From assembly GCA_016209155.1 (NCBI GenBank), contig JACQWU010000278.1:1-11750 (forward strand): a DNA stretch of 11,750 nucleotides. The letters are read 5' to 3'. The position numbers and the translations under genes are program-made. Source of the DNA: Candidatus Desantisiibacteriota bacterium. Lineage in GTDB: Bacteria > JACRDZ01. The notes beneath the pieces are model-generated. The model was given only the letters and a program-made list of their open reading frames with translations. It was not told the origin of the DNA and made no database searches. Positions 1-11,750 of this stretch are shown here, one piece after another (positions within the stretch are counted from its first letter, which is position 1; each line of letters starts with the position of its first letter).

Positions 1-98
1 AAAACATAACTTGGACTGAAGGATTTTGGGCTGAAGGCTGATAGCTAAGTTGTTGACTAAAGCAGTCTAACTTGTAAGAAAAAGAAAGGAATGTAGAA

Positions 99-1397
99 AT
101 GGAAAACATAGAAATAGAGGATTTAGGGAAATGTAAAAAAAGATTTAAATGTTCTATCCCGTCATCTAAGGTTGCTCCTGAAATTGAGCGTATATTAAAG
201 GATCTGATATTAAATGCTGACATATCCGGCTTTCGTAAAGGGAAAGTTCCTAAAAATATAATTATAAATAAATATAAAAATACGATAAACAGGGAAGTTA
301 TTAATAATTTAATACCTGCTTCTGCTGAATCCATAGCAAGAGAAAATAAAATAGATATAATTTTTCCGATTATAATTGAGAATGCAGAGATTTCTTCCGA
401 TAATATATTAGAGTACCGAGTTATTGCGGAATATATTCCTGAATTTGAATTGAAAAATTATATGAATATTAATCTGACGAAGAAAAAAAATCAGGTAAAA
501 GAAGAAGAAGTTCAGGAATTAATAAAGCGTTTACAGCATAGAGTATCAGAGCTTATCGTTGTTGAAGACGGGAAAAAGCCTGCTGATGGCGATCATGTTT
601 TTTTAGACATTGAGATGGATGATAAAAAAAATAAAAAATCATCTAAACAAATCGAAAGAAATATTGAATTTGTTATAGGCAGCGGAGATCTTTCTACTCA
701 AATTGAAAATCATGTAAAAGAAATGATAAAAGGAGAAGAGAAGGATATTGATTTAAAGCTTCCTGCTGAAAATTCCGGTGAAAAAATCGAAGAAGAGAGT
801 GTGAAATATAAAATAGTACTTAAAGAGATAAAGAAAGAGATTCTGCCGGAGTTAAACGATGATTTTGCAAAAGACGTAGGAAATTTTAAAACTCTTGATG
901 AATTAAACCTGAAAATAAGAGAAGATATTATAAAAAATAAGGAGTTAACCGAAAAAAAAGATTTTCGAAATCAAATTAAAAATATATTATTAACTGATAA
1001 TATATTTGATGTCCCTGAAAGTATGATAAATAAAGAAAAAAGCGCACTTTTAGAAAATGTTGAAAATATGTTTAAGAGATCCGGCAGAAAATTTAATGAT
1101 GCAACAACAGATGAAAAAAATAAAATAGAATATGATATTGCTGAAAATGCAATGAAAAATGTAAAATTATTTATTATTTTTGAGAAAATAGCCGAAAAAG
1201 AAAAAGATAATATAAAAGTTGATAATGAAGATCTGAATAACAAAATTGAAACATGGGCGAAGAATTATTATTCAAAAAATGAAATTGATAAATTAAAAAC
1301 AAATAATGATATACGTGCAAATTTTTTGTCACAGATTTTAACTGAAAAAATATATGATTTTTTAACAAATCATGCTATTATTACTGATGTGGTATGA
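99..1397 (+). CDS. tig: Trigger factor, ribosome-associated chaperone
   Basis: Trigger factor binds ribosomal protein uL23 at the peptide exit tunnel and shields nascent chains. At 432 residues it has the usual family length. The ribosome-binding signature GFRKGKVP is at residues 44-51. The middle FKBP-like domain (about 150-245) is divergent: where the active E. coli domain has an MIPGFE-type segment this protein has STQIENHV, so prolyl isomerase activity is doubtful. The C-terminal helical chaperone domain begins around the conserved ELPEL-like segment (ILPELNDDFAKDVG) and runs to the end. The start is supported by AAGGA at 86-90, eight bases before the ATG. It is the first gene of a tig-clpP-clpX-lon order that is common in bacteria. 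The identification is secure; the loss of isomerase activity is inference. Confidence 0.96.
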   Translation: MENIEIEDLGKCKKRFKCSIPSSKVAPEIERILKDLILNADISGFRKGKVPKNIIINKYKNTINREVINNLIPASAESIARENKIDIIFPIIIENAEISSDNILEYRVIAEYIPEFELKNYMNINLTKKKNQVKEEEVQELIKRLQHRVSELIVVEDGKKPADGDHVFLDIEMDDKKNKKSSKQIERNIEFVIGSGDLSTQIENHVKEMIKGEEKDIDLKLPAENSGEKIEEESVKYKIVLKEIKKEILPELNDDFAKDVGNFKTLDELNLKIREDIIKNKELTEKKDFRNQIKNILLTDNIFDVPESMINKEKSALLENVENMFKRSGRKFNDATTDEKNKIEYDIAENAMKNVKLFIIFEKIAEKEKDNIKVDNEDLNNKIETWAKNYYSKNEIDKLKTNNDIRANFLSQILTEKIYDFLTNHAIITDVV

Positions 1398-1399
1398 AT

Positions 1400-1430
1400 T
1401 TGACAAAAATTCAGAGATAGCAGGTATTCT
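1400..1430 (+). promoter_or_regulatory. Candidate sigma70-type promoter for clpP
   Basis: A perfect -35 hexamer TTGACA (1400-1405) begins three bases after the tig stop codon. A possible -10 TATTCT (1425-1430) follows after a 19-base spacer, which is longer than the ideal 17. It would allow clpPX-lon to be transcribed apart from tig. In such AT-rich DNA a chance match is possible, hence the modest confidence. Confidence 0.3.
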
Positions 1431-1454
1431 ATTGGGTAAAGGAGATTAAAAGTT

Positions 1455-2036
1455 ATGACATTAGTACCAATGGTTGTTGAACAGACTAACAGAGGTGAAA
1501 GAGCTTATGATATTTATTCAAGACTGCTTAAAGACAGGATTATTTTTGTAGGTACAGAAATAGATGATAATGTATCAAATCTGGTAATAGCACAGTTCCT
1601 TTTTTTGGAAGCTGAGGACCCGGATAAAGACATTTATTTATATATTAATAGTCCGGGAGGGGTAGTTACAGCCGGCCTTGCTATTTATGATACTATGCAG
1701 TTTGTAAAACCTAAAGTTTCCACAACATGCATGGGGCAAGCCTCCAGCATGGCGGCGCTTCTTTTATGTGCAGGAGCAAAAGGCAAACGTTTTGCGCTTC
1801 CGAATGCAAGAATTATGATACATCAGCCTCTTGGCGGAGTACAGGGACAGGCAACAGAGATAGATATTCAGGCAAAAGAAATTTTAAGAATGAGGGAAGC
1901 TTTGAATTCGATTCTGGTTGAACACACGGGGCAGTCAATGGAAAAAATACGCAAAGATACAGATCGTGACTTTTTTATGTCGGCAGAGCAGGCAAAAGAA
2001 TATGGTATAATTGATGAAGTTATTAAATCACATTAG
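1455..2036 (+). CDS. clpP: ATP-dependent Clp protease proteolytic subunit ClpP
   Basis: ClpP is the serine peptidase that forms a double heptameric chamber and degrades proteins unfolded by ClpX or ClpA/ClpC. The 193-residue length is typical. The catalytic triad sits at canonical positions: Ser98 in GQASSMAA, His123 in MIHQPLGG and Asp172 in DTDRDFFM. The oxyanion-loop region INSPGGVV is at 64-71. The start has AAAGGAG at 1438-1444, ten bases upstream. The gene ends in tandem stops (TAG then TAA), and clpX follows after 21 bases, so the two are almost certainly cotranscribed. The N-terminus ([11 protein letters not shown]) matches the usual axial-loop region of ClpP, so no start change is needed. 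Confidence 0.98.
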
Positions 2037-2057
2037 TAAAATATTCAGGAGGGGGAT

Positions 2058-3317
2058 ATGTTTAAATTTGAATCTAATCAGGATGTTTTAAAATGTTCAT
2101 TCTGTGGTAAACCTCAGCATGATGTGAAAAAGCTTATAATGGGACCGGAAGTATACATTTGTGATGAATGTATAGAATTATGCAACCGTGCATTGGATGA
2201 AGCAACTATTGAAAAAGATAAAAATTTACAGATTATTCCGCCTATTACTACTCCTTTATTTATAAAAAATATTCTGGATCAATATGTGGTAGGTCAGGAA
2301 AAAGCAAAAAAGATATTGTCAGTGGCTGTATATAATCATTATAAAAGAATACATCATAATATTGCTAAAAATGATGTGGAATTGCAAAAAAGTAATATCT
2401 TATTGATAGGTCCGACAGGTTCAGGAAAAACATTGCTGGCTCAGACACTCGCAAAAATTCTTAATGTACCTTTTGCCATTAGCGATGCTACAACTTTGAC
2501 TGAAGCAGGTTATGTAGGTGAGGATGTTGAAAATATTATATTGCGTCTGCTTCAGAATGCGGATTACAATGTGGAAAAAGCAGAAGCAGGTATAGTTTAT
2601 ATAGATGAGATTGATAAAATAGCAAGAAAAACAGAAAATGTATCTATAACAAGAGATGTATCAGGTGAAGGGGTACAGCAGGCACTTTTAAAAATACTTG
2701 AAGGAACAGTCTCAAATGTTCCGCCTCAAGGCGGAAGGAAACACCCTCAGCAGGATTATATTCAGGTAAATACAAGTAATATCCTGTTTATATGCGGCGG
2801 TGCATTTACCGGTCTTGAAGATATTATTGAACGCAGAGTAGGACAAAAATCCATGGGCTTTGGTGCTGAAATTGTCAGTCGTAAGGATTACGATTTTTCG
2901 GACGTTTTTGAAAAAGCACAGCCTGAAGACCTTTTGAAATATGGTTTTATACCTGAATTTATAGGCAGATTGCCGGTAATAGCAGTGCTAAGAAAACTGG
3001 ATGAAAAATCGCTTGTTAAAGTTCTTTCGGAACCCAGGAATTCTTTGATAAAACAATATCAGAAAATAATGGAAATGGAAAATGTTAAATTGGTTTTTAC
3101 AGATGCCGCCTTGCAGGCAGTATCTCATGAAGCGGTAAAACGCGGAACCGGAGCACGGGGACTTCAGGCAATACTTGAAGAAGTTATGCTGGATATAATG
3201 TATGAAATACCAATGCGTAAAGATGTAAACGAATGTATAATAACAGATGAAGTAATAACTTTAAAAAAAGATCCTATTTTTAAAATTAATGGAAAAAATA
3301 AGGAAGAATCAGCTTAA
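2058..3317 (+). CDS. clpX: ATP-dependent Clp protease ATP-binding subunit ClpX
   Basis: ClpX is the AAA+ hexameric unfoldase that recognises tagged substrates, for example SsrA, and threads them into ClpP. At 419 residues it is complete. The N-terminal zinc-binding domain carries Cys13, Cys16, Cys35 and Cys38. Walker A GPTGSGKT is at 118-125, pore loop GYVG at 151-154, Walker B around IVYIDEID at 179-186, the RKH loop at 227-229, and a sensor-2 GARGLQ motif lies near the C-terminus. The ClpP-docking loop, IGF in E. coli, reads MGF at 266-268, a conservative variant. A strong AGGAGG (2047-2052) lies five bases before the ATG. Placement directly after clpP fits a ClpXP protease encoded as one unit. 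Confidence 0.98.
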
Positions 3318-3348
3318 ATCAGAGTTTGTGTATTAAGGAGAAATTTTT

Positions 3349-3978
3349 ATGTTAGAAAAAGATGAAAAAAAGATAAATAAATATGAGTTTTTACCTTTAG
3401 TCCCATTACGCGATATAGTTGTATATCCATATATGATTGTTCCTTTATTTGTGGGAAGAGAAAAATCCATTGTAGCTCTTGAACAGGTTATGCTTAAGAA
3501 TAAAATAGTTTTTTTAGCCACACAAAAGAAAGCTAAACTGGATAATCCTAAACAGGAAGATATTTTTGAAATAGGTACTGTTGCTGAAATTTTGCAATTA
3601 CTTAAACTCCCTGACGGAGCAATTAAAGTACTTGTTGAGGGTATCTCCAGAGGAAAAATTCTCGAATATACTCCGGAAGAAAAATATTATGAGGTAAAAG
3701 TTGAAACCATTAACAATGAAATAGAAAAAACCCCTGAAATTGAGGCTATGGTCAGAAACTTGCTGAATCTCTTTGAAGAATATGTAAGCTATGATAATAG
3801 AGTTGTAGCTCAGGAAACATTAAACTCAATTATTAATATAGATGAACCCGGCCGTCTTTTAGATATTATATCAGCGCATATTGTTCTTAGAATATCTGAA
3901 AAGCAGGCTATTCTTGAAGAGACTGACATTAAAGCGCGTATGACAAAATTATCCCAAATACTCATAAGCGAAAATTAG
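3349..3978 (+). CDS. lon: Lon protease N-terminal (substrate-binding) domain fragment
   Basis: This 209-residue product is the Lon N-terminal domain, which in full-length Lon recruits protein substrates and helps hexamer assembly. It opens with the family signature EFLPLVPLRDIVVYPYMIVPLFVGRE (about residues 13-38), shown here only to name the region, and continues through the second part of the domain to ILEETDIKARMTKLSQILISEN, where the TAG ends it. The break falls at the boundary between the globular domain and the long helix leading to the ATPase. AAGGAG at 3335-3340 lies eight bases before the ATG, and clpX ends 31 bases upstream. A free domain of this size resembles stand-alone LON-substrate-binding-domain proteins, but the perfect continuation in frame shows that it derives from a normal lon. 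Confidence 0.85.
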   Translation: MLEKDEKKINKYEFLPLVPLRDIVVYPYMIVPLFVGREKSIVALEQVMLKNKIVFLATQKKAKLDNPKQEDIFEIGTVAEILQLLKLPDGAIKVLVEGISRGKILEYTPEEKYYEVKVETINNEIEKTPEIEAMVRNLLNLFEEYVSYDNRVVAQETLNSIINIDEPGRLLDIISAHIVLRISEKQAILEETDIKARMTKLSQILISEN

Positions 3979-3980
3979 AT

Positions 3981-3995
3981 AAAAAAAAAAAAAAA
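3981..3995 (+). repeat. Run of 15 adenines inside lon
   Basis: Fifteen consecutive A residues encode a run of lysines, just 3' of the TAG at 3976-3978. It is the longest homopolymer I noticed in the window. Such tracts are prone to polymerase slippage in replication, transcription and sequencing. Because the stop codon lies 5' of the run, slippage within the run alone cannot restore reading from the upstream half. Confidence 0.9.
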
Positions 3996-4023
3996 GAAGA
4001 TTCGTGACCGGGTAAAAACTCAG

Positions 4024-5778
4024 ATGGAAAGAACACAGAAAGAATATTATCTTAATGAACAGCTTAAAGCTATTCAGAAAGAACTTGGTTATAAAGATGA
4101 GCATTCCGAAATACTCGGACTGGAAGAAAAATTAAAAAAAGCTCATATGCCGAACGAAGCGCATGAAGCAGCTGAAAAAGAGATAAAGAGGCTGGAAAAA
4201 ATGCCTCCTATGTCAGCGCAAGCAACAGTAATACGTAATTATATAGATTGGCTTCTGTCTTTACCCTGGAATGTATATACCAAAGATAAAATAGATTTAA
4301 AAGAATCAGAAAAAATTCTTGATAGAGATCATTTCGGTCTTGAAAAAGTTAAAGAAAGAATACTTGAGTACCTGTCAATACGCAAATTGGTTAAAAAAAT
4401 GAAAAGCCCGATCTTATGTTTTGTAGGTCCTCCCGGTGTAGGTAAAACTTCGCTTGGTAAATCTATTGCCGCAGCGCTTGGCAGAAATTTTGTAAGAGCC
4501 TATCTTGGCGGAATAAAGGATGAAGCGGAAATAAGAGGACATCGCAGAACTTATATCGGAGCAATGCCTGGTAAAATAATACAGAATATTAAAAAAGCAA
4601 AATCAAAAAATCCGGTTTTTTTGCTGGATGAAGTTGATAAAATGAGTATGGATTTCAGAGGTGATCCGTCATCAGCATTACTCGAAGTGCTTGATCCTGA
4701 ACAAAACTGCAATTTTAATGATCATTTCATCGAAGTAGATTTTGATCTTTCTGATGTCATGTTTATTACTACGGCAAATGTATTAAGTGAGATACCTTTA
4801 CCTCTCAGGGACAGAATGGAAGTTATAACTATTGCCGGTTATACAGAATGGGAAAAAGTTAATATAGCTGAAAAATTTTTGATTCCAAAATTATTGATTA
4901 ATCACGGACTTAAAAAAGATAATATTTCATTTTCCTCTGACTGTTTAAAAACAATCATAAGAAAATATACAAGAGAAGCAGGTGTAAGGAATCTAGAACG
5001 TGAGCTTGCAAATATCTGCCGTAAAGTTGCAAAACAAGTAGTTGAAAATAAAGATAAAAATCAAAAGTTTCAGATAGTTAATAATAATATAGAGATGTAC
5101 CTCGGAGTTTATAAATATCATAGCCTTGGTGCAGAGGAAAAAGATGAAATCGGGGTGGCTACCGGACTTGCATGGACAGAAGTAGGAGGAGAAATACTTT
5201 CAATAGAAACGACTATAATGAAAGGTAAAGGTGCGCTAATTTTGACTGGAAAACTTGGGGAGGTAATGCAGGAATCAGCGCGGGCTGCTTTAAGCTATAT
5301 ACGCTCTCATTCCAAGGACCTCGGGCTGGAGGAAGATTTTTACAGGAAATTTGACATTCATGTCCATGTTCCTGAAGGTGCCATACCTAAAGACGGCCCT
5401 TCGGCAGGGATATCGATATGCACATCCATGATTTCAGCTTTGACCAATATCCCTATTAGAAAAGATGTAGCCATGACCGGAGAAATAACTCTGCGCGGAA
5501 AAGTATTACCTATCGGCGGATTGAAGGATAAAGTTTTAGCAGCGCATAGATGCGAGATTGGGACTGTAATTCTGCCTAAAATGAATGAGAAGGATATGAA
5601 AGATATACCTATGAATATTCAGAAAACAATAAAATTTGTAACTGTTGAAATAATGGATGAAGTTTTAAATGAAGCGCTGGTAAGAAAAATAAAAAAATGT
5701 GATCATATAGATAATTTTGAAAAAAACGAAAGAATAAAGGAATTAGAGTACACACATTCTGATGTAAGGTTAATGTAA
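4024..5778 (+). CDS. lon: Lon protease AAA+ ATPase and serine/lysine protease part
   Basis: If translated from the ATG at 4024 this gives 584 residues. They begin with the coiled-coil helix ([17 protein letters not shown]), then the AAA+ module with Walker A GPPGVGKT at residues 135-142 and Walker B around [10 protein letters not shown], and finally the Lon protease domain. The catalytic dyad is the Ser in PKDGPSAG (codon 5401-5403) and the Lys in GGLKDK (codon 5530-5532), 43 residues apart as in E. coli Ser679/Lys722. All catalytic residues are therefore present. The ATG at 4024 has no convincing Shine-Dalgarno site and lies 46 bases after the stop, so independent translation is expected to be weak. 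Without its N domain a Lon would probably still hydrolyse ATP and peptides but handle proteins poorly (inference). Confidence 0.85.
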
Positions 5779-5779
5779 A

Positions 5780-5807
5780 ACCTGAATCTTGCTCTTCAGA
5801 TTCAGGT
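5780..5807 (+). repeat. Perfect 10-bp inverted repeat between lon and panD
   Basis: ACCTGAATCT (5780-5789) and AGATTCAGGT (5798-5807) are exact reverse complements with an 8-base loop, starting one base after the lon stop codon. The + strand continues with A residues rather than T residues, so it lacks the U-tract of an intrinsic terminator for lon. It could be an RNA stem that protects the lon mRNA end, a processing site, or a protein-binding palindrome controlling panD. Confidence 0.6.
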
Positions 5808-5841
5808 AAAAAATAGAATTTATCTTACAGGAGATAGTTTA

Positions 5842-6195
5842 ATGTTGCTGCATATGTTAAAATCGAAAATACACCGTGCCACAGTTACAGAAGCAAATCT
5901 TGATTATGAGGGCAGTATAACTATTGATGAAAGTTTGATGGATAAAGCCAAAATCATTCCTTTTGAAAAATTACAAATAGTAAATTTATTCAGTGGGGCA
6001 CGATTTGAAACTTATTGTATCCCGGGACCTAAAAAATCAGGTATAATTTGTCTTAATGGCGGAGCCGCACGTCTTGGTGCCCCCGGAGATAAAATAATTA
6101 TTTTGTCATATGTTTTACTTTCACAAAAAGAATTGAAAAGGCACAAGCCTGTTATAGTTCGCGTTGACGGGACTAATAAATACAGAGCAGATTGA
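5842..6195 (+). CDS. panD: Aspartate 1-decarboxylase proenzyme PanD
   Basis: PanD decarboxylates L-aspartate to beta-alanine, the precursor joined to pantoate to make pantothenate (vitamin B5) and then CoA. The proenzyme cleaves itself to create an N-terminal pyruvoyl cofactor. The cleavage site YEGS is at 22-25, with Gly24-Ser25 exactly where it falls in E. coli PanD. The start region ([20 protein letters not shown]) and the NGGAARL segment near 72-78 match the family, and the 117-residue length is normal. GGAGA lies about seven bases before the ATG. The upstream ATG at 5842 agrees with the family numbering, whereas the in-frame ATG four codons later does not. It is the last + strand gene here, 63 bases after lon, with no other pantothenate gene in view. 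Confidence 0.97.
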
Positions 6196-6200
6196 AGACG

Positions 6201-6581
6201 CTAATAACTTTTAGCATCGATTTTATCGTCAGTTCCGGATAAAGGTATTTTAACTATTATTTTGTTGGGAAGGCATATGAGAGTTTCTCCTGCTTTGGAA
6301 ATCCACCCGGCTTTAATGCAAATATGATTAGGACATGCCGACCTTAATATATGGATATTTTTTTCTAAAACTTCAATTTCAGTGATTCCAAGAGGTCCGT
6401 TTACTTTTATTATACAGTTTTTATCAAGAGAAAAAGTTTTGGATACAGTACCCTTAATTTCTACTATCCCGAAACCCGGAGGGGATTTTTTATAAAAATT
6501 TTCTGCTATTATCCATGCAAAAAAAAATAATGATAAAGTTGTTACAAAAATAATGTCTCGAAACGAAAATAGTTTATTCAT
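6201..6581 (-). CDS. Membrane-anchored NusG domain II-containing protein
   Basis: This is a small 126-residue protein with an N-terminal hydrophobic anchor (about residues 10-26), followed by an extracytoplasmic beta-rich domain of the NusG domain II type. The family hallmark is clear: CPNHICIKAGWI from Cys83 and ICLPNKI ending about residue 108, with Cys83, Cys88 and Cys103 conserved. The family is widespread in Firmicutes, spirochaetes and related groups, but its function is not well established. The N-terminal topology suggests a domain outside the cytoplasmic membrane, so it is not a transcription factor like NusG itself. Its ATG overlaps the stop of the TPR gene (ATGA, 6578-6581) and has no obvious Shine-Dalgarno site of its own, which points to translational coupling. 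It ends in TAG, five bases from the end of convergent panD. Confidence 0.85.
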   Translation of the reverse strand: MNKLFSFRDIIFVTTLSLFFFAWIIAENFYKKSPPGFGIVEIKGTVSKTFSLDKNCIIKVNGPLGITEIEVLEKNIHILRSACPNHICIKAGWISKAGETLICLPNKIIVKIPLSGTDDKIDAKSY

Positions 6582-9151
6582 TTACCGGATAATTTATCTT
6601 TTTTTTGTGATAATATTTTTTTAGTTTTTTCAAGATTTCGTATAGCTGAACTGTAATCAGGTGAAAGCTCAATAGCTTTTTCAAATTCTCTCAATGCTTT
6701 TTCATACAGACCTTTTTTTAGATATGAGTACCCGAGATTATTATAAGCATTAGGGAAGGACGGATTAATTTTTATTGCTTTTTCCGATTCCAAAATAGCG
6801 CGGTCAAAATTTCCCTGAATATTTAGAATATATGCGATACTGCTATAAACTTCATGCAAATGCGAATCTATATTAAGCGCATTTTTGTATTGCATCAATG
6901 CTTCATCATATTTTTTCTGATTAACATAAGAGTCTCCAATCCGGATCATTGCTTTTACAAAATTTTCTTTTATTTTTAAGGAATTATTATAATATTCAAT
7001 AGCTTTTTCAAATTGGTTACTATTATATAATTCATTGCCTTTATTGAAATATTCTTCAGCCAGGTAAGCTCTTTTCATTTTAAGTTCTAATTTGGTTATT
7101 TCCGAAGGTGTGTAATTTGATTTTCGATAAATATTCAATAATTGCTCAACAATTTTTTTATCACCCGGGAATCTATCCAGATAAATATTAAATTCATTAA
7201 TTGCTTTTCCGTATTGCTGTGTCACAAGATATGCTTTCCCAAGCAGTAATGAATAAGTTTTAAGATAAGGATTACTTCTTTTTTCATTTTCAAGTTCAAA
7301 AACTACTTGTTCATAAACCTGCATATAATTTTTTTGTATTTCTTTTTCACTATAACCCATTTCACTGTAAACTTCAGAAAGTTTTTTTTCAGCCATTTCA
7401 TGCCCCGGAGATTTTTTTAATACATATTTTATCTGTTCAATAGCAGGTTGATAATCTTTTTTATTTATATAAGCTGAAGCAAGGTCAATATATAAATAGT
7501 ACCAGCGAGGGTCATATAGATTGGCTTTTTCAAGAATCTTAATTGCATCATCGTATCTTCCCATATGATTGTAAACATTTCCCAATTTCCAGAGTGCGTC
7601 AAGATATAAATAATTTCTTTTAAGATATTCTATATTATTATCAACAACCATTTTTAATTTTTGCGCGGCGAGGTCGTCTCTATTTTGTTTATAATAAATC
7701 ATCCCAAGCCAGTAATTTGCACCGGGCGCATCAGGGAATTCAGGATCAAGACTAACGGATAAAGAGTATTCTTTTTCTGCTTCTTCAAATTTTTCCTGCG
7801 TCCTTAGTGTGTTTGCGAGGATATAATGTCCGTCCGCTTTTTTATCATCTTTATTGATTGAATCACGCAGTTTTTGAAGAGTTTGTATCCATTTTCCTTT
7901 AATTATTTTAGCATTTGGATAAAGCTGAAGTGCGGTTTTAAATTCCTGCAATGCTTTTTCATATTCATTATTACCAAGAAATTTAACTCCTGCATTATAA
8001 TATTTCGATGCCTGAATTTGTATCTCAAGTTTATCATGCAGTTTTTTAATTGCATTATATGCCTCTTCAAAATCAACATAATCATATGCTTCTAATAATA
8101 TTAGAAAATCATTTTTTTTCTCAGGTATTTTTTCTATAACATTTTTTATGTGCACAGCTTCTTCCTGAAATAACTTTTGATTTAGATTTACTATTTTTAT
8201 TTTATTTGTAACATATCGAAGATTCTCAATATCTTCTTTTACAAGATATACTAGCGCCAAACCGCTGTAGGCATGAATGTAATTTGGATTATTATTAATT
8301 GCAATCTGAAAAAATTGGATTGCCTGTTCATTATTCTGGTCAACAAAAGAAGCAATACTTGCAAGTCCATAATAAATTTCAGGATTATTCGGATCTTCTT
8401 TCAAAAGTTCAAGATACATCTTTCGAGATTCTTCATATTGTTTTGAATTATATAGTTCCTGCGGTATTTTTATTTTTGTATTATTTTCTTTTAATTCGTT
8501 AAGAAGCCGTTTAATTTCACTGATTGCAATATCTGCAAAAGAAGAATTATGATCGATTTCAACTACATGAATAAAATCTTTGATCGCTTCTCTATAATTA
8601 TGATTTTTATTAAATGCCATTGCGGTGACAAGATAAGCTTCAGGTGAATTTGGATCCTGCATTATCGCTTTTTTACCAAAAAGAATAGCTTTGTCAATCA
8701 TCCCCTGAACATAGTAAAATTTACTGTAATTAATTTGAATGTCAGCCAGATCCGGTTTTATGGATTGAGCTTGATCAAGATATCTAAGAGCGGCAGGGTA
8801 ATCATTTCTTTGAATATGTATAAGTCCCATACGGGACAACGCAGGAGCATATTTTGGATTAACACGCAGTATTTTACTGAAATAAAATAAAGCATCCTCG
8901 GTTTTTCCCTGACGCAGGTATAAATTTGCGAGATCTAAGATTGGAGTTATGAATTCAGGTTCTTTTTCAATAATTTGAAGGTACATATTTATGGCTTCAT
9001 CATAGCGTTCAAGTGTTTCAAATTCAATTGCTTTGTCATAATAATCCTGAATATCCAAAGGTTTTGAGGATAAATAAGAAAATGGAAGCAAAATATATAT
9101 ATAAATTAGAAGGTAAAAAATTAAAATCTTTATCCTTATTTTTTTTACCAT
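6578..9151 (-). CDS. Large exported tetratricopeptide-repeat protein
   Basis: This 857-residue protein is made almost entirely of TPR units. The N-terminus has lysines followed by a hydrophobic stretch (about residues 8-26) and polar residues, so it is a signal peptide or membrane anchor. I see no lipobox cysteine. I count roughly 17 to 19 TPR-like units between residue 36 and the end. The best examples are near the N-terminus (YDEAINMYLQIIEKEP) and in the last 150 residues, where units such as YEKALREFEKAIELSPDY are close to consensus. Units in the middle are degenerate. TPR arrays are helical scaffolds for protein-protein contact, so a periplasmic or envelope assembly role is plausible but unproven. 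AGAGGAGA about seven bases upstream supports the ATG at 9151. No catalytic domain is visible. Confidence 0.9.
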   Translation of the reverse strand: MVKKIRIKILIFYLLIYIYILLPFSYLSSKPLDIQDYYDKAIEFETLERYDEAINMYLQIIEKEPEFITPILDLANLYLRQGKTEDALFYFSKILRVNPKYAPALSRMGLIHIQRNDYPAALRYLDQAQSIKPDLADIQINYSKFYYVQGMIDKAILFGKKAIMQDPNSPEAYLVTAMAFNKNHNYREAIKDFIHVVEIDHNSSFADIAISEIKRLLNELKENNTKIKIPQELYNSKQYEESRKMYLELLKEDPNNPEIYYGLASIASFVDQNNEQAIQFFQIAINNNPNYIHAYSGLALVYLVKEDIENLRYVTNKIKIVNLNQKLFQEEAVHIKNVIEKIPEKKNDFLILLEAYDYVDFEEAYNAIKKLHDKLEIQIQASKYYNAGVKFLGNNEYEKALQEFKTALQLYPNAKIIKGKWIQTLQKLRDSINKDDKKADGHYILANTLRTQEKFEEAEKEYSLSVSLDPEFPDAPGANYWLGMIYYKQNRDDLAAQKLKMVVDNNIEYLKRNYLYLDALWKLGNVYNHMGRYDDAIKILEKANLYDPRWYYLYIDLASAYINKKDYQPAIEQIKYVLKKSPGHEMAEKKLSEVYSEMGYSEKEIQKNYMQVYEQVVFELENEKRSNPYLKTYSLLLGKAYLVTQQYGKAINEFNIYLDRFPGDKKIVEQLLNIYRKSNYTPSEITKLELKMKRAYLAEEYFNKGNELYNSNQFEKAIEYYNNSLKIKENFVKAMIRIGDSYVNQKKYDEALMQYKNALNIDSHLHEVYSSIAYILNIQGNFDRAILESEKAIKINPSFPNAYNNLGYSYLKKGLYEKALREFEKAIELSPDYSSAIRNLEKTKKILSQKKDKLSGK

Positions 9152-9179
9152 ATTATTTCTCCTCTAAAAAAAGGATTAA

Positions 9180-9461
9180 CTAAAATGTCAGACTGAATTC
9201 ATTGAATTTTCTTGAAGAAATTTCTTTTTTTGTAACCTCAACGTTTTTAACACGAGACATTGATGTTCCCTGCTTTAACCGGTCAATAAGATGCTGAACA
9301 TCAGATTCAGATCCTTCAACCAATACTTCCACCTGTCGTCCGTTAGGTATGTTTTTTACCCATCCGGTTAAATTACCTGCTTTCTCAACCTCATGCATTA
9401 CAAATGCTCTGAATCCGACTCCCTGCACATATCCTGATATTATAATATTAGCATTTATCAT
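9180..9461 (-). CDS. acyP: Acylphosphatase
   Basis: This small enzyme of 93 residues hydrolyses carboxyl-phosphate bonds, as in acetyl phosphate or carbamoyl phosphate. The family signature GYVQGVGFR (residues 10-18) supplies the phosphate-binding loop and catalytic Arg18. GWVKN (33-37) supplies the catalytic Asn37. The stretch between them is one residue longer than in muscle acylphosphatase because of an Asn in AGNLTG. I chose the ATG at 9461 because the frame stays open upstream only by reading through the tRNA gene; an upstream start would give a false N-terminus (GIAQLASALRSGRRG...). A weak AGGT lies about seven bases before the ATG. The gene begins 16 bases after the tRNA-Pro CCA and precedes the TPR gene by 28 bases, so all probably share one promoter. 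Confidence 0.94.
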   Translation of the reverse strand: MINANIIISGYVQGVGFRAFVMHEVEKAGNLTGWVKNIPNGRQVEVLVEGSESDVQHLIDRLKQGTSMSRVKNVEVTKKEISSRKFNEFSLTF

Positions 9462-9477
9462 TGAATTACCTGTAAAA

Positions 9478-9554
9478 TGGTCGGGGTACCGGGATTCGAA
9501 CCCGGAACCTCTGCGTCCCGAACGCAGCGCGCTGGCCAATTGTGCTATACCCCG
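9478..9554 (-). tRNA. tRNA-Pro (anticodon CGG)
   Basis: A 77-base tRNA reading CCG proline codons. The acceptor arm pairs CGGGGTA with TACCCCG, followed by discriminator A and a genome-encoded CCA (9478-9480). C1-G72 is the bacterial tRNA-Pro pattern. The anticodon stem CTGCG/CGCAG encloses loop TTCGGGA with anticodon CGG. The T arm CCGGG-TTCGAAT-CCCGG is perfect. The D stem GCAC/GCGC has one A-C mismatch (positions 12 and 23). The identity is clear from the anticodon and acceptor. Confidence 0.97.
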
Positions 9555-9568
9555 CCGACTAGCTAAAT

Positions 9569-9597
9569 ACTTTATCATACATGCAATTCTCTGTCAA
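9569..9597 (-). promoter_or_regulatory. Sigma70-type promoter for tRNA-Pro and the downstream operon
   Basis: On the - strand a perfect -35 TTGACA (9597-9592) is followed after exactly 17 bases by TAAAGT (9574-9569), which matches four of six -10 positions. The tRNA 5' end lies 14 bases past the -10, so transcription would start about seven bases before the mature tRNA. It lies in the 57-base gap after the response-regulator gene and probably drives the tRNA, acylphosphatase, TPR and NusG-II genes. Confidence 0.65.
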
Positions 9598-9611
9598 TTC
9601 ACACATTAAAA

Positions 9612-10547
9612 CTATTCATTATATTTACAAACTGTATTTTTACCTGCGGCTTTTGCCATATATAAAGCTTTATCCGCAAAATCTAATATTTTTTCCCAGC
9701 CGCTATCATGATTTTTCTTATCAAATGCGCCAATCCCGAAACTTAAAGTTAAAATACCCCTATTGCTTCCTTTGTGCTCGATAGATAGCGACTCAATACT
9801 TTTCCGAATTCTTTCTGCTGCCAGAATTGCTCCGCCTATATCCTGTTCAGGTAAAATGATAACTAATTCTTCCCCGCCATATCTAAAAATATCATCGGAT
9901 ATACGCAGGATAGATTTCATTTTTTCAGCTACAGTCTTAAGAATACGGTCACCGGCAAGATGTCCATAATTATCATTATAAGATTTAAAATTATCTATAT
10001 CACACATAATCATGCTGTAAATTTGAGAATATCTGCATGCACGATGATGTACTTTTTCGATTGATTCATAAAAACTGCGGCGGTTGCCTATTTCCATTAA
10101 AGTATCAAGCCTGATTAATTTTTCCAATTTAGAGTTTAAACTATTCAGTTTTTCATTTTTTTCAACGAGCTCTTTTTCCAAATCCAAAATTCTCATACCT
10201 GTCCGTATTTTAACCCGGAGTTCATCCTTATTAAATGGTTTTATTATGTAATCGTCAGCACCCGCTTCAATACCTTTAATAATATCTTCTTTTTCATCTT
10301 TTCCTGTAAGAAGGATTATATAAATATACCCTGTAACGTTTGCGGCACGTATTTTACGGCAAAGGTCAACCCCATCCATAACAGGCATTTCCCAGTCCAA
10401 TATAAGAAATTTTACATCATATGTTTTTAACCCATTCCATGCTTCTTCTCCGTTTTCTACGGCTAAAACTTCGTGCCCCCAGTTTTCAAGTGTTTCCTGT
10501 AATATCATCCTGAATATTTTTTCATCATCAGCGATCAAAAATTTCAT
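9612..10547 (-). CDS. Response regulator with GGDEF domain (diguanylate cyclase, WspR-like)
   Basis: This 311-residue cytoplasmic protein makes the second messenger c-di-GMP from two GTP when its receiver domain is phosphorylated. The REC domain (1-120) has acidic residues Asp7 and Asp8, phospho-acceptor Asp51 in LDWEMP, switch Thr81 and Lys103 in KPF. A short coiled-coil linker (about 121-146) joins it to the GGDEF domain. The active-site motif is GGEEL (224-228), a known active-type variant. Metal-binding Asp183 lies in CDIDNF. An RxxD inhibitory site (Arg215-Asp218) sits five residues before it, so product feedback is expected. The usual LTGL before NRR reads LMEIG, with NRRSF retained. 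GGAGGT lies about eight bases before the ATG, and the CheR gene ends 22 bases upstream. Identity as WspR in particular is inference. Confidence 0.93.
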   Translation of the reverse strand: MKFLIADDEKIFRMILQETLENWGHEVLAVENGEEAWNGLKTYDVKFLILDWEMPVMDGVDLCRKIRAANVTGYIYIILLTGKDEKEDIIKGIEAGADDYIIKPFNKDELRVKIRTGMRILDLEKELVEKNEKLNSLNSKLEKLIRLDTLMEIGNRRSFYESIEKVHHRACRYSQIYSMIMCDIDNFKSYNDNYGHLAGDRILKTVAEKMKSILRISDDIFRYGGEELVIILPEQDIGGAILAAERIRKSIESLSIEHKGSNRGILTLSFGIGAFDKKNHDSGWEKILDFADKALYMAKAAGKNTVCKYNE

Positions 10548-10569
10548 GAGTTATTACCTCCAATTTCCT

Positions 10570-11750
10570 TCACTCTTTGGCAATTTTTTTAAGTTGAATT
10601 TTGCAAATATCGCGTAATATTTTTGCCCTATAACCTGTAGTGAATTCCAATGGTTCATCATCAGGATATTTATCTAAGAGTTTAATTGCATTTTGATACT
10701 GCTTTACAGCATCATCAATATTGCCCAGAAAATTATACAATTCAGCAATGTAATAATAGGCTAATGGAAAATTTTTATTTAAATATAATAATTTTTTAAA
10801 ATTATCCAACGACATTGTTATATTTCCTAAATTTTTATGTATAATACCGCGAAGATAATAAGTTGTATCGAGTAAAGGATTTATTTTTATTACTTTATCA
10901 CTTTCCTCAAGTGCATTTTTAAAATTTTCTCTTTCTATATATAGCCTGATTAACAATAATCTGGCTGTCTCGTTATCGGGTTTCAATATTAAATATTTTG
11001 TAATTTTTTCCATTGCTCCGTCAAAATCCTCTTTAATAAACATTTCTAAAGCTTCATTATATAATTCATTTATGTTTTTTGTTGTATCTATTTTAACCGA
11101 TTCAGTGGTTGGTATCTTTTTAATTTTTTTATCTAAAACAGATACATCCTGCACAGATAATATTTTTCTTCCGCACTCAGGTTTTCTGTATAAAAAATTC
11201 CCGTTAATTTCTATTAATTCAAATTCATCATTAATATTCTGCAAAGTTTCTGAATAGCCTATAAATAAATATCCTCCCGGTTTAAGGTTTTTATAATAAT
11301 TATCAATAACTCTTTTGGTGGTTTCCAGTTTAAAATATATAGTCACATTACAGCAGAATATTATATCCCACTGACCGGTTTCAGGCAAAGGATATGATTC
11401 TCCCACTAGATTAAAATAACGAAACTCCACCATTTTTTTTATTTGTTCATTTATTTTAAAATTTTCTCCCGGTTCTTCTTCAAAATATCTATTTTTTTCA
11501 TATTCTTTCAATAATCGCATGGCTCTTTTTCTATAGATACCTTTTCGTGCCTGGCCCAGTGCATTATTGCACACATCAGTCCCCAATATATATATACTCC
11601 AATCCGGCAATAAAAAAGCAAAATTTTCCTGAATTAACATAGCAATTGAATAAGGTTCTTCTCCTGTTGAGCATCCGGCGCTCCAGATATTTATTCTCAT
11701 ATCTGATGAATTTTTTATAATAATTTCAGGGATAATATTCTCTTTTAATA
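10570..11750 (-). CDS. CheR-type chemoreceptor methyltransferase with C-terminal TPRs (partial, WspC-like)
   Basis: CheR enzymes use S-adenosylmethionine to methylate glutamates on chemoreceptors and so set their signalling state. The gene runs off the right edge. The frame stays open past the Met at 11700 with family-like residues (NIIPEIIIKNSSD), so that Met is not the start, and the N-terminal helical domain lies outside the window. The SAM-binding motif WSAGCSTGEEPYS is intact and is followed by GTDVCNNALGQARKGIY. The usual CRNVxIYF segment reads CCNVTIYF, and LKPGGYLFIGYSE follows. After a linker, the last 170 residues hold about three or four TPRs. CheR with C-terminal TPRs is the WspC architecture, and the next gene is a WspR-like cyclase. 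Methyltransferase identity is secure; the Wsp assignment is inferred. Confidence 0.92.
   Translation of the reverse strand, partial: LKENIIPEIIIKNSSDMRINIWSAGCSTGEEPYSIAMLIQENFAFLLPDWSIYILGTDVCNNALGQARKGIYRKRAMRLLKEYEKNRYFEEEPGENFKINEQIKKMVEFRYFNLVGESYPLPETGQWDIIFCCNVTIYFKLETTKRVIDNYYKNLKPGGYLFIGYSETLQNINDEFELIEINGNFLYRKPECGRKILSVQDVSVLDKKIKKIPTTESVKIDTTKNINELYNEALEMFIKEDFDGAMEKITKYLILKPDNETARLLLIRLYIERENFKNALEESDKVIKINPLLDTTYYLRGIIHKNLGNITMSLDNFKKLLYLNKNFPLAYYYIAELYNFLGNIDDAVKQYQNAIKLLDKYPDDEPLEFTTGYRAKILRDICKIQLKKIAKE

Follow-up and report, generated by a model that had tools for sequence, protein, structure and literature searches.

The lon gene of this stretch of DNA raises the question of whether an in-frame TAG marks a protease made in two parts or an error in the deposited sequence. 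The window, that is, the whole 11,750-nucleotide stretch that was analysed, corresponds to contig C215; the draft genome to which this contig belongs comprises 3.08 Mb (352 contigs, 79% complete), with a G+C content of about 33% in its sampled part. On the forward strand, lon occupies positions 3349-5778; codon 210 is TAG (3976-3978), and the frame is otherwise open to a TAA at 5776-5778. The initial annotation presented this as a lon that is split with its frame kept and listed four options: a recent nonsense mutation, an assembly error, regulated readthrough and a two-subunit Lon. The analysis supports assembly error, whereas the split subunit and readthrough are without a supporting signal, and the framing as a biological split is not supported, given a class of A/T-run patches that recurs in unrelated genes.

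The gene is most likely an ordinary, clpX-linked LonA, to judge from its sequence, and not a new kind of Lon. It resembles bacterial LonA (endopeptidase La, TIGR00763) in domain order, length, motifs and gene order, the arrangement tig-clpP-clpX-lon being found also at the related loci L203, L204, L205 and L208. An N-domain, an AAA module, a lid and a Lon_C domain with the catalytic Ser and Lys are all in place (Table 1), and the C-terminal part alone scores 874 bits against TIGR00763, above the cutoff. This part contains the Walker A motif GPPGVGKT, the Walker B motif FLLDEVDK, the DGPSAG motif that bears the catalytic Ser, and the Lys region GGLKDK, as had been stated when its ATPase and protease residues were called intact. 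The two further claims that both parts share one frame and that nine codons separate a Glu (3970-3972) from IRDRV (from 4000) also hold: the frame that starts at 3349 runs on past the TAG, and homologs have the identical spacing. The deposited gene differs from bacterial LonA, which has one uninterrupted reading frame, by the TAG and an adjoining run of 15 A residues (A15) where the N-domain ends; these are judged to be an assembly error. Elsewhere in the window, an acylphosphatase frame (9180-9578) and a tRNA-Pro gene (9478-9554) overlap when the former is taken to start at its first ATG (9578); since the portion past the tRNA gene alone still yields a Pfam match, the true start probably lies further in than 9578.

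Table 1. Features of the lon locus (window positions)
Feature	Position	Strand	Remarks
clpX, upstream neighbour of lon	2058-3317	+	order tig-clpP-clpX-lon common to relatives
Lon N-terminal substrate-binding domain, codons 1-209	3349-3975	+	PF02190 (LON_substr_bdg), E 2e-53; gapless-style match to PDB Lon N-domains
In-frame TAG, codon 210	3976-3978	+	column is Glu in 28/35 homologous segments
Lon ATPase and protease part, in the frame of the N part, to TAA	3979-5778	+	PF00004 (AAA), PF22667 (Lon_lid), PF05362 (Lon_C); TIGR00763; PDB 6u5z, E 1e-217
A15, regarded as a faulty assembly patch; Lys over conserved Lon columns, length unchanged	3981-3995	+	same class elsewhere in the genome
Met226, first in-frame ATG past the TAG	4024-4026	+	no Shine-Dalgarno-like sequence in front

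Codon 210 is indeed the sole stop in the gene, as originally noted, but it is not the sole lesion. An uninterrupted A15 begins two bases past the TAG and covers conserved columns, which had been missed. Where the homolog consensus reads E-x-E-I-L-x-(I/V/L)-E-K-K, the present sequence reads N-stop-I-K6 over a stretch of unchanged length, so a plain insertion of A residues is ruled out. Column counts from 35 different homologous segments, selected as stop-free, are E (34), x, E (28), I/V/L (34), L (31), x, I/V/L (33), E (33), K/R (30), K/R (34) and I/V (35). Exactly across the A15, the hydrophobic and acidic columns (L, I/V/L and E) become Lys, and agreement with the homologs resumes directly afterwards; consecutive Lys residues number at most two in this segment among the 35. 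The argument from a scarcity of lesions, by which a pseudogene in decay ought to carry more of them, is thus not supported, because a second lesion adjoins the TAG and similar patches recur about 30 times in unrelated genes.

The extent of this class was surveyed by genome-wide pattern searches together with about 0.49 Mb of extracted stretches. Across the genome, A/T runs number 36 at exactly 10 bases, 10 at 11, 5 at 12-13 and 31 at 14 or more (36 at 12 or more), and the lengths measured for the long runs are concentrated at 15-17, with a maximum of 19. In a background sample of 350 kb of contigs, picked independently of the runs, the counts fall from 236 (length 8) through 41 (9) and 5 (10) to 0 (11). 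Long runs therefore reappear after the tail of the length distribution has died out, which is not the behaviour of ordinary sequence. Runs of at least 14 are absent from three genomes of the same phylum and from 86 of the 98 genomes searched, and the genome ranking next after this one has 9. The lesion thus recurs in unrelated genes and is lacking in related genomes, as expected of a local assembly error. As a separate observation, a T precedes 24 of 32 A-runs, which is above compositional expectation.

Runs of 14-19 A or T lie within protein genes at L153, L163, L164, L166, L167, L169, L170, L171, L175, L177, L178, L182, L185 and L186. In such genes they replace residues, add stops or shift the frame, and they form an artefact class that extends across the assembly. 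In infB (L167), a gapless IF-2 alignment crosses KKKKK where the PDB chain reads RDNVV; alignments of an MrpD/NuoN-like gene (L153) and of a TrpX-like binding protein gene (L164) likewise cross run-encoded K5 without a gap. A glucose-1-phosphate cytidylyltransferase gene (L186) carries a T19 run with about 40 residues missing and the frame shifted: against PDB 1tzf, its left part stops at residue 70 and its right part begins at 112. Stop codons at run edges are found also in L163, L166 and L185. Two further genes were not counted as cases, namely an antitoxin-like gene with a T15 run, for which the homolog search gave no PDB match, and an SbcD-like gene with a T14 run, which aligns only piecewise, with no piece spanning the run.

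Given that the lon stop lies at the edge of one of about 30 runs that overwrite unrelated genes, a local error of the assembly very probably accounts for both the TAG and the A15 beside it. Around a stretch left unresolved, about 20 bases would have been exchanged for placeholder or erroneous A-rich sequence of roughly the right length, and a wrong consensus at the left edge of this patch would have produced the TAG. The TAG lies two bases outside the run and is not built of run bases, so that the account needs an additional wrong base, or a small indel, just left of the run. It nevertheless appears to belong to the same faulty patch, because the sole stop of about 810 codons sits two bases from it. 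This assumed extra error is the weak step of the account; beside the runs in infB and in the MrpD-like and TrpX-like genes, the sequence looks normal, which counts against it.

Other traces of faulty joining are present in the same assembly. N-gaps with the same sequence on both flanks occur at L145:1769, L169:5632, L195:10391 and L199:3509, and are gaps inserted despite overlapping flanking contigs, a known scaffolding error. Such gaps have been described from assemblies made with IDBA-UD and CLC, and consensus stretches that no reads support are given as a further type of local assembly error (PMC7111523). The present genome resembles these metagenome cases in having both short consensus stretches contradicted by relatives and N-gaps with overlapping flanks. 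The filling with A/T runs is particular to this assembly and does not figure in the passages of PMC7111523 on such errors, and the likeness is drawn from the assembled sequence rather than from reads. A literature search for assemblers that write A for unknown bases returned nothing relevant.

Among the alternatives, a real and recent nonsense mutation, tolerated through a second Lon encoded elsewhere and perhaps lying next to an A15 that is still an artefact, survives best, although it is unlikely. It gains some plausibility from an uninterrupted second Lon frame (798 aa) that this genome carries on contig C78, and the rest of the clpX-linked gene is intact, as a fresh lesion would predict. 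However, in about 810 codons, an independent mutation would have had to strike no more than two bases away from an artefact patch, a coincidence with a rough chance of less than 1 percent, and the C78 Lon is a different paralog: its C-terminal part is 57 percent identical, whereas the clpX-linked Lons that relatives encode reach 67-68 percent. This second Lon is located at G000:C78:7013-8680 (L151).

That the TAG is real and separates a working free N-domain from an ATPase-protease part, the latter made by re-initiation at Met226, is very improbable, a low probability that also covers a regulated readthrough of the TAG that would yield some full-length Lon. The TAG does sit where the globular N-domain ends, between two intact halves that share one frame, but nothing found provides positive support for either version. 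The second half has no ribosome-binding site of its own: Met226 lacks the Shine-Dalgarno-like sequence that precedes most genes of the window, including tig, clpP, clpX, lon and panD. Nor is TAG reassigned; it ends the clpP, NusG-II, acylphosphatase and GGDEF genes of the window and 44 of 285 long frames sampled, and recoding is rejected because TAG is thus a normal stop in this genome, although a readthrough that leaves no sequence signature would not show up in this way. A very close relative was sought and none was found; in the inspected Lon segments of the nearest, and thus distant, relatives (65-68% identical), no stop occurs at the junction between N-domain and ATPase part, so that the split is not conserved among them. 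A split or readthrough Lon would also leave the poly-Lys over conserved helix columns unexplained. A literature search for split or truncated lon genes returned no relevant paper.

Long A-tracts are known slippage sites, yet it is extremely unlikely that transcriptional slippage or phase variation at this tract switches or rescues lon. Slippage is rejected because, with the TAG upstream of the tract, no change in tract length could bypass the stop. Similar tracts are also scattered over infB, transporter genes and sugar-nucleotide genes that share no theme, and in three genes (infB, MrpD/NuoN-like and TrpX-like) they overwrite sequence rather than insert into it.

The lead of a split Lon is accordingly removed as false, and a systematic error is flagged in its place: about 30 A/T-run patches create false poly-Lys and poly-Phe stretches, stops and frameshifts in the genes of this assembly, and other findings near such runs call for caution. 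As for the organism itself, it would carry one ordinary full-length lon at the clpX locus.
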